Shown here: piece by piece, positions 1 to 54,141 of the stretch | Numbering within the stretch: position 1 is the first letter of the stretch | Layout: every line of letters begins with the position of its first letter | Virus record (IMG/VR): IMGVR_UViG_3300027833_000066 | Coordinates: 1 to 54,141 of that record | Source of the DNA: a virus | DNA length: 54,141 nt | Strand: one strand, 5' to 3' | Notes under the pieces: model-generated | What the model saw: the letters and a program-made list of their open reading frames with translations, nothing else | The model's database searches: none | What the model was told of the DNA's origin: nothing | Made by a program: the position numbers and the translations under genes

Positions 1-666
1 GATACCGCTGATACTATCAATAATAATGTTGTGATAACTCAAAGAGGTTCATTTAACACAGGCACCTCTGGCCAGAATAACGCTGGAATGGGAGGTAGTT
101 ACAATTATGGATATCAATATGCAGGAGCGTGGTCACACCCATATCCAGACCTAGTATTAGGTTATCATACCGGTATGAGAATAGGCGGTTACACAGGTTA
201 TGGAGGCACAAGATTTTATTCCGACCACCCGCATAGAACAACGTCAATACTTTTTAGTGTAGGTAATGGTGATAGTCATGTAAGAGCTACAAATAACATA
301 TATGCTTATACTTCTGACAAACGATTAAAAGAAAACTTTAGACCTATTGAAAATGCAGTTGATAAAGTAAAAGCAATAGGTGGGTTTATATTTGACTGGC
401 GTAAAGATATGATGGAGAAACATGGTTTTATTCCTGACCAACAACAAGATGATGCAGGGTTAATTGCTCAAGAAGTCCAAAAAGTAATGCCTGCCGCAAT
501 CAAACGAGCGCCATTCGATCATGACTTAACAAAACCAAATCAAAGTAAATCTGGAGAAGAGTTCCTAACAGTGCAGTATGAAAAAATGGTACCCTTATTA
601 GTAGAAGCAATAAAAGAACAGCAAAAACAAATTGATGAATTGAAAAAATTATTGGAGAATAAATAA
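1..666 (+). CDS. Tail fibre/spike C-terminal part with S74 intramolecular chaperone domain (5'-truncated by window edge)
   Basis: The frame is open from base 1, so this is the C-terminal 221 residues of a longer gene; the GTG at 31 is probably not a start. The N-terminal part is rich in Gly, Tyr and Ser, as in fibre shafts. The C-terminal part carries the endosialidase-chaperone (Peptidase S74) pattern: 'SDKRLKENF', an 'FDWR' stretch, 'GLIAQEVQKVMP', then 'VQYEKMVPLLVEAIKEQ' and a terminal coiled coil. In this family the domain drives trimerisation of the fibre and then cleaves itself off at the Ser of the SDKR-like motif. The gene lies just upstream of other tail-associated genes. The domain call is strong; receptor specificity cannot be told. 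Confidence 0.88.
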   Translation, partial: DTADTINNNVVITQRGSFNTGTSGQNNAGMGGSYNYGYQYAGAWSHPYPDLVLGYHTGMRIGGYTGYGGTRFYSDHPHRTTSILFSVGNGDSHVRATNNIYAYTSDKRLKENFRPIENAVDKVKAIGGFIFDWRKDMMEKHGFIPDQQQDDAGLIAQEVQKVMPAAIKRAPFDHDLTKPNQSKSGEEFLTVQYEKMVPLLVEAIKEQQKQIDELKKLLENK

Positions 667-848
667 TGAAATATTGGAAAGTGACAATATATAATCCCGG
701 CCCTCCTGTAGACTTAGACGACACTAATATTGTATATTCAGCTGCTGAAGATGCAGGAGAGCTTTTGACTATAGTATTAGACCAACACTCCAGGCCTGTA
801 AAAGAGTCTGAAGAAGTTACAAAAGCAGTGTACGACGCAAATATATAA
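666..848 (+). CDS. Small hypothetical protein (60 aa) behind the tail fibre gene
   Basis: The ATG overlaps the stop codon of the fibre gene by one base (TAATG), so it is translationally coupled to it. The 60-residue product has no motif I recognise: a beta-like start with several Trp/Tyr/Pro residues, then an acidic helical half. The late promoter for the next gene overlaps its 3' end. A role as an accessory to tail fibre assembly is only suggested by position. Confidence 0.6.
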   Translation: MKYWKVTIYNPGPPVDLDDTNIVYSAAEDAGELLTIVLDQHSRPVKESEEVTKAVYDANI

Positions 849-851
849 ATA
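844..851 (+). promoter_or_regulatory. T4-type late promoter (TATAAATA)
   Basis: An exact TATAAATA at the end of the preceding gene, followed by GTACTA, lies 29 bases before the next ATG. It matches the gp55-dependent late promoter -10 element of T4-like phages. Confidence 0.7.
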
Positions 852-880
852 GTACTATAAATTAACTAAAGGAAATAACA

Positions 881-1171
881 ATGGCAATAACATATACAAA
901 AAATGAAACTTTCAATGGAACTCGAGTGCAGACAATGCCCGATCCAGATAATGAAGGTGAAACTATTAGTGAAACTGTAACAGGCATCAGAGATATTGAA
1001 GTCACATTCACAGAAGACGCTACTACTCCAAACACAGTTCACACTCGTATGGTAAACGTTTGCTTTGCGGCAGATGGTACTTATGACGATGCTGCAACTG
1101 ATGCTCGTATTGCAGAAGTTGGCGCAGGAGTAGCACATAAAGTCTCTGTTGGCGTAGTGTCTAACGCGTAA
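881..1171 (+). CDS. Hypothetical tail-associated protein (96 aa)
   Basis: The start follows AAAGGA with good spacing and a late promoter, so it is a late gene. The product is Thr/Val-rich and predicted mostly beta, with an acidic first half and an Ala/Gly-rich end. I do not recognise a family. Its place between the fibre gene and another tail-like protein and its late promoter suggest a virion or tail-assembly role. Confidence 0.6.
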   Translation: MAITYTKNETFNGTRVQTMPDPDNEGETISETVTGIRDIEVTFTEDATTPNTVHTRMVNVCFAADGTYDDAATDARIAEVGAGVAHKVSVGVVSNA

Positions 1172-1788
1172 TGGCTGGTGCATTTAGTAATAGTGGCGTA
1201 GTAGACTTTAATAATATTCAATCAGTCTTCGGCGGTTCAAACCCTGTAGGTATTAATGAATACTATAGTGCTGACCCATATAAACCTATGCCAACGTCTG
1301 GTACAATATCAGCTAATGATTTTTATACCACGAGTTCAAAAACTGCTAAAATAACTCGTGGGTATAGTAGCGATAGTGCACATAGATTTGGATATAGCGC
1401 TAATGCTGGAAGTTCATATTACTCTGCAGAAAGTGGAGAGTCTACTGCAGCTTTTGGTTCAATAACTAAAGCCTCTGGATTGATTGCTGGTGATTTGTCA
1501 TGTTTCACAGTTGAAGATAATTATCCGCATGGCCAAGTATTAACTATTGGCAGACGAGGCAGTGGTGATAGTGGATGGACTACATGCTATGTTAAGTGTA
1601 TTGGCGGTTGGTTAAATGGAACTGTATACACTTTTACTCGTACTGGGAGGTGGGTTTATGCTGGAATCAGAAATTCAAGCCCTCAATCTTATGGATGGAG
1701 ATATAGAAGTCAGTATAGTGGAGTGTCAGTTAGTAACTTATATTGGTTTATGATGAGAGGATATACAGTTGCACTTAAGTTTCAATAA
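1171..1788 (+). CDS. Tail-associated structural/adhesin-like protein
   Basis: 205 residues, start overlapping the preceding stop (TAATG). The N-terminus contains 'FGGSNPVGINEYY', a pattern I associate with marine phage tail proteins; the rest is rich in Ser, Gly and Tyr, with short aromatic repeats and little charge, typical of extracellular beta-structured adhesins. It sits in the late tail block between the fibre and a chaperone-like protein. The exact role is unknown; a tail tip or fibre accessory is my inference. Confidence 0.55.
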   Translation: MAGAFSNSGVVDFNNIQSVFGGSNPVGINEYYSADPYKPMPTSGTISANDFYTTSSKTAKITRGYSSDSAHRFGYSANAGSSYYSAESGESTAAFGSITKASGLIAGDLSCFTVEDNYPHGQVLTIGRRGSGDSGWTTCYVKCIGGWLNGTVYTFTRTGRWVYAGIRNSSPQSYGWRYRSQYSGVSVSNLYWFMMRGYTVALKFQ

Positions 1789-1800
1789 TAGGAAAAATAA

Positions 1801-2331
1801 ATGATTAATTATAATATTATAAAAGTCGATTCAGTACTCAATTTGATTCAGATTCAATATACAAGATCTGGATACGAGCATTATTATGTGCAGCAGCAAT
1901 TGCCAGATAGTTACGATGATGCATATTTACATAGTATCGCTTCAGCTCAAGTAGAAGAAGCTCAGGAATATTGGGATTTAGTAGATGCATCATCTACGTA
2001 TACACCTAGTACTACAACTGGAGAATTAAAAGAATTGGTATTATCTCCTATACCGGAATATGATGTTCTTTATCAAAGTGTATCATTATCTTGGACTGAA
2101 ACTGCTACGACAAAAACTAAAGTATGGACTATCAATAATCTTAGTGACGCCGATAAAGCCTTGAATATAAGAATTAAAAGAAATGCATTATTAGAAGAAA
2201 CAGATACAGAAGCTTTATCAGATCGAACTCTATCAAGCGAATTGACAGCATATAGGGAATCTCTAAGGGGTATTACAGACCAAGAGACATTCCCAACTAG
2301 TGTGATCTGGCCTACGAAACCATTAGGATAA
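1801..2331 (+). CDS. Tail fibre assembly chaperone-like protein
   Basis: 176 residues, start after AGGAAAA. The C-terminal half has the pattern of phage tail assembly chaperone families (Phage_tail_APC type): 'IRIKRNALLEETDTEAL' followed by 'LTAYRESLRGI' and 'FPTSVIWPTKP'. In other phages such proteins help fibres fold or assemble and are encoded next to fibre genes, as here. The N-terminal half is not recognised. The family call is by motif recall only. Confidence 0.6.
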   Translation: MINYNIIKVDSVLNLIQIQYTRSGYEHYYVQQQLPDSYDDAYLHSIASAQVEEAQEYWDLVDASSTYTPSTTTGELKELVLSPIPEYDVLYQSVSLSWTETATTKTKVWTINNLSDADKALNIRIKRNALLEETDTEALSDRTLSSELTAYRESLRGITDQETFPTSVIWPTKPLG

Positions 2332-2335
2332 TAAC

Positions 2336-3349
2336 ATGGCTAAGTTAAAATACTATGCGTTATGCTGTAGAGGAATGCCAGCGACTAAGCGTCATTTGAC
2401 TCGTATTCCAAAAGCCGATTTAGTAATTGTTATTAACAGTCAAAACTCAGATTATGTAACAGAAGCTACTAATTGGTGCGTAAGCGAAAGCATAGAGCAC
2501 TACGTTACTGCAAGCGATGGAACTCCATCAACAGGCAAAAATTCAGTATTCGATTTATTCATAGCATCAAACAATGATTATATGGTATTAGTCGATGGAG
2601 ATGATTTTATTACTCCACATGGCTTATATATTTATGATACGATTGCGCAGTCAGCTTCACCTCCAGACGCCGTTGCTTTAGAATTTCAGTTTGGTTTAGT
2701 GCCAAATAATAACTATAATACCCATTTGCTGCATGTTGATGAAAGTTCTAATGCTAGCGTTAGAGATGCTAGAGACAAGCTCAACCAAGATCACATTCAT
2801 GGTTGGGGTTTAAGAATATTTCAAAAGCCTTATGAGTGGTGGGCTGCAGCTTTAGATGGAACTTCAGTTCCACATCATGATGAGTTTACTGAACAATGTT
2901 CTAATATGCATAGAAGACTTATGACCCATGAGCACGAGTATATTAATGGGTGGGAAAGCCATTTAAGAATAGTATTTTATTCTAAAGCTGGTGCTGCTTT
3001 TAGGTTTGATCCTGAGTTGCTTGTAGGTGAAGATACTATGCAATACTTTAGATTAAAGAACGCAATGGTCGATGGTGATATAGACCTAAGGCATTTAAAC
3101 GAAATATATCCAACATATGTGTATGACCAAAGAATCGAAGGTATTGTTGGTTGGGCTAACGAAAGAGACTCTGGTCGAGGTTGGTTAGCCTGGATGACAG
3201 CTTTAGTTAGTGAGTTTGATAGATATTTGGCTGAGGGAAAAATGCATACTACAATTCCTCCAGCAGTAGTTTTGCCAGAGCCCGCAGATGATTACAGACC
3301 TGACACTTTAGGCCTTGTAAATTATCCCCATAGATTACCAAAATATTAA
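2336..3349 (+). CDS. GT-A-fold glycosyltransferase-like protein in the tail region
   Basis: 337 residues, start 4 bases after the preceding stop. The first 100 residues look like a GT2/GT-A nucleotide-sugar binding half: beta strands 'LVIVINSQ' and 'YMVLVDGDDFITPHG', where the DGDD string is placed like the metal-binding DxD motif. The C-terminal half has many Trp/His residues and an acidic 'VGEDTMQYFRLKNAM' stretch that could supply a catalytic acid. Being in the late tail block, it might modify a virion protein or a host surface glycan; the substrate is unknown. Confidence in the fold is moderate. Confidence 0.5.
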   Translation: MAKLKYYALCCRGMPATKRHLTRIPKADLVIVINSQNSDYVTEATNWCVSESIEHYVTASDGTPSTGKNSVFDLFIASNNDYMVLVDGDDFITPHGLYIYDTIAQSASPPDAVALEFQFGLVPNNNYNTHLLHVDESSNASVRDARDKLNQDHIHGWGLRIFQKPYEWWAAALDGTSVPHHDEFTEQCSNMHRRLMTHEHEYINGWESHLRIVFYSKAGAAFRFDPELLVGEDTMQYFRLKNAMVDGDIDLRHLNEIYPTYVYDQRIEGIVGWANERDSGRGWLAWMTALVSEFDRYLAEGKMHTTIPPAVVLPEPADDYRPDTLGLVNYPHRLPKY

Positions 3350-3366
3350 ATTAGAGATCTTAACCT

Positions 3367-3374
3367 TATAAATA
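3367..3374 (+). promoter_or_regulatory. T4-type late promoter upstream of gene 13
   Basis: An exact TATAAATA in the intergenic region, 30 bases before the gene 13 ATG. It is placed to start the neck/terminase transcript. Confidence 0.75.
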
Positions 3375-3404
3375 CATATAGGTTACTCACATAGGAATAC
3401 AAAA

Positions 3405-4154
3405 ATGGCAGCTCCAAATTCAAGAAGTACATTAATCGATTATTGTTTAAGGTCGTTGGGCGCGCCAGTAGTTGAAATTAATGTTGACGAAGATCAAGTA
3501 GAAGATAGAATAGATGAAGCTTTACAATTATATCAGCATTATCATGCCGATGCTATCGAAAAGGTATTTTTAAAGCATCCTGTTACAGCCGATGACATAA
3601 CTAATGGGTATATAACTATACCTGAATTAGTGACTGATGTTGTTAGATTGTTTCCAATTAGGGATACTATTGCTGCTAATAATATGTTTGATATTAAGTA
3701 TCAAATGCATTTGAATGATTTATATTCATTAGGATATATGGGTTCTCTTGTTGAGTATGAAATGGCTCAACAATGGTTATCTTTAGTGGATATTTTAACA
3801 GACCCAGATGGAAAACATATAAGTTTTGATCGCCATAAAAATCAATTAAGAGTTGATATGGACTGGTCAAAGGAAGTAGTTGTTGGATCATTTATTATTG
3901 TAGAATGCTATAGAATATTAGATCCTGATACTTTTACAGATGTATATAATGATTACTTTCTTAAAAGATACGCAACCGCTTTAATTAAACATCAATGGGG
4001 AACTAACCTATCTAAATTTGAAGGAATGGTAATGCCGGGTGGTGTAACATTCAACGGTAGACAAATCTTAGAAGATGCTAAAGAAGAGCTTAAAGAATTA
4101 AACGAAGAAATTAGATTGAACTGGGAACAGCCAGTCGATTTCTATACGGGGTAA
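3405..4154 (+). CDS. 13: Neck (head completion) protein gp13
   Basis: 249 residues, against about 309 in T4. The N-terminus ('TLIDYCLRSLGAPVVEINVDEDQVEDRIDEAL') is characteristic of gp13 of T4-like phages. The protein forms part of the neck that closes the DNA-filled head and offers the docking surface for the tail. It is directly followed by gene 14, as in T4. It lies behind a late promoter, and its start is preceded by AGGAATAC. Confidence 0.92.
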   Translation: MAAPNSRSTLIDYCLRSLGAPVVEINVDEDQVEDRIDEALQLYQHYHADAIEKVFLKHPVTADDITNGYITIPELVTDVVRLFPIRDTIAANNMFDIKYQMHLNDLYSLGYMGSLVEYEMAQQWLSLVDILTDPDGKHISFDRHKNQLRVDMDWSKEVVVGSFIIVECYRILDPDTFTDVYNDYFLKRYATALIKHQWGTNLSKFEGMVMPGGVTFNGRQILEDAKEELKELNEEIRLNWEQPVDFYTG

Positions 4155-4157
4155 AGA

Positions 4158-5090
4158 ATGCCTAGAAGTGTATATTTCTCACAGGCCGTAAAATCTGAGC
4201 AATCAGTTTACGAAGATCTGGTTATAGAATCCTTAAAGATATATGGACAAGATGTCTATTATATTCCAAGGACTTTAGTTGGCCGAGATAATATGTTTGG
4301 AGAAGACTTAGCATCTAAGTTTGATGATGCATATATGATTGAAGCATACGTTGAAAATCCGGAAGGATTCGACGGGGCTGGTGATCTATACCAAAAGTTT
4401 GGTTTAGAGATTAGAGATGAAGTTACTTTCATTATATCACGTAGGCAATGGTCTACATTAATTGGTACTTGGAATAACTCTTTACAAAACGATAGGCCAT
4501 CAGAAGGAGATTTAATATTCCTTCCAATGAGTAATAAGTTTTTTGAGATATCTATGGTTGAACATGAACAGCCGTTCTATCAATTATCTAATCTTCCGGT
4601 ATTTAAAATTCAGTGTAGCTTGTTCGAATACAATGAGGAAGACTTTGAAACTGGTGTTGATGCTATTGATATTACCCAAGTTAAAAATTCTTATCAAGTG
4701 GCAGTAGATCTTACAGTTGTTGGAGGTAACCACTTTGTACAAGGAGAGATTGTTACTCAGGTTATTACAGCAGATCCTGCAGTAAGTGTATATGGTGAAA
4801 TACAAACTGTAACTAAAACTTCAGATGACGCAGCAATTGTAACGATATCCAACATTGGAGTCACTGGTTCTACTGAGGCTAAAGACTTCTTAGTATCTCC
4901 AACGGTTGGATTAACTGGAAGTTTGTCAGCTAGCACTTGCCATATCAATAAGATATACGGTGTTGCAGATGCTACTAATTATGATCTTGCTGATGGTGGA
5001 GCTAATAATAATAACTTCGAAATAGAAGGAGACGGTTTCTTAGACTTTACTGAATCCAATCCATTCGGCGATCCATCGGAGACTTACTAA
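4158..5090 (+). CDS. 14: Neck protein gp14
   Basis: 310 residues. The N-terminus 'PRSVYFSQAVKSEQSVYEDL' and the 'RDNMFGEDLASKFDDAYMIE' region are typical of T4-like gp14, which with gp13 forms the head-tail connector ring complex. Gene order 13-14-15 supports this. A Thr/Val-rich segment at about residues 180-260 looks like an inserted beta domain. The stop overlaps the next start by one base. Confidence 0.92.
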   Translation: MPRSVYFSQAVKSEQSVYEDLVIESLKIYGQDVYYIPRTLVGRDNMFGEDLASKFDDAYMIEAYVENPEGFDGAGDLYQKFGLEIRDEVTFIISRRQWSTLIGTWNNSLQNDRPSEGDLIFLPMSNKFFEISMVEHEQPFYQLSNLPVFKIQCSLFEYNEEDFETGVDAIDITQVKNSYQVAVDLTVVGGNHFVQGEIVTQVITADPAVSVYGEIQTVTKTSDDAAIVTISNIGVTGSTEAKDFLVSPTVGLTGSLSASTCHINKIYGVADATNYDLADGGANNNNFEIEGDGFLDFTESNPFGDPSETY

Positions 5091-5836
5091 TGTTTGGTAA
5101 TCATTTCTATCATTCTACAATGAGAAAAGCAGTTGCTGTTTTTGGAACTTTGTTTAATGATATTGCAGTAATTCGTCAAGACGGAGCTGGAAACGTATTA
5201 AATCAAGTTAAAGTTCCATTGTCGTATGGCCCTAAGCAAAAGTTCTTAGCTAGGTTAGATCAAAATACTAATAGTGATGCATCCATGGCTATTAAGTTAC
5301 CTAGGATGGCTTTTGAAATTACAAGTTTAGAATTAGATTCTACACAAAAGCTAGCTAAAAGAAATGTTATATCGGAAAATCATGCAACTGATTCTACTAA
5401 AAAGAAGACGTTAAAGCAACAAGTTGCATATAATATTAATATGACATTGCACATTCTAGCTAAGAATCAAGATGATGGTCTACAAATCGTAGAACAAATA
5501 TTACCATACTTTCAGCCAGAATACACAATTACAATTACGCCAGTTACAGGATTTGAATATAAACAAGACGTTCCTATCATATTAACTGGTGTTACTATAA
5601 GCGACGATTACGAAGGTGATTTTCAAACACGTAGAGTATTAGCATATCAACTAGACTTTACTATGAAAATGAAATTCTTTGGTCCTACTAGTAATACATC
5701 AGTTATTAAAGAAATCAATATTGATTTTAACGCTGATACTGGTGGTGCAAATGTATTAGAAAATATGGATTTCACAATCACTCCAGCGGCAGCTGATGAG
5801 GATGATGACTATACGGTCAACGTAAGCATTACATAA
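5090..5836 (+). CDS. 15: Tail sheath stabiliser and completion protein gp15
   Basis: 248 residues (T4 about 272). It begins with 'MFGNHFYHSTMRKAVAVFG', typical of gp15, which caps the contractile sheath and tube and joins the tail to the neck. It is coupled to gene 14 by a one-base overlap and followed by the terminase genes, as in T4. The last 40 residues are acidic. Confidence 0.92.
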   Translation: MFGNHFYHSTMRKAVAVFGTLFNDIAVIRQDGAGNVLNQVKVPLSYGPKQKFLARLDQNTNSDASMAIKLPRMAFEITSLELDSTQKLAKRNVISENHATDSTKKKTLKQQVAYNINMTLHILAKNQDDGLQIVEQILPYFQPEYTITITPVTGFEYKQDVPIILTGVTISDDYEGDFQTRRVLAYQLDFTMKMKFFGPTSNTSVIKEINIDFNADTGGANVLENMDFTITPAAADEDDDYTVNVSIT

Positions 5837-5846
5837 TAGGTATATC

Positions 5847-6284
5847 ATGGACAAATTAGATAAAATGAGTGCAAGCTTAGCGAAGAACTTGCCAGTAGAG
5901 GCTAAGGAAAAAACATTAAAAAATTCTTTAAGCACAGAAGAAATTGAAATTAAAGACGATTACGAGTTTTCCCGAAAGACATACAAAGAATTAATTACAA
6001 CTGGAACTAAGTCATTAGATACATTGGCTGAACTAGCCCGTGAATCTGAGCATCCTAGAGCCTTTGAGGTATTATCTAAAGCCATAAAAGATATTGGCGA
6101 TGTTACTGATAAGCTTATGGCATTACAAAAAAATAAGAAAGATTTAGAGCCAGAAGAACGGAAAAGACATGGTGATAGAACTGTTAATAATAATCTCTTT
6201 GTTGGTAGTACTACAGAATTACAAAGGTTACTAGCTCGTTCAGCCCCAGAGAAAAAAGTAATAGATGTCGACATTAAAGAATAA
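5847..6284 (+). CDS. 16: Small terminase subunit gp16
   Basis: 145 residues, helical and highly charged, encoded just upstream of and overlapping the large terminase gene by 20 bases. The central region ('LAELARESEHPRAFEVLSKAIKDIGDVTDKLMALQ') matches the coiled-coil oligomerisation core of T4-like gp16. It regulates gp17 ATPase and nuclease during DNA packaging. The C-terminus ends with a short acidic tail. Confidence 0.9.
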   Translation: MDKLDKMSASLAKNLPVEAKEKTLKNSLSTEEIEIKDDYEFSRKTYKELITTGTKSLDTLAELARESEHPRAFEVLSKAIKDIGDVTDKLMALQKNKKDLEPEERKRHGDRTVNNNLFVGSTTELQRLLARSAPEKKVIDVDIKE

Positions 6285-7884
6285 TCAACTTGGCTACATG
6301 GGCAATCCCAATGTTAAACGGGATGGCGTTGAAAGCGAGTTCACAGAAGAAGAGATACTTGAATATTCCAAGTGTATGCAAGACCCTGCGTATTTCGCAA
6401 AAACATATCTAAAAGTTATATCCCTAGATGATGGTTTAGTTCCTTTTGACCTATATCCATACCAAGAAAAGATGTTTAACCACTTTAATGATAATAGATT
6501 CTCTATTGTTTTAGCATGTAGACAGTCAGGTAAATCTATTGGTGCGGTTGGGTTTCTCCTTCATTACGCGTGTTTCCATCCTGAAAAGACTATTGCGATA
6601 TTGGCAAACAAAGGTGCAACTGCACGAGAAATGCTAGCACGTATTACTCTTATGTTAGAGAATCTACCATTCTTTTTACAGCCTGGGTGTAAAGCATTAA
6701 ACAAAAGTTCAATTGAATTTTCAAACAACTCAAAGATTATTGCATCTGCAACTTCAGGTAGTTCTATCCGTGGTTTATCTATTAACCTATTGTTCTTAGA
6801 TGAGTTTGCTTTTGTTGAAAACGATGCACAATTCTATACTTCTACATATCCGGTAGTATCTTCTGGTAATGATACTAAGGTTATTATTACTTCAACTGCT
6901 AATGGTATCGGTAATGTATATCATAAGATATGGGAAGGAGCTTCTACAAACACTAACGAATATAAGCCGTTTAGAGTTGATTGGTGGGATGTTCCTGGAA
7001 GAGATGAAGCTTGGAAATTAAGCACAATAGCAAATACGTCTGAGCTTCAGTTTGATCAGGAATTTGGTAATAACTTCCATGGAAGAGGTAATACCTTATT
7101 AGATGCTAATGATTTGCTAACATTAAAGGCCGTAGAGCCGATTAAATGGTCTGAGAATATTCTAATTTACGAGTATGCTAAACCAGAACATAACTATATA
7201 ATGACTGTAGATGTTGCGAAAGGTAGAGGTCAAGACTATAGCACCTTTAATATTATTGATACTTCAGTCCAACCGTTTAAACAAGTTTGTGTATTTAGAG
7301 ATAATAATATATCTCCAATGTTATTACCTGACATTGTTTATAAATATGCTAACGTATATAACAAAGCTTACGTCATAGTAGAATCTAATGATCAAGGCGC
7401 AGTGGTATGTAATGGTTTATACTATGATTTAGAATACGAAAATATGTTTGTAGAATCACAAGTAAAAGCTAACTCTATTGGCGCAACTATGACACGTAGA
7501 GTTAAAAGAATTGGCTGTTCATCATTAAAAGACTTAGTTAGTCAAAAGAAATTAAACGTTTTAGATGGGGAAACTATATCTGAAATGTGTACATTCGTGT
7601 CAAAGGGATCTTCTTACGAAGCATCTGGCAATAACCATGATGACTTGGTTATGAACTTAGTACTATTTGCATGGTTTACTAGTACTGATATATTCCAAGG
7701 TATTACTGATATTGATATGAAGAATTTATTATATAGAGAGCAGTTATTAGCAATACAAGAGGATATGTTACCATTTGGCATTATTGATGATGGTAATTAC
7801 GATATAGAAAAGGGTGTTGGAGATGGAGAAGGAAATGTTTGGTATGAACAACCGGCAGATCCATTTGATCGATATTTACAATAA
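6265..7884 (+). CDS. 17: Large terminase subunit gp17 (packaging ATPase/nuclease)
   Basis: 539 residues (T4 610). The ATPase domain has Walker A 'ACRQSGKS' at 84-91 and Walker B 'LLFLDE' at 175-180, followed by 'TSTANG', the coupling motif. The RNase H-like nuclease domain starts at 'MTVDVAKGRGQDYS' with Asp316, then 'VIVESNDQGA' and 'HDDLVM'. The enzyme docks on the portal, translocates DNA into the prohead and cuts the concatemer. The start overlaps gene 16 by 20 bases; a later in-frame Met at residue 12 is possible. Confidence 0.97.
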   Translation: MSTLKNNQLGYMGNPNVKRDGVESEFTEEEILEYSKCMQDPAYFAKTYLKVISLDDGLVPFDLYPYQEKMFNHFNDNRFSIVLACRQSGKSIGAVGFLLHYACFHPEKTIAILANKGATAREMLARITLMLENLPFFLQPGCKALNKSSIEFSNNSKIIASATSGSSIRGLSINLLFLDEFAFVENDAQFYTSTYPVVSSGNDTKVIITSTANGIGNVYHKIWEGASTNTNEYKPFRVDWWDVPGRDEAWKLSTIANTSELQFDQEFGNNFHGRGNTLLDANDLLTLKAVEPIKWSENILIYEYAKPEHNYIMTVDVAKGRGQDYSTFNIIDTSVQPFKQVCVFRDNNISPMLLPDIVYKYANVYNKAYVIVESNDQGAVVCNGLYYDLEYENMFVESQVKANSIGATMTRRVKRIGCSSLKDLVSQKKLNVLDGETISEMCTFVSKGSSYEASGNNHDDLVMNLVLFAWFTSTDIFQGITDIDMKNLLYREQLLAIQEDMLPFGIIDDGNYDIEKGVGDGEGNVWYEQPADPFDRYLQ

Positions 7885-7903
7885 ACCTTTAAATCTTTAT
7901 TTA

Positions 7904-7911
7904 TATAAATA
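7904..7911 (+). promoter_or_regulatory. T4-type late promoter, distal copy upstream of gene 18
   Basis: TATAAATA followed by ACTATG, 66 bases before the gene 18 start. It is the first of two tandem copies in this gap. Confidence 0.6.
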
Positions 7912-7944
7912 ACTATGATTGAACATAACCGTATTATGAAAACT

Positions 7945-7952
7945 TATAAATA
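7945..7952 (+). promoter_or_regulatory. T4-type late promoter, proximal copy upstream of gene 18
   Basis: A second exact TATAAATA, 25 bases before the gene 18 ATG. Two tandem late promoters fit the high demand for sheath protein. Confidence 0.75.
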
Positions 7953-7976
7953 AACTCAATTTGAGAGGACACACAC

Positions 7977-9680
7977 ATGGCATTTCAAGTATCACCAGGC
8001 GTCCAAGTCAAAGAAATTGATGCAACAGGGGTAGTACCCGCAGTATCAACATCTATTGGTGGATTCGCTGGATCATTTAATTGGGGTCCCGTAGAAGAAG
8101 TTACATTGGTTAGTTCAGAAACTGAATTAGCTAGTATCTTTGGATCATCGGATTCTAGTACATACAAATACTTTCTAACTGCAGCATCATTCCTAAAGTA
8201 TGGTAACGCATTGAAAGTAGTAAGAGCAACATCCACTTTGGCCGATAACGCCACATCAGATGGCTCAGGTCTATTAGTAAAAAATAGAGAACATTACCTA
8301 AACAGCTACGACAATGGAGCAACTGGCAAAGGAAGCTGGGTTGCAAAATATGCTGGAGCTTATGGTAGTAGTCTAAAAGTTGAAACTGTAACTGGCGGAA
8401 TCGCTCAAAGCGCATTCGATAGCTGGACATATTCAGGCAACTTTGATAGCAAGCCTTCAACCTCAGACCAAGCTGTAGCTCTTGGCCACGGATCAGCAAA
8501 TGACGAAGTTCATATTGTAGTTATTGACGAAGATGGTCAATTTACTGGAACCGCTGGAACTGTTTTGGAAGCTTTTGCATTCGCTTCACAAGCGGTAGAT
8601 GCTAAGAAAGCTGATGGAACTAGTGCTTACTATAGAGACGTAATCAACACACAATCTAGATACATTTGGGCTGGTGATGCACCAACTACTTGGACTCAAA
8701 GCGGAAATACTTTGGCTGTTCAAGGTGCAAGTGGTTATGCTGGAGATGCTGCTCCAGGAACAAGTTCACTATCTGGTGGAACTGATTCTAGTGCTGATGT
8801 TACTTCTGGTAATATTATTGCGGCCTATGATCTATTAGCTGACGAAGAAACAGTTGATGTTAACTTACTATTTGCATATCCTGACGCTAATGGCGCTAAG
8901 GTAATTGCTGATAAGTTAATCGCGATTTGTAATGCTAGAAAAGATTGTATGGCATTTGTATCACCACCTATTGATGATAGTGTTGGAACTGCAACACCTG
9001 CTGCTGATGTTAAAGTATGGGCTGATAGTCTTACTTCAACTTCATATGCATCATGTGATTCAGGCGCGGTATACGTATACGATAAGTATAACGATCAATA
9101 TCGTTGGCTTGGAGCTGGCGGGCTTTGTGCTGGTCTTTGTGCTAATACCGATGATGTTGCCGATGCATGGTTCTCACCAGCTGGTGTAAATCGTGGCCAA
9201 CTATTGGGTGTAGTCAAATTGGCTTATAACCCTAAGAAAGCTGATAGAGATGCTCTTTATAAAGCAAGAGTTAATCCTTTAGTTTCTTTCCCAGGTCAAG
9301 GTACAATGTTATTCGGTGATAAGACTCTATTGTCTAAGCCCGGTGCATTTGATCGAATTAACGTGAGACGTTTGTTCATCGTATTGGAAAAAGCAATTAG
9401 TACAGCCGCTAAAGGTCAACTATTTGAATTCAACGATGAGTTTACTAGAGCTCAATTTAGAAACTTACTTGAGCCATTCTTACGGGATGTTAAAGGTAGA
9501 CGTGGAGTAACAGACTTTAAAGTAGTTTGTGATACTACAAACAACACGGGACAAGTTATTGATGCTAACAGATTCGTTGCAGATATTTATATCAAGCCAG
9601 CCAGATCTATTAACTTCATCAACTTGAACTTTATTGCAACCAGAACCGGAGTCGATTTTTCTGAAATCGCCGGGCTATAA
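7977..9680 (+). CDS. 18: Tail sheath protein gp18
   Basis: 567 residues (T4 659). The N-terminus 'FQVSPGVQVKEIDATGVVPAVSTSIGGFAG' is the classic sheath start, and the C-terminal domain ('NVRRLFIVLEKAISTAAKGQLFEFND', then 'DVKGRRGVTDFKVVCD') is the conserved contractile sheath core that links subunits. The middle is Ser/Thr/Gly-rich and more variable, as expected for the outer domains. Gene 19 follows 13 bases later. It is driven by two tandem late promoters. Confidence 0.97.
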   Translation: MAFQVSPGVQVKEIDATGVVPAVSTSIGGFAGSFNWGPVEEVTLVSSETELASIFGSSDSSTYKYFLTAASFLKYGNALKVVRATSTLADNATSDGSGLLVKNREHYLNSYDNGATGKGSWVAKYAGAYGSSLKVETVTGGIAQSAFDSWTYSGNFDSKPSTSDQAVALGHGSANDEVHIVVIDEDGQFTGTAGTVLEAFAFASQAVDAKKADGTSAYYRDVINTQSRYIWAGDAPTTWTQSGNTLAVQGASGYAGDAAPGTSSLSGGTDSSADVTSGNIIAAYDLLADEETVDVNLLFAYPDANGAKVIADKLIAICNARKDCMAFVSPPIDDSVGTATPAADVKVWADSLTSTSYASCDSGAVYVYDKYNDQYRWLGAGGLCAGLCANTDDVADAWFSPAGVNRGQLLGVVKLAYNPKKADRDALYKARVNPLVSFPGQGTMLFGDKTLLSKPGAFDRINVRRLFIVLEKAISTAAKGQLFEFNDEFTRAQFRNLLEPFLRDVKGRRGVTDFKVVCDTTNNTGQVIDANRFVADIYIKPARSINFINLNFIATRTGVDFSEIAGL

Positions 9681-9693
9681 TTAGGAGATTACA

Positions 9694-10221
9694 ATGGCTA
9701 TTTTAGGCGTAGATGATTTTAAATCCAAGCTAGTTGGAGGTGGTGCACGTGCTAATATGTTCAAGGTTACTTGTAACTTTCCTTCATATGCTCAGGGTGA
9801 CGTTGAACTATCTTCCTTCTTAATTAAAGGCGCTCAAATGCCTTCATCAGTGGTAGCACCTGTTCCTGTATTATTCAGGGGTAGACAACTACAATTAGCT
9901 GGTGATAGAACGTTTGAACCATGGACTATTACCATTATCAATGATACTGGCTTCGAAATCCGTAATGCTTTTGAAAGATGGATGAATGGTATTAGCGAGC
10001 ACAATAACAATACTGGTTTGAGTAATCCTACCGATTACCAATCTGATATGATTATTGAGCAGTTGAACAAGCAAGGCGTTTCAACTAAGCAATACGATTT
10101 AAGAGGGTGTTTCCCTACAAACATTAGTGCAATTGATGTAAACTATGATTCTGAGAATACTATTCAGGAATTTACAGTTGAACTTCAAGTGCAGTATTGG
10201 GAGTCTGGAACTACTTCTTAG
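9694..10221 (+). CDS. 19: Tail tube protein gp19
   Basis: 175 residues (T4 163). Conserved gp19 features include 'RANMFKVTCNFP', 'KGAQMPSSVVAPVPVLFRGRQL', 'GDRTFEPWTITIINDTGF' and a C-terminal 'EFTVELQVQYWE' strand. It polymerises into the inner tail tube through which DNA passes. It shares its 3' region with the late promoter and strong hairpin ahead of the portal gene. A second, divergent tube-like protein is encoded at 15560. Confidence 0.95.
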   Translation: MAILGVDDFKSKLVGGGARANMFKVTCNFPSYAQGDVELSSFLIKGAQMPSSVVAPVPVLFRGRQLQLAGDRTFEPWTITIINDTGFEIRNAFERWMNGISEHNNNTGLSNPTDYQSDMIIEQLNKQGVSTKQYDLRGCFPTNISAIDVNYDSENTIQEFTVELQVQYWESGTTS

Positions 10222-10227
10222 AAGAGG

Positions 10228-10235
10228 TATAAATA
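10228..10235 (+). promoter_or_regulatory. T4-type late promoter upstream of gene 20
   Basis: Exact TATAAATA directly after the gene 19 stop, 57 bases before the portal ATG. Its expected start point (about six bases downstream) falls just before the GC hairpin at 10245. Confidence 0.72.
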
Positions 10236-10244
10236 ATATTAGAA

Positions 10245-10265
10245 GAGGGGGGACAGTCCCCCCTC
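10245..10265 (+). promoter_or_regulatory. Strong GC hairpin in the 5' leader of the portal gene
   Basis: GAGGGGGG and CCCCCCTC form an 8-bp perfect stem with the 5-base loop ACAGT. There is no T-run after it, so it is not a typical intrinsic terminator. It lies between a late promoter and the gene 20 start, so it would be at or near the 5' end of the gene 20 mRNA. Confidence 0.7.
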
Positions 10266-10291
10266 CGATAATATGATGAGGAATATTCAAA

Positions 10292-11788
10292 ATGGCAGAA
10301 TTTTTTGGCTTTGAGATAAACAGAAAGAAAGGTGGCGCTCCCATAGAGCTTCCTTCGTTTGTCCCTGATACCGATCAAGACGGCGTTGGTGTAATTACTA
10401 GCGGTGGCGGTTACACTGGGCAGTACGTTGATATTGATGGTGATAAAGCCAAGAATGAGATAGAGCTTATTTACAAGTATCGTGATATTGCGGCACATCC
10501 AGAATGCGATGCAGCCATTGAAGATATTGTCAATGAAGGAATCATTGGTAGTAACTCTTCAGCTCCAGTAGAAGTAGTCCTAGATGAAATGGATGCTTCT
10601 GATAAAATTAAAAGTGCTATCAAAGAAGAATTTGATACCGTTGTTAGTCTATTAGGCTTCAATAGTTACGGGCATGATATATTTAGAAAATGGTATGTTG
10701 ATGGTAGATTGCCATATCACATAATCGTAGATCCAAAGAACCCTAAAGCGGGTATACAAGAATTAAGATATATTGATCCAACTAAACTTCGTAAGATTAG
10801 AGAAGTTACTGAAGATAAAGATCCACTAACTGGAGCCAATATAATTACTGGTCAAAAAGAATACTTTTTGTTCCAAGATGGTAAAATGCTTGACGCAAGT
10901 CAAGGCCTTAAGATCCACCCTGACTCCATAGCTTATGCTACATCAGGTATGTTGGATGCTAATAGAAAACGAATTTTATCGTATCTACATAAGGCAATTA
11001 AACCTACAAATCAATTAAGAATGATGGAAGACTCATTGGTAATCTATAGGATATCAAGAGCTCCTGAAAGACGTATCTTTTATATAGACGTTGGTAATTT
11101 ACCTAAGGGTAAAGCTGAAGAGTATTTGAAAAACATTATGGGTCAGTATAGAAATAAACTGGTCTACGATGCTCAAACCGGAGATATTAAAGATGACCGT
11201 AAACATATGTCGATGCTTGAAGACTTCTTCTTACCGCGTAGAGAAGGTGGCAGGGGCACAGAAATTTCGACCCTCCCAGGAGGAGAAAATCTTGGGCAAA
11301 TCGATGATATCATCTACTTCCAAAAGAAACTTTACAGATCGCTCAACGTTCCAGTTAACCGTTTAGAGCAAGAATCAACGTTTACTTTAGGTAGATCTAC
11401 AGAGATTACAAGAGACGAAGTTAAGTTTAAGAAGTTTATTGATAGATTAAGAAACAGATTTTCTGATCTGTTTATACAATTGCTAAAAACTCAGTTATTA
11501 CTTAAAGGTATTATAACTGATTCAGATTGGCATAAAATGAAAGAAGACATTACCTTTGATTTTATTGAAGACAACCACTTTGCTGAGCTGAAAGAAACTG
11601 AAATGACTCAGCAACGGTTTGAAATGCTTAGTCAAATGGATGAATATGTTGGTAAATACGTTTCCCATCAATGGATTCGTACAAACATTTTGAAGCAATC
11701 TGAAGATGAGCAAAAAGAGATCCAAAAACAAATTGAAGCAGAGAAAAAATCTGGTGAAATTGAAGATGATGGCGATCTTGACATCTAA
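10292..11788 (+). CDS. 20: Portal vertex protein gp20
   Basis: 498 residues (T4 524). The sequence follows gp20 throughout: 'IYKYRDIAAHPECDAAIEDIVNE', 'LPYHIIVDPKNPKAGIQELRYIDP', the region 'LEDFFLPRREGGRGTEISTLPGGENLG' and 'SLNVPVNRLEQ'. Twelve copies form the ring at one vertex through which DNA enters and leaves and on which prohead assembly starts. The C-terminus is a long charged helix. Start preceded by GAGGAATA. Confidence 0.97.
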   Translation: MAEFFGFEINRKKGGAPIELPSFVPDTDQDGVGVITSGGGYTGQYVDIDGDKAKNEIELIYKYRDIAAHPECDAAIEDIVNEGIIGSNSSAPVEVVLDEMDASDKIKSAIKEEFDTVVSLLGFNSYGHDIFRKWYVDGRLPYHIIVDPKNPKAGIQELRYIDPTKLRKIREVTEDKDPLTGANIITGQKEYFLFQDGKMLDASQGLKIHPDSIAYATSGMLDANRKRILSYLHKAIKPTNQLRMMEDSLVIYRISRAPERRIFYIDVGNLPKGKAEEYLKNIMGQYRNKLVYDAQTGDIKDDRKHMSMLEDFFLPRREGGRGTEISTLPGGENLGQIDDIIYFQKKLYRSLNVPVNRLEQESTFTLGRSTEITRDEVKFKKFIDRLRNRFSDLFIQLLKTQLLLKGIITDSDWHKMKEDITFDFIEDNHFAELKETEMTQQRFEMLSQMDEYVGKYVSHQWIRTNILKQSEDEQKEIQKQIEAEKKSGEIEDDGDLDI

Positions 11789-11793
11789 ATTAT

Positions 11794-11801
11794 TATAAAT
11801 A
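11794..11801 (+). promoter_or_regulatory. T4-type late promoter upstream of the gene 67-like ORF
   Basis: Exact TATAAATA 22 bases before the ATG at 11823. It heads the prohead core/protease/scaffold/capsid block. Confidence 0.72.
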
Positions 11802-11822
11802 ATATACAAGGGAACAAATAAA

Positions 11823-11990
11823 ATGAGCATTGAAAGTTTAATTGATAACGTTAAAGACGGCAACAACGTAGAAGCTGGTAAGGTATTTAATAGCCTTATG
11901 GCTGATAAGTTGTCGGCAGCTTTAGAAGCTGAAAAAATTAATGTAGCCTCTAGTTTAATTACTAGAAAATCTTCTCAAGAAGAAGAGTAA
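11823..11990 (+). CDS. 67: Prohead core protein gp67-like (55 aa)
   Basis: A short ORF of 55 codons starting after AAGGGAACA. The product begins 'MSIESLIDNVKDGNNVEAGKVF' in sense and resembles T4 gp67, which has the same 'LI..I...(D/N)...A.K.F' start, a central helix and an 'EEE'-type acidic end. In T4 gp67 is a minor scaffold component needed for correct core and head shape. Position between genes 20 and 21 is exactly that of T4 gene 67. The T4 neighbour gene 68 is absent. The identity relies on position plus weak similarity. Confidence 0.75.
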   Translation: MSIESLIDNVKDGNNVEAGKVFNSLMADKLSAALEAEKINVASSLITRKSSQEEE

Positions 11991-12003
11991 TAGGAGAAGC
12001 GAT

Positions 12004-12657
12004 ATGAAGATGATCGCAGAATACCATGACAGCGATCTTACCATCATAACCGAAAAGGTTGGTGGAAAGAAGAGCATGGTTATCGAAGGCGTGTTTATGC
12101 AAGCCGACGCAAAAAACAGAAATGGTAGAATATATGAGAAAAGTATATTAGAAGCTGCCGTTAATAAATATGTAACAGAACAAGTAAGTACTGGTCGAGC
12201 TGTTGGGGAACTAAACCACCCTGAAGGTCCGACCATTAACTTAGATAAAGTTTCACATAAGATTACTGAACTTCGTTTTGAAGGAAGTAATGTTATAGGA
12301 AAAGCATCAATCCTTAACACCCCAATGGGCAATATCGTAACCGGTTTGTTAGAAGGTGGAGTTAAACTTGGTGTATCAAGTCGTGGTATGGGTAGTCTTG
12401 TGCAAAAGAATGGTACTATGTATGTGAAGGATGACTTTATGTTATCCACTATCGATATAGTCCAAGACCCTTCCGCTCCAGAGGCTTTTGTCAATGGGGT
12501 TATGGAAGGCGTAGATTGGGTATGGAATAATGGTATCCTATGCGCACAAGAAATTGAGAAAATTGAGACTGAAATAAAGGAAGCTCGAGGTATGCGCTCT
12601 GCGGATATTGAGATTAAAGCTTTTAAGAATTTCCTCTCGAAACTTGTAAATTCTTAA
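12004..12657 (+). CDS. 21: Prohead core protease gp21
   Basis: 217 residues, the usual length. Conserved blocks include 'GVFMQADAKNRNGRIYEKSIL', 'GRAVGELNHPEGPTINLDKVSH', containing the His of the serine protease triad, and 'LGVSSRGMGSL', containing the nucleophile Ser. The enzyme is activated inside the prohead and cuts scaffold, capsid and internal proteins after (L/I)xE motifs. Its position between 67 and 22 matches T4. Start follows AGGAGAAGCGAT. Confidence 0.95.
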   Translation: MKMIAEYHDSDLTIITEKVGGKKSMVIEGVFMQADAKNRNGRIYEKSILEAAVNKYVTEQVSTGRAVGELNHPEGPTINLDKVSHKITELRFEGSNVIGKASILNTPMGNIVTGLLEGGVKLGVSSRGMGSLVQKNGTMYVKDDFMLSTIDIVQDPSAPEAFVNGVMEGVDWVWNNGILCAQEIEKIETEIKEARGMRSADIEIKAFKNFLSKLVNS

Positions 12658-12672
12658 TAGGAGAATAAAATT

Positions 12673-13755
12673 ATGTCAGAGACATTAGAAAACGAAATAG
12701 TCGAAGACGTATCAGAAACTGAAGAGCTTGAAACTGAGCTCGTTGAAGACCAACAAGTTGAAAGCGAGGAAGATCTCGAAGAAGCTAAGGTTGCTAAAGA
12801 AGATGGTGATGAAGACGATGAAGACGAGTCCGATGATGAAGAGGACGAAGATGAAGTCGTAGAAATGCCAAAAACTAAAGCTGCCATTATGGCATCAGTA
12901 AACGATATGTTGAAAGGCGCAAAAAAGGACAGTGCACAGAAGATCTATGCAGCAGTATACAAAACTATCACAGCTCCAGATGTTGAAGCTCCAAAAGTTT
13001 ATAAGGAAGACGCCGAAGTTGACGTTAGCCATATTGACTATAAGGAAGACTTAGACGGATTGGTTGCTGAAGAAGCTACTTTATCAGATGGTTTCCAAGC
13101 GAAAGCCGGAATCATTTTTGAAGCTGCTTTGAAGTCGAAAGTTAGTGTTGAAATTGCTAGATTGGAATCAGAGTACGTTCAAAACCTCGAAGAAGAAGTT
13201 ACTGAAATCAAGTCAGAGCTAGTAGAGAAGGTAGATTCTTACCTTAACTATGTAGTTTCTAACTGGATGGAAGAGAATGAAGTAACTGTAACCGAAGGTC
13301 TTAGGACTGAGATTGCAGAAGACTTTATGGTTTCTTTACAATCAGTGTTTAAAGAGCACTATATTGAAGTTCCTGAAGGTAAAGTTGACTTGGTAGACGA
13401 ATTGTCTACATCAGTTGCTGAGCTAGAAGAAGCTTTGAACAAATCAACCGAAGATAATATTCAAATGACCGAAGCTGTGCAGAAATTGCAAAGAACTGAG
13501 ATTGTTAGAGAAGCATCTTCTGGGTTGGCATTGACTGAAGCTGAAAAGCTAAGTTCTTTAGTTGAAGATATTGATTTTGATACTGCCGAAACTTTCGAAA
13601 TGAAAGTTAAAGTTGTTAAAGAGTCATACTTCAAAGGTGAAGTTACTGAATCAGTGGATGACGCTCAAATGTTAGTTGGTACCGACGAAGCACCTGCCGA
13701 AATTGGCGATGTTATGGCTAGATATACTCAAGCTATCTCAAAATTTAATCAATAG
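12673..13755 (+). CDS. 22: Major prohead scaffold protein gp22
   Basis: 360 residues, longer than T4 gp22 (269). It is extremely acidic at residues 1-65, then alternates helical, coiled-coil segments, ending 'MARYTQAISKFNQ', which is close to the gp22 C-terminus. It forms the prohead core around which gp23 assembles and is then degraded by gp21. Several LxE sites are visible. The acidic N-terminal stretch appears to be an extension relative to T4. Confidence 0.9.
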   Translation: MSETLENEIVEDVSETEELETELVEDQQVESEEDLEEAKVAKEDGDEDDEDESDDEEDEDEVVEMPKTKAAIMASVNDMLKGAKKDSAQKIYAAVYKTITAPDVEAPKVYKEDAEVDVSHIDYKEDLDGLVAEEATLSDGFQAKAGIIFEAALKSKVSVEIARLESEYVQNLEEEVTEIKSELVEKVDSYLNYVVSNWMEENEVTVTEGLRTEIAEDFMVSLQSVFKEHYIEVPEGKVDLVDELSTSVAELEEALNKSTEDNIQMTEAVQKLQRTEIVREASSGLALTEAEKLSSLVEDIDFDTAETFEMKVKVVKESYFKGEVTESVDDAQMLVGTDEAPAEIGDVMARYTQAISKFNQ

Positions 13756-13774
13756 TCTATAGGGGAAATAAAAA

Positions 13775-15133
13775 ATGTTTAACGCAGACTCAAACTTAAT
13801 GGAAAAATGGTCACCGGTTCTAGGCCATACAGATCTTCCAAAAATTAATGACCAACATAAAGCAGCTGTTACAGCTCGTTTGTTGGAGAACCAAGAAATG
13901 GCAGCTCGTGAAGATGCAGTTTCAGTTGAGGGAAATTTCCTTGGCGAAGCAGCAGCTAACGTAGTTGGTGCTGGTATGGGCGCTACTGCTGGTGCGGTCA
14001 AGGGATTCGATCCCGTATTGATCTCTCTAGTAAGACGTGCAATGCCTAACCTCATCGCTTATGATATCGCTGGCGTTCAGCCAATGACTGGACCTACTGG
14101 TCTTATCTTTGCAATGAAGTCTAAGTATACTCAACAATCTGGCGATGAAGCTCTTCACAACGAAGCTGTTACTGGCTTTTCTGGTACTGGTGCTCAAGAA
14201 GTTGGACCTTCTGGTCTAGAAGCTTCTACTGATGCTGATTCCGATGGCTCTATCCTTGATACTGCTGTTGCAGATATCACTTCAACTTACGGTACTGGTC
14301 TTTCAACTGCAGCTGCTGAAGCACTTGGCGACGGTGGTGGTACTAACTTCGGTGAAATGGCATTCACAATTGACAAAGCTACTGTTACTGCTAAGTCAAG
14401 AGCCCTTAAAGCTGAATACACTATGGAACTTGCTCAAGATCTTAAAGCAGTCCACGGTCTAGATGCTGAAGCTGAACTTGCTAACATTCTTTCTTCTGAA
14501 ATCCTCGCGGAAATCAACAGAGAGATCGTTCGTACTGTAAACTCTTCTGCTATTCTAGGTGCTAGACAAGCTAACGTAGCCGTCAAAGGTATCTTCAATG
14601 TAGATTCCGATTCAGATGGTCGTTGGTTGGCAGAGAAGGCTAAAGGTCTTATCATGCAAATCGAAAGAGAAGCTAACCAAATTGCTAAAGAAACTAGACG
14701 TGGTAAAGGTAACTATGTTATCTGTTCTTCAGACGTTGCTTCAGTACTTGCTGCTTCTGGCATGTTGGATTATAGTCCTGCGCTTTCAACTTCTTTGAAT
14801 GTTGATGATACTGGTAATACTTTTGCTGGTGTTCTTAACGGTAAGTTCAAGGTATATGTTGATCCATACGCCGCTGGTACTAATGCTGACTATGTAACTG
14901 TTGGTTATAAGGGTACTAACCCATATGACGCTGGTGTATTCTATTGCCCATATGTTCCTTTAACTATGGTTAAAGCAATTGGTGAGCAAGACTTCCAGCC
15001 TAAGATTGGTTTCAAGACTCGTTACGGTATGGTTGCAAATCCATTCGTAGCTACTGACGGAACTGTTGGTACAGCTAGAACTAACCCATACTTTAGAATC
15101 TTTAGAGTTGACGGTATCATGGTCTCAGCTTAA
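13775..15133 (+). CDS. 23: Major capsid protein gp23
   Basis: 452 residues. The N-terminal propeptide contains a gp21 cleavage site 'FLGE|AA' at Glu58/Ala59, close to the T4 site at residue 65. HK97-fold blocks typical of gp23 follow: 'GFDPVLISLVRRAMPNLIAYDIAGVQPMTGPTGLIFAMKS', 'EYTMELAQDLKAVHGLDAEAEL' and 'FYCPYVPLTMVKAI' near the end. Codon use is strongly biased towards C/T-ending codons (GCT, GGT), as in highly expressed genes. It is followed by an intrinsic terminator. No gene 24 (vertex protein) follows. Confidence 0.97.
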   Translation: MFNADSNLMEKWSPVLGHTDLPKINDQHKAAVTARLLENQEMAAREDAVSVEGNFLGEAAANVVGAGMGATAGAVKGFDPVLISLVRRAMPNLIAYDIAGVQPMTGPTGLIFAMKSKYTQQSGDEALHNEAVTGFSGTGAQEVGPSGLEASTDADSDGSILDTAVADITSTYGTGLSTAAAEALGDGGGTNFGEMAFTIDKATVTAKSRALKAEYTMELAQDLKAVHGLDAEAELANILSSEILAEINREIVRTVNSSAILGARQANVAVKGIFNVDSDSDGRWLAEKAKGLIMQIEREANQIAKETRRGKGNYVICSSDVASVLAASGMLDYSPALSTSLNVDDTGNTFAGVLNGKFKVYVDPYAAGTNADYVTVGYKGTNPYDAGVFYCPYVPLTMVKAIGEQDFQPKIGFKTRYGMVANPFVATDGTVGTARTNPYFRIFRVDGIMVSA

Positions 15134-15155
15134 TCTTAAGCTAAGCAACATGTTT

Positions 15156-15182
15156 AAAAGGGTCCTTCGGGGCCCTTTTTTT
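15156..15182 (+). terminator. Intrinsic terminator after gene 23
   Basis: Stem AAAAGGGTCC / GGGCCCTTTT closed by a stable TTCG tetraloop and followed by a run of seven T. This is a textbook rho-independent terminator ending the capsid transcript. Confidence 0.95.
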
Positions 15183-15187
15183 ATGCC

Positions 15188-15195
15188 TATAAATA
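15188..15195 (+). promoter_or_regulatory. T4-type late promoter upstream of the lipoprotein gene
   Basis: Exact TATAAATA right after the gene 23 terminator. It would give a leader of about 90 bases for the ORF at 15289. Confidence 0.65.
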
Positions 15196-15288
15196 AGTAC
15201 AAGGAAGATGTTCTGTGTATTAAGTTGTACACACCGCAGTAGTGGGAAGGATACCTCAATCGGAAATACTGAAAATGAGGGAGTTACT

Positions 15289-15489
15289 ATGCACAAGTTA
15301 TTTGCATTAATGACCGTCGTTTTATTGGCTGGTTGTAATACTGTAGATTCTGTTATTGATGGAACTAAAAGTATTGTCGGAGGAGTTGCTTCAGATGTTG
15401 TTGGAGTTACTGCAGGTACTTTGGATGTTGTATCTGGTACTATCAAAGGTGTTGCTGATAAGACTGGTGTTGAAACCGAAAAAGAATAG
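15289..15489 (+). CDS. Small predicted lipoprotein (66 aa)
   Basis: Start chosen at the ATG at 15289, preceded by GAGGGAG; an upstream in-frame ATG at 15208 lacks this site. The N-terminus is a type II signal: positively charged start, hydrophobic run and lipobox 'LLAGC' with Cys at residue 16, so the mature protein should be lipidated. The 50-residue mature part is Gly/Val/Ser/Thr-rich with repeated 'VV.G...GV' patterns. As a late gene it could act in lysis (outer spanin-like) or superinfection exclusion; neither is proven. Confidence 0.7.
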   Translation: MHKLFALMTVVLLAGCNTVDSVIDGTKSIVGGVASDVVGVTAGTLDVVSGTIKGVADKTGVETEKE

Positions 15490-15546
15490 ATTTAAAGGAG
15501 TTAGCCGGCCATGGATGGCATTTTTATAATTCATACATTTAAGGCG

Positions 15547-15554
15547 TATAAATA
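15547..15554 (+). promoter_or_regulatory. T4-type late promoter immediately ahead of the tube-like gene
   Basis: TATAAATA ends only 5 bases before the ATG at 15560. With normal late promoter geometry the transcript would start at or within a base or two of that ATG. Confidence 0.6.
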
Positions 15555-15559
15555 GATAT

Positions 15560-16018
15560 ATGACTACTTCAAATAAAAACTTTTTAAGCCCTACCGGGTT
15601 TCAATTCAAAATTGATTCAACGCAATATGCTAATGTTGAATACTTTTGTACCTCAGCCACTCTACCAGATTTAACTCTATCTGAAGCTGCCGTTCCATAT
15701 AAAGGTTCTAACCTTGCTATGACCGGTGACAGAATTGCGTTTGGGGATTTAGCTATTAGATTTAACATTACAGAAGATATGGAAAACTATATTGAAATGT
15801 TTAATTGGATGCATAATATAATCAATAAGGGCGAAAAGTTTAAATCAGACGCTACTTTAGCAATATTGAGTAGCCATAATAATGTTACAAAAGAGATTAC
15901 ATTTAAGGATTGCTTTCCAACTACTTTATCTGCCGTTGAATTTTCAACTCAACAAACTGATATTGAGTACTTACAAGCTGATGTAACTTTACACTATTCT
16001 TATTATGAAATAAAGTAG
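15560..16018 (+). CDS. Tail tube-like structural protein (gp19 paralogue)
   Basis: 152 residues with the layout of gp19-type tube proteins: 'GFQFKIDSTQYANVEYFCTSATLPDLTLSEAAVPYKGSNL', 'MTGDRIAFGDLAIRFNITED', 'NWMHNII', then 'FPTTLSAVEFSTQQTD' and a terminal beta strand 'ADVTLHYSYYEI'. Compared with the gp19 at 9694 it keeps the fold pattern but is divergent. Proteins of this kind in T4-like phages are minor tube or baseplate components; gp54-like tube initiation is one possibility. There is no clear ribosome binding site before the ATG. Confidence 0.7.
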   Translation: MTTSNKNFLSPTGFQFKIDSTQYANVEYFCTSATLPDLTLSEAAVPYKGSNLAMTGDRIAFGDLAIRFNITEDMENYIEMFNWMHNIINKGEKFKSDATLAILSSHNNVTKEITFKDCFPTTLSAVEFSTQQTDIEYLQADVTLHYSYYEIK

Positions 16019-16032
16019 GTATTTTTATACCT

Positions 16033-16040
16033 TATAAATA
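16033..16040 (+). promoter_or_regulatory. T4-type late promoter upstream of uvsY
   Basis: TATAAATA 22 bases before the uvsY ATG. In T4 uvsY is also transcribed from a late promoter besides its middle promoter. Confidence 0.7.
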
Positions 16041-16061
16041 ATTCTATACTATGGAGATATA

Positions 16062-16508
16062 ATGAATAACCTTGAAACGATACTTGAAATGTGGAAGAAA
16101 GATTCCATAATTGATGAATTACAATTAGACCAATCTGCTAGAGATTCTGCTAAACTTCATTCAAAATACCTAGAACTATATTCTATTAATAGACTAAGAT
16201 TTAAGAAATTAGATCTTGAGTTTAAGGTATTGCTACGTGATAAATTTATGCACTACAATGGTAAATTAAGTAAAGTAGAAATTGATGCTAAAGGATGGGA
16301 ATACGATCCTTTGAATGGTTTAACAGTACTTAAAGGAGATATGGATAAGTGGTATGATGCAGATCCATTAATCCAAGAACATCAAGCCAAAATGCATTAC
16401 ACACAAGAGCTCGTCGATACGTTAAAAGAAATACTTGAAAACGTAAAGTGGAGACATCAAAATATTAAAAATATTATTGAGTGGAATAAATTCACTAGCG
16501 GGATGTAA
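16062..16508 (+). CDS. uvsY: UvsY recombination mediator
   Basis: 148 residues (T4 137). The helical, charged sequence follows T4 UvsY: 'ETILEMWKKDSIIDELQLDQSA' at the start, 'KLHSKYLELYSINRLRFKKLDLEFKVLL', and an 'IKNIIEW' helix near the end. UvsY helps UvsX displace the single-stranded DNA binding protein gp32 and form presynaptic filaments. uvsW lies a few genes downstream, as in T4. It starts after GGAGATATA. Confidence 0.88.
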   Translation: MNNLETILEMWKKDSIIDELQLDQSARDSAKLHSKYLELYSINRLRFKKLDLEFKVLLRDKFMHYNGKLSKVEIDAKGWEYDPLNGLTVLKGDMDKWYDADPLIQEHQAKMHYTQELVDTLKEILENVKWRHQNIKNIIEWNKFTSGM

Positions 16509-16511
16509 TCA

Positions 16512-16886
16512 ATGATTAGCTATAACACAAATTGGATGGGACCAATATCTACTAAGTGGTACGAGGATCGAGATATTCCATTTGTTACTATGAAAAAGAC
16601 TTCAAAAACTCTAGGTCGCGAGTACGAGTATAAAGAATATCTAGAGAAATATTCGTGTGGCCGTATTGACATATATGGATTAGACGAACAAGAATACTGG
16701 TGTGGTAAATCTGAGTACAGCGTTGCGCCAATGAGAGCTGAAGATTGGAATAAACTTCAAGATTGGCTAGATGAATTGCAAACAGAAACACTGCTTACAT
16801 ACAAAGAACTGATACGCCAATTTGAAGAACACTACGGCCAACCAATAAGGTGGTCAACTGGATTACTGAAAGGAAGAGACGAATGA
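16512..16886 (+). CDS. Hypothetical protein (124 aa) between uvsY and uvsW
   Basis: Starts 3 bases after uvsY and ends overlapping the next ATG by 4 bases, so it belongs to the same transcript. It is rich in Trp and Tyr, with a helical C-terminal half ('EDWNKLQDWLDELQTETLLTYKELIRQFEEHYG'). I recall similar unknown proteins in other marine T4-like phages at this place. Function unknown. Confidence 0.7.
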   Translation: MISYNTNWMGPISTKWYEDRDIPFVTMKKTSKTLGREYEYKEYLEKYSCGRIDIYGLDEQEYWCGKSEYSVAPMRAEDWNKLQDWLDELQTETLLTYKELIRQFEEHYGQPIRWSTGLLKGRDE

Positions 16887-17224
16887 GTGAATATACGCCA
16901 GACAACTGGGTAGTACTAAAGATCAAAGAAGGCAAAGGCACATTCCCTTTCTACAAAGTTCTCGCAGGATGGAGCGGTGGTTATCTACATGGTGATGCTT
17001 GGCGAATGAACAGTGGTATTACTCTTACGTTTGATCACGAGGATGAAGTTCATTTCTATGGTGAAAGTGGGTCAGTCTACAGATGTCCTAAAGGAGCTTA
17101 CGGACTTAGAATGAGTACTGCTGGTATCTATAATCAGTTGATAGAAAAGCAGGAGTTTGGAGGTCAAATTCAAATGATGCCCGAAGATACAGATTGGAGT
17201 AAATTAGTTAATGCCGACATATAA
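16883..17224 (+). CDS. Hypothetical beta-rich protein (113 aa)
   Basis: Start set at the ATG at 16883, with GGAAGAG eight bases upstream and a 4-base overlap with the preceding gene. The product is beta-rich and Gly/Trp/Tyr-rich, with no motif I know; a string 'GGYLHGDAWRMNSG' may be an active or binding loop. Part of the uvsY-uvsW operon. Function unknown. Confidence 0.7.
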   Translation: MSEYTPDNWVVLKIKEGKGTFPFYKVLAGWSGGYLHGDAWRMNSGITLTFDHEDEVHFYGESGSVYRCPKGAYGLRMSTAGIYNQLIEKQEFGGQIQMMPEDTDWSKLVNADI

Positions 17225-17393
17225 CTACGTATGCAAGAAATGCGATCACGCATTCGAGAAAATGCAAAGAATTGTAGATGATCCATTATCAATTTGCCCT
17301 GAATGTAAAGAAGAAGAGTTAAAAAAAGTTATAGTTGCTAGTGGCGGTTTTCAATTAAAAGGTAAAGGCTGGTTTAAGAGTGGTGGATACTAA
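17211..17393 (+). CDS. FmdB-type zinc ribbon protein (60 aa)
   Basis: Two Cys pairs, 'CKKC' at residues 8-11 and 'CPEC' at 29-32, separated by 17 residues, with the FmdB-family start 'MPTYNYVCKKCDHAFE' and a 'GGFQLKGKGWF' end typical of this family. It likely binds one zinc ion; members are putative regulatory or nucleic-acid binding proteins of unknown detail. It overlaps the previous gene by 14 bases and is common in T4-like phages near uvsW. Confidence 0.85.
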   Translation: MPTYNYVCKKCDHAFEKMQRIVDDPLSICPECKEEELKKVIVASGGFQLKGKGWFKSGGY

Positions 17394-17570
17394 ATGACCC
17401 TTATAGATAAAATAGAAAAGAAGAATGGTAAGTGGCATTCTTTGTCTCAGCTGAGAGATTTTATCTCAGAAAACTCTAAAGAAAAAATTGTAGACTTTAC
17501 AGGTTATGAATTAAAGACCAATAAGTTTACATATGCATTATACGACGGAATTGTGACTTGGAAAAAATAA
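17394..17570 (+). CDS. Small hypothetical protein (58 aa) overlapping uvsW
   Basis: ATG directly after the stop of the zinc ribbon gene; 58 codons ending at a TAA that lies 12 bases into uvsW. It is lysine-rich, with an N-terminal helix and a C-terminal beta part ending 'YDGIVTWKK'. No family recognised. The tight packing and the intact frame between two real genes support it as coding. Confidence 0.6.
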   Translation: MTLIDKIEKKNGKWHSLSQLRDFISENSKEKIVDFTGYELKTNKFTYALYDGIVTWKK

Positions 17571-19066
17571 TAGTTAAAAAGAAGAATGAAGTCTTTCTCC
17601 AGTTAGTGACTGAACCGGGGATAGAGATGGAAATCTCAGAGCACTTTTGCTTCTTTGTTGAAGGGTATAAATTCATGCCAGCATACAAAAATCGTATGTG
17701 GGACGGCAAAATACGCCTATATGATGTACGAAAAAAGGTAATATACGGCGGTTTACTTAAGTATTTAAAGGAATTTGCTGATGTTAGGGACTATGAACTC
17801 GTTATAGAGGACAATTCGGTGTATGGTAGGCCTAATGCAACCGAACTACCCGACATAGATACCTTCCTTAAGGGTCTGTCACTCTCTGCTAACGGAGAAA
17901 GGATAACACCAAGGGACTACCAACTTGATGCACTCTCGTGCACCTTATCAGATAGAAAGGCATTACTATTAAGCCCGACAGCCTCTGGAAAGAGTTTAAT
18001 CATATATCTAGCAATTCGGTACTTTTTAGAATACCATGATCAAAGCATATTATTGATTGTACCTACAACATCTTTGGTTGAGCAAATGTATTCGGATTTT
18101 GCAGATTATAGTACTACTGATGATTGGTCTGTAGAAGAAAACTGCCATAAGATCTATGGCGGCAAAGAAAAGTACAACATTAAACAAAGAGTTATTATTA
18201 GTACTTGGCAATCGATATATAAGATGCAGTCACCATGGTTCCGAGATTTCGGTATGGTTATTGGCGATGAGGCTCATAACTTTAAAGCTAAATCATTGAC
18301 GTCTATATTGGAAAAATGTGTAGAGGCTGGTTATAGAGTTGGTACTACAGGAACTTTAGATGGATCGCAAACTCATCAATTAGTTTTAGAAGGTTTGTTT
18401 GGTCCAGTGTTTAAGGTTACCACAACTGCTAAATTGATTGAACAAAAATCATTGGCTAGTTTAGATATCTTTGTATTACTATTAAAGTACAGCGATGAGT
18501 ATTGTAAGTTAGTCTCTAAAATGAAATACCAAGATGAGATTGATTTTATCGTAAAGTACGAACCAAGAAATAACTTCATAGCTAATTTGGCTATGGATCT
18601 AGAAGGTAATACATTAATACTGTTTCAATTTGTAGAAAAACATGGTAAGCCATTACACACAATGCTTCAGGAAAAGTTTGATGAATTGCCAAGAAATAAT
18701 AGGAGGTTGTTCTATGTCTCAGGTGAAACCGATGTGGATACGAGAGAACAAATCAGGGAGCTTACTGAGAAACAAGATGACGCAATTATTGTTGCTTCCA
18801 TGGGTACTTTTAGTACTGGTATTAATATTAAGCGTCTACATAACATCATCTTTGCTTCTCCGTCTAAGTCACAGATTCGGGTTTTGCAATCGATAGGTCG
18901 TGGATTACGTAAGTCTGCAGACGGTATAGATACTAAGGTATACGATATTGCGGATGATCTACATTGGAAATCTAAAAAGAATTATACACTTGAACACGCT
19001 GCTGAAAGAATTCGAATTTACAGTCGTGAAAAATTTGATTATAAACTACACAATATCGAGATATAA
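17558..19066 (+). CDS. uvsW: UvsW RNA/DNA helicase
   Basis: 502 residues (T4 503). The N-terminal domain aligns with T4 UvsW up to 'EGYKFMPAYKNRMWDGKIRLYD'. Helicase motifs: Walker A 'SPTASGKSL', motif II 'GDEAH', motif III-like 'GTTGTL', motif VI 'QSIGRGLRK'. UvsW unwinds R-loops and branched intermediates and helps switch from origin- to recombination-dependent replication. The start must be the TTG at 17558, because the next ATG would remove conserved N-terminal residues; it lies inside the preceding gene. Confidence 0.95.
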   Translation: MEKIIVKKKNEVFLQLVTEPGIEMEISEHFCFFVEGYKFMPAYKNRMWDGKIRLYDVRKKVIYGGLLKYLKEFADVRDYELVIEDNSVYGRPNATELPDIDTFLKGLSLSANGERITPRDYQLDALSCTLSDRKALLLSPTASGKSLIIYLAIRYFLEYHDQSILLIVPTTSLVEQMYSDFADYSTTDDWSVEENCHKIYGGKEKYNIKQRVIISTWQSIYKMQSPWFRDFGMVIGDEAHNFKAKSLTSILEKCVEAGYRVGTTGTLDGSQTHQLVLEGLFGPVFKVTTTAKLIEQKSLASLDIFVLLLKYSDEYCKLVSKMKYQDEIDFIVKYEPRNNFIANLAMDLEGNTLILFQFVEKHGKPLHTMLQEKFDELPRNNRRLFYVSGETDVDTREQIRELTEKQDDAIIVASMGTFSTGINIKRLHNIIFASPSKSQIRVLQSIGRGLRKSADGIDTKVYDIADDLHWKSKKNYTLEHAAERIRIYSREKFDYKLHNIEI

Positions 19067-19440
19067 TGACTATAGAAAAATTAGACATCAGACATTTTAA
19101 ACTAACTAATGGTGAAGAAATCATCGGTTTGGTTAACAATGCTACCGAGAATGCGTACATCATTGAACGACCTGCGGTCGTGCATATATCCAATCTAGGG
19201 GTATATATGTTTTCATCTTGGTTCCCATTCTCTGAACAGAATCTATTTAAAATACTTAAGAGTTCTATCGTTATGCAAAGCGGTATCATTGAGGAGTCGA
19301 AACATTCGTACATTCGATTCTGTACTAGAGAAGATGAAGCTGGTCTTGATAACATTGAAGATGATTATCTTGATGATACCGATGAAGAAGAATGGTATGC
19401 ATCCGGTACGGATCATGTAGGTAAAGAAACGGTTCATTAA
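19066..19440 (+). CDS. Sm/Hfq-like small protein (124 aa)
   Basis: Start overlaps the uvsW stop by one base (TAATG). The N-terminal 60 residues resemble an Sm-like beta barrel: 'FKLTNGEEIIGLVNNATENAYIIERPAVVHI', with the K-L-T-N-G-E-E-I signature. The C-terminal 40 residues are highly acidic and likely disordered. A related protein is encoded at 33898. Sm/Hfq-like proteins bind RNA in bacteria; RNA binding here is inferred from the fold only. Nothing beyond it until the promoter at 19551. Confidence 0.6.
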   Translation: MTIEKLDIRHFKLTNGEEIIGLVNNATENAYIIERPAVVHISNLGVYMFSSWFPFSEQNLFKILKSSIVMQSGIIEESKHSYIRFCTREDEAGLDNIEDDYLDDTDEEEWYASGTDHVGKETVH

Positions 19441-19550
19441 TTATAGTATACCCCTAACCTCCCCGGTAACATCTATATTATATCACACTTTTAAGCATTT
19501 GTACATCCTTTTATTCAAAATAAGTAAAATAAATTAAATTAAAATAATGA

Positions 19551-19579
19551 TGTACATTGACCTTATTTTGTGTTATAAT
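19551..19579 (+). promoter_or_regulatory. Early promoter P1 upstream of gene 55 (TGTACA-17-TATAAT)
   Basis: TGTACA at 19551-19556, exactly 17 bases, TATAAT at 19574-19579, preceded by a very A/T-rich stretch (AAATTAAATTAAAATAATG). The gap 19441-19550 shows no other feature. Confidence 0.85.
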
Positions 19580-19602
19580 AGACTATATTAAAGGAGATAC
19601 AA

Positions 19603-20178
19603 ATGACTACTAAAGCAAAAGCTAAAGCTAAACCACACTACGTTAACAACAAAGAGTTTTCTTTGGCTGTTGTCGAATATGTTAGATCTGCAAATGAAGC
19701 AAAGGAAAAAGATCTTGAAGTTCCTAAGGTAACTAATTATGTAGCAACATGCTTCATGAAAATATCTGAAGGACTATCACATAGACCAAACTTTGTTCGA
19801 TATACCTATCGTGAAGAAATGGTAATGGATGGTGTTGAAAACTGTTTAAGAGCAATCAATAATTACAGAATTGAAACTGCTACTAGAACAGGTAACCCTA
19901 ATGCGTTTTCTTATTTTACTCAAATTTGTTACTTTGCGTTTATTAGACGTATCACTAAAGAAAAGAAGCAGCAAGACATTAAGTTTAGATTCATAGAAAG
20001 AATGGGTATTGAAGATTTTGCAGCTATGGGTATGGACTCTAACGGAGCTCAGCAAACTATGGAGTATGTGGATCAGTTGAGACAAAGGATTGATCAGGTT
20101 AGAACCAAGGATGATAAGATCAAAGAGTTTGCTAAGATCGAAAAAGAGAAAGACAAACTAGAATTATTTATGGTATAA
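19603..20178 (+). CDS. 55: Late transcription sigma factor gp55
   Basis: 191 residues (T4 185). Characteristic gp55 stretches: 'VTNYVATCFMKISEGLSHRPNFVRYTYREEMVMDGVENCLRAI' and 'NAFSYFTQICYFAFIRRITKEKKQQ', equivalent to sigma region 2. It directs host RNA polymerase to TATAAATA promoters, of which at least twelve lie in this window. It is followed by gene 47 and preceded by an early promoter, which fits its role as a switch to late expression. The Ala/Lys-rich N-terminus is extra. Confidence 0.95.
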   Translation: MTTKAKAKAKPHYVNNKEFSLAVVEYVRSANEAKEKDLEVPKVTNYVATCFMKISEGLSHRPNFVRYTYREEMVMDGVENCLRAINNYRIETATRTGNPNAFSYFTQICYFAFIRRITKEKKQQDIKFRFIERMGIEDFAAMGMDSNGAQQTMEYVDQLRQRIDQVRTKDDKIKEFAKIEKEKDKLELFMV

Positions 20179-20184
20179 CCTCCT

Positions 20185-21246
20185 ATGAAAATAGCTATTC
20201 TAAATGACACACATTGCGGTGTCAGAAATTCCTCTGATATATTTTTGAACTATCAAGAAAGATTCTATAGTGAAATCTTTTTTCCATATCTTAAAGAGCA
20301 TGGTATCACTAATATATTACATCTTGGAGATTACTATGAGCACAGAAAGTTTGTCAACTTTAAAGCTCTCCACGCCAATCGTAAGCATTTTCTTGAGCCT
20401 ATGCGTGATATGGGTATCACTATGGATATCATTCCTGGTAACCATGATGTGTATTTTAAGAACACCAATGAACTATGTTCCCTTAAAGAACTTCTTGGAT
20501 ACTTTACTAGCAATGTAAATATCATAATGAAGCCGACGGTTTTAGATTATGATGGCTGTAAAGTTGGGGTATTACCTTGGATTAATAGTGCTAACTATGA
20601 AGAATACACTAAATGGGCTATGTCATGCAAAGCTTCTATCCTTGGTGCTCACCTTGAGCTAAAGGGTTTTGAACTCATGGCTGGTATAACTAATCCACAT
20701 GGAATGAATGCTGATATATTCTCTAGATTTGAAACTGTTTTAACTGGCCATTTTCATACTAAATCGAGTCAAGGCAATGTTCATTACCTTGGAGGTCAAA
20801 TGGAATTCACTTGGTCAGATTGTGATGATCCAAAATACTTTCATGTATTAGATACTGCTGATAGATCAGTTACTCCAGTTCGTAATCCAATCACTATGTT
20901 CAAAAAAATAGTATACGATGATACTAATACTGATTATAGTAATGTCGATGTTAAGCAATATGAAAACATGTTTATTAAGCTAATCGTTGCGGCTAAAAAC
21001 GATTTGTATATGTTTGATAAGTTTGTTGATAAACTTCAAAGTATCGAAACACATGAGTTGAAAATTGCTGAAAGCTTTGAAGAATACCAAGGTGAAAGTG
21101 TTGAAGATAGTAAAGTATCTCTTGAGGATACAACTGAGCTATTAGATTCATATGTCGAAGCTGTAGAGACTGACCTTGATAAAGAGCACATTAAAGTCGA
21201 ATTGAGAAAACTATATACTGAAGCACAAAACTTGGAGGTGGTGTAA
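20185..21246 (+). CDS. 47: Recombination nuclease subunit gp47 (Mre11-like)
   Basis: 353 residues (T4 339). Calcineurin-like phosphoesterase motifs are intact: 'DTHCG' at 8-12, 'LGDYYEHRKF', 'PGNHDVYF', and 'GHFHTKS'. With gp46 it resects DNA ends for recombination-dependent replication and host DNA degradation. Gene order 47-small ORF-46 is as in T4. The start follows the gene 55 stop by six bases with a CCTCC(T) sequence but little Shine-Dalgarno signal. Confidence 0.95.
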   Translation: MKIAILNDTHCGVRNSSDIFLNYQERFYSEIFFPYLKEHGITNILHLGDYYEHRKFVNFKALHANRKHFLEPMRDMGITMDIIPGNHDVYFKNTNELCSLKELLGYFTSNVNIIMKPTVLDYDGCKVGVLPWINSANYEEYTKWAMSCKASILGAHLELKGFELMAGITNPHGMNADIFSRFETVLTGHFHTKSSQGNVHYLGGQMEFTWSDCDDPKYFHVLDTADRSVTPVRNPITMFKKIVYDDTNTDYSNVDVKQYENMFIKLIVAAKNDLYMFDKFVDKLQSIETHELKIAESFEEYQGESVEDSKVSLEDTTELLDSYVEAVETDLDKEHIKVELRKLYTEAQNLEVV

Positions 21247-21533
21247 TGTATCAACAACAACTTGATTTACAATTCCCGCTTACACAACAACTAGGTCTTG
21301 ACTTAGATGTTCCTGTAGATCAGCGACTAAAATTTTACGTTAACGATGATCTGATCACAACAATTGATGGTACCTTTAATAGTGTTGGAACTATGAGTTC
21401 GTATCTTACCGTGAATAATTCAGACGGTGATGAGGCAGCAAGGATAGACGATACAGGCATCAGTCTTAGAATGGAAAACAAATCTTGGCTAAAAACTAAG
21501 GTTGCTAATTGGTTAGGAGTTAAGTACCTATGA
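21246..21533 (+). CDS. Hypothetical protein between genes 47 and 46 (95 aa)
   Basis: Overlaps gene 47 by one base (TAATG; GGAGGTGG upstream) and gene 46 by four (ATGA). It occupies the place of the small T4 ORFs between 47 and 46. The product is predicted mostly beta with a hydrophobic C-terminal helix ('WLKTKVANWLGVKYL'). Translational coupling suggests it may act with the gp46/47 complex, but no function can be seen. Confidence 0.7.
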   Translation: MYQQQLDLQFPLTQQLGLDLDVPVDQRLKFYVNDDLITTIDGTFNSVGTMSSYLTVNNSDGDEAARIDDTGISLRMENKSWLKTKVANWLGVKYL

Positions 21534-23245
21534 TACACTTTAAGAGTGTAAGCTGGAAGAATTTTCTTTCTACTGGCTCAGATACAATTAAGATACAACT
21601 TGATAGAACCCCATCAACTCTTATAGTAGGCTCAAATGGAGCTGGCAAATCTACTATGCTAGACGCTCTTTCATATGGATTGTTTGGTAAACCACATCGT
21701 GATATTAAGAAAGATCAATTGATTAATAGTATCAATAAGAAAGGCACTGTGGTTGAAGTTGAGTTTGATGTAGGTAATTCTGAGTTTAAGATCATTCGGG
21801 CTATTCGTCCAGGTAAGTTTGAAATCTGGCAAAACGGCAATCAAATAAATCAAGCTTCTAACGCCCGTGATTTCCAAAAGTACTTAGAGCAAAACATCCT
21901 TAAGTTAAATCATAAATCATTCCATCAGGTTGTAGTTCTAGGAAGTAGTTCTTTTATTCCCTTTATGCAATTACCTACATGGCAGCGTAGAGCAGTTATT
22001 GAAGACTTATTAGATATCAATATATTCTCTAAAATGAATATGCTTCTCAAAGAACGTAATTCTAAAATTAAAGAAGAACTTTCCGAGATCAACCATTCAT
22101 TAGATTTATTTAAAACTAAAATTGAGTCACAGACTAAATACATTAGAAATCTACAAGCTGTTACTAAAGATATGGTTGATAGCAAAGAAGAATCCATAGT
22201 AGACTATAAGGTAGAAATTGAAGGTTTGTTTAAGCAATCTCAGGATCTTGGTCTTAATTTGTCTACATATCTTCAGCATGAAACTGCTAAAAATGCAGAG
22301 TTAAAGAATAGAGAATCTCGTCTAAAATCGTACGACATAAATTTCAAATCAAAAATTAAAGATCTAGTTGAACAATCTAAGTTCTTTGATAATAATGAAC
22401 ATTGTCCTACATGCGACCAAGATATAGATGAAGATATTCGTAATGAAAAGATTAAAGGAATAAAAGCTTCTGCTGCTGAAATACAAAAAGGTATGGCAGA
22501 TCTAAAAATAGAAATGGATCAAAACGATCAGGATTATGCTGATGGTTCTACTAGTATGAATTTTCTATTAGACAAGCAACGTACAATCAATTCTAACAAC
22601 GATAAAATCGGGATTATTCAAAAAGAAATAGATAAGATTCAAAAGGAGATTAAATCTCTAGGAGATTCAGGCGGAGATATTAAAACCGCTAAAACTGAAT
22701 TAGAAGACATGCGTGGGTCAAAGGATTCTATTACTGAAAAGAAACTAGAGTATGTAGAAGAAAGAACTTATAATGAAGTCATTGGAGAAATGTTAAAAGA
22801 CACTGGAATTAAAACTAAAGTCATTAAGCAATATTTGCCAGTGATGAATAAACTTATTAATAGTTATCTTCAAACATTAGATTTTTTTGTAGCATTTCAT
22901 TTAGACGAAGCATTTAATGAAACCATTAGATCAAGACATCGAGATGCATTTAACTACGCATCTTTCTCTGAAGGAGAAAAGCAAAGAATTGATTTATCTT
23001 TGTTGTTTACTTGGCGTCAAATTGCTAAGATGAAAAACTCAGCAGCAACTAATCTTTTGGTTTTAGATGAGACTTTTGATTCTAGCCTTGACGTAGACGG
23101 TGTTGAAAATCTAACCAAGATTTTAAGCACTTTGGAAGAAGGAACAAACGTCTTTATTATATCTCATAAAGGTGATATATTAGAGAACAAATTTAGATCT
23201 AAAATTGAATTCATTAAAGATAGAAACTTTAGCAAAATAAAATAG
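21530..23245 (+). CDS. 46: Recombination nuclease subunit gp46 (Rad50-like SMC ATPase)
   Basis: 571 residues (T4 560). Walker A 'GSNGAGKS' at 34-41, a long coiled coil with the zinc hook 'CPTC' at 292-295, ABC signature 'SFSEGEKQR' starting at 478, and Walker B 'LLVLDETFD' with Asp513-Glu514. With gp47 it forms an MR-type complex that processes DNA ends. All catalytic parts are present, so it is most likely active. Confidence 0.96.
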   Translation: MIHFKSVSWKNFLSTGSDTIKIQLDRTPSTLIVGSNGAGKSTMLDALSYGLFGKPHRDIKKDQLINSINKKGTVVEVEFDVGNSEFKIIRAIRPGKFEIWQNGNQINQASNARDFQKYLEQNILKLNHKSFHQVVVLGSSSFIPFMQLPTWQRRAVIEDLLDINIFSKMNMLLKERNSKIKEELSEINHSLDLFKTKIESQTKYIRNLQAVTKDMVDSKEESIVDYKVEIEGLFKQSQDLGLNLSTYLQHETAKNAELKNRESRLKSYDINFKSKIKDLVEQSKFFDNNEHCPTCDQDIDEDIRNEKIKGIKASAAEIQKGMADLKIEMDQNDQDYADGSTSMNFLLDKQRTINSNNDKIGIIQKEIDKIQKEIKSLGDSGGDIKTAKTELEDMRGSKDSITEKKLEYVEERTYNEVIGEMLKDTGIKTKVIKQYLPVMNKLINSYLQTLDFFVAFHLDEAFNETIRSRHRDAFNYASFSEGEKQRIDLSLLFTWRQIAKMKNSAATNLLVLDETFDSSLDVDGVENLTKILSTLEEGTNVFIISHKGDILENKFRSKIEFIKDRNFSKIK

Positions 23246-23254
23246 GAAGAGATT

Positions 23255-23506
23255 ATGAAAATGATTGGTCGTAACGTTTTAGTTACAGAAGTACAAAAAG
23301 AAGAAACAACACTTGGTGGTATTATATTAACCACAGACATTTCTAGAGCATCTAAACCCGCTTTAGTTTTAGAAGTAGGTCCTGAGGCTACTCACCTGAA
23401 TAAAGGAGAAAGAGTATTCCTTGATTGGACTAAAGCTATGGCAATTGATGTAGATGGCAATAGTGGAGCCATTATTGATATGGAACACATCAAAGCAGTC
23501 TTATAG
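23255..23506 (+). CDS. GroES/Cpn10-like co-chaperonin (possible gp31 analogue)
   Basis: 83 residues with the Cpn10 layout: 'RNVLVTEVQKEETTLGGIILT' (compare 'RVIVK....T.GGIVL' of GroES, the mobile loop that binds GroEL), 'ALVLEVGPEAT', 'NKGERVFLDW' and a C-terminal 'MEHIKAVL'. T4 gp31 and similar phage co-chaperonins replace host GroES so that GroEL can fold gp23. It follows gene 46 by nine bases with GGAAGAG. Shorter than GroES (97), without the roof loop. Confidence 0.8.
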   Translation: MKMIGRNVLVTEVQKEETTLGGIILTTDISRASKPALVLEVGPEATHLNKGERVFLDWTKAMAIDVDGNSGAIIDMEHIKAVL

Positions 23507-23551
23507 CCCTTATTCTTTTTTGATCTAAGGTTATAACAAAACGGTCTAAAT

Positions 23552-23585
23552 AAAGTGCACTTATTTTCATAAATAGGTGTACTTT
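23552..23585 (+). promoter_or_regulatory. 15-bp inverted repeat overlapping the -35 of promoter P2
   Basis: AAAGTGCACTTATTT and AAATAGGTGTACTTT pair over 15 bp (two G-T pairs) with a TCAT loop. The right arm contains the -35 element TGTACT. It may be a terminator for the preceding gene, an operator, or both. Confidence 0.65.
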
Positions 23586-23606
23586 CGCGTGTAACTATGG
23601 TATAAT
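23578..23606 (+). promoter_or_regulatory. Early promoter P2 upstream of the CobT-like gene
   Basis: TGTACT at 23578-23583, 17 bases, TATAAT at 23601-23606, with TGG directly before the -10 (extended -10). Its -35 differs by one base from the family consensus. Confidence 0.8.
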
Positions 23607-23634
23607 ATACATATATTGAAAGGAAGGATATATT

Positions 23635-25740
23635 ATGTACGCAAACTCAAGTTTACCAAAATTACTCGCTAAAGAGAATATTGACATCCGTCATGGCAAT
23701 TATAAGACTCCATGGTTTGATATCAAGAATCGTGTCCTAGGTTTACCTATGTGGAAAGATATGGGTAAAGACGTATACGATCTATTTGTTGGTCATGAAG
23801 TTGGTCATGCATTGGAGACTCCATTCGAGGGTTGGCATGATAGCCCAGAGAAACTAAAGGGTTGTCCTAGGTCTTATATCAATGTTATTGAAGATGCTAG
23901 GATCGAAAGAAAAATTCAAAGTAGATACCCAGGACTTGTTGGTCCATTCAGTAGAGGCTACAACACATTATTTAACGAAGGATTCTTTGGTGAAATTACA
24001 TCAACGGATTTGGATACACTAATGCTTATCGATAAAATCAATCTACATGCTAAAGTAGGATCTCATATAGATGTCCCATTTAGTGATGAAGAATATGTCT
24101 TTATGGATAGAGCTAATAAGACACAAACCTTTCAAGAAGTTTTAGACTTAGTACGAGATGTTTTAGCTTTTACCGAAGCTCAAATGCCAGAAGAGGAAGA
24201 TGAAGATTCTTCTGACGAGCAAGACCAAGATGATCAGGATACTGAGTCAGATACTCCTCAATACGAAGAAGATGAAAACGGTGATATCCAAATGGATCTT
24301 CCTTCTGGATCAGAGGAAGGCGATACTGAAGAAGATGAAGAGGAAACCCAAGAAGAAGGTGGTGGAGTCTTATCAGAAAATCCTATTCATGAATCAATAA
24401 CTGACACAAACTTTAGAGATGCTGAAAAAGAATTCCTAGAGGGTGAAGAAGGCGATTACGGTATTCAGCAAACATTAGTTTGTGAAGACATAAGCAAATC
24501 AATGTTTGATAAAATCATAATTCCATATGCCACTCTTGCTCTTGATAGAAAAAATAGAATGGCTGAAGGCGGAATGGAAGATACGTATCAACGAATCATA
24601 GAAGGTTATAACTCTTACGTTAAGACTACAAAGCGAAGTGTTGCTATTGCTATCAAAGAGTTTGAAATGAGAAAAGCGGCAACACAATGGGCTAAAGCTA
24701 CTACAGCCAAAACTGGTGTCATTGATGTTAATAAGCTCTTTTCATACAAAACCAATGAAGATATCTTTAAACAAACAACTAGATTGCACGATGGTAAGAA
24801 CCATGGTATGATTATGTTGATTGACTATTCTGGTTCAATGTATGATTCTCTACCTCACGTCATTGATCAGCTTATTCACTTAGTGCTATTTTGCAAAGGT
24901 GTTAACATACCGTTTGATGTTTATGGATTTACTACAACAAACTCAAATGTTCGATGGGAAGATATGATGGATGGTGATATGGATTTAGATAATCTGTCAA
25001 TGCCACTATTAACTTCATCATCATTAAAGAAAGCTGATTTTGAAGATTCTCTTAAGCACTTATACATGAGAACCAAATCTAATAGATACGAGCAAACTTA
25101 CATGATCTCCCAGGCTGAAGACTTTGGTTCTACTCCATTGAATCAAGCTTTGGTCGCAAGTCATCGTTTAATTAGAGAATTCAAAATTAAGAAGCAAATT
25201 GAAAAAATGAATTTAGTAGTTTTCAGTGATGGCGATGCTAATCAAGTTCAAATATATCAGGATAGTGCTCTAAGCGATAAAAAATTATTTACAGCTCCAA
25301 AGTACAAAGGTATCACCTTTGTGATTGATAAGAGAAAAGTACAGGTCGATAGGATGAGTGATACTACAGCACGTTTGCTTGAAAACATCTCTAAGCGATA
25401 TGATACAAATACCATTGGTTTCTTTATGGCTGATGAGAATAGAGATTGGAATCATAAGATTAGCAGCATATCTTATAAGACTAATCAATCTTGGGATGAG
25501 CTAAAAAGAACTGTTAGAAAAGAGTATAACAAAAACAAATGTGTCATAATGAAAAATACTCTTGGTTACAATTCATTCTACTTGATCAAAGGTGGTAATG
25601 CATTAAAGACTGAGGATGATGAGTTCAATGTAACTTCAGATCAAACCAAAAACCAAATGGCTACTGCTTTTAAGAAATTCTCTAAGAGTAAGAAGCAAAA
25701 CAAGGTACTAATGACTTCCTTTGGTAGGGAAGTCGCTTAG
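23635..25740 (+). CDS. CobT-like VWA-domain protein with HExxH motif
   Basis: 701 residues. An N-terminal HEVGH metal-binding motif at 54-58 is followed by 'NVIEDARIERK' (83-93), as in CobT-type proteins; residues about 185-245 are a long acidic, probably disordered linker; the C-terminal VWA domain has the MIDAS motif D397-x-S399-x-S401. In cobalamin synthesis CobT forms the cobaltochelatase with CobS and CobN. Marine T4-like phages often carry the CobS/CobT pair without CobN, so a MoxR/VWA-type remodelling function is equally likely. It ends next to its AAA+ partner. Confidence 0.85.
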   Translation: MYANSSLPKLLAKENIDIRHGNYKTPWFDIKNRVLGLPMWKDMGKDVYDLFVGHEVGHALETPFEGWHDSPEKLKGCPRSYINVIEDARIERKIQSRYPGLVGPFSRGYNTLFNEGFFGEITSTDLDTLMLIDKINLHAKVGSHIDVPFSDEEYVFMDRANKTQTFQEVLDLVRDVLAFTEAQMPEEEDEDSSDEQDQDDQDTESDTPQYEEDENGDIQMDLPSGSEEGDTEEDEEETQEEGGGVLSENPIHESITDTNFRDAEKEFLEGEEGDYGIQQTLVCEDISKSMFDKIIIPYATLALDRKNRMAEGGMEDTYQRIIEGYNSYVKTTKRSVAIAIKEFEMRKAATQWAKATTAKTGVIDVNKLFSYKTNEDIFKQTTRLHDGKNHGMIMLIDYSGSMYDSLPHVIDQLIHLVLFCKGVNIPFDVYGFTTTNSNVRWEDMMDGDMDLDNLSMPLLTSSSLKKADFEDSLKHLYMRTKSNRYEQTYMISQAEDFGSTPLNQALVASHRLIREFKIKKQIEKMNLVVFSDGDANQVQIYQDSALSDKKLFTAPKYKGITFVIDKRKVQVDRMSDTTARLLENISKRYDTNTIGFFMADENRDWNHKISSISYKTNQSWDELKRTVRKEYNKNKCVIMKNTLGYNSFYLIKGGNALKTEDDEFNVTSDQTKNQMATAFKKFSKSKKQNKVLMTSFGREVA

Positions 25741-25794
25741 TGACTAGTTATGAGAAACGGGTCACACTTTAGTGAAAATAAATGAAAATAATGA

Positions 25795-25823
25795 TGTACA
25801 AACCTATGATACTATGGTATAAT
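25795..25823 (+). promoter_or_regulatory. Early promoter P3 upstream of the CobS-like gene
   Basis: TGTACA, 17 bases, TATAAT with TGG before the -10. Upstream lies GAAAATAAATGAAAATAATG, shared nearly word for word with promoters P4 and P12. A GTGAC...GTCAC inverted repeat (25740-25765) precedes it. Confidence 0.88.
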
Positions 25824-25852
25824 AGTCTTATAAACTGATAAGGAACTATATT
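25824..25852 (+). repeat. Conserved 29-base leader, copy 1
   Basis: The 29 bases between the -10 of P3 and the ATG are almost identical to those after P7, P12 and P13. They contain the inverted repeat CTTAT-AAACTG-ATAAG followed by GGAACTA, the ribosome binding site. Confidence 0.85.
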
Positions 25853-26983
25853 ATGAAAATCTCAACTCAAAACATTCTTACTGAACTGGCTACTAAATAT
25901 CCAGATCAAATCCATTTTCGAAAGAATATAATCGAAAGTACAGCCAAAAGCATGGGTTATACTGGCAAAGACTTTGTACCGTTGTTAGATACTAGAGTTA
26001 AAATTGGTACATACAGCTTAGAAGCTCAACTTAAATCAATTTCACAAAGGGTTATTCCTACTATCGCTAAGCCTGAAAACATTGCTAAAATGCAATCAAT
26101 TGTTAACGAAGAAAAAACCTTTGCTAAACTAGATCCAACGTTTGTACCTTGGGGTGCTTACTCGGATATCGTTAAAATGGTTAAGTCTGAAATGTTCTTT
26201 CCCATTTACATTAGTGGTCTATCAGGTAATGGTAAAACATTCATGGTAGAGCAAGCTTGTTCAAAACTAAATAGGGAGTTCATTCGTGTTCAAATCAATC
26301 CAGAAACAGATGAAGACGATCTCATCGGAGGCTTTAGACTTATTAATGGAGAAACAGTATTCTCTAAGGGACCAGTTCTCAAGGCAATGGAAAACGGCGC
26401 AATCTTATTGCTCGACGAAATTGATCGTGCTACAAATAAGATTATGTGTCTACAAGGTATACTTGAAGGTAAGCCTGTTCTCGTTAAGAAAACGGGTGAA
26501 ACAATTTCTCCTAAAGCTGGCTTCAATGTTATAGCCACGGCTAATACAAAAGGCAAAGGCTCTGAGGATGGAAGGTTTACTGCTGCTTCGATTATTGATG
26601 AAGCTTTCTTAGAAAGATTTACCGTTGCTATTGATCAACAGTTCCCTTCTCCGTCAATCGAAACAAAGATCCTTAATAACCATATGACTAAATTTGGTGT
26701 AGAGGATACAGACTTCGTAGAGAAACTTATTACATGGGCTGACATTATTCGTAAGACGTTTTACGACGAAGGTGTTGATGAAGTTATTTCAACTCGTAGG
26801 TTATGTCACATTGCTCAAACCTTCTCAATTTTCAATAATAGAACGAAAGCAATAGATCTATGTATCGCAAGGTTTGATGAAGATACTAAATCTGCTTTCT
26901 TAGATCTATACAGCAAAGTTGATGATGGGGTAGTAACTATAGATGGTACAAATGAAACAACACAGGAAGCTTCATATGAGTAA
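25853..26983 (+). CDS. CobS-like MoxR-type AAA+ ATPase
   Basis: 376 residues. Walker A 'GLSGNGKT' at 122-129, Walker B 'LLLDEID' at 185-191, then 'GFNVIATANTKGKG' (sensor 1 region) and an arginine-finger-like 'EAFLERF'. The N-terminal 90 residues are not recognised as ATPase. CobS is the ATPase part of cobaltochelatase and works with CobT, encoded just upstream; relatives (MoxR with VWA partners) remodel protein complexes. It has its own promoter and the conserved leader. Confidence 0.88.
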   Translation: MKISTQNILTELATKYPDQIHFRKNIIESTAKSMGYTGKDFVPLLDTRVKIGTYSLEAQLKSISQRVIPTIAKPENIAKMQSIVNEEKTFAKLDPTFVPWGAYSDIVKMVKSEMFFPIYISGLSGNGKTFMVEQACSKLNREFIRVQINPETDEDDLIGGFRLINGETVFSKGPVLKAMENGAILLLDEIDRATNKIMCLQGILEGKPVLVKKTGETISPKAGFNVIATANTKGKGSEDGRFTAASIIDEAFLERFTVAIDQQFPSPSIETKILNNHMTKFGVEDTDFVEKLITWADIIRKTFYDEGVDEVISTRRLCHIAQTFSIFNNRTKAIDLCIARFDEDTKSAFLDLYSKVDDGVVTIDGTNETTQEASYE

Positions 26984-27260
26984 AATTGAATACAAGTTTA
27001 GAGAAGATGAATTGATTGCTGAGTTTAGCGATTATATTAATCAAACTTATGGAGGTCACTATGGACAAGGTGGCCTTCAATCATCTGAAGTAATCATTGA
27101 CCGTGGTCATGGCATTGGTTTCTTCTTAGGAAACGTAGACAAATACAATGGTCGCTATGGAAAGAAAGGTGAAACACCTGACGACTATCGTAAAGATTTG
27201 ATGAAAATCATTCACTACGGTTTCTTAGCATTGTTTGAACATGACCGCAAAAATAAATGA
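26976..27260 (+). CDS. Small protein with DUF3310-like pattern (94 aa)
   Basis: Start at the ATG at 26976, with AGGAAGC upstream, overlapping the CobS-like gene by 8 bases. The central part 'HGIGFFLGNVDKYNGRYGKKGE' followed by 'DDYRKDLMKIIHYGFLALFE' resembles DUF3310, where 'GF.LGN..KY..R...K....DL.KA..Y' is conserved; some of these are described as nucleotide-kinase-like. Function unknown here. Assignment by eye only. Confidence 0.6.
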   Translation: MSKIEYKFREDELIAEFSDYINQTYGGHYGQGGLQSSEVIIDRGHGIGFFLGNVDKYNGRYGKKGETPDDYRKDLMKIIHYGFLALFEHDRKNK

Positions 27261-27269
27261 AAATAACAG

Positions 27270-27298
27270 TGTACACAGCTCAAAAAGTGTGTTATAAT
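27270..27298 (+). promoter_or_regulatory. Early promoter P4 upstream of gene 45
   Basis: TGTACA, 17 bases, TATAAT, behind AAAATAAATGAAAATAACAG shared with P3 and P12. The leader differs from the conserved 29-base type. Confidence 0.88.
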
Positions 27299-27327
27299 AT
27301 ATCTTATTATACAGGAACAGGAACTTT

Positions 27328-27993
27328 ATGAAAATCTCAAATGCAACAATTAACATCTTAAAAAACTATGCAGGAATAAACTCGAATTTAGTGTTTAAAC
27401 CTGGGAAGTCTTTGAAGACAATCGCCGAAGCAAAAACAATTATGGCTTCCGCTTCGATTATCGAAGACTTCCCAGTCGAATTCGGGGTCTATGATCTCAA
27501 TGAATTCTTATCTTTATTTAGTCTTATGGATGAACCATCATTGGAGTTCAGTGAAAAGTATTTAACTATGACTGATGGCTCTCAAAAGATCAAGTACTTC
27601 TATTCGGAAATTGATATTCTTACTCAACCAACTAAAGATATCAACATGCCTGAATGTGAAGTTGTATTGGATATCTCAGCTGAAAATATGGATAAGATCC
27701 GAAAAGCAGCTGCAGTTCTTGGTCATTCTGAACTAGCGTTTACTTGTACAGGCGAGGACGTTACAGCTTCAGTCTTTAACGAGAAAGATGCTACTGCGAA
27801 TACCTTTGATATCAACTTAGGTATCGCAAATGATAACACGTTTAACTACGTCTTTAGTATCTCTAATTTGAGAATGCTACAAGGCAACTATACAGTTTCG
27901 ATCTCCTCTAAGCTTATATCTAACTGGCGTCATGCTGATGATCCATTAGATTATTTTATTGCTTTAGAGAAATCGTCAAAGTTTGGTGTATAA
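27328..27993 (+). CDS. 45: Sliding clamp gp45
   Basis: 221 residues (T4 228). The N-terminus 'MKISNATINILKNYAGINSNLVFKPG' and the central 'DLNEFLSLFSLMDEPSLEF' are characteristic. The trimeric clamp holds DNA polymerase gp43 on DNA and also activates late transcription with gp55. It is followed by the loader genes 44 and 62, with two small genes between. It is driven by an early promoter. Confidence 0.95.
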   Translation: MKISNATINILKNYAGINSNLVFKPGKSLKTIAEAKTIMASASIIEDFPVEFGVYDLNEFLSLFSLMDEPSLEFSEKYLTMTDGSQKIKYFYSEIDILTQPTKDINMPECEVVLDISAENMDKIRKAAAVLGHSELAFTCTGEDVTASVFNEKDATANTFDINLGIANDNTFNYVFSISNLRMLQGNYTVSISSKLISNWRHADDPLDYFIALEKSSKFGV

Positions 27994-27996
27994 ATA
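27989..27996 (+). promoter_or_regulatory. Putative late promoter after gene 45
   Basis: TATAAATA overlapping the gene 45 stop codon, about 110 bases before the acidic small gene. Whether it is used cannot be told; the same leader contains a hairpin at 28051. Confidence 0.5.
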
Positions 27997-28050
27997 ATTA
28001 TGCACAAAGAGAATTATACCTTGTTATGTTTATATAATAGGGATAATATG

Positions 28051-28075
28051 GAGATTGCCGAATTGTCGGGATCTC
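28051..28075 (+). promoter_or_regulatory. Leader hairpin upstream of the acidic small gene
   Basis: GAGAT(T)..CCG pairs with CGG(G)ATCTC around an AATTGT loop: 5 bp, one G-T pair, a bulge and 3 bp. No T-run follows, so a leader structure rather than a terminator. Confidence 0.45.
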
Positions 28076-28105
28076 TTAAATTAGTCTAAAACCCGGAGAA
28101 ATATT

Positions 28106-28354
28106 ATGACTGAAGAAGTAACTCAAGCTCAAGAAGAGCAAGTACAATTGTCCCTACAGGACATCGCAACATGTGTACAGGTAATCGATATCTGTTCAAA
28201 GCGCGGTGGATTTGAAGGCCAAGAAATGGAAGCCGTTGGCGGTCTTCGTAATCGGATCGTTAAGTTCCTTGAAGCAAACAAGCCAGCAGAAGGTGAAGCA
28301 CCTGTAACAGGTTCTGTTCCAGAAGTAGAAGCTGAAGTAGAAGCTGAAGCTTAA
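28106..28354 (+). CDS. Acidic hypothetical protein (82 aa)
   Basis: Good ribosome binding site (GGAGAAAT). The middle 'SLQDIATCVQVIDICSKRGGFEGQEMEAVGGLRNRIVKFLE' looks like a compact helical domain common in marine T4-like phages; the last 25 residues are Glu/Ala/Val repeats. It lies between clamp and clamp-loader genes and is followed by a terminator. No function can be assigned. Confidence 0.75.
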   Translation: MTEEVTQAQEEQVQLSLQDIATCVQVIDICSKRGGFEGQEMEAVGGLRNRIVKFLEANKPAEGEAPVTGSVPEVEAEVEAEA

Positions 28355-28370
28355 ATTGTATTAGCTTAAC

Positions 28371-28400
28371 GCGAGGGTAGCTCCCTCGTATTCTTATTAT
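28371..28400 (+). terminator. Likely intrinsic terminator
   Basis: CGAGGG / CCCTCG 6-bp stem with TAGCT loop, followed by an interrupted T-rich tail (TATTCTTATTATTT). Confidence 0.65.
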
Positions 28401-28425
28401 TTAATTTTATTATGAAGGATTTATT

Positions 28426-28683
28426 ATGGATCGTAACGAATGTTCACGTCTGATTGAAGCATTACTAAAAGGTACAGTTACTGTAACCTTTCAAAAAATT
28501 GACTCTGATGAAGTAAGAGTCATGCCTTGTACCCTCAACCCTACTGTTTTAGAAGCCAATAATCAAGCTATTGTAGTTGATAAAATTGACGCTGAATCTC
28601 ATCACTTGGCTGTATGGTCTCTTGATAAAGATGCATGGAGATCATTCCGTGTTAATACTGTTCTTGGTTGGGAGGTACTTTAA
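28426..28683 (+). CDS. Small SH3/Sm-like fold protein (WYL_2/DUF2693-like, 85 aa)
   Basis: 85 residues: 'LIEALLKGTVTVTFQKIDSDEVRVMPCTLNP' followed by 'LAVWSLDKDAWRSFRVNTVLGWEVL'. This start (a helix, then 'V.VTF.K.dG..R.M..Tl') and the 'D...a.WRSFr...i' end match the small phage proteins annotated as DUF2693/WYL_2 Sm-like. T4-like phages have several. Stop overlaps the gene 44 start (TAATG). Role unknown. Confidence 0.65.
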   Translation: MDRNECSRLIEALLKGTVTVTFQKIDSDEVRVMPCTLNPTVLEANNQAIVVDKIDAESHHLAVWSLDKDAWRSFRVNTVLGWEVL

Positions 28684-29618
28684 TGTCTGAGTTTCTTTGG
28701 GTTGAAAAATATCGTCCACAGACAATTCAAGACTGTGTTTTACCAATTTCAATTAAGAAAACTTTTGAAGATATTGTTAAAGGAGGTGACCTACACAATA
28801 TGCTTCTTGCCGGCACGGCCGGTCTTGGTAAAACTACAGTTGCGAAAGCACTGTGTAACGAACTTGATCTAGATTATTTACTAATCAATGGATCCGAAGA
28901 GTCTGGGATTGACACGTTACGTACTAAGATAAAGCAATTCGCAAGTTCTGTTTCTCTTCAAGGTGGCTACAAAGTAGTCATCTTGGATGAGGCAGATTAT
29001 CTTAATGCGCAATCTACTCAACCAGCATTACGTGGGTTTATCGAAGAATTCTCTGGCAATTGCCGGTTTATTATGACATGCAACTTTAAGAATCGTATTA
29101 TAGAACCATTACATTCTCGTTGCACTACTATCGATTTTAATGTTTCAAAGAAAGACAGTGTTAAGCTATGTGGTCAATTTTTACAGCGTTGTACACATAT
29201 CCTTGATACCGAAGGTGTTACATATGATGAACGCGTAGTTGCTGAAGTCATTATGAAACACATGCCAGATTGGCGTAAAGTTCTAAATGAATTGCAGCGT
29301 TATGGCTCAAGTGGTACTATTGATACTGGTATTCTAGTGTCTTTATCTGAAGTTTCTTTGAATGATCTTATGATCTTCTTAAAAGAAAAGAACTTCAAAT
29401 CTATGCGACAGTGGGTTTCAAATAATATTGATTCTGAACCTGCCGCAATATATCGAAAAATCTATGACAATATGACTTCCTATGTTGAACCATCAAGTTT
29501 ACCACAACTCGTGCTTATTCTTGCTGATTATCAATATAAGAATTCTTTTGTTGCAGATCATGAGTTAAATACTGTAGCGTGTTTAACTGAAATCATGGCC
29601 GGGGTTTCATTCAAATGA
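28683..29618 (+). CDS. 44: Clamp loader large subunit gp44
   Basis: 311 residues (T4 319). RFC-type AAA+ protein: 'WVEKYRPQTIQDCVLP' start, Walker A within 'AGTAGLGKTT' (43-52), Walker B 'VVILDEAD' (98-105), sensor 1 'TCN', arginine-finger 'SRC' (145-147). Four gp44 and one gp62 load the gp45 clamp. Start set at the ATG at 28683, preceded by GGGAGGT and overlapping the preceding stop. It overlaps gene 62 by four bases. Confidence 0.96.
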   Translation: MSEFLWVEKYRPQTIQDCVLPISIKKTFEDIVKGGDLHNMLLAGTAGLGKTTVAKALCNELDLDYLLINGSEESGIDTLRTKIKQFASSVSLQGGYKVVILDEADYLNAQSTQPALRGFIEEFSGNCRFIMTCNFKNRIIEPLHSRCTTIDFNVSKKDSVKLCGQFLQRCTHILDTEGVTYDERVVAEVIMKHMPDWRKVLNELQRYGSSGTIDTGILVSLSEVSLNDLMIFLKEKNFKSMRQWVSNNIDSEPAAIYRKIYDNMTSYVEPSSLPQLVLILADYQYKNSFVADHELNTVACLTEIMAGVSFK

Positions 29619-29995
29619 ACCCTTTTGATTACTTAAATGCAATTAACACAACCAAGAAAGATATTATGGTTGATGAACTTGCTGAAAAAAGCTACTCGCC
29701 ATATATGGTAAACCGTGGGTTATCGTATTTCCCTGATACTATTTTATACGCTAACGAAATGAACAAAAACCATCACATTGATCATCGTCTTCAATTCGAT
29801 TTTTTTATAAATATAATAAGGAAAAAGAAAAGATTCTCTAAATGGGCTAAGCCCGCTGAAATAGAAAATCTAGATGTCATCAAAGAATATTATGGTTATA
29901 GTAATGAAAAAGCTAAATCTGTATTATCGCTATTTTCTGATGGTCAAATTGAAACGTTAAAATTGAGGATGTATAAAGGTGGAAAACGAAAATAA
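29615..29995 (+). CDS. 62: Clamp loader small subunit gp62
   Basis: 126 residues, shorter than T4 gp62 (187). Recognisable by 'NPFDYLNAINTTKKDIM' and 'YSPYMVNRGLSYFPDTILYANEMN', both typical of gp62, and by ATGA coupling to gene 44. It completes the gp44/62 loader. The C-terminal region seems reduced relative to T4. It contains a chance TATAAATA, not counted as a promoter. Confidence 0.92.
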   Translation: MNPFDYLNAINTTKKDIMVDELAEKSYSPYMVNRGLSYFPDTILYANEMNKNHHIDHRLQFDFFINIIRKKKRFSKWAKPAEIENLDVIKEYYGYSNEKAKSVLSLFSDGQIETLKLRMYKGGKRK

Positions 29996-30425
29996 CAATA
30001 TAATAGTGTCATGGACGCCAGCTTCAATGTTGGAAATAACACTAAATGAACCTGATGATTTTCTGAAGATTAGAGAAACATTAACGCGCATTGGCGTAGC
30101 ATCTAGGAAAGATTCTAAGCTATATCAATCGTGTCATATTCTGCATAAACAAGGTCGATATTTTATAGTTCACTTTAAAGAACTATTCTTATTGGATGGA
30201 AAACCATCTAATTTGCTATTGAATGACGTTCAGCGCAGAAATACAATCGCTACTTTACTTTCTGATTGGGGTCTCATTACGTTTGTTACCGCATCCCAAG
30301 CTGAAGATATTGCACCATTGCGACAAATTAAAGTCATTCCATATAAAGAAAAATCGGAATGGCAGTTGTGCCCTAAGTACAATATAGGTAACAGCAACAA
30401 AGATTATGATAAGAAAGCTATATAA
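29979..30425 (+). CDS. regA: RegA translational repressor
   Basis: The core aligns closely with T4 RegA: 'LEITLNEPDDFLKIRETLTRIGVA', 'LYQSCHILHKQGRYFIVHFKELF', 'LLSDWGLI' and 'WQLCPKYNIGN'. RegA binds the start region of early mRNAs and represses translation. The GTG at 29979, behind GAGGA, gives 148 residues with a 16-residue extension; the Met at 30027 matches the T4 start but has no visible ribosome binding site. The gene overlaps gene 62 by 17 bases. Order 45-44-62-regA-43 is that of T4. Confidence 0.93.
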   Translation: MENENNNIIVSWTPASMLEITLNEPDDFLKIRETLTRIGVASRKDSKLYQSCHILHKQGRYFIVHFKELFLLDGKPSNLLLNDVQRRNTIATLLSDWGLITFVTASQAEDIAPLRQIKVIPYKEKSEWQLCPKYNIGNSNKDYDKKAI

Positions 30426-30510
30426 GAAATTTAACAAATTAATGAAGTGTGGTCGAATTCACAGAATTTTGAATAAGATCACATAATTAATAAAACAGGA
30501 AAAAAACCTG

Positions 30511-30518
30511 TATAAATA
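30511..30518 (+). promoter_or_regulatory. T4-type late promoter upstream of hsp20
   Basis: TATAAATA, 66 bases before the hsp20 ATG; its first base belongs to a small ACAGG/CCTGT inverted repeat (30495-30511). The rest of the gap 30426-30583 is A/T-rich and shows nothing else. Confidence 0.7.
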
Positions 30519-30583
30519 ATAATGGATTGCCCATTAGGGGATCTGAATATTAACCTTGCTAATATCCTTAGGAGGAATTAAAA

Positions 30584-31036
30584 ATGGTAAGAAATACTAT
30601 GAACGTGCCTCGTTCTTTATTCATCGGGTTTGAACCCATACTAAACGAACTTGAAAGAATCCACTCAGCTGGAAGATCCCAAGATAACTATCCACCCCAC
30701 AATGTTGTAAAAATCGATGATGAAAACTTCATTATTGAACTTGCTGTGGCTGGTTTTGGCGAAGAAGATATCTTCATTGAAGTCAAGGATGGAATTCTTT
30801 TAGTTAAAGGTGATAGCGCTAATGATGAAAGAGAGTATGCATATAAAGGTATATCGTCCCGCAAATTTGAGAAGAGCTTCCGACTCTCAGAATTTGTCGT
30901 AATTGACGGGGCCTCAATGGTGAACGGAATACTTGTGGTGAATGCCAGGGTTGAAGTTCCAGAAGAGAGGAGACCTAGGAAGATCGAAATCGGATCTACT
31001 GGGACATCAAAGAAGAAGTCATTCATTCAAGATTGA
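30584..31036 (+). CDS. Small heat shock protein, Hsp20/IbpA family
   Basis: 150 residues. The alpha-crystallin domain runs from about 42 to 135: 'NVVKIDDENFIIELAVAGFGEEDIFIEV', 'GILLVKG', 'YKGISSRKFEKSFRLSE', and 'GASMVNGILVVNARVEVPEE', the conserved G-x-L motif. It probably holds unfolded proteins, for instance virion proteins late in infection. Hsp20 genes are a known part of marine T4-like genomes. The start follows an excellent AGGAGGAATTA and a late promoter, although the neighbours are early genes. Confidence 0.93.
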   Translation: MVRNTMNVPRSLFIGFEPILNELERIHSAGRSQDNYPPHNVVKIDDENFIIELAVAGFGEEDIFIEVKDGILLVKGDSANDEREYAYKGISSRKFEKSFRLSEFVVIDGASMVNGILVVNARVEVPEERRPRKIEIGSTGTSKKKSFIQD

Positions 31037-31095
31037 ATGGCGGTGAGCAGCGAAAACTCAGTGGATTGTAATAAACCATCTACTGGAGTTAAATA

Positions 31096-31215
31096 ATGGG
31101 CTATATAAGAAAGCACAAAGCCGAACTCAGATCTGGCTTCGAAGCAATTATGATGATTGGAGTGTCAATGTTGATTGCTCCAACTATGATAATTCTTCAG
31201 GCCGCAAGTCTGTAG
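31096..31215 (+). CDS. Small membrane protein (39 aa)
   Basis: 39 codons behind GGAG (11 bases from the ATG). A basic N-terminal half is followed by one hydrophobic segment from about residue 16 to 36 ('AIMMIGVSMLIAPTMIILQAA'), so it is likely a single-span inner-membrane peptide. It lies after hsp20 and before a terminator. Could be a late lysis or exclusion peptide; no family known to me. Confidence 0.55.
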   Translation: MGYIRKHKAELRSGFEAIMMIGVSMLIAPTMIILQAASL

Positions 31216-31230
31216 CGCAAAAACCTGAAT

Positions 31231-31259
31231 GGGAGGCGTCACAACCTCCCTATTCTTTT
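31231..31259 (+). terminator. Intrinsic terminator before the gene 43 promoter
   Basis: GGGAGG / CCTCCC 6-bp stem with an 8-base loop followed by TATTCTTTT. It separates the late hsp20 unit from the early gene 43 unit. Confidence 0.75.
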
Positions 31260-31270
31260 AAAAATAAGCC

Positions 31271-31299
31271 TGTACAATACCTTGAAAGTGTGATATAAT
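31271..31299 (+). promoter_or_regulatory. Early promoter P5 upstream of gene 43
   Basis: TGTACA, 17 bases, TATAAT with TGA before the -10. Confidence 0.88.
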
Positions 31300-31325
31300 A
31301 TACTATTATTCAGCATGGATACATT

Positions 31326-33836
31326 ATGAAATTCTATACATCTATATCTCGTTACGGTAATCAGCTTCTATTTCGTGGTTATGACAACGGCAAAAAAATA
31401 CAACAAAAAATTAAATATGAACCTACCTTCTTTGTTAATACAACAAAGCCTTCTGGTTGGTCAGCACTCGATGGGACAAAGGTTGCTCCCGTAAAATTCG
31501 AATCAATGCGCGATGCTAAAGAATGGTTACAAGTTAATCAGCAAACAGCAGGTCGGCATATCTATGGTAACAATAAGCATATTCCAGCTTACATCAACGA
31601 AGCATTCCCTGGTGATATCAAATTTGATCGTAACTTAATCAATGTAACTTCAATTGATATTGAGGTTCAATCTGATTCTGGATTCCCTGAGCCTGAAGAA
31701 GCTGCTCACGAAATCACAGCAATCGGTATGAAAAATAACATTGATAACACATATTACGTGTGGGGTTTAAAACCTTACGATGTAGAAAAAACATACATGA
31801 AAGATTGTCGTGTAGTCTATAAGGAATGCGCTACTGAATCTCAATTGTTACTCGAGTATATTGCTCATTGGTCTAGTCCATCGCAATGTCCTGATGTAAT
31901 CACAGGGTGGAATTCAAGGTTCTTTGATATACCATATATCGTCAATCGCATCCTAAGAATCCATGGCGAAGAATTCGCTAAACGATTATCACCTTGGGGA
32001 TTAGTTGATCGTAGAGATATCACAACTATGCAGCGTAAACAATGCGCATATGAAATCCAAGGTATTGCTCAAATGGATTACCTTGAACTATTCAAAAAGT
32101 TTGGTTACTCTTACGGCCCTCAAGAAACATATAAACTTGATCATATTGCTCACGTAGTTCTTGGTGAAAACAAGCTTTCATACGAAGAGCATGGTAACCT
32201 ACACACTCTTTACAAATACGATCACCAAAAGTTTATTGACTACAACATTAAAGATGTTGAATTGGTAGATCGCTTGGAAGATAAGATGGGTCTCATTACA
32301 CTAGCTCTCACCATGGCATATCGCGGTGGTGTTAACTATGGTGACGTAATGGGTACTACAGCAATCTGGGATGCTATCATCTTTAGAAATCTGTATGCTA
32401 ATAATGTGATTGTACCCTTTGCTGAGGAAAAGTTTAAGTCTCCATATCCTGGCGGTTACGTCAAAGATCCTAAAACTGGAATGCACGAATGGGTAGTTTC
32501 TTTTGACTTAAACTCACTATATCCTTCAATCATTATGCAGTATAACATGTCTCCTGAAACTATTATCAGTGGAAAGGTTGGCAATGTTACTGTAGATAAA
32601 CTTTCTGAATCTCCAGTAACTCCACCTAGAACTAGCAATGAATGTATGGCAGCGTCTGGTCAGTATTTTACTACTGATAAGCAGGGGATACTACCTAAGA
32701 TTATTGATCAAATGTACAGCGAACGTGTTGTCATTAAACGTCAAATGATTGCAGCTCAGAAGGAACTAGAAAAAGTAGACAAAACTAATAAGACCGAATT
32801 GTATAAAATCCAACGTGATATTAGTATTGCTGAAAATCAACAAATGTCTATTAAGATTCTTCTTAACAGTTTATATGGTGCGTTAGGTAATAAGTACTTT
32901 AGATTCTTTGATCAACGTATCGCTGAAGGTATTACCTTAACCGGCCAGCTTACTATTCGCTGGGCTGAAACTGCCATCAATGATTATCTTAGAAAAATAC
33001 TTAAAACCAAAAAGGATTACGTTGTTGCTATTGATACTGATTCTGTTTACGTAGTGCTAGATGATCTAGTTAAAGCAGTCAGTCCGGTTAACCCATTGGA
33101 ATTTGTTGATACAGTTTGCAAGGAAAAGCTTGAAACTGTCTTGGAAGATTCTTATACTAAACTATTTGAAATGCTTGGTGGCATTGAAAATCGAATGGTT
33201 ATGAAACGTGAAGCTATCGCCGATCGTGGCATCTGGACAGCAAAGAAAAGGTATATCCTTAATGTACTAGACAACGAAGGTGTTCGCTACGCTGAGCCAA
33301 AGCTTAAGATCATGGGCATTGAAGCTATTAAATCTTCAACACCAGCTCCATGTCGAGCGGCACTTAAGCAAATGTTTAAAACCATTATTGCTGGCGATGA
33401 AGTTCTAGTTCAACAGGAAATTGAAACATTCCGCAATCACTTCAAATCATTACCGCCTCATGAAATTGCTTTCCCTCGTGGAGTAACTAACCTTACGCAA
33501 TACATGGATAACCTTAAGATATACAAGAAAGGTACTCCAATTCATTGTAGAGGCAGTATCTTACACAACAAACTGATTGGAGATTTATCTCTAAAGAATC
33601 AGTATAACAAAATCCAAAATGGTGAAAAGATCAAATTCGTCTATCTTCGTACTCCAAACAAAATCAAGGAAAACGTTATCGCCTTTGGTGATTACCTTCC
33701 AGAGGAGTTTGGATTACATCGGTTTATTGATTATGATACTCAATTCAACAAAACGTTCTTGGATGCTATTGAACCTATTCTATCTGCCATAGGATGGACA
33801 TCTGCTGAGGTAGCAACATTGGATGAATTCTTTTAA
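31326..33836 (+). CDS. 43: DNA polymerase gp43 (family B)
   Basis: 836 residues (T4 898), continuous. The 3'-5' exonuclease has 'SIDIEVQ' with Asp111 and Glu113 and 'WNSRFFDIPYIVNR'. Polymerase motif A 'FDLNSLYPS' with Asp394, motif B 'KILLNSLYGALGNKYFRF', and motif C 'DTDS' with Asp570 and Asp572 are all intact. This is the replicative polymerase working with the clamp gp45 and helicase gp41. It stands behind its own early promoter and is followed by another. Confidence 0.98.
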   Translation: MKFYTSISRYGNQLLFRGYDNGKKIQQKIKYEPTFFVNTTKPSGWSALDGTKVAPVKFESMRDAKEWLQVNQQTAGRHIYGNNKHIPAYINEAFPGDIKFDRNLINVTSIDIEVQSDSGFPEPEEAAHEITAIGMKNNIDNTYYVWGLKPYDVEKTYMKDCRVVYKECATESQLLLEYIAHWSSPSQCPDVITGWNSRFFDIPYIVNRILRIHGEEFAKRLSPWGLVDRRDITTMQRKQCAYEIQGIAQMDYLELFKKFGYSYGPQETYKLDHIAHVVLGENKLSYEEHGNLHTLYKYDHQKFIDYNIKDVELVDRLEDKMGLITLALTMAYRGGVNYGDVMGTTAIWDAIIFRNLYANNVIVPFAEEKFKSPYPGGYVKDPKTGMHEWVVSFDLNSLYPSIIMQYNMSPETIISGKVGNVTVDKLSESPVTPPRTSNECMAASGQYFTTDKQGILPKIIDQMYSERVVIKRQMIAAQKELEKVDKTNKTELYKIQRDISIAENQQMSIKILLNSLYGALGNKYFRFFDQRIAEGITLTGQLTIRWAETAINDYLRKILKTKKDYVVAIDTDSVYVVLDDLVKAVSPVNPLEFVDTVCKEKLETVLEDSYTKLFEMLGGIENRMVMKREAIADRGIWTAKKRYILNVLDNEGVRYAEPKLKIMGIEAIKSSTPAPCRAALKQMFKTIIAGDEVLVQQEIETFRNHFKSLPPHEIAFPRGVTNLTQYMDNLKIYKKGTPIHCRGSILHNKLIGDLSLKNQYNKIQNGEKIKFVYLRTPNKIKENVIAFGDYLPEEFGLHRFIDYDTQFNKTFLDAIEPILSAIGWTSAEVATLDEFF

Positions 33837-33844
33837 AAAAACAG

Positions 33845-33873
33845 TGTACAAACAACTAAAACTATGTTATAAT
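33845..33873 (+). promoter_or_regulatory. Early promoter P6 downstream of gene 43
   Basis: TGTACA, 17 bases, TATAAT with TGT before the -10; starts 8 bases after the gene 43 stop. Confidence 0.88.
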
Positions 33874-33897
33874 AGATCTATTACTAAGGAGAAAAAC

Positions 33898-34188
33898 ATG
33901 TCAGACATTAAATTATACAGGTTAACTACAGGCGAAGAAATTGTAGCACAGTACGTAGGTGATTACCCTGATGGACATTATGTTCAAAACCCGATCGCAA
34001 TGTATGCGGCCGAAGAAGGCAAAATTGGCTTCATGCCATTCATGCCATATACTGATGCTGCAGATGGATTAGAAATTAAAGATACAAATATTGTGTTTAT
34101 TCTTAATCCCATCCCCGAAATCATTGCTCAGTACGAGCAAGCAACTAGTACCATTATGGTACCACCAAAGCAAGGAATTATTGTATGA
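33898..34188 (+). CDS. Sm/Hfq-like small protein (96 aa), paralogue of the one at 19066
   Basis: Start at the ATG at 33898, after AAGGAGAAAAAC; upstream in-frame codons belong to the promoter region. The N-terminus 'IKLYRLTTGEEIVAQYV' matches 'IRHFKLTNGEEIIGLVN' of the protein at 19066, giving an Sm-like beta-barrel pattern; a 'GIGFMPFMPYTDA'-like loop and an 'IVFILNPIPEIIAQYE' strand-helix follow. RNA binding is inferred. The next gene overlaps by four bases. Confidence 0.62.
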   Translation: MSDIKLYRLTTGEEIVAQYVGDYPDGHYVQNPIAMYAAEEGKIGFMPFMPYTDAADGLEIKDTNIVFILNPIPEIIAQYEQATSTIMVPPKQGIIV

Positions 34189-34586
34189 GTGTAGATTGGG
34201 TAAGAGATATTGCAGAAATGCACCAAAAGTATGGTGTACACGAATGGATTAAAAATAATCCTGAAAAGCTTGAGCAATTGTTACATTTTCGTGTAGCATT
34301 TCTTAAGGAAGAGTTTGATGAAACGTTTAAAGCTACAGGCGAAAAGGATGCTGAAGAAATCGTTGATGGTCTTATTGATCTATGTGTAGTGGCAATTGGA
34401 ACACTAGATCTATTTGGTATTGACGCTCACAAAGCATGGCAAGAAGTCCATAGCGCAAACATGTCAAAGGAAGTAGGTGTCAAGGAATCTAGACCAAATC
34501 CATTAGGACTACCAGATCTCATTAAACCTGAAGGCTGGACAGCTCCATCACATGAGTATAATCATGGTCGCCTTAACAATATTTGA
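34185..34586 (+). CDS. All-alpha NTP pyrophosphohydrolase-like protein
   Basis: 133 residues. Metal-binding acidic motifs of the MazG/dUTPase-2 superfamily are visible: 'LKEEFDE' (E-x-x-E type, about residues 43-49) and 'EEIVDGLIDLCVV' (E-x-x-D type, about 63-75). The C-terminal 'HSANMSKEVG' with following Pro-rich tail is typical of phage MazG-like/PRA-PH-like proteins. In a phage with a dCMP hydroxymethylase, a dCTPase role analogous to T4 gp56 is attractive but not shown. ATGA-coupled to the preceding gene. Confidence 0.75.
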   Translation: MSVDWVRDIAEMHQKYGVHEWIKNNPEKLEQLLHFRVAFLKEEFDETFKATGEKDAEEIVDGLIDLCVVAIGTLDLFGIDAHKAWQEVHSANMSKEVGVKESRPNPLGLPDLIKPEGWTAPSHEYNHGRLNNI

Positions 34587-35481
34587 TAACATATACGACA
34601 ACAAAACCAACAAACGTATGGATTATAACACGTTTGATGAATTTGAAAGCGTATTATACAAATTGGCTAATGGTGATAAGTATCAAAAGAAAACTGATGC
34701 ACCTTTAATATCACCAGCCACATATAAGACCGGAACCACCCGAGCTAATAGTAATGTTACTGCTTGGGGTGGTTTCGGCATTGTCGATGTTGATGACTAC
34801 GAAGGCGATATTGCTGATATTGAAAAGAAGTATTCGCAATATCGCTACGTATGTTACTCTACCGCAAGTTCTACTAAAGAACGTTTAAAATTTAGATTAG
34901 TATTCCCTTTAACAGCAGAAGTACCAGCAGATAAAATCAAACATTTCTGGTACGCGCTTAACAAAGAAATCGGAGATATTGCAGATGCACAAACTAAAGA
35001 CCTCAGCCGAATGTATTACGTACCAAGTCAATACAAAGGGGCTTACAATTTCATCTTCTCACATTCTGGATCTACAATGGATCCCACCGCTCTCATGGAA
35101 TCTCACAGATACGTCGTACAGTCTGAATCATTTTTCGATAAGCTTCCAGAGTCAATTCGAAACGGACTTATTGAGCATAGAAAATCCCAGCTAAAAAATA
35201 CAAGTTTTACATGGACTGGGTATAAAGATTGTCCATTTGTAAATAAAAAGCAAGTTGAAGAATATAAAGTTATTAATGGCGGTGGATGGTATCTACAAAT
35301 GTACAAGATTATGGTATCCACAGCAGGCAATGCTTTACAACGAGGTTATCCAATTACTTCCAAAGAAATTGAATGGATTTGTAGAGATCTGGATAACGAA
35401 ACTGGTGGTTGGTATGGAAAACGTGACATAGCTAAGGAAGCTGATAGAGCTATAGAATTCGTATTTAAAAACAATATATAG
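34564..35481 (+). CDS. Archaeo-eukaryotic primase-like protein
   Basis: About 305 residues. The part 'GIVDVDDYEG' (acidic motif of hhhDhD type), 'CYSTASSTKERLKFRLVFPL' and 'AQTKDLSRMYYVPSQYKG' resembles the catalytic domain of AEP/PrimPol-type proteins of phages and plasmids, in which 'T.S.t.e..R.R.vlPl' and 'D.s..d.SR.yy.P' are conserved. T4 uses a different, DnaG-type primase (gp61), which is not in this window. Start uncertain: ATG at 34564 or 34552, neither with a clear ribosome binding site. Function is an inference from motifs. Confidence 0.55.
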   Translation: MVALTIFDNIYDNKTNKRMDYNTFDEFESVLYKLANGDKYQKKTDAPLISPATYKTGTTRANSNVTAWGGFGIVDVDDYEGDIADIEKKYSQYRYVCYSTASSTKERLKFRLVFPLTAEVPADKIKHFWYALNKEIGDIADAQTKDLSRMYYVPSQYKGAYNFIFSHSGSTMDPTALMESHRYVVQSESFFDKLPESIRNGLIEHRKSQLKNTSFTWTGYKDCPFVNKKQVEEYKVINGGGWYLQMYKIMVSTAGNALQRGYPITSKEIEWICRDLDNETGGWYGKRDIAKEADRAIEFVFKNNI

Positions 35482-35490
35482 GATTATATT

Positions 35491-36021
35491 ATGTTAGAGA
35501 AATTTGAAGAAATAACTATGAAAATTTTAATTTGGGTTTGTGTCTTAGCGTGGCCAGTATTAATATTGGTCTTAATTCTAGCTCCAATGGCTCAAGCTTC
35601 CGATGAAAATGGTGATGTGTTTTGCATGGCTAAGAACATCTATTTTGAAGCTGGCAATCAACCACTTGCTGGTAAACTTGCAGTATCTCATGTAGTTTTA
35701 AACAGAGTTATGAGTGATGAATATCCAAATAATGTTTGTGATGTAGTCTATCAAGCGCAATGGTTTGAAAATTGGAAAGGCACAACTATTCCAGTAAGAC
35801 ATATGTGTCAATTCAGCTGGTTTTGCGATGGCAAGTCTGACGTACCTGAAGACAGTGCTACATGGAATTCATCTTTAAAGATTGCGGCTAATTTAATGTA
35901 TTATAGAAATCAAGATATTACTGAAGGCGCAACGCATTATCACGCAGATAATGTTCACCCATATTGGGCAGACAGTTTGAATAGAACAGTCACAATTGAC
36001 CAACATATTTTTTACAAATAG
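35491..36021 (+). CDS. Exported SleB-type cell wall hydrolase
   Basis: 176 residues. A hydrophobic N-terminal segment (about 11-33) ending 'AQA|SDE' looks like a signal peptide. The rest follows the Hydrolase_2/SleB family: 'AKNIYFEAGNQPLAGKLAVSHVVLNRV' with the catalytic Glu53, 'CQFSWFCDGKSD', 'GATHYHADNVHPYWAD' and 'HIFY'. These enzymes cut peptidoglycan as lytic transglycosylase-like hydrolases. It is probably the endolysin, although no holin is evident beside it. A second ATG at 35518 is possible. Confidence 0.85.
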   Translation: MLEKFEEITMKILIWVCVLAWPVLILVLILAPMAQASDENGDVFCMAKNIYFEAGNQPLAGKLAVSHVVLNRVMSDEYPNNVCDVVYQAQWFENWKGTTIPVRHMCQFSWFCDGKSDVPEDSATWNSSLKIAANLMYYRNQDITEGATHYHADNVHPYWADSLNRTVTIDQHIFYK

Positions 36022-36056
36022 TTATATCCATATAACAAAATGATCTAAAAAAACAG

Positions 36057-36085
36057 TGTACAAACTGCTTCTACTATGGTATAAT
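36057..36085 (+). promoter_or_regulatory. Early promoter P7
   Basis: TGTACA, 17 bases, TATAAT with TGG before the -10. It drives the ORF at 36115 through the conserved leader. Confidence 0.88.
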
Positions 36086-36114
36086 AGTCTTATAAACTGA
36101 TAAGGAACTACATT
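36086..36114 (+). repeat. Conserved 29-base leader, copy 2
   Basis: Same 29-base spacing and sequence as copy 1 with one base change (ACATT for ATATT), including CTTAT-AAACTG-ATAAG and GGAACTA. Confidence 0.88.
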
Positions 36115-36603
36115 ATGAAATTTAAACTTGACGACCTAAACATCGATACTAATGAATTTAGACAACGCGCTTTAGAAGAAGCCATTCTGATTAAGTCTAA
36201 TAAGAAAGACTCTCATAGAGATCTTGAGGGTAATATATTACCTATGGTTATGAAAGGGCATTATGCTGAATGGATTGGCATGACTGAACTAAATCATACC
36301 GATAACCCAGAACCATATCATGACACGTTTGATCATGAAGGCGTTGACTCAGATCATAAAGTTAGCTATAGTAAAATCCAGTTAAATAAAAATATAAGTG
36401 AGTATTCTTGGAGAGTTCAATCTCAAGAACGAACTGGCTGGCCTAAGTCTCAACTAGCTCATAGAGTATACGGTTGGGTTGGTGATGCTATCAGCGGTGA
36501 CTACGAATTAGTGGGCATATATAACTATGATAAAGAAACTAAAAAAATGGTGTACACAGCCCCTGAAACATGTTATAATAGATCTTTAAGTTTTGAGGTA
36601 TAA
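36115..36603 (+). CDS. Hypothetical protein (162 aa) whose 3' end contains a promoter
   Basis: The product starts with charged helices; the middle 'MKGHYAEWIGMTEL' and 'DHEGVDSDHKVSYSK' contain Glu, Asp and Lys in an order that faintly recalls PD-(D/E)XK nucleases, but the spacing is not convincing. The last 20 codons contain a full early promoter, so the C-terminus is shaped by two constraints. Stop and next start are 6 bases apart. Function unknown. Confidence 0.65.
   Translation: MKFKLDDLNIDTNEFRQRALEEAILIKSNKKDSHRDLEGNILPMVMKGHYAEWIGMTELNHTDNPEPYHDTFDHEGVDSDHKVSYSKIQLNKNISEYSWRVQSQERTGWPKSQLAHRVYGWVGDAISGDYELVGIYNYDKETKKMVYTAPETCYNRSLSFEV
36551..36579 (+). promoter_or_regulatory. Early promoter P8 inside the preceding coding region
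   Basis: TGTACA, 17 bases, TATAAT, wholly within the ORF ending at 36603. It is placed to transcribe the dATP/dGTP hydrolase-like, dCMP hydroxymethylase and dCMP deaminase genes. Confidence 0.82.
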
Positions 36604-36609
36604 TAAGTA

Positions 36610-36924
36610 ATGGCAAAGTACGATGATCAAAAACCACCATTAGGCTTGATTCCACCAGAATGTCTTGAAGACATTGCTGTCGTATTTGGCTTTGGCGCTG
36701 AAAAGTATGGTGTAAACAATTGGCGTGATGACCAACATGAAACTAGCTGGATACGTACGTATTCTTCTATTCAACGTCATCTAAACAAATGGCACAGTGG
36801 CGAAGATATAGATCCAGAATCTGGTATGTCTCACTTAGCTCACGCAACAACTCAGTTAATGATTTTAATGACAGCTCAATCCGAGCATCCCGAAGTTGAC
36901 GATAGGTATCGAAAAAATGCATAA
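36610..36924 (+). CDS. dATP/dGTP diphosphohydrolase-like protein
   Basis: 104 residues. The pattern 'KPPLGLIPPECLEDIAVVFGFGAEKYGVNNWR', then 'SIQRHLNKWHSGEDIDPESGMSHLAHATTQLMIL' is that of the phage dATP/dGTP diphosphohydrolase N-terminal family (also called DUF5664). Relatives remove dATP or dGTP in phages that alter their nucleotide pools. It overlaps the hydroxymethylase gene by 8 bases, indicating a nucleotide metabolism operon. No PurZ-like gene is present in the window, so Z-DNA synthesis is not supported. Confidence 0.78.
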   Translation: MAKYDDQKPPLGLIPPECLEDIAVVFGFGAEKYGVNNWRDDQHETSWIRTYSSIQRHLNKWHSGEDIDPESGMSHLAHATTQLMILMTAQSEHPEVDDRYRKNA

Positions 36925-37585
36925 CACAATTGATGATGTACGTTCATATTTTATAAATGAATTGTTCTGTAGAAACTTTACAGAAGATCGCACCGGCGGT
37001 AAAACTATTGAATTGCTAGGTGCTTCATTCTTAGCATCAGAAAATGCTATCTTTGGTAAACCTAACCAAGATTACATTGATGCTGAAATTGATTGGTATA
37101 ATTCACAATCAACTAATATCAATGATATCTATGGAACTGGCTTTGATGATAAAAAGCCACCGCAAGCATGGCGAATGACTGCAAATCAACATGGTGAAAT
37201 CAATTCAAACTATGGTCATTTGATTGAAGCTGATAAATACTTTAATCAATGGGATCGTGCTTTAACTGAATTGTTGACTAATCCAGATTCTCGTAGAGCT
37301 TCAATGATCTATACACGTCCATCAATATGGAATGAGTATAATGAAAATGGTAAGAATGATTTCATTTGCACTAACTCAGTCACATATTATATCCGTGATG
37401 ACAAAGTCCATTGTGTAGTTCAAATGCGTTCTAACGATGTTATATTCGGTTACCGTAATGATTACGCATGGCAGCTTCATGTCTTACAACACATGGCTGA
37501 AGATCTTGGTCATGAAGTAGGTGATATCCATTGGCAAGTTCAAAACCTTCATGTGTACGAACGCCATTTTGACTTGGTACTATAA
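36917..37585 (+). CDS. 42: dCMP hydroxymethylase gp42
   Basis: 222 residues from the ATG at 36917 (T4 246). It aligns with T4 gp42, not with thymidylate synthases: 'RTGGKTIELLGASFLASENAIFG', 'GEINSNYG', 'NPDSRRASMIYTRPS', the catalytic Cys151 in 'FICTN', and 'RSNDVIFGYRNDYAWQ' at 171-186, where Asp182 corresponds to the Asp that distinguishes hydroxymethylase from thymidylate synthase. It turns dCMP into hydroxymethyl-dCMP for incorporation into phage DNA. Thymidylate is supplied by ThyX (46915). One-base overlap with dCMP deaminase. Confidence 0.9.
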   Translation: MHNTIDDVRSYFINELFCRNFTEDRTGGKTIELLGASFLASENAIFGKPNQDYIDAEIDWYNSQSTNINDIYGTGFDDKKPPQAWRMTANQHGEINSNYGHLIEADKYFNQWDRALTELLTNPDSRRASMIYTRPSIWNEYNENGKNDFICTNSVTYYIRDDKVHCVVQMRSNDVIFGYRNDYAWQLHVLQHMAEDLGHEVGDIHWQVQNLHVYERHFDLVL

Positions 37586-38034
37586 TGAATAAATATAAGT
37601 GGGATAAGCGATTTTTAAACTTAGCAGGACAAATTGCTACGTGGTCTAAGGATCCATCAACTAAGGTTGGAGCTGTGGCTGTTGGTTCCAAAGGACAAAT
37701 TCTAGCGCAAGGTTATAATGGTTTCCCTAGAGGTATTAATGATTCTGCTGATAGATTAAAACACAGGCAAGCTAAGTATCAATTCGTAGTACATGCAGAA
37801 ATGAACTGTATATATAATGCTACATATAATGGCGTTTCATTAGATGGCGCTACGTTATATATTCAAGGATTGCCATGTTGCGCAGAATGTGCTAAGGGTA
37901 TTATTCAAGTTGGAGTAGCAAGAGTAGTAACAAAGGGTTTAGATGATTCAACACCAGATCGTTGGTTAGAGTCAAATAAAATAACAGAAGAATTATTTGC
38001 GGAAGCAGGAGTTGTATACGATTACGTCGTATAA
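37585..38034 (+). CDS. cd: Deoxycytidylate (dCMP) deaminase
   Basis: 149 residues. Zinc-binding motifs 'HAE' at 70-72 and 'PCCAEC' at 97-102 (Cys99 and Cys102), plus 'WSKDPSTKVGAV' and 'NGFPRGI' near the start, are those of dCMP deaminases including T4 Cd. It makes dUMP from dCMP, feeding thymidylate synthesis by ThyX. Start overlaps the hydroxymethylase stop (TAATG). Confidence 0.94.
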   Translation: MNKYKWDKRFLNLAGQIATWSKDPSTKVGAVAVGSKGQILAQGYNGFPRGINDSADRLKHRQAKYQFVVHAEMNCIYNATYNGVSLDGATLYIQGLPCCAECAKGIIQVGVARVVTKGLDDSTPDRWLESNKITEELFAEAGVVYDYVV

Positions 38035-38042
38035 GTATAATT

Positions 38043-38363
38043 ATGACAAAAGATAGATTTGATTTAGAACAAGCCATCATGGTTGCATGGAGTACATGCG
38101 AAGATATCGATTTAATTTATCACAATACTGATAACTTAAGTTTAAATGCTAAAGACGCTGATATTCTACAAAACCAATTATTAGGTTTAAGGTATATCAC
38201 TGAACTGCGCTTTGAAAAGATGTGGAGTGTATTTGAAGAGTTAATTGCTTTGCAAGCGCTTGAAGTGCCAGATACCGAAGACGTGTATAATAATGAAATG
38301 GAAGAATATTTAGCAATGAAGGATGGAATTGAGTCTGATAGTATTTGGAACTCAACGGAATAG
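38043..38363 (+). CDS. Hypothetical helical protein (106 aa)
   Basis: Nearly all-helical and acidic, no motif recognised. It sits between dCMP deaminase and the tRNA gene, with only six bases to the tRNA. No Shine-Dalgarno of note (ATAATT) precedes the ATG, so it is probably translated by coupling from the upstream gene eight bases away. Confidence 0.65.
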   Translation: MTKDRFDLEQAIMVAWSTCEDIDLIYHNTDNLSLNAKDADILQNQLLGLRYITELRFEKMWSVFEELIALQALEVPDTEDVYNNEMEEYLAMKDGIESDSIWNSTE

Positions 38364-38369
38364 AATATT

Positions 38370-38446
38370 GCGCCTTTAGCTCAGCTGGATAGAGCAACGG
38401 CCTTCTAAGCCGTAGGTCAGTGGTTCGAATCCACTAAGGCGTACCA
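38370..38446 (+). tRNA. tRNA-Arg (anticodon TCT)
   Basis: 77 bases fold into a complete cloverleaf: acceptor GCGCCTT/AAGGCGT with one G-T pair, D arm GCTC/GAGC, anticodon stem ACGGC/GCCGT with loop CTTCTAA (anticodon TCT at 38404-38406), T arm AGTGG/CCACT with TTCGAAT loop. CCA is encoded. It reads AGA, an arginine codon used very often in this AT-rich genome. Confidence 0.97.
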
Positions 38447-38470
38447 AATTTTAATAAAGAGGAAATGATA

Positions 38471-38704
38471 ATGCAGTTATTACGAGATGAAAATAATCGA
38501 CCGTTTGTAAAGATGGATTTATATTCAGATCTTGTTGATGAGTTGTTTGTAGTTAAAACACGTTCGGTCATCAAAGATCTTGAAGAATATCTAGATGAAC
38601 CTTTGTCAGCGCATCCGGAAGATCTTAAAGTTTATACTGAGCAAATTGCAGCTCATCGTAAAATTTTAGAATGGCATACGCCGAATGACGAGTGGGAGAG
38701 CTAG
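38471..38704 (+). CDS. Hypothetical protein (77 aa)
   Basis: Start set at the second of two ATGs (38471), which lies eight bases after AGAGGA; the first (38465) is too close. The product is helical and acidic, with 'LYSDLVDELFVVKTRSVIKDLEEYLDE' in the middle. No function recognised. First gene after the tRNA. Confidence 0.7.
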   Translation: MQLLRDENNRPFVKMDLYSDLVDELFVVKTRSVIKDLEEYLDEPLSAHPEDLKVYTEQIAAHRKILEWHTPNDEWES

Positions 38705-38707
38705 AAA

Positions 38708-38938
38708 GTGTTATATGTAGATTACAAGTTCGAGATAACTAGACAAGGGATATGTTTTGTGGATTCTAACTCTGAATTAGAACCCCACAACATGATGAAA
38801 ATGCCTGAAGGTTATCATATAGGTGATACTTTTGTGTTATGCCAAACAGCAAATGGAAATGTATTCCTAAGAAGAACTGATCATCACGTCTTATTTAATG
38901 AAGAGTTTGAATCAGAGTATTATTCCTCATCTGAATAA
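38708..38938 (+). CDS. Hypothetical protein (76 aa, GTG start)
   Basis: Starts at a GTG three bases after the preceding stop, with GGGAGAG about eight bases upstream. Predicted mostly beta with an acidic Ser-rich tail; the string 'YHIGDTFVLCQTANGNVFLRR' may be a barrel core. No family recognised. Confidence 0.6.
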   Translation: MLYVDYKFEITRQGICFVDSNSELEPHNMMKMPEGYHIGDTFVLCQTANGNVFLRRTDHHVLFNEEFESEYYSSSE

Positions 38939-39007
38939 TTGGTGCACTCGGCATTGGGTTTCATTCCTCAATTAAAATAAACGAATGGATGGTGCCCAGG
39001 AGATAAT

Positions 39008-39148
39008 GTGAATAGAACAAACGGAGTATGGTTACTCCGAGTATTACTGATGATATGGTTATCGTTTTCTGTAAAGAATACAGATGATCTATATGGCGTA
39101 AGATATAGTATGAGAAGTTTTGAAGAATGTAAAAAGGTGCAAAAATGA
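39008..39148 (+). CDS. Small membrane-associated protein (46 aa, GTG start)
   Basis: GTG start preceded by AGGAGATAAT. The N-terminal third is hydrophobic ('VWLLRVLLMIWLSFSV'), like a signal anchor; the rest is polar with a Cys near the end. The stop overlaps the next ATG (ATGA). Good ribosome binding site and coupling support it as real; function unknown. Confidence 0.5.
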   Translation: MNRTNGVWLLRVLLMIWLSFSVKNTDDLYGVRYSMRSFEECKKVQK

Positions 39149-39306
39149 TTATTAAAGATAAACCGCGCGCAAAACCAAATCCGGTTAAAAAGAACATGGA
39201 TAAGTTTCATAAGCCTGCAACGCATAAAGACGAAAGTAAATACGATCGTAAAGACTTTAAGCAAAAGCAACGTAAATTGACTGATCTAAATTGGGATGGC
39301 GAATAA
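39145..39306 (+). CDS. Small basic protein (53 aa)
   Basis: Starts in ATGA overlap with the previous small gene and ends in a one-base overlap with the next (TAATG). About one third of residues are Lys/Arg, with Pro in the first part ('KDKPRAKPNPVKKN'), suggesting nucleic-acid binding or disorder. Function unknown; coding status rests on perfect coupling to both neighbours. Confidence 0.6.
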   Translation: MIIKDKPRAKPNPVKKNMDKFHKPATHKDESKYDRKDFKQKQRKLTDLNWDGE

Positions 39307-39614
39307 TGAGTCCTAAAGATATAAAAACAATTGCTCCTGAAGAACTACAAAATTCAAAGAGAATTTATAAGAGTGCTACACCAAAGCAGACTCTTGATTG
39401 GTATGTCAAATGGGTAGCTTCTGTATTTGTATTAGCCGCAATGTCGATAAGAGGTATTGATGGTTTACAAATGTATGATTTAGCTTTATCTGCATGCGGT
39501 ATTATGTTATGGTTGTGGGTATCTATTCTGTGGAAAGATCGAGCGTTGATTCTACTCAACGGAGTTGGTCTAATGTTTTTATTGAAAAATTTAGCACAAA
39601 GCCTTTACATTTGA
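39306..39614 (+). CDS. Small integral membrane protein (102 aa)
   Basis: Start at 39306 (overlap with upstream stop) rather than the ATG at 39291. After 35 polar residues ('SKRIYKSATPKQTLDWYVKW') come two to three hydrophobic segments with a short charged loop 'WKDRA'. A similar protein occurs in other marine T4-like phages, by my recollection. Its last codons contain promoter P9. Possibly a holin-like or envelope-acting protein, not proven. Confidence 0.65.
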   Translation: MSPKDIKTIAPEELQNSKRIYKSATPKQTLDWYVKWVASVFVLAAMSIRGIDGLQMYDLALSACGIMLWLWVSILWKDRALILLNGVGLMFLLKNLAQSLYI

Positions 39615-39632
39615 AGCAAACTGTGTTATAAT
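39604..39632 (+). promoter_or_regulatory. Early promoter P9 of the DNA-modification operon
   Basis: TTTACA, 17 bases, TATAAT with TGT before the -10. The -35 codes for the last residues of the membrane protein, whose stop codon lies in the spacer. Confidence 0.85.
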
Positions 39633-39663
39633 AGATCTATTATTAAAAAGGTGAATTTACATT

Positions 39664-41055
39664 ATGAAAATAGCGTTTATATTCGGTAAAGGTATCGATG
39701 GATGTGGAGTTACAAGAGGCGCTCTCATATTCGAAAAGTATCTAGCTGATGCTGGCCATGAATCAATTATATTAGATTTTGATAATGGTCAAAGTTTTGG
39801 TAGAGCAAAACATGCTCAATGGCTAGGACAAGTATACAAAATTGCTAAAAATGATACTGATGTTAGTAATGAAATTATCAATGCTGTAAACAGTTGTGAC
39901 ATGTCAGTATTTCATTCTCATCCAACTCGTAAGCAAGCTCCATACGTAGATCGATATAGAAGATTCTTAGAAAAAGTCGATACGTTAAAAATTATGCATG
40001 ATCATTCGATCGCAAAAACAAACATTAATGCTATACCACAAGCCTGTGAAATCTTTTCTCATGCTGATACTGCGGTGATTCAGTCACTCGATGGTTTTAG
40101 TAAAGAAGCTTATACCAACTTTGATCCAGGGTTATCTAATAGATTAATAGAAAACCCAATATGGATTGTTCCAGAATCTATGGATAAGTTTCGCAAATCA
40201 TATTCTGAAAGGGAAAACCACTTGTTGTATCTTGGGAGAATGTCTCCTTTAAAAGATCCAGCAATGATTTGCCGTATTCAACCTCATATGAAAGATTGGA
40301 AGTTATCCATCATAGGCTGCGAAAACTCTATCTCTTCAGTGAGCATGTATTCTGAAGATTTAACGATCAATCCATCTCCATATGTTCCAGCGTTTCGTCC
40401 TATGATATACCAACATTCTTTAAATAAAGATGGCGGTTATAACTTGAATGAAAAAGAACAAGCTAAAGATGGTAAAATTAATTCTTATGATAGTTACCTT
40501 TATGATTGGGGTATGGAACAGCTTGGCTCTTGCAAGGCCTCATGGTGTGGCTACAAGCTTTCGAACGCTGATGAGTATGGTACACGCATGGAATATACCA
40601 TGATTGAATCATTCCTATTAACTCTACCTATTATGAATCGACACTTTGCAGATAATGCTTATGCGCCAGATGGTAGAAAGTGGGGTGCTATTGAGGGACC
40701 TTTAATATCACAAGCTAGAGAAGAAGAAGAGCTAGCTGATATCCTATTGTCTATGAGTGAAAATGAATGGAACGAAAGAACTGAAGCATGTAGAAAACTT
40801 ATATTTGATTTTAACAATATTGAAACTCTAGGAGCTAAGTTCTTATCGCAAGTACAAGCTATGGGATCTAGATCTAAAATAAGTGCCATAGATAGAATTA
40901 GTGAATATTTTCCAGATGCTCCACAATTAAGAAAAGAAGGTGAAATTATTATGTCTTCTGCTGTAGGAACACTAAAGAAAAAACAGCATATAATGATAGA
41001 TGGAAAGCAAGCTGAATATAAAGCTCCGGTTAATTCCTTAGAGGCATTTTTTTAA
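39664..41055 (+). CDS. DNA glycosyltransferase similar to T4 alpha-glucosyltransferase (AGT)
   Basis: 463 residues, longer than T4 AGT (400). The N-terminus 'KIAFIFGKGIDGCGVTRGA' matches AGT 'RICIFMARGLEGCGVTKFS', a His-containing 'IMHDHS' matches AGT 'YQHDHS', and 'WCGYKLSNADEYGTRMEYTMIE' matches AGT 'GFGYQLSKLNQKYLQRSLEYTHLE' in the donor-binding part. So this is a GT-B enzyme probably adding a sugar to hydroxymethylcytosine in DNA. The last 60 residues are extra. It opens the operon that ends with the C5-methyltransferase-like gene. Confidence 0.8.
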   Translation: MKIAFIFGKGIDGCGVTRGALIFEKYLADAGHESIILDFDNGQSFGRAKHAQWLGQVYKIAKNDTDVSNEIINAVNSCDMSVFHSHPTRKQAPYVDRYRRFLEKVDTLKIMHDHSIAKTNINAIPQACEIFSHADTAVIQSLDGFSKEAYTNFDPGLSNRLIENPIWIVPESMDKFRKSYSERENHLLYLGRMSPLKDPAMICRIQPHMKDWKLSIIGCENSISSVSMYSEDLTINPSPYVPAFRPMIYQHSLNKDGGYNLNEKEQAKDGKINSYDSYLYDWGMEQLGSCKASWCGYKLSNADEYGTRMEYTMIESFLLTLPIMNRHFADNAYAPDGRKWGAIEGPLISQAREEEELADILLSMSENEWNERTEACRKLIFDFNNIETLGAKFLSQVQAMGSRSKISAIDRISEYFPDAPQLRKEGEIIMSSAVGTLKKKQHIMIDGKQAEYKAPVNSLEAFF

Positions 41056-42089
41056 TGGAACATAATAAAAGATTGATAGTAGATTTTGATGATACTTTAG
41101 CGCATACCAAGAATAGAGATTGGGAAAACGCTGAACCTAACTGGCCATTGATCAATAAGTTAAATGATCTATCTAATTCAGGTTGGACAGTTGATATCTT
41201 TACAGCACGTGGTTCTATATCATGCTCTTCAAGAGAAGAAGCTGCAGAAAAGTATAGCTTACAGATTCGTGATTGGTTATCAAATAACAATGTGAAGTAT
41301 AATACGCTAAGCTTTAATAAACCATTAGGCGCTTACTATATTGACGACAAAGGTATATCCCCAGAAGATTTTATCACCACTGATATAAGACAACTCGAAG
41401 GTGGATTGTCTGGTTCAGATATTTACACCGATGGAAAGTTAGTACATAAAACTGATACTAATGCATTAGCAGTTCAGCAATGGTTTTCTGATGTTGACTC
41501 TTGGCTTCTTACGCCAAAGATTGAACGTGTAGTTGGTGATACTATTACTATGGAATATATTGATCATGATGAAGATTTTTTTATTAATAATTTTTATGTT
41601 TCTCTTGCGTTAATTCAAGAATCATTAGATTCAATGAAAAGAATCCCCAGCTCCAGCCCTTTTAGTTTTAGCAGTTACTGTGATCGGATTGAAGACCATG
41701 CTCATCTAGCACAGGTTCATTTATATGTCGAAGTGGTAGAATTACTAAGAACTATATGGAATTTAAATTCCTCGTTCTCTCATGGAGACTTTGGAATAAA
41801 GAACATGCTTTTTACTGAAGAGCATAATGAATTAGTTCTTATTGATCCTATTCCTAATATGTTTGGTTGTACTGAATTAGATGTAGCTAAATTTTTAGCA
41901 TCGCTACGAGTCAACTATCCAAGAATGGATCGTTGGGATATGGCATTTAAAACTTTAGCAACATATAACAACATTGAATTGGATTTGTTAAGCGTGTTGA
42001 CAGCGGCTGAACTTATAAGAATTCATAAGTATCACCCAGAAAAACAATTTATTATGGAGCAAGTTAAGTATGTTTTTGAACAAAAATGA
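41055..42089 (+). CDS. Fusion of HAD phosphatase-like and APH-type kinase-like domains
   Basis: 344 residues. Domain 1 (about 1-110): HAD motif 'DFDDTL' with Asp10 and Asp12, 'FTARG' as motif II, 'YYIDDKG' as motif IV. Domain 2 (about 115-340): aminoglycoside/choline-kinase-like 'SHGDFGIKNMLF' (His243, Asp245, Asn250) and 'VLIDP' with Asp264. Such domains phosphorylate and dephosphorylate small molecules such as sugars. Between a DNA glycosyltransferase and a cytidylyltransferase it probably prepares the activated donor. Substrate unknown. One-base overlap with the upstream gene. Confidence 0.75.
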   Translation: MEHNKRLIVDFDDTLAHTKNRDWENAEPNWPLINKLNDLSNSGWTVDIFTARGSISCSSREEAAEKYSLQIRDWLSNNNVKYNTLSFNKPLGAYYIDDKGISPEDFITTDIRQLEGGLSGSDIYTDGKLVHKTDTNALAVQQWFSDVDSWLLTPKIERVVGDTITMEYIDHDEDFFINNFYVSLALIQESLDSMKRIPSSSPFSFSSYCDRIEDHAHLAQVHLYVEVVELLRTIWNLNSSFSHGDFGIKNMLFTEEHNELVLIDPIPNMFGCTELDVAKFLASLRVNYPRMDRWDMAFKTLATYNNIELDLLSVLTAAELIRIHKYHPEKQFIMEQVKYVFEQK

Positions 42090-42498
42090 TTTACCGATTG
42101 GTGGCAAAGTTGGATTCACGTGTTCAACGTTTGATCTATTTCATGCTGGTCATATCGTAATGCTACAAGAAGCTAGATCACTATGCGATTATTTAGTAGT
42201 AGGTTTATTAATTGATCCAACAGTTGATAGACCTGATTCTAAGAACAAACCAATTCAAACAGCATTTGAACGTTATGTTCAATTATCAGCATGTCGCTAT
42301 GTAGATGAGGTTATACCTTTCTCAACTGAACAAGAACTTGTAGATATGATTCTAACAATCAATCCTGATATAAGAATCGTTGGAGAAGAATACAAGGATA
42401 AAGAACATACAGGAAAAGGATTAACTCCTGTCCATTATAACAAAAGAAGGCATTCGTTTTCTTCAACAGACCTTAGAGAGCGAGTAAAGAAATCATGA
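42070..42498 (+). CDS. Cytidylyltransferase-like protein (TagD/RfaE2 type)
   Basis: 142 residues. The nucleotidyltransferase signature 'GFTCSTFDLFHAGHIVMLQEAR' with HAGH at 25-28 and the C-terminal 'FSSTDLRERV' (ISSTxLR type) are clear. Close relatives are glycerol-3-phosphate cytidylyltransferase and the ADP-heptose synthase domain. Here it likely activates a phosphorylated sugar or polyol with a nucleotide. Overlaps the fusion gene by 20 bases and the next by four. Confidence 0.88.
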   Translation: MFLNKNDLPIGGKVGFTCSTFDLFHAGHIVMLQEARSLCDYLVVGLLIDPTVDRPDSKNKPIQTAFERYVQLSACRYVDEVIPFSTEQELVDMILTINPDIRIVGEEYKDKEHTGKGLTPVHYNKRRHSFSSTDLRERVKKS

Positions 42499-43691
42499 AT
42501 TATGCATCTATAGTACCACTCATTGGTGGTGAAACAATTGCAATGGAACAAGTTTTTGGGAAAAGGCCAGAATATATCATGTCTTATGATGGGTTTTTTA
42601 ATAATGATCAGCACATTTTAGAGCATTATAATAATGAAGTACCATATTATAATTTGTCTCAGGTGACTGAGAAGATGAAACAAGTAGACGTAGTAAATGC
42701 GGTATGTCCTTGTGCTGGCCTTTCATCCCTTTCTCCTGCAGCTGCTTCGGATAATTCAGCAAATGATTGGATGGTTGAAAGCGCTAAGTATGTTTTAGGA
42801 ACAGTTAAGCCTAAAGTATTCTGGGGAGAGAATGCTCCAAGATTAGCAAGTAAGATGGGTGAACCTATTGTAGAAAGACTACGTAGAATTGGTTCTCAAC
42901 ATGGTTATACCTTCTCTTTATTTAAAACTAAGTCTAAGCTTCATGGTTTAAGTCAGGTTAGAGATCGATCTTTTTACTTCTTTTGGAAGAGTGAAACAAC
43001 GCCGCTTATTCGATATACTTGGAGACCTCATCAACGCATTGAAGATTTGATTATGTCAGTAGAGCGTAGAGAAGATGATCCAATGAACATCTTGACTAAT
43101 CAAAAGAAGCCAACCGATAATCCATATTACAAATATATTTTAGAAGTTATTCATCCAGGAATGACTCATCCAGAATTTGCGGCTCAGTTAGAGAGATCAG
43201 AAAACGTGTTAAGTTATATCGAAGAAAAGCTAGGTAGAACTACTTGCTATAACATCGTTGGTGATTGGATGACTGAGCATGGATACGAACGTGAAGCTAT
43301 TAAATGTAAACGCATGTACGCTAAGCTAAAAGCTGGTGGTAACATTATGCGTAAGACTACTGAAATTCCTAGTAGTTACATTGGAGCTTTCGTTGGCCAC
43401 ATGCCAACAATGTTAACGCATCCTGTAGAAGATCGGTATCTTACGATTCGTGAATGTTTGACCATTATGAAACTACCTGATGATTTTATATTACAAGGTG
43501 GACTACGCAATCTAAATCATATATGTCAAAATGTCCCAGTTACAACAGCTGCTGATATGGCTCAATCTATTAAGCTATTCTTAGAAGGTAGATTAGAGAG
43601 TGTTGATTCAAGCTTCGTTGTTCAAGACAATAAAAATAAAATTGAAAAATATGAAAAAAACAGTTTACAATTAACTGAATTTATGTTATAA
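42495..43691 (+). CDS. C5-cytosine DNA methyltransferase-like protein
   Basis: 398 residues. Motifs in canonical order: weak motif I 'PLIGGETIAMEQVFG' (7-22), motif IV 'CPCAGLS' with Pro72-Cys73 nucleophile, motif VI 'GENAPR' with Glu112 (ENV variant), motif VIII 'QVRDRSFYF' (154-162), and a motif X-like 'QNVPVTTAADMAQSI'. This indicates a C5-pyrimidine methyltransferase-family fold with active-site residues kept but motif I altered. It could methylate host-type sites, act on hydroxymethylcytosine, or do other C5 chemistry. Coupled by ATGA to the cytidylyltransferase. Confidence 0.78.
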   Translation: MNYASIVPLIGGETIAMEQVFGKRPEYIMSYDGFFNNDQHILEHYNNEVPYYNLSQVTEKMKQVDVVNAVCPCAGLSSLSPAAASDNSANDWMVESAKYVLGTVKPKVFWGENAPRLASKMGEPIVERLRRIGSQHGYTFSLFKTKSKLHGLSQVRDRSFYFFWKSETTPLIRYTWRPHQRIEDLIMSVERREDDPMNILTNQKKPTDNPYYKYILEVIHPGMTHPEFAAQLERSENVLSYIEEKLGRTTCYNIVGDWMTEHGYEREAIKCKRMYAKLKAGGNIMRKTTEIPSSYIGAFVGHMPTMLTHPVEDRYLTIRECLTIMKLPDDFILQGGLRNLNHICQNVPVTTAADMAQSIKLFLEGRLESVDSSFVVQDNKNKIEKYEKNSLQLTEFML

Positions 43692-43692
43692 T
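43664..43692 (+). promoter_or_regulatory. Early promoter P10 upstream of the bS21 gene
   Basis: TTTACA, 17 bases, TATAAT with TGT before the -10. The stop codon of the methyltransferase-like gene (43689-43691) lies inside the -10 element. The leader after it, CTTATAAACTAATAAAACGAG, resembles the conserved 29-base leader. Confidence 0.85.
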
Positions 43693-43723
43693 ATACCTTA
43701 TAAACTAATAAAACGAGAAAACT

Positions 43724-43993
43724 ATGCCAAGTGTAAAATTAACAGCAGAACCCCAAAAATATCGGAAAGGTCAGAAATCGCGACCACCTCAAGATATGCC
43801 ATTCGATGTCGCGATGAGAAAGTTTAAGAAAGCCGTAGAAGCTGCTGGTGTTCTTCAAGACGTTAAGCGTAAAGAATACTATGAAAAGCCGACATGGAAG
43901 CGTAAGCGTAAGAAAGCAGAAGCTCTGGCCAGAACAAAACGTCAGCAGCAAGCTAATGATATGGGACCTAATGGTCGTAGGAGAATGTACTAA
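43724..43993 (+). CDS. Phage-encoded ribosomal protein bS21
   Basis: 89 residues (E. coli S21: 71). '[39 protein letters not shown]' follows E. coli S21 '[31 protein letters not shown]' closely, and the end 'RRRMY' matches 'RTRLY'. bS21 sits near the anti-Shine-Dalgarno of the 30S subunit; phage copies are known and thought to bias initiation to phage mRNA. The N-terminal 24 residues are an extension. One-base overlap with uvsX. Confidence 0.9.
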
Positions 43994-45060
43994 TGTCAGT
44001 AATGGATAAATTGAAAAAGAATTCAAAGATTAAAACTACAGCCGTTCTAGCTGATAGCATCTTCTTTGGCGAAAAGACTATGACCAAAACAGAAGTGCCA
44101 ATGATTAACGTTGCGCTTTCAGGAGATCCAGATGGTGGACTTACTTCAGGACTTACAGTTCTTGCCGGCCCATCAAAACACTTTAAGACTTCATTTGCCT
44201 TATTGATGGCTGGTGCATATCTTAAAGAGCATCAAGACGCAGTGTTGTTATTCTATGATTCTGAGTTTGGTTCTCCACAATCGTATTTTGAAGCATTCGG
44301 TATTGATACTAATCGTGTACTGCATACTCCAATTACAGATGTGGAACAACTTAAGTTTGATCTAGTTGGTCAGTTAGATGCTATTGAACGTAAAGATAAA
44401 GTCGTTATCATTATTGATTCTATTGGTAACCTTGCTTCTAAGAAGGAACTAGAAGATGCTTTGAATGAGAAATCAGTTGCTGATATGTCTCGTGCTAAAG
44501 CTATTAAAGGTCTATTCCGTATGGTAACACCTTACTTGACTATGAAAGATGTGCCTCTATTAGCAGTCAATCATACATATCAAGAAATGGGTCTATTCCC
44601 TAAAGCAGTTGTTTCAGGTGGAACAGGCATTTACTACTCAGCTGATAATATCTGGATTCTAGGTCGTAGACAAAATAAGACCGGAATGGAAGTTACAGGT
44701 TATGATTTTATTATCAATGTTGAAAAGTCACGAATGGTTAAAGAAAAATCTAAGATTCCCGTATCGGTTTCTTGGGATGGTGGTGTTGAACGAAACAGCG
44801 GTCTACTTGATATTGCTCAAGCTGGTGGCTTTGTAGTCAAACCTAACAATGGTTGGTATTGTCGTGTAGATCAAGATACTGGTGAAATGATTGAACCAAA
44901 GGTGCGAGAAAAAGCTACTAGAGAAGATGAATTCTGGGAACCTATTCTTAAGACTCAAAAGTTCAAAGACTTTTTAATTAAGCAGTACCAGATTGGCCAT
45001 AAATCTTTAATTGATTTTGACCCAGAAAGTCCTGTACAAACAACTCAAAATGGTGTATAA
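43993..45060 (+). CDS. uvsX: UvsX recombinase (RecA-like)
   Basis: 355 residues (T4 391). Walker A 'GPSKHFKTS' at 59-67, which is the UvsX-type P-loop, Walker B 'VVIIIDSIGNL', and 'AVNHTYQEMG' in the loop 2 region are conserved. It forms the strand-exchange filament with UvsY and is central to recombination-dependent replication. The stop codon lies inside the -10 of promoter P11. The bS21 gene upstream is coupled to it. Confidence 0.96.
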   Translation: MSVMDKLKKNSKIKTTAVLADSIFFGEKTMTKTEVPMINVALSGDPDGGLTSGLTVLAGPSKHFKTSFALLMAGAYLKEHQDAVLLFYDSEFGSPQSYFEAFGIDTNRVLHTPITDVEQLKFDLVGQLDAIERKDKVVIIIDSIGNLASKKELEDALNEKSVADMSRAKAIKGLFRMVTPYLTMKDVPLLAVNHTYQEMGLFPKAVVSGGTGIYYSADNIWILGRRQNKTGMEVTGYDFIINVEKSRMVKEKSKIPVSVSWDGGVERNSGLLDIAQAGGFVVKPNNGWYCRVDQDTGEMIEPKVREKATREDEFWEPILKTQKFKDFLIKQYQIGHKSLIDFDPESPVQTTQNGV

Positions 45061-45061
45061 T
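45033..45061 (+). promoter_or_regulatory. Putative early promoter P11 at the end of uvsX
   Basis: TGTACA, 17 bases, TATAAT; the uvsX stop codon is part of the -10. No extended -10 TGN. Its start point would fall beyond the ATG at 45064, so it would serve gene 41 rather than the small gene in between. Confidence 0.65.
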
Positions 45062-45063
45062 AG

Positions 45064-45378
45064 ATGGATAATCAATATAAGCTAGTTGAACATCCTGGAT
45101 CTGATTTCTATGCAATTCATTTAACAGATGAATCCCCTTACAAGGACGTAAGGGTTATCTATGGAACAGTTAAAGTTTTAGAGTCTGTTGAAATAGATTC
45201 TGCCACTTTATCGTTTACATATAATATCAATGACCCAGGGGAATTTGATGATAGCAAGCTAACTAAAGATCCAGACTTTAATAATTATCTTGGCGATCTA
45301 TTAACACATATTATAAGTGAGGGAACAATTGGAAATATCAAGTCAACTACCAACGCACATACTGAATCATCTTCTTAA
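45064..45378 (+). CDS. Hypothetical protein between uvsX and gene 41 (104 aa)
   Basis: Starts 3 bases after uvsX and overlaps gene 41 by about 50 bases. Mostly beta: 'YKLVEHPGSDFYAIHLTDESPYKDVRVIYGTVKV', then an acidic helical tail. I recall similar unknown proteins at this position in other marine T4-like phages. Function unknown; conserved neighbours suggest replication or recombination. Confidence 0.7.
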   Translation: MDNQYKLVEHPGSDFYAIHLTDESPYKDVRVIYGTVKVLESVEIDSATLSFTYNINDPGEFDDSKLTKDPDFNNYLGDLLTHIISEGTIGNIKSTTNAHTESSS

Positions 45379-46729
45379 TAATGATGATTATTGTCGTAGA
45401 GTAATACCGTACATTCAAAAGGAATACTTTGAGGGTACGCACAAATTAGTATTTGATCTTATTGTGAGTTTCGTTGGAGCTCACAATAAGCTTCCTACAA
45501 GCAGAGTATTAGATCTAGAATTAACTAAAGTTTCTGCTCCTGAAGATGTGTTAAACCAAGCATCACGTTTGATCAATGAAATCGCAATTAAGTCTGATGT
45601 TGATACTGAATATCTTATTAATGAATCTGAAAAGTGGTGTAAAGATCGTGCAGTATATCTTGCGATTATGGATTCCATTCAAATCATTGATGGTAAAGAT
45701 GAAGAACGTAGCGATGGTGCTATCCCTGAAATACTCTCAAATGCATTAGGAGTTTCGTTTGATCAAGCCATCGGCCATGATTACATCGATGATTCTGATG
45801 CTCGTTTTGAGTTCTATAATAATGTTGAAGAAAAGATTGAGTTTGACCTAGATTACTTTAATAAGATTACAAAGGGTGGATTACCTAACAAAACATTAAA
45901 TGTCTGCTTAGCAGGTACTGGTGTAGGTAAATCTCTATTCATGTGTCATGGCGCAGCTGGTGTTTTACAGCAAGGTAAGAACGTACTGTACATTACAATG
46001 GAAATGGCTGAAGAAAGAATCGCTGAACGTATTGATGCTAATCTAATGGATCTACCAATCCAACAATTAGAAACTTTACCTAAGAACGTATTCAGTGAAA
46101 AGATCGCTAAGATCGCACAAGCTAACCTAGGTAAACTAATTATCAAACAGTATCCTACCGGTAGCGCACACTCTGGTCACTTCAGAGCTCTATTAAATGA
46201 GTTGAAGCTTAAGAAGAAGTTTGTACCATCTATGATCTATATTGATTATCTCAATATTTGTTCATCTTCTCGTATGAAAGCAATGGGTGGGAGCATCAAT
46301 AGTTATACATATATCAAAGCTATTGCTGAAGAGTTAAGAGGATTGGCCATTGAGTTTAATGTTCCAATCATGACAGCAACTCAAACCACACGATCAGGCT
46401 TTGGTAATACTGATGTTGGATTGGAAGATACTTCTGAATCCTTTGGTTTACCAGCAACTGCTGATTTAATGTTTGCTCTAATTGCTACTGAAGAATTAGA
46501 TGAATTGAATCAAGTTATGGTTAAGCAGTTGAAGAATCGTTATAACGATGTAAGTAAATACAAAAGGTTCGTAATCGGTATTGATCGAGCACGCATGAAG
46601 TTATATGATGTAGAGGAATCGGCTCAATCTGATATCATGTCAGATATGGCTATTCCAGATGTTCCCATAGCAACATGGGGCGATAGAGAAAAGAAAGATA
46701 AGTCATTTGATTTTAATTTTGAAGGTTAA
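45329..46729 (+). CDS. 41: Replicative DNA helicase gp41
   Basis: 466 residues from the TTG at 45329 (T4 475). DnaB-type motifs: Walker A 'AGTGVGKSL', 'LYITMEMAEERIAERIDANLMDL', 'MIYIDYLNICSSSR' (Walker B), 'MTATQTTRSG', and 'DTSESFGLPATADLM'. TTG is preferred because GAGGGAACA precedes it and the product then starts like T4 gp41; the GTG at 45317 has no ribosome binding site. It unwinds DNA ahead of gp43 and interacts with the primase. Confidence 0.94.
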   Translation: MEISSQLPTHILNHLLNNDDYCRRVIPYIQKEYFEGTHKLVFDLIVSFVGAHNKLPTSRVLDLELTKVSAPEDVLNQASRLINEIAIKSDVDTEYLINESEKWCKDRAVYLAIMDSIQIIDGKDEERSDGAIPEILSNALGVSFDQAIGHDYIDDSDARFEFYNNVEEKIEFDLDYFNKITKGGLPNKTLNVCLAGTGVGKSLFMCHGAAGVLQQGKNVLYITMEMAEERIAERIDANLMDLPIQQLETLPKNVFSEKIAKIAQANLGKLIIKQYPTGSAHSGHFRALLNELKLKKKFVPSMIYIDYLNICSSSRMKAMGGSINSYTYIKAIAEELRGLAIEFNVPIMTATQTTRSGFGNTDVGLEDTSESFGLPATADLMFALIATEELDELNQVMVKQLKNRYNDVSKYKRFVIGIDRARMKLYDVEESAQSDIMSDMAIPDVPIATWGDREKKDKSFDFNFEG

Positions 46730-46744
46730 TAAAAGGAGAAATAT

Positions 46745-46909
46745 ATGGATTGGTTAAAGAAAAGAGCGCTGGAAAGAACAAGTATTGATGGTATTACTAT
46801 CATTGCTATTTGTGGTTCTATTATTTTGTTTGGCGGTATTGCTAAAGTACTAGCTTACTTAGGATTACTTTATGGCATCGCTGCTATTACTATTAAAGAA
46901 AAGGATTAG
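46745..46909 (+). CDS. Small two-span membrane protein (54 aa)
   Basis: 54 codons behind AAAAGGAGAAA. After 'DWLKKRALERTSIDG' come two hydrophobic segments (about 17-30 and 33-50) separated by a short loop, ending 'KEKD'. Similar small membrane proteins occur between gene 41 and thyX of other marine T4-like phages by my recollection. Function unknown. Confidence 0.75.
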   Translation: MDWLKKRALERTSIDGITIIAICGSIILFGGIAKVLAYLGLLYGIAAITIKEKD

Positions 46910-46914
46910 TATTA

Positions 46915-47571
46915 ATGAAAGTAAAGCTTATATCATATAGTCAACCACCTGCAGAAAGTGAACTCAATGATGATCTTCTGCAGATGGTTGCATATTGCGC
47001 ACGTGTTTCAAACCCTAACAATCAAAATAGTGAAGGGACTTCTGAAAAACTAGTAAAGTATCTAATGAAGCATCAACATTGGTCTCCATTAGAAATGGTA
47101 TCGGTTTGTATGGAAATTGAAACAACTCGAGATATTGCACGCCAGGTCTTAAGGCATCGATCTTTTTCATTCCAAGAGTTTAGTCAGCGCTACGCTAAGC
47201 CGGAAGAGATGGGTGAAGGTTGGCCATTTATTGTAAGGGAAGCTCGTCTACAAGATACAAAGAATAGACAAAATTCTATTGCGACTGATGATGAACTACT
47301 ACAACAACATTGGATCCAGCAACAAAAGAAAGTTATTGCTACTGCTCAAGGCGCATACAACTGGGCTATTGATAACGGTATTGCTAAGGAGCAAGCTCGT
47401 TGTGTATTGCCGGAGGGTAATACCATTAGCCGTATGTATATGAACGGTACTTTGAGAAGCTGGTTACATTATATAGATCTAAGACGATCTAATGGGACTC
47501 AACAGGAACACGCTGATATCGCTCTAGTTTGCGCTGACGTGATTTCTAAGATCTTTCCTATAGAGTTATAG
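46915..47571 (+). CDS. thyX: Flavin-dependent thymidylate synthase ThyX
   Basis: 218 residues. The ThyX motif 'RHRSFSFQEFSQRY' at 80-93 is complete, with 'HWSPLE' before it and 'EQARCVLPEGN' and 'LRSWLHYIDLR' after it. It makes dTMP from dUMP with FAD, NADPH and methylene-tetrahydrofolate. dUMP is supplied by the dCMP deaminase at 37585. It replaces the T4-type thymidylate synthase (td). Followed by a hairpin terminator. Confidence 0.96.
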   Translation: MKVKLISYSQPPAESELNDDLLQMVAYCARVSNPNNQNSEGTSEKLVKYLMKHQHWSPLEMVSVCMEIETTRDIARQVLRHRSFSFQEFSQRYAKPEEMGEGWPFIVREARLQDTKNRQNSIATDDELLQQHWIQQQKKVIATAQGAYNWAIDNGIAKEQARCVLPEGNTISRMYMNGTLRSWLHYIDLRRSNGTQQEHADIALVCADVISKIFPIEL

Positions 47572-47578
47572 GCATAGC

Positions 47579-47610
47579 GTGACCAGATTGTGAGATCTGG
47601 TCACCTTTAT
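47579..47610 (+). terminator. Hairpin, probable terminator after thyX
   Basis: GTGACCAGAT / ATCTGGTCAC, a perfect 10-bp stem with a 6-base TGTGAG loop, followed by CTTTATG. The T-run is short, so termination may be partial. The GTGAC...GTCAC theme also occurs before P3. Confidence 0.7.
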
Positions 47611-47633
47611 GTGAAAATAAATGAAAATAATCC

Positions 47634-47662
47634 TTTACAAAGGTCATAAACTATGGTATAAT
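47634..47662 (+). promoter_or_regulatory. Early promoter P12
   Basis: TTTACA, 17 bases, TATAAT with TGG before the -10, behind the shared GAAAATAAATGAAAATAAT stretch. Confidence 0.88.
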
Positions 47663-47691
47663 AGTCTTATAAACTGATAAGGAACTACATT
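47663..47691 (+). repeat. Conserved 29-base leader, copy 3
   Basis: Identical to the copy at 36086, including CTTAT-AAACTG-ATAAG and GGAACTACATT. Confidence 0.88.
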
Positions 47692-48072
47692 ATGAAAGAT
47701 TTAATTACTGCAACTAACAACCTCCTAGCAGCTATGGAAGCTGATCTTAAGCACTTTTACAGCCGCAGCGAGTATTCATACGGTGAAGGTTATGCTGAAG
47801 AGAGAATGGAAGATATGGTCTTTCACTATGAAGAAGGTCGTAACTACATCAAATTAATCAAAACTGAAGAGTCCGAAAGAGGACATCGTTCAAACGTTCT
47901 TGGCTTCATTGTTAAGAAATCCCCTAAAGCAACCGATAATAAAACTAAACAACCATTTAACGTAGGTGATATGTTAATGGCTGCTGGTTATAATGCTCCT
48001 GCGACAAACTTCGCAAGAGGTAATGTGTTCGAAGAACTTAACCCCGCAAACGTCAGATGGACAGGAATTTAA
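47692..48072 (+). CDS. Hypothetical protein (126 aa)
   Basis: First gene of a run of small early genes, with promoter P12 and the conserved leader. The N-terminal half is helical and acidic, the C-terminal half basic ('NVLGFIVKKSPKATDNKTKQPF') with a possible beta tail. No motif recognised. Early expression and an unknown, small product fit a host-takeover role, which is a guess. Confidence 0.7.
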   Translation: MKDLITATNNLLAAMEADLKHFYSRSEYSYGEGYAEERMEDMVFHYEEGRNYIKLIKTEESERGHRSNVLGFIVKKSPKATDNKTKQPFNVGDMLMAAGYNAPATNFARGNVFEELNPANVRWTGI

Positions 48073-48073
48073 T

Positions 48074-48253
48074 ATGAAATCATTTGAAGAAATAGCAATG
48101 GCTATAGCAAACAAAACAGTTGGTGAACTGACCGAAGCTCAAGTAAGAGATTTGGTTGGAGCGCCAAGTTATGAAGAATCTTTAATATGTGACTGTGGGG
48201 AACCACTCACGGAATGTAAAGATTCTTATGTCCATATGACATCTGGTTATTAA
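48074..48253 (+). CDS. Hypothetical protein with C-x-C motif (59 aa)
   Basis: Start at the ATG at 48074, after AGGAATTTA, two bases past the previous stop. Its N-terminal half is one helix; near the end 'CDCGEPLTEC' provides three Cys that could bind a metal. No family recognised. Confidence 0.6.
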   Translation: MKSFEEIAMAIANKTVGELTEAQVRDLVGAPSYEESLICDCGEPLTECKDSYVHMTSGY

Positions 48254-48263
48254 GGCGTGACCC

Positions 48264-48284
48264 ATTAGATCAAATTGGTCTAAT
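48264..48284 (+). repeat. Inverted repeat before promoter P13
   Basis: ATTAGATCA and TGGTCTAAT pair over nine bases (one G-T) with an AAT loop. It sits where the other cassettes have a GTGAC hairpin; there is no T-run after it. Confidence 0.55.
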
Positions 48285-48291
48285 AAAAGCC

Positions 48292-48320
48292 TTTACAAAA
48301 CGGTATTACTATGGTATAAT
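48292..48320 (+). promoter_or_regulatory. Early promoter P13
   Basis: TTTACA, 17 bases, TATAAT with TGG before the -10. Confidence 0.88.
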
Positions 48321-48349
48321 ACCTATATAAACTGATAAGGAACTACATT
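48321..48349 (+). repeat. Conserved 29-base leader, copy 4 (divergent left arm)
   Basis: Same length and same AAACTGATAAGGAACTACATT end as copies 1-3, but the left arm reads CTATAT instead of CTTAT, which shortens the possible stem. Confidence 0.8.
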
Positions 48350-48691
48350 ATGAAAGACTCAAACCGAACAAATTCTTACGTTACTACAGCACATACCGCA
48401 TCAGCCGGTGACATGCTTGAATTACAAACGATTAGAAATACTATTAAAGCTATTAATAAGATGGCTAAAGAAACTGATCGTATGTCAAATTATCGTTATG
48501 TTAATGGTTGGTCTAATGTTAAGCCTAGTCCATCTCCAAGGTATCGTGTAAGTGTAATGCCTCGTGGACCTAGGGCTATTCATGCAGTGGCTGATGGAAA
48601 ACATCCCCGAGCTTATGATCAAAGTCTTCCAATGCGTCATGCTGAAAGAGTTGATGTATATATTCATACACGTTCAGTCGAGTGGTGCTAA
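48350..48691 (+). CDS. Hypothetical basic protein (113 aa)
   Basis: Begins 'MKDSNRTNSY' after the conserved leader. Rich in Arg, Ser, Pro and Tyr in the middle ('NVKPSPSPRYRVSVMPRGPR'), which may be extended or nucleic-acid contacting. No family recognised. The next gene starts one base after its stop. Confidence 0.65.
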   Translation: MKDSNRTNSYVTTAHTASAGDMLELQTIRNTIKAINKMAKETDRMSNYRYVNGWSNVKPSPSPRYRVSVMPRGPRAIHAVADGKHPRAYDQSLPMRHAERVDVYIHTRSVEWC

Positions 48692-48692
48692 T

Positions 48693-48920
48693 ATGTCAGA
48701 TTTAAGAGCATTCAAAGAAATTACTCAGTGGGACGACTTAGGTTATGAAGTCCCTAACCATATTTACATCCTTAACGCACAAGGCCAGTTGGTTGGAATG
48801 CGTTCAACAACAACGAAAGTCTATAAAGAGTTTAGCAAACCTATGAAGTCTTTCTCTAAATCACGTCGAAAATTTATTGAACTTAAACCCGCAGCAAAAT
48901 ATATGGAGCAACAAGTATGA
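48693..48920 (+). CDS. Hypothetical protein (75 aa)
   Basis: Start at the ATG at 48693 next to the preceding stop; a longer upstream frame overlaps that gene completely and is not used. A beta hairpin-like part ('NHIYILNAQGQLVGMRSTTTKVYKEFSKP') is followed by a basic tail. ATGA overlap with the next gene. Function unknown. Confidence 0.65.
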   Translation: MSDLRAFKEITQWDDLGYEVPNHIYILNAQGQLVGMRSTTTKVYKEFSKPMKSFSKSRRKFIELKPAAKYMEQQV

Positions 48921-49171
48921 GCAATATTATTATCCCAAGTAGCCCGAACGATCTAGCACGAATCAAAGGCGCAATGCAAGAAGTAAGCAATTCGTTTACT
49001 CGCATGGAAGCCGAACGTTCGTTTATTAGAGAAGCTATTAATGAGTTATCTGATGAAGTAGATATCCCTAAGAAGATTCTCAATAAGATGTCTCGTGTAT
49101 TTCATAAGCAAAACATGGCTGAAGTATTAGGTGAAATTGAAGATGTTGAAGCTTTGTTGGAATCCATCTAA
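48917..49171 (+). CDS. DsbA-like dsDNA-binding protein (84 aa)
   Basis: All-helical, 84 residues (T4 DsbA 89). The pattern 'REAINELSDEVDIPKKILNKMSRVFHKQNMAEVLGEIEDVEALLESI' resembles T4 DsbA ('...ELGVDGKMFNRLLALYHKDNRDVFEAETEEVVELYD'), a double-stranded DNA binding protein linked to late transcription. Similarity is by eye. Overlaps its neighbours at both ends. Confidence 0.55.
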   Translation: MSNIIIPSSPNDLARIKGAMQEVSNSFTRMEAERSFIREAINELSDEVDIPKKILNKMSRVFHKQNMAEVLGEIEDVEALLESI

Positions 49172-49344
49172 TGGGTCGGATGGCTCATAAGGTAGTGGCT
49201 AAGGACTCAGCTGAGAATGTTCTCGCTGAGTACCTTTTTGCTACAGGCGCAGAGGCTGATCTATTTGCTGAAGGATGCAAAGAGAAAGGCCTTAAAGTTA
49301 CTCAAGATACTATGAACATAGACCTAGAGCCGGAGACAGCATGA
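49171..49344 (+). CDS. Small hypothetical protein (57 aa)
   Basis: 57 codons starting in a TAATG overlap and ending in an ATGA overlap. Ala/Glu-rich helices ('DSAENVLAEYLFATGAEADLF') and an acidic end. No motif recognised; coding is supported by exact coupling on both sides. Confidence 0.6.
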   Translation: MGRMAHKVVAKDSAENVLAEYLFATGAEADLFAEGCKEKGLKVTQDTMNIDLEPETA

Positions 49345-49643
49345 AGAAAAGATTCGATAAAGAACCACTTATTAGAGATTATAGAACTGAAGCTAGAAAT
49401 CTAATAAAGCCGTTATCAATGGATAACCTATATAATCTATATGATATCGTTAACAACAAACTAAAACAAACAGTTTCTGAAGATAGATTTGCAGAATTAA
49501 CTGCTGTTAAAAAAGCTATTCAAATGGTACCTCATATTGATCAGCACAAATTAAAGTTTATCATTAGTGGATATAAATCTGAAATGGCTAAACACGCAAG
49601 ACCCAAGGATGGTTACACTAAACCAAACCGGAAAAAAGTATAA
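49341..49643 (+). CDS. Hypothetical basic helical protein (100 aa)
   Basis: Starts after CCGGAGACAGC in ATGA overlap. Largely helical and Lys-rich, with 'DNLYNLYDIVNNKLKQTVSEDRFAEL' in the middle and a basic Pro-containing tail. Possibly nucleic-acid binding. No family recognised. Confidence 0.68.
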   Translation: MKKRFDKEPLIRDYRTEARNLIKPLSMDNLYNLYDIVNNKLKQTVSEDRFAELTAVKKAIQMVPHIDQHKLKFIISGYKSEMAKHARPKDGYTKPNRKKV

Positions 49644-50002
49644 TGAACTTAATAGTTAATGCACTACAAACTCCCGATGGCACAATCCTTGAATCTAAGC
49701 ACAGGCATGACTACAAAACTTATACTGATGCCAATGGTAAACAATACATGGTTGACGGTGGTTTAGAGTATGTAAGACGGTCTGTTCATTCAGATCAAAT
49801 TGATATGTGCATGTATGATGATGAACCTCACGAAATTCAAGCTAAAATTTTAACTTGGGGTTCTTATGGTATCAATGGTGACCAACCAATTCGTTGGATA
49901 CCTATTGCTGAAATGGACACTGCTCATATTGAAGCAGTACTAAAACTTAATGTAAACCCTACGCATAAAGCATGCATGATTGAGGAGTTAGTACGAAGAT
50001 GA
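49643..50002 (+). CDS. Hypothetical protein (119 aa)
   Basis: Coupled to the previous gene by TAATG. Mixed alpha/beta, with 'ALQTPDGTILESKHRHDYKTYTDANGKQYMVDGG' near the start and 'EVQAKI.TWGSYG'-like middle; I recall similar proteins of unknown function in other T4-like phages. ATGA overlap with the next gene. Confidence 0.68.
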   Translation: MNLIVNALQTPDGTILESKHRHDYKTYTDANGKQYMVDGGLEYVRRSVHSDQIDMCMYDDEPHEIQAKILTWGSYGINGDQPIRWIPIAEMDTAHIEAVLKLNVNPTHKACMIEELVRR

Positions 50003-50202
50003 CAATGCCGAATGAAAGATTCTATGCTATTAGAAATACTCGAGAGTTTCTAGTAGAATTAATGGACCCTAAGAAAACCCCTAGGGTTCCTAAAGAGATT
50101 CGACTTAAAGCGTATTACGCAATTAAACATTTCCCAGGAGAGTACCACATGGAAGAAGCACGAAAACTCGCGCCATCAGTATTTGGAGAATGGAATGATT
50201 GA
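49999..50202 (+). CDS. Hypothetical protein (67 aa)
   Basis: Coupled to the preceding gene by ATGA. The helical sequence 'AIRNTREFLVELMDPKKTPRVPKEIRLKAYYAIKHFPGEYHMEEARKLAP' has the look of a small conserved phage protein often annotated as BPSL0761-like; this recall is weak. Overlaps the next gene by eight bases. Confidence 0.65.
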   Translation: MTMPNERFYAIRNTREFLVELMDPKKTPRVPKEIRLKAYYAIKHFPGEYHMEEARKLAPSVFGEWND

Positions 50203-50386
50203 ATTGTGGATGTGGATTAGTGTAATTGCTTGTGTGACAGGTTGTGGTTGGACATCGTATAGAACTGGAGTAAGACATGGTGGAGCAATGATGATTGATA
50301 TGTTAGAAGCTATCGGAGTTGTTACTGTAGATGATGAAGATAATGTTCATCCTAACCGAGATTATAGGCCACCGCTCGAAAAGTAA
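50195..50386 (+). CDS. Small membrane protein (63 aa)
   Basis: Start at the ATG at 50195, with TTGGAGAAT before it. One hydrophobic segment at the N-terminus ('LWMWISVIACVTGCGWTSY'), then a polar part with acidic 'VDDEDN'. Probably a single-span inner-membrane protein with its C-terminus in the cytoplasm. Function unknown. The next late promoter follows. Confidence 0.6.
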   Translation: MIELWMWISVIACVTGCGWTSYRTGVRHGGAMMIDMLEAIGVVTVDDEDNVHPNRDYRPPLEK

Positions 50387-50398
50387 AAGTAAAACTAG

Positions 50399-50406
50399 TA
50401 TAAATA
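50399..50406 (+). promoter_or_regulatory. T4-type late promoter of the putative head-protein group
   Basis: TATAAATAGTACTGTA, 33 bases before the ATG at 50439. It marks the four following genes as late. Confidence 0.78.
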
Positions 50407-50438
50407 GTACTGTAGATTTTATTTTAAGAGGAATATAC

Positions 50439-51440
50439 ATGCTATCGTTCAAACGCTATTTACGAGAAGGAACCAGACCATTTAATCCATTATCGATTGG
50501 TGATCTTCGTAAAGACGAAAACAGACCTGCTGCCTTTGTCAAAAAGGTGGCTGATGGTCTACCCTTTCAAACAACTGAATTCACTAATGTTATAGTGGAT
50601 TTATCCGAGTTAGATAAAGTTAAAGAATTCATGACTGCTGATGATGGAAAGTTTCCTCTTAACCGCACCGCAATGACTGTAAAAACCAGCGAGGGTGAAT
50701 TATCAATCCCTAAGTCTTTCCTTAAGACTCCATCGTTTGGTGGTAAAGGTCAAGGATCTGGTACTAGCAAAGAAGATGCTGCAATGAAAGACTTTAACGA
50801 AAAGCTTAATGCTATATTAGTTAAGGAAAAACTAGGTCAAATATCTTTAAGTATTAATGGTAGAAAAGTAGATGTTTCATTGATGGTAAAAACTGAAGGC
50901 AAATATCAAGGTAAAGAACCTAAGTCTGATATGACTTTAGTTGATGCTCAAGGAGATCCACAAGCATATATTTCTCACAAGGCAGGAAGAACTGCTAAAG
51001 ATTATCAACAGTATGGTGGTCTATCATATAAGCAATACGCGGCAAATAAAGACGTTCAAAAGTTTATGAAAGCTGTATTGGCTGAAGAGCCAAAGGGTTT
51101 ATCATCAGGCCAGTCATTCTTTAGAAAAATCAAAGATAAGCAATTAGTTAAAGAAGCAGTATTCGGTCCAGAATACGGTGGAAAGCCGAGTATATCTAAT
51201 GTAGATGAATTCCATCTTGGCAACATGTCTCTTGTAGGTTCTGGAGATGGTCCATACAAAATTACTTCAACTCATAAAGGTAACAATGGTGATATGCCAA
51301 AGGGAGAATTTGAAGCTTATTACATGATAAGATACCAAGCTAGAAGAGGTGCAGCACGAGCAGGTGGAGTCACAGTACCAAACGCAAGGGTAGGAATCTT
51401 CCCTAAAGCTAAAATTGTTGGAACGAGTAAGGAAATATAA
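50439..51440 (+). CDS. Putative head-packaged protein with nuclease-like motif
   Basis: 333 residues, start after AAGAGGAATA. The N-terminus 'MLSFKRYLRE|G' resembles the T4 capsid-targeting sequence (MKTYQEFIAEA) with an LxE cleavage site for gp21. The segment 161-181, 'PKSDMTLVD' to 'AYISHK', recalls PD-(D/E)XK nucleases of the 'D...ISxK' type (Asp164, Lys181), followed by 'GGLSYKQY'. The end is Arg/Gly-rich. Likely a late, internal virion protein; nuclease activity is a weak inference. Confidence 0.6.
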   Translation: MLSFKRYLREGTRPFNPLSIGDLRKDENRPAAFVKKVADGLPFQTTEFTNVIVDLSELDKVKEFMTADDGKFPLNRTAMTVKTSEGELSIPKSFLKTPSFGGKGQGSGTSKEDAAMKDFNEKLNAILVKEKLGQISLSINGRKVDVSLMVKTEGKYQGKEPKSDMTLVDAQGDPQAYISHKAGRTAKDYQQYGGLSYKQYAANKDVQKFMKAVLAEEPKGLSSGQSFFRKIKDKQLVKEAVFGPEYGGKPSISNVDEFHLGNMSLVGSGDGPYKITSTHKGNNGDMPKGEFEAYYMIRYQARRGAARAGGVTVPNARVGIFPKAKIVGTSKEI

Positions 51441-52682
51441 ATGAAATCATTTAAGTCACAATTATCTGAAGCAGCTGGTAAGAATACTCATATGATCCAT
51501 ATTGAAGATTTAATTCTTGATGGTGGAGTTAAAGGGGCACGCCAAGCTATTCTCGCGCTAAGGTCGCTAAGAGATATGCTATCCGGTAACGCAAAATCTG
51601 CAGTTGACGTTACTGTAAAATGGGACGGTGCCCCTGCCGTGTTTGCTGGTCAAGATCCATCTGACGGTGAATTCTTTATTGCTAAGAAAGGTGTATTCAA
51701 TAAGAACCCCAAGGTTTATAAGTCTCATGAAGATATTGATGCCGATACTTCCGGTGATCTAGCTAAGAAGCTAAAAATGGCGTATACATATCTTAAGCCA
51801 TTAGGTATAACAGGAGTTATACAAGGTGATTTTATGTTTGATCAGTCAGATCTTAAGACTGAGAATATTGGTGGAGTAAAGCATATTGTATTCCATCCTA
51901 ATACTATTGCTTACGCTGTACCGACAGGAAGTGATCTAGCCAAGGTAATATCAAGGGCTAAAATAGGTATTGTATGGCATACTGTTTATAATGGATCTAG
52001 CTTTGAATCAATGTCAGCATCATTTGGACAAGTAATAGCTACAAAGTTAAAGCCTTCAAAAGATGTATGGATGCAAGATGCAACGTTGGACGATTTATCT
52101 GGCACCGCAACTTTAACTAAAGCAGATACAGAGTTACTAAACAAAAAGCTTTCAGATGCTGGTAAGTTGTTTAGAAAGATATCAGGTTCAACTTTAAAAG
52201 AATTAGAATCAAATAAAGAGTTAAACTTAGTGATTAATGTATATAATAACACTAAGGTTAGAGATGGTCAAAGGATAACAAACACTAAACAGCATGCTCA
52301 GGGATTAGTTAAGTTTGTATCGGATAGATACCAAAAGGAAATAGATAAACGTTCTTCTCAAAAGGGCAAGGACACACAAGTTGCAAAAAGGGATGCTTTG
52401 TTAACCTTCTTCTCTACATCAAATATAACAAACTTGCAAAATGTATTTGATTTGCAAAATTATGTTGTAGACAGCAAATTAATTATTATAAATAAACTAA
52501 ATGGACTAAGTAAGATTAGTACATTTGTTAAGACAAAGTCCGGATTTAAAGTAACCAACCCTGAGGGTTTTGTTGCTATAGATCGTATGGAAGGTGGAGC
52601 AGTTAAACTTGTTGATAGATTAGAATTTTCTACTAATAACTTCAGCAAAGATATTATAAAAGGTTGGGACAACCCCAACTGA
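51441..52682 (+). CDS. Ligase-superfamily-like protein with capsid-targeting-type N-terminus
   Basis: 413 residues, directly abutting the preceding gene. N-terminus 'MKSFKSQLSE|AAGK' again fits a targeting peptide with gp21 site. Motifs in the order of ATP-dependent nucleic-acid ligases: motif I 'KWDGAPA' with Lys60, motif III 'IQGDFMFD' (127-134), IIIa-like 'IGIVWHTVYNG' (175-185), motif IV 'PEGFVAID' (374-381), motif V 'AVKLVDR' (387-393). About 190 residues, mostly helical, separate IIIa and IV, more than in T4 Rnl2. RNA or DNA ligase or nucleotidyltransferase activity is inferred. Confidence 0.65.
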   Translation: MKSFKSQLSEAAGKNTHMIHIEDLILDGGVKGARQAILALRSLRDMLSGNAKSAVDVTVKWDGAPAVFAGQDPSDGEFFIAKKGVFNKNPKVYKSHEDIDADTSGDLAKKLKMAYTYLKPLGITGVIQGDFMFDQSDLKTENIGGVKHIVFHPNTIAYAVPTGSDLAKVISRAKIGIVWHTVYNGSSFESMSASFGQVIATKLKPSKDVWMQDATLDDLSGTATLTKADTELLNKKLSDAGKLFRKISGSTLKELESNKELNLVINVYNNTKVRDGQRITNTKQHAQGLVKFVSDRYQKEIDKRSSQKGKDTQVAKRDALLTFFSTSNITNLQNVFDLQNYVVDSKLIIINKLNGLSKISTFVKTKSGFKVTNPEGFVAIDRMEGGAVKLVDRLEFSTNNFSKDIIKGWDNPN

Positions 52683-52704
52683 TAATGGGATACCGAGGAT
52701 AAGT

Positions 52705-53085
52705 ATGAAATCGTTCAAAGAACATGAAGCAGAAGTCAATGAATCTGAAGAAACTACAGAAGCAATGACAATGCAACAAAGAATGAAAGCTAAGGCTACA
52801 TTCAGAAAGAACAAATCAAAGATCGCTATGGGCAGAAAGAAAGCCGCAAGAAAATTAGCGAGTCCTGAGAAACTAAAGGGTAAGGCTAATAAAGCCGCTC
52901 GTAATCTCATTATCAAAAGACTACTTAAGGATAAAGACAAAGCTGATCTTTCCTTCTCTGGCCGTCAAGGTTTAGAAAAGAAAGTCGATAAGAGAAAAGT
53001 AGCTATTGCCAGAATTGCTAAAAAATTATTACCTGCTATTAAGAAAGCTGATAGGGCTAAGTTGAAAAAAGGTCCTAAAAAGTGA
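52705..53085 (+). CDS. Small basic putative internal head protein (126 aa)
   Basis: Starts 'MKSFKEHEAE', like its neighbours. After an acidic 20 residues the chain is about 40 percent Lys/Arg/Ala ('RKKAARKLASPEKLKGKANKAARN', 'KKLLPAIKKADRAKLKKGPKK'). This composition fits a DNA-binding protein packaged with the genome, like T4 internal proteins. The acidic N-terminus could be a propeptide. Overlaps the next gene by four bases. Confidence 0.7.
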   Translation: MKSFKEHEAEVNESEETTEAMTMQQRMKAKATFRKNKSKIAMGRKKAARKLASPEKLKGKANKAARNLIIKRLLKDKDKADLSFSGRQGLEKKVDKRKVAIARIAKKLLPAIKKADRAKLKKGPKK

Positions 53086-54131
53086 TTAAAGGTTTTAATG
53101 AGTATATAACTGAAGCAAAAACAGAAGCTTTCTTCGTATTTGGTCGATTCAATCCACCAACTAATGGCCATGAAAAATTATTTGATAAGCTAAAGTCAGC
53201 AGCTGGAAGTAATACATATCGAGTGTATGCTTCAAAATCAAATGACCCTAAGAAAAATCCTCTCCAATTCAAAGATAAAATCAAATTCCTTCGTAAGATG
53301 TTTCCTAAGCATGCTCGCAATATTATGGCAGATGCTGATGTCAGAACTGCACTTGATATTGTAGTTAAGTTATATGATCAAGGGTTTACATCTGTTACTA
53401 TGATTGCTGGTTCTGATAGAGTTACAGAATTTGAAACACTACTTAATAAGTATAATGGCGAAAAGAATCGTCATGGCTTTTATCAATTCGAAAATGGTAT
53501 CAAAGTTGTATCAGCTGGTGAAAGAGATGCTGATGCAGATGATGTATCAGGTATGTCTGCTTCGAAGATGAGAGCAGCAGCATCAGATAACGATCTAGAT
53601 ACGTTTTCAAAAGGTATGCCAAAGGGTTATAAGGGTGCTAAAGATCTATTCAATGCTATTCGTAAAGGTATGGGTTTAAAAGAAGCTCATATACATAGAA
53701 AACATGTTGAATTAGAAACTGTATCTGAAGATAGAGAAAAGTTTGTTGAAGGTAACCTATTTAAAGCTGGCGATGAAGTAGTTCTTAAAGAATCGGGTCA
53801 AGTTGGTATTATCCAACGATGCGGTACTAATTTCTTAGTTGTTGAATTTGGCAATTGGAAGAAAAGAGTATGGTTAGATCAGGTAGAATTACTAGAAAAC
53901 TGTGGTGGAGTTGGTGAACCTAAAGTAACAAAGAAATATGCTGATGCAACACCTGGGCAAAAAGTGCCAGAGTTTAAATCATTCAAGGATATGGAAGAGG
54001 GTGGCTTATGGACTAACATCCATAAGAAACGAAAAAGAATCAAAAATGGATCTGGAGAAAAAATGCGTAAAAAAGGCTCGAAAGGCGCTCCAACAGATCA
54101 AGACTTTAAAGACGCATCGGGAGATGAATAA
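53082..54131 (+). CDS. Nucleotidyltransferase (NMNAT/cytidylyltransferase-like) with C-terminal SH3-like part
   Basis: 349 residues, start in ATGA overlap. 'MIKGFNEYITE|AK' at the N-terminus again fits a targeting peptide with an ITE cleavage site. Domain 1 (about 15-205): 'FGRFNPPTNGHEKL' with TNGH at 27-30, 'IAGSDR', and 'GMSASKMR', as in NMN/cytidylyl nucleotidyltransferases. Domain 2 (about 240-290): 'FKAGDEVVLKESGQVGIIQR', a KOW/SH3-like barrel. The last 50 residues are Lys-rich. Substrate unknown; NAD-related activity is possible. Confidence 0.75.
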   Translation: MIKGFNEYITEAKTEAFFVFGRFNPPTNGHEKLFDKLKSAAGSNTYRVYASKSNDPKKNPLQFKDKIKFLRKMFPKHARNIMADADVRTALDIVVKLYDQGFTSVTMIAGSDRVTEFETLLNKYNGEKNRHGFYQFENGIKVVSAGERDADADDVSGMSASKMRAAASDNDLDTFSKGMPKGYKGAKDLFNAIRKGMGLKEAHIHRKHVELETVSEDREKFVEGNLFKAGDEVVLKESGQVGIIQRCGTNFLVVEFGNWKKRVWLDQVELLENCGGVGEPKVTKKYADATPGQKVPEFKSFKDMEEGGLWTNIHKKRKRIKNGSGEKMRKKGSKGAPTDQDFKDASGDE

Positions 54132-54133
54132 AA

Positions 54134-54141
54134 ATGAAAAC
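54134..54141 (+). CDS. Start of a further gene, cut by the window end
   Basis: ATGAAAAC two bases after the preceding stop, with GGGAG about ten bases upstream. Only two codons are visible, so nothing can be said about the product. Confidence 0.3.

Follow-up and report, generated by a model that had tools for sequence, protein, structure and literature searches.

A capsid-targeting-like N-terminus shared by four consecutive late genes in a marine T4-like phage

Results

The late operon

The window, that is, the whole stretch of viral DNA analysed here (54,141 nucleotides of IMG/VR record IMGVR_UViG_3300027833_000066), comes from a marine T4-like phage. Read from the sequence, positions 50439-54131 hold four consecutive late genes, called A to D below:

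50399..50406, + strand: T4-type late promoter, exact octamer TATAAATA, 33 nt before gene A
50439..51440, + strand: gene A (ATG 50439), restriction-endonuclease-like, 333 aa, the first (swappable) slot; PADLOC REase_II, phrog_13937
51441..52682, + strand: gene B (ATG 51441), DUF6267, ligase-like, 413 aa; PF19782
52705..53085, + strand: gene C (ATG 52705), small basic protein, 126 aa; phrog_23027
53082..54131, + strand: gene D (GTG 53082), cytidylyltransferase/NMNAT-like, 349 aa; PF01467, phrog_395

The start of D overlaps the stop of C (GTGA). A start of gene A at 50439 agrees with the position of the late promoter, with an AGAGGA ribosome-binding site and with the homologs, which make it unlikely that a longer frame from 50331 is the gene. 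RecA-like and helicase genes lie upstream, so the operon has replication-gene surroundings. In a near-identical contig it is followed by an additional tagged P-loop kinase, and the isolates Melnitz, C48C1 and S-CREM2 also have the operon. A motif scan of the window found no further convincing tagged gene elsewhere in the 54 kb.

The octamer TATAAATA is weak evidence by itself, because the window holds 17 occurrences against 8.4 expected. In relatives it lies at most 100 nt from 33 of 34 tagged first-slot genes, which belong to eight unrelated families, compared with 3.8% of control tiles. The initial annotation had placed the group behind a late promoter; the exact octamer before gene A and its recurrence in relatives bear this out, and the promoter conserved in relatives predicts late expression of the operon.

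N-terminal tags and head-assembly genes

Each of the four proteins begins with a capsid-targeting-like sequence, referred to as the tag (the arrow marks the predicted cut):

50439..50468, + strand: tag of A, MLSFKRYLRE↓G, from the sequence; kept in homologs
51441..51470, + strand: tag of B, MKSFKSQLSE↓A; site present in 35/35 representatives
52705..52743, + strand: tag of C, MKSFKEHEAEVNE↓S; LSE or ISE here in relatives
53082..53114, + strand: tag of D, MIKGFNEYITE↓A, from the sequence; conserved in 77 homologs

All four N-termini read as the initial annotation gave them when it described a shared tag on four consecutive genes, and its count of an exact (L/I)xE in three of the four is correct: the motif stands at residues 8-10 or 9-11 of A, B and D. 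These three proteins are in register with the T4 capsid-targeting sequence at residues 4, 7, 8 and 10 and match a pattern of aromatic residues near 4 and 7 followed by (L/I)xE, B having Gln at 7. Beyond the tag A and B are unrelated. The cut place originally assumed for C probably has to be moved. The protein has no (L/I)xE at the expected place; its likely cut site is VNE↓S, three residues later, and relatives carry LSE↓D or ISE↓E at that position.

The same genome encodes the head proteins with which such tags would work:

11823..11990, + strand: 55-aa ORF in the portal–gp21 interval, where T4 has its small core proteins; called from sequence and position only
12004..12657, + strand: gp21, prohead protease (phrog_207, E 4e-76)
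12673..13755, + strand: gp22, prohead scaffold (phrog_237, E 4e-71)
13775..15133, + strand: gp23, major capsid protein (phrog_138, E 6e-156)

Its gp21 is 41% identical to T4 gp21, and the predicted cleavage site of gp23, LGE↓A at residue 58, aligns with T4 LTE↓A. Tagged proteins, a gp21-type protease, a scaffold and a capsid protein with a matching cut site are found in one genome.

The tag in relatives

Comparison of the N-termini across relatives, a check suggested at the outset, supports the motif. In 196 related viral loci it occurs at 244 unique starts, compared with 10-29 for each decoy, the decoys being each of ten other residues substituted for Glu; because of this difference the motif is not chance. 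A strict aromatic version gave 12 matches in the window and three related genomes, where the rate inside proteins predicts 0.8 and swapping Glu for any other residue leaves 0-2. As a control, an identical scan of T4 picked up two internal proteins known there, IPI and IPIII.

The tag is common to about 20 unrelated families, 12 of which have at least two members, the others being singletons. Information content drops directly after its Glu, and conservation ends there. Among the DUF6267 representatives the site is retained in 35/35 despite varying tag length, and Glu with Leu or Ile two residues before it survives indels, which is what a gp21 site needs. Some homologs of A and the cyanophage DUF6267 proteins are without the tag. 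S-PM2 has no tagged island proteins, and neither its DUF6267 nor the annotated start of its cytidyltransferase shows a tag; HTVC008M and DLP6 have partial tags only.

Proposed cargo of the operon

Protein A matches PADLOC REase_II over residues 159-322 (E 6.9e-10); a profile search gave no Pfam match and a sequence search against solved structures found nothing. Its fold gives weak matches (Z about 3) to DrdV, a putative REase and MutH. In relatives the first slot is occupied by restriction-enzyme-like or other, unrelated proteins that replace one another. A C5 methylase is encoded in the window at 42495-43691. We rejected a restriction-modification pairing with A, as a C5 methylase is present in 0/8 further contigs that carry A, several of which are fragments; this type of methylase, the only one counted, is present in 7/18 contigs without A.

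Protein B belongs to PF19782 (DUF6267; E 5e-103). The conserved motifs of this family are KWDG, QGD, EGxVAI and VK, and in 35 sequences KWDG (60-63), EGxVAI (375-380) and VK (388-389) are invariant or nearly so. We take KWDG to be motif I (KxDG) of the covalent nucleotidyltransferase (RNA/DNA ligase) superfamily and the other stretches to be its downstream motifs. RNA ligases are among the best VIA-align rows for the fold of B, but as weak matches (Z 4.6-6.3) tied with unrelated helical proteins, and a sequence search of DUF6267 against solved structures returned marginal, unconvincing matches only. Foldseek with the models of A and B, both of middling confidence, gave nothing significant.

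Protein C is small, basic and lysine-rich, and protein D matches PF01467 (nucleotidyltransferase) and phrog_395. The enzyme guesses of the initial annotation are thus borne out unequally: A is nuclease-like by REase_II, B ligase-like by KWDG and D a nucleotidyltransferase by PF01467, while of the 'histone-like' C what stands is that it is small and basic, its sole profile match, phrog_23027, being a PHROG of unknown function.

Virion proteomes of relatives

Published mass spectrometry places orthologs of D (cytidylyltransferase) in virions of S-SM1, S-SZBM1, S-SCSM1 and S-CREM2, and our check shows that all four bear the tag. So do an S-AdoMet lyase, a kinase, gp13 and gp136 among the proteins detected in S-CREM2 virions, and the virion kinase of S-CRM01. 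For S-CREM2 gp12, annotated as Cas9, we found no Pfam support. In S-SZBM1 the untagged DUF6267 protein went undetected in virions and the adjoining tagged cytidylyltransferase was detected. On the other side, the tagged S-SZBM1_191 is absent from the virion list of its phage, as are three S-CREM2 proteins matching the tag pattern from theirs, and the S-CREM2 authors note that carry-over of abundant proteins stays possible. A report of A, B or C in virions of any relative was not found in the literature, nor was one on virion proteins of this phage itself.

Discussion

It appears very probable that A-D are the start of a late T4-type internal-protein operon whose products, a nucleic-acid processing kit, are packaged, trimmed and injected. 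The tag is built as in T4 and tagged proteins of relatives are found in virions; therefore this phage probably carries and injects an enzyme kit. Targeting of tagged proteins to the head is well supported by the T4 register, the spread over about 20 families, the presence of gp21, gp22 and gp23, predicted late expression and virion mass spectrometry. The packaging of enzymes in the head, as initially suggested, agrees with this and with the tagged D orthologs that four phages have in their virions. We infer that A, B and C are packaged in this phage, and we likewise infer cleavage after Glu, injection and the role of the kit.

In the mechanism that we propose, each protein would begin with 10-13 residues that work like the capsid-targeting sequence of T4 and bind the prohead core through their aromatic side chains. 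Gp21 would then cut after (L/I/V)xE and free the enzyme, and the mature enzymes would remain beside the DNA inside the head until both pass into the cell. The kit would comprise a restriction-nuclease-like, a ligase-like, a nucleotidyltransferase and a basic protein, joined by the downstream kinase in the near-identical contig. Judging by family resemblance, its most likely target is nucleic acid during the opening minutes, ahead of phage gene expression, where it would seal damage or counter host defence.

Three other readings deserve consideration. One, which we hold to be improbable, is that the tag does address proteins to the prohead, but for building the head or condensing DNA instead of for injection as enzymes that act in the cell. 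Such a role in the head was proposed for T4 IPIII, whose loss slows T4 head assembly (PMC9026906), and the small, lysine-rich C would suit it; however, A, B and D are enzyme-like with conserved motifs, the cargo is exchanged between unrelated proteins, and an S-AdoMet lyase and a kinase are among the tagged virion proteins of S-CREM2. That the N-terminus is a docking peptide for some other place, such as a replication or repair complex, with virion detection due to carry-over, we hold to be very unlikely. The position of the operon among replication genes and the caution of the S-CREM2 authors would fit it, but a late promoter precedes the operon, the Glu and the Leu/Ile two before it are kept through indels like a gp21 site, and D orthologs were detected in four separate virion studies. 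Chance likeness or a translation-start preference has a vanishingly small probability: (L/I)xE spans just three residues and turns up often within proteins, but the decoy counts contradict this explanation, as does conservation of the site through indels in 35/35 DUF6267 representatives.

Returning to the injected kit, a broader version can be offered only tentatively, and we regard it as rather doubtful: marine T4-like phages in general may inject a modular kit that cuts or repairs DNA or RNA at entry, as weapons or counter-defence. Its members would be a restriction-type nuclease, DUF6267 as a new family of ligases, a nucleotidyltransferase, and either a kinase or a phosphatase, with unrelated nucleases replacing one another in a single slot.

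The tag offers a simple sequence rule for predicting virion-carried proteins of marine T4-like phages, and an explanation for the enzymes in cyanophage virion proteomes where the authors left carry-over possible. Two things become directly testable, the swapped nuclease slot and DUF6267, a family that is conserved in cyanophages and relatives and has no known function, and a way is opened to finding injected counter-defence factors through their tag.

Capsid targeting itself is already known from T4; the enzyme cargo and the swappable slot are new. Beyond a T4 review, we found nothing in the open-access literature that links cyanophages with capsid targeting. T4 IPI, IPII and IPIII (MKTYQEFIAE↓A) resemble our proteins in the 10-residue N-terminus (aromatic positions 4 and 7, Leu/Ile 8, Glu 10), in a tag carried by unrelated sequences, in the gp21/gp22/gp23 system and in late expression, which is predicted here from the promoter. 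They are, however, small inhibitors, whereas the cargo here looks nuclease-, ligase- and nucleotidyltransferase-like, is encoded in one operon with an exchanged first slot and bears a more variable tag. T4 Alt, likewise a head-borne enzyme, undergoes gp21 processing and ejection (PMC9026906), as A-D would, but it has its own propeptide and is a single ADP-ribosyltransferase acting on RNA polymerase. The cytidylyltransferase/NMNAT and kinases of cyanophage virions (S-SM1, S-SZBM1, S-SCSM1, S-CREM2, S-CRM01) are D orthologs or tagged neighbours; they were reported without a targeting signal and with carry-over left open by the authors, and DUF6267 is untagged there. P1 DarA/Hdf and the SPN3US ejection proteins, reported as internal head proteins tied to a prohead protease, are comparable in this respect.

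Tagged starts and their T4 register

The four consecutive genes at 50439-54131 (+) are present as the initial annotation described them, and its observation of tagged protein starts is confirmed (here and below, the slash marks the proposed gp21 cut site):

A, first slot, restriction-endonuclease-like: MLSFKRYLRE/G
B, DUF6267, ligase-like: MKSFKSQLSE/A
C, small basic protein: MKSFKEHEAEVNE/S
D, cytidylyltransferase/NMNAT-like: MIKGFNEYITE/A

The late promoter claimed for the group, TATAAATA, lies 33 nt upstream of A. According to a review on T4 head assembly (PMC9026906), the first 10 residues of IPIII are enough for packaging, tag residues 4 and 7 being the main targeting determinants and 8 and 10 those for processing, and gp21 cleaves behind L/I-x-E. 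A, B and D (the last offset by one) match this register with an exact (L/I)xE, but C does not; in relatives an LSE or ISE site lies three residues further on. Position 7 is Gln in B but Tyr or His in many relatives.

The 54,141-base IMG/VR virus record is T4-like by its gene content, with tail fibre, neck, terminase, sheath, tube, portal, UvsY and DNA helicase genes as well as the head genes:

12004-12657, gp21, prohead protease
12673-13755, gp22, scaffold
13775-15133, gp23, capsid

Its gp21 is 41% identical to T4 gp21 over the matched part, and the predicted gp23 cut site, LGE/A, aligns with LTE/A of T4, the (L/I)xE being kept there in the related phages compared. The N-terminus of gp21 itself (12004-12021), MKMIAE/Y, is a possible cut site; according to the review, T4 gp21 has a similar one. 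A 337-aa protein of the tail-fibre region (2336-3349) gave no match in a PHROG search. The replication region holds a C5 cytosine DNA methylase (42495-43691; PF00145, E 5e-15), which was considered as a partner of A and rejected, not being linked to A in relatives.

Conservation of the tag and its frequency against chance

Alignment of N-termini in related phages, a check proposed earlier, showed the proposed cut site to be kept in DUF6267 and in a number of A homologs. In DUF6267 the [LIVM]xE directly precedes the conserved KN(T/L/V)H block in 35/35 representatives, with tags varying in length and sequence. A homologs start, among others, with MLSFRKYLRE/N, MIRFKAFMAE/A, MLNFKEYLKE/D or MLRFRRFSQLVE/A; a linker that varies in length separates these tags from the conserved domain. 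Since some A homologs (in loci L186-L191 and L201-L207) begin at the domain without a tag, and B is tagged in two such loci (L186 and L191), the tag acts as a separable module. Loci with tagless A have, between A and DUF6267, a TIFDIDETLFHT protein (L191 1652-2251; L186 3026-3658; L207 6020-6622), phosphatase-like by eye and without match in a Pfam search.

The strict pattern has 12 matches in the window and three related genomes, compared with 0-2 when any other residue replaces Glu and 0.8 expected from the within-protein rate. In 196 related IMG/VR loci there are 244 unique matching starts, versus 10-29 for each of ten Glu substitutes; as these loci were retrieved via A and B, such counts are not independent events, and the number of unrelated families is a better measure. 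The 244 starts form 29 clusters, 12 of them with at least 2 members, or about 20 tagged families once some 7 chance-looking singletons are discounted, as judged from the cluster list. Family-weighted conservation, informative only outside the pattern by which the hits were selected, is near background past the Glu. An identical scan of T4 recovered IPI and IPIII. T4 gp61.1 (NC_000866, 18966-19130 (-); 54 aa) starts MKTFKEFIKE/D, close to the T4 targeting sequence.

A probable late operon and its exchangeable first slot

Genes just before DUF6267 fall into at least 8 clusters, all tagged and with undetectable mutual similarity, and NATAAATA lies at most 100 nt upstream in 33/34 members versus 3.8% of control tiles. 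Some clusters may be distant relatives: two share a match to phrog_1462. Two match different PADLOC REase_II models. The operon continues in a contig (L011) that matches the end of the window at about 98.5% identity, where it includes a tagged P-loop kinase (MKNFQTFLEE/G) related to AAA_33/zeta-toxin and polynucleotide-kinase families. In other loci it contains a phosphatase-like protein with DIDETLFHT (motif assigned by eye; no Pfam match), a PAP2-superfamily protein with the tag-like start MRRLKSYIIE/D (L233 5382-6011) and additional proteins without assigned identity.

Possible functions of the cargo

DUF6267 has the invariant motifs KWDG, QGD, EG-V-AI and VK, ordered as in nucleotidyl-lysine ligases. 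The best VIA-align rows for its model, of middling quality, include TbREL1, fungal Trl1, T4 Rnl2, archaeal RNA ligases and T4 Rnl1. Because these rows reach only Z ~4.6-6.3, level with unrelated helical proteins, the predicted ligase fold is suggestive only. The nuclease-like assignment of A is supported by a profile of type II restriction enzymes (E 6.9e-10), with weak restriction endonuclease fold matches (Z ~3), and that of D as nucleotidyltransferase-like by its likeness to cytidylyltransferases. The phrog_455 profile extends over DUF6267 and cytidylyltransferase regions alike, a hint that the two may occur fused. At its C-terminus, D has a tail, GLWTNIHKKRKRIKNGSGEKMRKKGSKGAPT (53991-54119; residues 304-346), that shares 60-77% identity with small proteins from unrelated marine podoviruses and siphoviruses; the gene for one of these proteins adjoins a pelagiphage scaffolding gene. 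Together, nuclease, ligase, kinase and nucleotidyltransferase suggest nucleic-acid end processing; repair of the incoming genome, restoring cut RNA or attack on host DNA are our informed guesses at its role.

Tagged proteins in published virions

D is the ortholog of T4-GC190, found in the virions of S-SM1 (PMC3037559; start MKKFSAFLNE/A), and orthologs were also detected in S-SZBM1 (PMC9146016; MRFRQFIIE/A), S-SCSM1 (PMC9602691; MKSFLQFLKE/A) and S-CREM2 (PMC10665884; MKNFSSFLTE/A). The S-CREM2 virion list also holds tagged gp6 (an S-AdoMet lyase, PF23780), gp13, gp14 (kinase) and gp136. Of the 219 S-CREM2 ORFs the broad pattern matches 8, and 5 of these belong to the 52 virion proteins (hypergeometric p 0.02, or 0.002 without predicted structural proteins; both indicative, as the pattern was adjusted between runs). 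The S-CRM01 kinase, starting MISFDQFLSE/K, is a virion protein according to PMC10665884. Not detected in the S-SZBM1 virion list were an untagged DUF6267, neighbour of the tagged cytidylyltransferase, and likewise the tagged S-SZBM1_191. The following two proteins, and homologs in L313-L315, have a conserved SRW start and then, some 25 residues from the N-terminus, a tag-like stretch ending (L/I/M)xE/A:

L006 7704-10313 (-), S-CREM2 gp12
L312 6422-6973, S-CRM01 g128

The first of these, a virion protein, carries a Cas9 annotation to which Pfam gives no support.

Our data make targeting of these proteins to the head very likely; cleavage and injection would follow by analogy with T4. Capsid targeting of this type is already known from T4; its probable use in marine T4-like phages for an operon of enzymes with an exchangeable slot appears to be new.
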